Origin: Chitinophagia bacterium
GTDB taxonomy: Bacteria; Bacteroidota; Bacteroidia; Chitinophagales; Chitinophagaceae
Length of the DNA stretch: 5,789 nt
Reading direction: 5' to 3'
NCBI GenBank assembly: GCA_010027295.1
Contig: RGVM01000192.1
Span: 1 to 5,789, forward strand
The notes below the pieces were generated by a model, which was not told where the DNA came from, searched no databases, and worked only from the letters and a program-made list of their open reading frames with translations. A program made the translations under genes and the position numbers. Each line of letters starts with the position of its first letter. Positions within the stretch are counted from its first letter, which is position 1. Of the stretch, positions 1 to 5,789 are shown piece after piece.

Positions 1-678
1 GACCCGCAGCGCACCATCCGCATCGGATTCGGCTCGGCCATCCTAACGCTGGTCCTGCTCTGCCTGACCACCTTCGTCGGCGCGACGGGCGTGGCAGGTT
101 GGGAGGCCATCGTCTTCAAGCCCGACGGAAGTGCGTCGGACTCGCCTCTCCCCATGGCGCTGGGATGGGTGGTCGGCGCCTCGAACCCACTCTACCACCT
201 CCTCGTCACCGTCGGCATCTTCGGACTGGTGGCCTCCTTCCACGGACTCATCCTGGCCGCCGGACGCTCGACCTACGAGTTCGGGCGTGCCGGCTTCGGA
301 CCTCGCTTCCTCGGCCGGGTCCACCCACGCTTCCGCACCCCGCACAACGCCCTCCTTGTAAACATGGGCATCGGGATCGCCGCGCTCCTGACGGGCCGTA
401 CCGCCGAGATCATCACCCTCTCCGTCCTGGGCGCCCTCACCCTCTACGTCATCGCCATGGTGAGCCTGCTCCGGCTGCGGCGGCGCGAACCGGAGCTCGA
501 ACGGCCCTACCGGGCGCCCCTGGTGCCGGCCGCCCCGCTGACCGCACTGCTGATCGCCGCCGCGTCGCTGGCGGCGGTATGCGTATCCGCCCCCGGACCC
601 GCAACGGCCTATCTCCTCATCATGGCCCTCTCCTACGCAGCCTTCCTCCTCTTCCGCGGGAAAAAAGCGGATATTTGA
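1..678 (+). CDS. Ethanolamine-type amino acid/amine permease (APC superfamily), C-terminal part
   Basis: The frame is open from base 1 to a TGA at 676-678, giving the last 225 residues of a protein that starts before the window. APC permeases are usually about 440-480 residues with 12 helices. Here about six hydrophobic segments are visible, roughly at residues 6-32, 61-88, 118-135, 136-157, 178-196 and 200-217, which fits the second half of an inner-membrane carrier. Family marks include GLVASFHG near residues 75-82 followed by the GRSTYEFGRAGFGPRFLG loop, and the cytoplasmic RRREPELERPYRAP stretch before the last two helices. The SFHG motif, the GRxGxxPxFL loop and the EPxLxRPYRAP end resemble ethanolamine permeases more than generic amino acid permeases; this is from memory of the family. 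The downstream genes can process a gamma-glutamylated amino alcohol, so ethanolamine or a similar amine is the inferred substrate. It is the first visible gene of the likely operon and ends 20 nt before the ligase start. Confidence 0.85.
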   Translation, partial: DPQRTIRIGFGSAILTLVLLCLTTFVGATGVAGWEAIVFKPDGSASDSPLPMALGWVVGASNPLYHLLVTVGIFGLVASFHGLILAAGRSTYEFGRAGFGPRFLGRVHPRFRTPHNALLVNMGIGIAALLTGRTAEIITLSVLGALTLYVIAMVSLLRLRRREPELERPYRAPLVPAAPLTALLIAAASLAAVCVSAPGPATAYLLIMALSYAAFLLFRGKKADI

Positions 679-698
679 ACCCGGCAAAAAACATCCCG

Positions 699-2074
699 AT
701 GGCGAAAGAGGACAGCGGCTTCCATGACGCGCTGCAGCGGGCCTGGCAGCACAACCCCCGGAAGGTGAAGGTCGCATTCACCGACATCGACGGCATCCTT
801 CGCGGGAAGTACATCTCCTTCGACAAGTTCCGCTCCATCACCGAGAAGGGAAGCTCCTTCTGCGATGTCATCTTCGGATGGGACGCCTCCGACGCGCTCT
901 ACGACCGATCGACGTACACCGGCTGGCATACGGGCTTCCCCGACAGCCCGGCACGCCTCGACCCCGCCACCCTCCGCACCATCCCCTGGGAAGAGGGATT
1001 GCCCTTCCTCCTAGGAGAGCTCACGACGCCCGACGGCGGGCCCTCACCGGTCTGTCCGCGACAGCTGTTGAAAGGCATCCGCGACCGGGCACGGCAGGCG
1101 GGGTTCGAACCGGTCTTCGCCCAGGAGTTCGAATGGTTCAACTTCGAGGAGACGCCTGCCTCCGCCCAGGCCAAGAACTACCAGGGTCTCACCCCGCTCA
1201 CTCCGGGGATGTTCGGATATTCCATCCTCCGCAGCTCGCTGAAGAACGCCTTCATGAGCGACCTCTTCGACCAGCTCACGGCTTTCGGCATCCCTATCGA
1301 GGGACTGCATACCGAGACCGGTCCCGGCACCTATGAAGCCGCCATCGCCCATGCCGACGTCCTCGAGGCGGCAGACAGGGCCGTGCTCTTCAAGACCGGC
1401 GTCAAGGAGATTGCCTACCGCCACGGCATCATGGCCACCTTCATGGCAAAGGTCCATGAGACCCTTCCCGGATGCGGCGGACATGTGCACCAGAGTCTGT
1501 GGGACACCGGGGCAAAGAACAATCTCTTCCACGACCCCGAAGACACACTGAAACTCAGTCCCCTGGCCCGGCACTATATCGCAGGGCAACTCCACTGCCT
1601 GCCCCATATCCTGCCCATGTACGCCCCCACCCTCAACAGCTACAAGCGGCTGGTGGAGGGCGCCTGGGCCCCGACGACCCTCACCTGGGGCATCGACAAC
1701 CGCACCGTCGCCCTCCGGGTGCTCAATGGGGGCTCCGCTTCCTGCCGCGTGGAGACGCGGGTCGTCGGCGCCGACGCTAACCCCTCCCCTACCTCGCCAT
1801 GGCGGCCGCCCTGGCATCGGGACTCTATGGCATCCGCCACCAACTGGAGCTGCAACCCCGCGTAGAAGGCAACGGCTACCGCGTCTTCGACCACGGCACC
1901 CTGCCCCATACCCTCATCGAGGCCACGACACGCATGCGCGACTCGGCTGTCGCCCGCGAACTGCTGGGCGACGCCTTCACCGACCACTTCACCATGACCC
2001 GCGAATGGGAATGGCGGCAGCACCTCAGGGCGGTCACCGACTGGGAATACCGCAGATACTTCGAGATCATCTGA
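699..2074 (+). pseudogene. Glutamine synthetase-family gamma-glutamyl-amine ligase (GlnA4/PuuA-like), frameshifted
   Basis: Expected reaction: ATP-dependent joining of glutamate to an amine, here probably ethanolamine, in the cytoplasm. ATG at 699 is chosen because the protein becomes GS-like from there; the open frame further upstream lies under the permease. The leader is A-rich (GCAAAAAACATCCCG) with no Shine-Dalgarno. Visible parts: beta-grasp DIDGILRGK (residues 29-37), metal ligands E143/E145 in EFEWF, E206 and E213 in ETGPGTYE, H262 in GGHVHQSLWD, NSYKRL at 313-318, and E352/R354 leading into GADANP. After P362 the frame runs into unrelated sequence and stops at 1865. The rest of the GS continues perfectly in the -1 frame from Tyr at 1790 (YLAMAAALASGLYGIRHQLEL) to TGA 2072-2074. 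Removing one CCCCT copy gives a 456-residue enzyme, normal for the family. W323 occupies the place of the GlnA flap Glu327, which argues against ammonium as substrate. Type and function are likely; whether the gene is really broken or the frameshift is a sequence error is open. Confidence 0.88.
1781..1790 (+). repeat. Perfect 5-bp tandem duplication (CCCCT)2 causing a frameshift
   Basis: The bases read AA-CCCCT-CCCCT-ACCTC. With a single CCCCT the codons are AAC CCC TAC CTC, giving the expected Asn-Pro-Tyr-Leu of the GS signature. The second copy adds five bases and moves the rest of the gene out of frame. Both flanks are undamaged and the downstream frame stays open and conserved to its natural stop, so the event is recent or is a sequencing or assembly error. 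Confidence 0.85.
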
Positions 2075-2109
2075 CCCCGGAGACCTCCCGACTGTCCACA
2101 GACGACACC

Positions 2110-3246
2110 ATGATCCTGCAATACAACTTCCCTACCACCGTCCGCTTCGGCGCCGGCGCCAGCGAGGAGCTGGCCGACTATCTGCTGACACAGGGACTGC
2201 GGCGTCCCCTGCTGGCGACGGACCCGACCGTAGCCGCGCTGCCCTTCTTCCGGAAGATGCTCGCGAGCCTCGATGCGAAGGGCATCGGCCATACGGTCTT
2301 CCACGACATCCACCGGAACCCTGTGAAATCAGACGTGTACCGGGGCACAGAGGCCTTCGACGATGGGCGTTGCGATGCGGTCGTCGGCATCGGCGGCGGG
2401 GCCGCCATGGATGTCGCCCGGGCCATCGTCCTGCGTGTCAACCACCGCGAGGACCTCTTCGTGTACGACGACCTCATCGGAGGCGATGTGCATGTGACGA
2501 ACGACGTCCCCCACTTCGTGACGATCCCCACCACCGCCGGCACAGGCAGCGAGGTGGGCCGCAGCGCGATCATCGCCGACGACGAGACGCACCAGAAGAA
2601 GATCCTCTTCTCCCCGAAACTGCTCGCCCGCATCGTGTTCGCCGACCCCCTGCTCACGATGGACCTGCCACCGGCCGTCACCGCCGCCACGGGCATGGAC
2701 GCCTTCACCCACAATATCGAAGCCTATCTGGCCAAGATGTCGCACCCGATGTGCGAGGGCATTGCGCTCGAAGGACTCGCACGGATCGGGGCATCCATCG
2801 AGAAAGCCGTCCATGCGCCCGACCTGGCATCGCGCAGCCAGATGCTCATCGCCTCACTCATGGGCGCGGTGGCCTTCCAGAAAGGGCTGGGCGTCGTACA
2901 CTCGCTGGCACACCCGCTCTCCTCGCTGCTCGACACGCACCATGGTCTCGCCAACGCCGTCAATCTGCCCTATGGCATGCGCTTCAACATCGAAGGCTGC
3001 GAGGAGAAGTTCCGACAGATCGCCCGTAGGCTCGACCTGGAAAGGGAGGACGGCGAGGGAGTGGTGCAATACCTCTTCGAACTCAACCAGCGCATCGGCA
3101 TCCCGTCGAGGCTCCACGACATCGGCGTCCGGGAACATCACCTCGACACGCTGGCCGACCTTGCGGCGGCCGACTTCGCCCATCCCAACAACCCGAAACC
3201 CGTCCACCGCAACGACTTCCGACGCCTCTACGCGGAAGCCCTCTGA
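2110..3246 (+). CDS. Iron-containing alcohol dehydrogenase (group III ADH)
   Basis: A complete 378-residue NAD(P)-dependent alcohol dehydrogenase, close to the usual 380-390 for the family. ATG at 2110 is the only sensible start: it opens with the typical MILQYNFPTTVRFGAGA beta-strand, and the next in-frame Met upstream lies inside the ligase gene. The nucleotide-binding loop is GIGGGAAMD (GGG at 95-97, D101), with Ala where many members have Ser. IPTTAGTGSEV near residues 140-150 is the conserved second nucleotide/substrate loop. The metal ligands are all present by alignment to lactaldehyde reductase FucO: D197 and H201 in GMDAFTH, H264 in HSLAHP and H278 in HHGLANA. It starts 35 nt after the ligase stop and ends 21 nt before the fusion gene. 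In this context the inferred job is oxidation of gamma-glutamylethanolamide to the aldehyde, the position taken by the oxidase PuuB in the putrescine pathway. Family assignment is very secure; the substrate is inferred from neighbours only. Confidence 0.93.
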   Translation: MILQYNFPTTVRFGAGASEELADYLLTQGLRRPLLATDPTVAALPFFRKMLASLDAKGIGHTVFHDIHRNPVKSDVYRGTEAFDDGRCDAVVGIGGGAAMDVARAIVLRVNHREDLFVYDDLIGGDVHVTNDVPHFVTIPTTAGTGSEVGRSAIIADDETHQKKILFSPKLLARIVFADPLLTMDLPPAVTAATGMDAFTHNIEAYLAKMSHPMCEGIALEGLARIGASIEKAVHAPDLASRSQMLIASLMGAVAFQKGLGVVHSLAHPLSSLLDTHHGLANAVNLPYGMRFNIEGCEEKFRQIARRLDLEREDGEGVVQYLFELNQRIGIPSRLHDIGVREHHLDTLADLAAADFAHPNNPKPVHRNDFRRLYAEAL

Positions 3247-3267
3247 GACCCTCCCGGCCATATCGAG

Positions 3268-5352
3268 ATGAAGAAACGGATCGGCATCACCCTGACGAGG
3301 ACCAACCATCCCAACTACCCCGCCTGGTTTGACAGTCGGGAAGTGGGCGACGACATCGAGACAATTGAGCTCTCATTTCTCCATCCCGACCTTCGGGCCC
3401 TCCATGGATGCGACGGCATCGTACTGACCGGAGGCGTCGACATGGAGCCCTCACGCTATGGCGGCCCTGCGACCTACCCGAACATGCCTGCGACCTTCGA
3501 GCCCGAACGTGACAATTTCGAAGCTCTTGTCTACGTATATGCCAAGTCTCGTGGTATTCCGGTACTGGCCATCTGCCGAGGCATGCAGCTCGTCAACGTC
3601 CTGGAGGGCGGCGGCCTGGTGCCCGACCTCGGCCCGGGAGGCAACGCCGTCCACCGCAAGGCGTCCGACACCGACAAGCGCCATCCGGTCGAGATCGTGC
3701 CGGGCACCATCCTGCATGAGGCCTGCGGCGTTACGCGGGGCGAGACGAACAGCGCCCACCACCAGGCCGTCGAGAAGGCCCGCCTGGGCCGCGGACTCCG
3801 CGTTTCGGCCTGGGCCGATGACGGGACGCCCGAGGCGCTGGAAGCCGAAAACCCCTTCGAGAGGCCCTTCCTGCTCTGCGTGCAATGGCATCCCGAGCGG
3901 ATGGAAGACAGGATGGGCAACCCCCTCTCCCACCGCATCAGACAACGATTCCTGGACGCCGTCAGGCACCAAAGCCCAAGCCGCATGGACATTGTGAACC
4001 CCGCCACGGAAGAAGTCATCACGTCCGTCGCGTCGGACACCCCGGAAAGTCTCGCACGCAAGGCCGCCCTGCTGCGCCAGGCACAGTCGGGCTGGGCGTC
4101 TCGCAGCCTGGACGAACGGATGGACGCCATCGCCCGCTTCCAGACCCTGCTGGCGGAGGAGAGGGAGACCCTCGCAGCCGACCTGACGGCGGAAGTGGGA
4201 AAACCCCTGCAGCAGTCCCGCAACGAGATCGAAGGAGCCAGGACACGCATCGGCTGGATGCTGGAGAACGCGCGGAGATATCTTTCCGACGAGGTGATGT
4301 CTGTCACTGATGCCATGGAGGAGCGCATCCGCTACGAGCCCCTGGGCGTAGTCTGCAACATCTCGGCCTGGAACTACCCGTACCTGGTGGGGGTGAACGT
4401 ATTCGTCCCCGCCCTGCTGGCGGGCAATGCCGTCATCTACAAGCCATCCGAGCATGCCACGCTGACGGGTCTGCATATCGACCGCCTGCTCAAGGCCTCC
4501 GGTATCCCCGATGAGGTCTTCCAGACGGCTGTCGGGGTGGGAGATATTGGGGAGGCGCTGCTGCACCTGCCCTTCGACGGCTGGTTCTTCACTGGCTCGT
4601 ACCGGACGGGCAGGCATGTGTACGAGACTGTATCCGCCCGCATGGCCGTCTGCCAATGCGAGCTCGGCGGCAAGGACCCGCTGTATGTGGCGGACGACAT
4701 TGCCGACATCACAGCCGTCGCCGCCGCCACCGCCGACGGTGCCTTCTACAACAACGGCCAGAGCTGCTGTGCGGTGGAACGGATCTACGTCCACGAGAAG
4801 GTATATGATGCCTATGTCGAGGCCTTCGTCACGGAAGTACGCTCCTGGCGAATGGGCGACCCGCGGGAGGACGGCGTCTATCTGGGCCCACTCGCGCGGA
4901 AGGCCAACCTTTCCCTCCTCGAAGAACAGGTTTCCGATGCCCTCGCGAAGGGCGGACGGCTGCTGACGGGCGGCAAGCGGGTGCCGGGAAAGGGATACTA
5001 TTTCGAGCCGACGGTCATCGCTGAGGCCGACGCATCGATGCGGCTCATGCGCGAGGAATCCTTCGGTCCTGTCATCGGCATCCAGAAAGTGACGGGTGAC
5101 GACGAGGCGGTCCGCCTCATGCAAGACACCGACTACGGCCTCACCGCCTCCGTCTACACATCCGACAGGTCCCGCGGCGAACGCATCCTGGCACAGCTGG
5201 ACACGGGCACCGGTTATATCAACTGCTGCGACCGCGTCAGTGCCGCACTGCCCTGGTCCGGGCGCCGCCACTCGGGCTTCGGTGCCACGCTCTCCCATCA
5301 GGGCCTACGGGCCTTCACCCGCACCAAGGGCATGCACGTCCGGAAGGGATGA
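3268..5352 (+). CDS. Fusion: PuuD-like gamma-glutamyl amide hydrolase + NAD(P)-dependent aldehyde dehydrogenase
   Basis: One uninterrupted frame of 694 residues. Residues 1 to about 234 are a class I glutamine amidotransferase of the gamma-Glu-GABA hydrolase type: LTGGVDMEPSRYG (53-65), nucleophile C103 in ICRGMQLVN, NSAHHQ (161-166), and H208/E210 in QWHPE completing the triad. E. coli PuuD is about 254 residues. Residues 240-694 form a whole aldehyde dehydrogenase of 455 residues: it begins MDIVNPATEE, has N369 in SAWNYP, cofactor residues K392/E395 in YKPSE, FTGSYRTG (441-448), E465 in ELGGKDP, nucleophile C500 in GQSCCA and E597 in EESFGP. Both active sites look complete. No signal peptide is seen, so it is cytoplasmic. 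Inferred roles are aldehyde to gamma-glutamylglycine (ALDH) and its hydrolysis to glutamate plus glycine (amidotransferase). The joint is only a few residues long, so the fusion may be young. Domain calls are secure; the joined product and the substrate are less so. Confidence 0.92.
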   Translation: MKKRIGITLTRTNHPNYPAWFDSREVGDDIETIELSFLHPDLRALHGCDGIVLTGGVDMEPSRYGGPATYPNMPATFEPERDNFEALVYVYAKSRGIPVLAICRGMQLVNVLEGGGLVPDLGPGGNAVHRKASDTDKRHPVEIVPGTILHEACGVTRGETNSAHHQAVEKARLGRGLRVSAWADDGTPEALEAENPFERPFLLCVQWHPERMEDRMGNPLSHRIRQRFLDAVRHQSPSRMDIVNPATEEVITSVASDTPESLARKAALLRQAQSGWASRSLDERMDAIARFQTLLAEERETLAADLTAEVGKPLQQSRNEIEGARTRIGWMLENARRYLSDEVMSVTDAMEERIRYEPLGVVCNISAWNYPYLVGVNVFVPALLAGNAVIYKPSEHATLTGLHIDRLLKASGIPDEVFQTAVGVGDIGEALLHLPFDGWFFTGSYRTGRHVYETVSARMAVCQCELGGKDPLYVADDIADITAVAAATADGAFYNNGQSCCAVERIYVHEKVYDAYVEAFVTEVRSWRMGDPREDGVYLGPLARKANLSLLEEQVSDALAKGGRLLTGGKRVPGKGYYFEPTVIAEADASMRLMREESFGPVIGIQKVTGDDEAVRLMQDTDYGLTASVYTSDRSRGERILAQLDTGTGYINCCDRVSAALPWSGRRHSGFGATLSHQGLRAFTRTKGMHVRKG
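3970..3987 (+). other. Domain junction and possible internal start of the aldehyde dehydrogenase
   Basis: Codons CAA AGC CCA AGC CGC ATG link the hydrolase end (FLDAVRH, residues 228-234) to the dehydrogenase start. The ATG at 3985 (M240) is where a free-standing ALDH would normally begin. The CAA at 3970 differs from a TAA stop by one base, so one transition could have removed the hydrolase stop, or a sequencing error could hide it. Internal initiation at 3985 is possible but not shown by the sequence. Confidence 0.45.
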
Positions 5353-5369
5353 AGAGAATACCGATGGCA

Positions 5370-5387
5370 TGATCCGGGGTTGGATCA
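5370..5387. terminator. Inverted repeat TGATCC-GGGGTT-GGATCA after the operon
   Basis: This is a perfect 6-bp stem with a 6-nt loop, 17 nt after the fusion-gene stop at 5352 and inside the convergent gap. There is no following T-run on the plus strand, so it is not a standard intrinsic terminator. It could stabilise the 3' end of the message or be chance. Confidence 0.25.
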
Positions 5388-5436
5388 CTTCATGTATCGA
5401 AGCCCTCGCATTTGACCGTCAGCACCCTGCCACGTG

Positions 5437-5456
5437 AGGGATGATCAGCGATCCCT
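5437..5456. terminator. Inverted repeat AGGGAT-8 nt-ATCCCT between convergent genes
   Basis: This is a perfect 6-bp stem with an 8-nt loop, centred about 30 nt beyond the stop of the minus-strand gene at 5476 and about 95 nt beyond the operon's stop. Its position suits a bidirectional 3' end, but neither strand carries a U-tract after it, so termination activity is only a suggestion. Confidence 0.25.
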
Positions 5457-5475
5457 GTAACATAGAGTCTGCGAT

Positions 5476-5789
5476 TTACTTTGCATTCGATCGATCGGAT
5501 TGTAGCGTCTCCAAGGTCACCGGGCCGATCAGTCCGGACGGATGCAGCTTTTCCGTCGGCACGATATCGTCATGGATCCAGTACAGCGTGCGCTTGTCCA
5601 TCGGCAGCCGCTTCTCGCGCATCATTCGGTTCCTCCACTGGTTCGACACCTCCACCTCGAGCGTGTTGACGCCGGGCTTTAGGAAGGGGTCGATACGAAG
5701 GACATGGGGCGGCATCCAGGTCATCCCCGCCGTCTGGCCGTTGACACGCACCGAGGCCATGACAGCCACTTCGCCGAGGTTCAGATAGA
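5476..5789 (-). CDS. Glycoside hydrolase (family 2-type / alpha-L-rhamnosidase-like), C-terminal part
   Basis: The frame enters at the right edge and runs leftward to TAA at 5478-5476, giving about 104 C-terminal residues. The first visible residues are YLNLGEVAVMASVRVNGQ; the Val/Met codons there are internal rather than a start. The order LGEV-xx-ASVRVNG, then TWMPPHVLRID, then LKPGVNTLEVEVSNQWRNRM, then a late HPSGLIGPVTLE, is the C-terminal jelly-roll pattern of large family-2-type and rhamnosidase-like glycosidases frequent in Bacteroidota polysaccharide loci. Usual equivalents are the LGxVxxxAxVxxNG, PPxxxDIT, GxNxLEVxVTNxWxNR and SGLLGPV elements. The catalytic domain is outside the window, so neither the exact family nor the substrate can be given. 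It converges on the amine operon and has no evident functional link to it. Confidence 0.75.
   Translation of the reverse strand, partial: YLNLGEVAVMASVRVNGQTAGMTWMPPHVLRIDPFLKPGVNTLEVEVSNQWRNRMMREKRLPMDKRTLYWIHDDIVPTEKLHPSGLIGPVTLETLQSDRSNAK

Follow-up and report, generated by a model that had tools for sequence, protein, structure and literature searches.

Which compound is handled by a short operon that combines a permease, a ligase of the glutamine synthetase (GS) family, an iron-containing alcohol dehydrogenase (Fe-ADH), an aldehyde dehydrogenase (ALDH) and a PuuD-like hydrolase? The window, meaning the whole stretch of 5,789 nucleotides that was analysed, is one entire contig of a Chitinophagia bacterium whose genome comprises 923 contigs and is 92.8% complete. 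The operon is predicted, with good probability, to convert ethanolamine to glycine via gamma-glutamylated intermediates; its ligase gene is frameshifted, and PuuD is fused to the ALDH. Ethanolamine is a phospholipid head group.

Pfam and NCBIfam profile matches identify four genes on the plus strand, encoding the C-terminal half of the permease, the ligase, the Fe-ADH and a PuuD-ALDH fusion (Table 1). The original prediction was a five-gene operon with collinear genes 20-35 nt apart. The operon is real, all five domains were matched and the measured gaps are 20, 35 and 21 nt, but there are only four genes: the supposedly separate ALDH and PuuD-like hydrolase are encoded by a single open frame (3268-5352), giving one protein of 694 aa with the PuuD domain at the N-terminus, a fusion that had been missed. 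A promoter and terminator scan of the window gave no signal above that of shuffled sequences.

Table 1. Features of the window.
Feature	Position	Strand	Remarks
APC-type permease, C-terminal 225 residues	1..678	+	best model TIGR00908 ethanolamine permease; truncated by contig end
GS-family gamma-glutamyl ligase, first part	699..1785	+	start ATG 699; PF00120 profile 2-249
Frame break within ligase gene	1779..1798	+	lies in a stretch rich in C and T; either an assembly error or a recent loss
Ligase, last 91 residues, other frame	1799..2074	+	PF00120 profile 253-344
Fe-ADH (378 aa), predicted to act as gamma-glutamylethanolamide dehydrogenase	2110..3246	+	Pfam/NCBIfam matches
PuuD-like (Peptidase_C26) domain; predicted gamma-glutamylglycine hydrolase	3268..3963	+	Peptidase_C26/PuuD profile match
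Linker and aldehyde dehydrogenase domain; predicted gamma-glutamylacetaldehyde dehydrogenase	3964..5352	+	same frame as PuuD; ALDH profile match

In the proposed pathway the permease would take up ethanolamine, and the ligase would form gamma-glutamylethanolamide from ATP, glutamate and ethanolamine. The Fe-ADH would then oxidize the alcohol of this compound to gamma-glutamylacetaldehyde and the ALDH half would convert the aldehyde to gamma-glutamylglycine, while the PuuD half, tethered to the ALDH, would split the latter into glycine and glutamate, so that the glutamate would be regained. The glycine could enter the glycine cleavage system, for which a P-protein match is present. As assigned by family, an alcohol dehydrogenase, an aldehyde dehydrogenase and a gamma-glutamylglycine hydrolase are found together in the one cluster. 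Ethanolamine is suggested as the substrate by the permease model, the Fe-ADH and the gene neighbourhoods, not by ligase orthology.

The window contains one half of the permease, which scores 172.2 bits against TIGR00908 (cut-off 381.75) and 73.8 bits against the next model. The whole permease of the relative G007 (locus L050) reaches 397.4 bits, and TIGR00908 is matched by 39/39 whole permeases of loci L050-L129 (E <= 1e-20), the best match being 2.1e-134 vs 1.9e-51 for the next model. An ethanolamine-type permease had been predicted, and these scores bear it out. The same far better fit to the ethanolamine model argues against a different small amino alcohol (1-amino-2-propanol, N-methylethanolamine, 3-aminopropanol or a mixture) being processed by the same chemistry to a beta-amino or N-methylamino acid. 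This alternative is considered rather improbable, but the ligases lend it some weight: judging from annotations, none of those grouping with the Bacteroidota clade has a tested substrate, and the G007 ligase shares 40% identity with IpuC of Paenarthrobacter, by annotation a gamma-glutamylisopropylamide synthetase. For an N-methyl substrate in particular, sarcosine oxidase genes adjoin an ALDH-FeADH pair in Mesorhizobium and a divergently oriented SolA/sarcosine-oxidase-like gene neighbours the operon in G001 and G016, although among Bacteroidota such a neighbour is limited to these two loci.

The ligase is predicted to act on ethanolamine. At the ammonium site, which in E. coli GlnA is taken to include Glu (E327) and Tyr (Y179), 48/48 whole Bacteroidota ligases have W and F instead, while the catalytic Glu, His and Arg residues compared are kept in all 48. 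The Bacteroidota ligases are thus GS-fold enzymes without the ammonium site but with their catalytic residues, and the window's own residues were also seen. Of the original prediction, the chemistry, the ethanolamine-type permease and the lack of EutB are supported. IpuC, by annotation an amine-using GS-like ligase, also carries Trp at the E327 position, but its neighbours are a P450 and a short-chain dehydrogenase. The predicted structure of the ligase was poor (mean pLDDT 66) and was used merely for reading PDB titles.

The E. coli Puu pathway likewise relies on gamma-glutamyl protection, an ALDH and a class-I GATase-type hydrolase, and a polyamine route of this putrescine type would share the ligase/ALDH/PuuD logic of the operon; identity is 32% between the G007 ligase and PuuA of E. 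coli, and likewise 32% between the PuuD part of the window and E. coli PuuD. However, the Puu pathway has a FAD oxidase rather than an Fe-ADH, and no fusion. Neither the oxidase (PuuB) nor the aminotransferase (PuuE) is among the window's genes, there is no obvious task for an Fe-ADH when the substrate is a primary amine, and the G007 ligase scores 215.6 bits against the gamma-glutamylputrescine synthetase model NF045547, for which the cut-off is 650. A putrescine route is regarded as very improbable.

In the ligase tree, the Bacteroidota ligases form a clade of their own, joined with ligases of Legionella, Photobacterium, Burkholderia, Rhizobium and Shinella at 91/91. The alphaproteobacterial ligases, which are close to Csal_0679, form a separate clade (100/100), apart from the Bacteroidota ligases, and the latter do not fall in the Csal_0679/Paracoccus clade that would mark an EtoX-type operon. 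Csal_0679 of Chromohalobacter salexigens is a GS-family ligase whose locus number adjoins that of the ethanolamine-binding protein Csal_0678. Among solved sequences, the structure 5dm3, which has Csal_0679 in its title, ranks second in closeness to the G007 ligase, but the E-value of this match is 3.2e-72 as compared with 3e-180 for the P. denitrificans ligase. Ligase orthology was considered as proof of the substrate and rejected: since the Bacteroidota ligases do not group with the Csal_0679-type ones, ethanolamine cannot be read from it.

The profile match of the ligase ends at about 1784 in one frame, restarts at about 1787-1799 and reaches 2074 in another. A broken ligase had been hinted at in the original prediction, and the frame change indeed lies inside the ligase gene. 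No second copy of the operon ligase was found in the source genome at 92.8% completeness, where the sole additional GS-family match is a fragment at a contig start. The route may not operate in this organism unless the break is an assembly error. The operon could be a decaying relic in which the break is real and the remainder is being lost; the absence of a second such ligase fits this, as does the ligase of the relative G026, which is likewise split in two pieces. Decay is nevertheless judged unlikely. Compared with L050, dN/dS is 0.07-0.11 for both ligase parts (including the stretch after the break), the Fe-ADH and the ALDH, 0.18 for the permease and 0.17 for the PuuD part, though such pairwise values are blind to recent loss, and the operon genes in the window contain no further stop or frame shift. 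The ligase is intact in 58/60 loci with a whole or nearly whole gene. With an assembly of 923 contigs a base-calling or assembly slip is plausible.

The route was described as little known in the original prediction, yet the same ethanolamine-to-glycine steps have been proposed for Streptomyces coelicolor (PMC6529630) and are supported by proteomics in Phaeobacter (PMC10132767). The operon of Phaeobacter sp. MED193 is there given as RpiR, GGAH, EtoVWX, ETAGA, GAADDH and GETADH (PMC10132767), and the clusters of P. denitrificans and SC52 (RpiR, N-formylglutamate amidohydrolase, TRAP, ligase, ALDH, Fe-ADH) match this published layout. In the S. meliloti cluster an amino acid permease takes the place of TRAP, the Aminobacter row lacks a transporter and the P. 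albus row lacks the amidohydrolase. Phaeobacter, by its published description, Paracoccus and SC52 share with the window a clustered ligase, ALDH and alcohol dehydrogenase (an Fe-ADH in Paracoccus and SC52) and identical predicted steps. Their TRAP transporter and N-formylglutamate-amidohydrolase-type enzyme, which characterize an EtoX-type operon, are however replaced here by an APC permease and a PuuD fused to the ALDH, and the Paracoccus-type ligase belongs to a different lineage in the tree. The S. coelicolor glnA4 cluster, likened by description, also has a GS-like ligase, an ALDH, a putative ethanolamine transporter and the same proposed steps, but it has a short-chain dehydrogenase instead of an Fe-ADH, and separate genes; for its orf5 the figure legend gives glutamine amidotransferase and the discussion the formylglutamate amidohydrolase family (PMC6529630).

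The original prediction took the Fe-ADH, in place of the oxidase PuuB, as pointing to an amino alcohol. It is no peculiarity of this operon: the alphaproteobacterial clusters carry one as well. Compared with the enzymes from P. denitrificans, P. albus, SC52 and S. meliloti, identity is 38-39% for the window's Fe-ADH and 38-40% for its ALDH. The metal ligands are presumably D197, H201, H264 or H268, and H278. In the tree, a branch with 100/98 support parts the Fe-ADHs of ligase clusters from the E. coli proteins FucO and EutG, and a Pseudosulfitobacter Fe-ADH with no ligase in the approximately 9 kb shown on each side sits in the same unresolved group. This Pseudosulfitobacter case counts against the ethanolamine-to-glycine reading, as do the separate ligase clade, the ligase break and the five genomes with weak GATase hits described below. 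So do two further results: the Fe-ADH scores below all NCBIfam cut-offs, with 4-hydroxybutyrate dehydrogenase as its top model, and BLAST gave no match between the window's PuuD and the hydrolase-like genes in the clusters of Legionella and Burkholderia.

In the fused protein the PuuD triad is assumed to be C103, H208 and E210, and the key ALDH residues C500 and E465. Its predicted structure has a pLDDT of 85 and a pTM of 0.84, and the best 50-60 matches to solved structures are ALDH matches, which does not speak against the existence of a solved fused structure. The fusion is recurrent: a quick tree of the ALDHs has eight state changes, six of which are forced by well-supported branches. A Met occurs at the old ALDH start in 21/22 fused sequences, in 20 within the aligned stretch and in the window just beyond it; an internal ALDH start was considered as the cause and rejected, as neighbouring residues are often equally kept and no special cause is needed. 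Among 3,421 matching plasmid records, coverage of the fused query reaches 80% or more in 10; no fusion was seen, and each of the nine best records listed matches as two pieces. Viral contigs gave two distant PuuD-like pieces and nothing else. In open-licence papers, no report of a PuuD-ALDH fusion, or of this operon or route in Bacteroidota, was found.

Judged from profiles and trees, the apparent differences from the known systems are the TIGR00908-type permease, a GS lineage other than that of Csal_0679, the PuuD-type hydrolase and the repeated fusion. It is tentatively suggested, with somewhat more doubt than confidence, that Bacteroidota separately recruited the ligase lineage that they use on ethanolamine and more than once joined the final two enzymes in a two-headed protein, with one site making gamma-glutamylglycine and the other cleaving it, a tethered pair recycling the glutamate carrier. 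If the ethanolamine-to-glycine reading is right, several families of the phylum could use ethanolamine without EutBC and its microcompartment, a role that present annotations (for example "glutamine synthetase" or "aldehyde dehydrogenase family protein") would conceal, and the fused protein is a ready object for testing tethered carrier recycling.

As expected from the original prediction, the domains co-occur in related genomes: the order permease-ligase-FeADH-PuuD-ALDH recurs in several Bacteroidota families, and the whole cluster is found in records of Pedobacter, Aquirufa and Flavisolibacter, cultured members thus included. The proposed absence of a Eut lyase and microcompartment also held, with EutB in 0/25 related genomes (E. 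coli as positive control) and no BMC shell protein in the 92.8% complete genome of the window (two positive controls). Among 296 genomes drawn evenly from the phylum, an Fe-ADH orthologue (E <= 1e-100) occurs in six and EutB in eight, with none shared. Avoidance of EutB was rejected as evidence, since only about 0.2 shared genomes are expected by chance and the zero overlap is uninformative. In 12 Bacteroidota genomes checked, no PF05013 (N-formylglutamate-amidohydrolase type) was found, and in five of them (G001, G008, G016, G026 and G027) the class-I GATase hits are all weak, so that no clear candidate for the last step is evident in these five.

The operon is most simply explained as a Bacteroidota variant of a known pathway, in which ethanolamine is converted to glycine through gamma-glutamylated intermediates; we infer every enzymatic step of this pathway in the operon. 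The source genome (3.57 Mb in 923 contigs, 92.8% complete) contains the window as the entire contig C104, and the intergenic gaps within the operon are 20, 35 and 21 nt. The original prediction of a five-gene operon listed the content correctly, except that PuuD and ALDH form a single protein. The jelly-roll protein gene ends convergently with the operon.

Features of the window
Feature	Position	Strand	Match
APC permease, C-terminal 225 residues	1-678	+	
GS-family ligase	ATG 699 onward	+	
Fe-ADH	2110-3246	+	
Single open frame of 694 residues, Peptidase_C26/PuuD domain followed by ALDH domain	3268-5352	+	
Glycosylhydrolase-like jelly-roll protein, terminal part	5476-5787	-	NF045579, 61.7 bits (cut-off 50)

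Ethanolamine is predicted as the substrate from the permease model, from the Fe-ADH and by analogy with proteobacterial clusters; ligase orthology gives no basis for it. All 39 whole permeases (425-465 aa) from loci L050-L129 match the ethanolamine permease model TIGR00908 at E <= 1e-20, the best E-value being 2.1e-134 versus 1.9e-51 for the next model. The permease of L050, the locus of the relative G007, is the one among the 39 for which a bit score is compared with the model cut-off, and it passes (397.4 versus 381.75 bits), in agreement with the ethanolamine-type permease first proposed. In the 25 genomes searched, each with a close match to the ALDH or the PuuD, EutB, which was expected to be missing, was not found (G011 and G014, which have contig-end pieces only, are left out of this sample, and in G043 and G056 the ALDH stands without the other genes next to it). 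The own genome gave no match to microcompartment shell proteins, and it has one to the glycine decarboxylase P-protein.

Relatives of the fused protein are found in 562 stretches in genome_contigs, of which the best 80 were retained. The operon relatives in named genomes belong to Bacteroidota by their record titles, two being titled only as 'uncultured bacterium'. The host of the window is probably a member of the Chitinophagaceae: G020, placed with the own genome in a genus-level group that looks broad, shares an identical ALDH stretch with Pollutibacter soli, which belongs to this family. In a survey of 93 loci, many of them cut by contig ends, the ALDH (alone or fused) is present in 91, the Fe-ADH in 81, the ligase in 65, a separate PuuD in 62 and the permease in 52, while any further gene family recurs in at most 11. 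The commonest order is permease-ligase-FeADH-PuuD-ALDH; in Emticicia loci the parts are scattered. An Fe-ADH orthologue (E <= 1e-100) was found in six of 296 genomes evenly drawn from the phylum, own genome counted, so the operon is scattered and not universal.

The ligase reading frame of the window is broken between about 1779 and 1798: positions 2-249 of the PF00120 profile match in the first frame and positions 249/253-344 in a different one. No second copy was seen in the 92.8% complete genome. Among 60 loci with a whole or nearly whole ligase, the gene is in a single frame in 57 and was flagged in the other three. Of the flagged loci, L124 carries a complete ligase of 448 residues on the opposite strand, leaving 58 of 60 intact and two broken, those of the window and of G026. 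The G026 ligase is also in two pieces (L026, 5185-6482), with the break elsewhere. Compared with L050, the closest complete relative available, the ligase has a dN/dS of 0.09 before the break and 0.11 after it, and the other parts have values of 0.09 (Fe-ADH), 0.07 (ALDH), 0.18 (permease part) and 0.17 (PuuD part). These values (0.07-0.18), which include the ligase after the break, indicate that the break is either recent or an assembly slip.

The pathway itself is already known, and the claim that it is little described is not supported. According to PMC6529630, identical steps have been proposed for S. coelicolor, where the ligase step alone is shown. According to PMC10132767, Phaeobacter raises GGAH, EtoX, ETAGA, GAADDH and GETADH, all of one operon, on phosphorylethanolamine, and the paper describes its genes as close relatives of ones with demonstrated function in C. 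salexigens and Agrobacterium. For the Bacteroidota variant, in which the ligase is of a separate lineage, the hydrolase is of PuuD type and fusion has recurred, the literature search listings showed no publication.

The Phaeobacter layout is also found in annotated plasmids of P. denitrificans and SC52 (RpiR, N-formylglutamate amidohydrolase, TRAP, ligase, ALDH and Fe-ADH). The S. meliloti plasmid version has an amino acid permease, that of P. albus no amidohydrolase in the row, and that of Aminobacter NyZ550 no transporter in the row. The Aminobacter cluster (L175, pMET3) adjoins the beta-hydroxyaspartate cycle genes bhcABCD, which fits glycine or glyoxylate as product. The ALDH and Fe-ADH of the window are 38-40% identical to those of P. 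denitrificans, SC52, S. meliloti and P. albus, and the presence of an Fe-ADH in such plasmid clusters indicates that this enzyme is part of the known route. In the Fe-ADH tree the Bacteroidota, alphaproteobacterial, Legionella, Photobacterium and Shinella enzymes split from FucO/EutG at 100/98. The same group includes, on a long branch, an enzyme from a Pseudosulfitobacter stretch that shows no ligase. Ligase, ALDH and Fe-ADH stand in a row in Photobacterium DA100 and on a Legionella lytica plasmid, the latter with a 238-residue gene annotated as GMP synthase that gave no BLAST match to the PuuD of the window. In Mesorhizobium sp. 131-2-5 (L176), N-formylglutamate amidohydrolase, ALDH and Fe-ADH lie beside sarcosine oxidase genes, with no ligase in the stretch shown. 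On a Shinella sumterensis plasmid (L163) a PotABCD-type ABC transporter, which perhaps serves a larger amine, lies between a GS-like ligase and a related Fe-ADH.

The Bacteroidota ligases belong to another lineage than those of the alphaproteobacterial clusters. In a tree of 31 ligases, in which GlnA, PuuA and Shinella have long branches, five alphaproteobacterial ligases form one clade (100/100) nearer IpuC, whereas the Bacteroidota ligases (16 of the 48 whole ones at hand) form a separate clade joined (91/91) to ligases of Legionella, Photobacterium, Burkholderia, Rhizobium, M382 and Shinella. The solved chains nearest to the L050 ligase are 11zs (Brucella) and 5dm3, the title of which names Csal_0679 of Chromohalobacter salexigens; 5dm3 matches the P. 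denitrificans ligase at E 3e-180 and that of L050 at E 3.2e-72. Aligned to E. coli GlnA, all 48 Bacteroidota ligases keep E129, E131, E212, E220, H269, H271, R321, R339, R344, E357 and R359, but W replaces E327 and F replaces Y179. On the usual roles of these residues, this pattern fits an amine ligase, not a glutamine synthetase. D50, which also belongs to the ammonium site, is retained by 39 of the 48 ligases.

The hydrolase also differs, being PuuD-type in Bacteroidota and an N-formylglutamate amidohydrolase in P. denitrificans and SC52; PF05013 was found in none of 12 Bacteroidota genomes tried. Seven of these have a strong PuuD-type match (G000, G002, G007, G020, G042, G043 and G056), in G043 and G056 on a different contig from the ALDH. 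In G001, G008, G016, G026 and G027 the genome search for the last-step hydrolase gave only weak class-I GATase matches, and the operon or its visible part (L027, L045, L043, L026 and L049, respectively) lacks PuuD. A divergent gene resembling SolA/N-methyltryptophan oxidase lies beside the permease in L043 and L027 (L043 copy: 367.6 bits to NF008425, cut-off 257), and might act on sarcosine or glycine.

The 108 loci L022-L129 gave 95 different ALDH stretches, the other 13 having been removed as identical, partial or absent. PuuD is fused to the ALDH in 22 of the 95, is a separate neighbour in 55, and is apart or lacking in 18. On a quick LG+G4 ALDH tree the fused state changes eight times, compared with a mean of 19.9 for shuffled labels, and six times when only well-supported branches are trusted. 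In this tree the fused genes of the window and of G007 have split ones as their nearest kin (G003, G005 and G019). Some genes counted as split could in fact be fused ones interrupted by frame errors of metagenome assembly. The fused protein has 8,000 scored relatives; of the best 120, in a ranking that favours fused ones, 119 have both domains and one is an ALDH alone. Residues C103, H208, E210, E465 and C500 do not vary among the 20 fused proteins aligned, and the AlphaFold2 model is mostly confident (pLDDT 85, pTM 0.84) with residues 654-677 poor. A Met stands at the former ALDH start, in the linker near residue 240, in 21 of the 22 fused rows; an internal start yielding free ALDH from the fused frame would be possible but is not needed.
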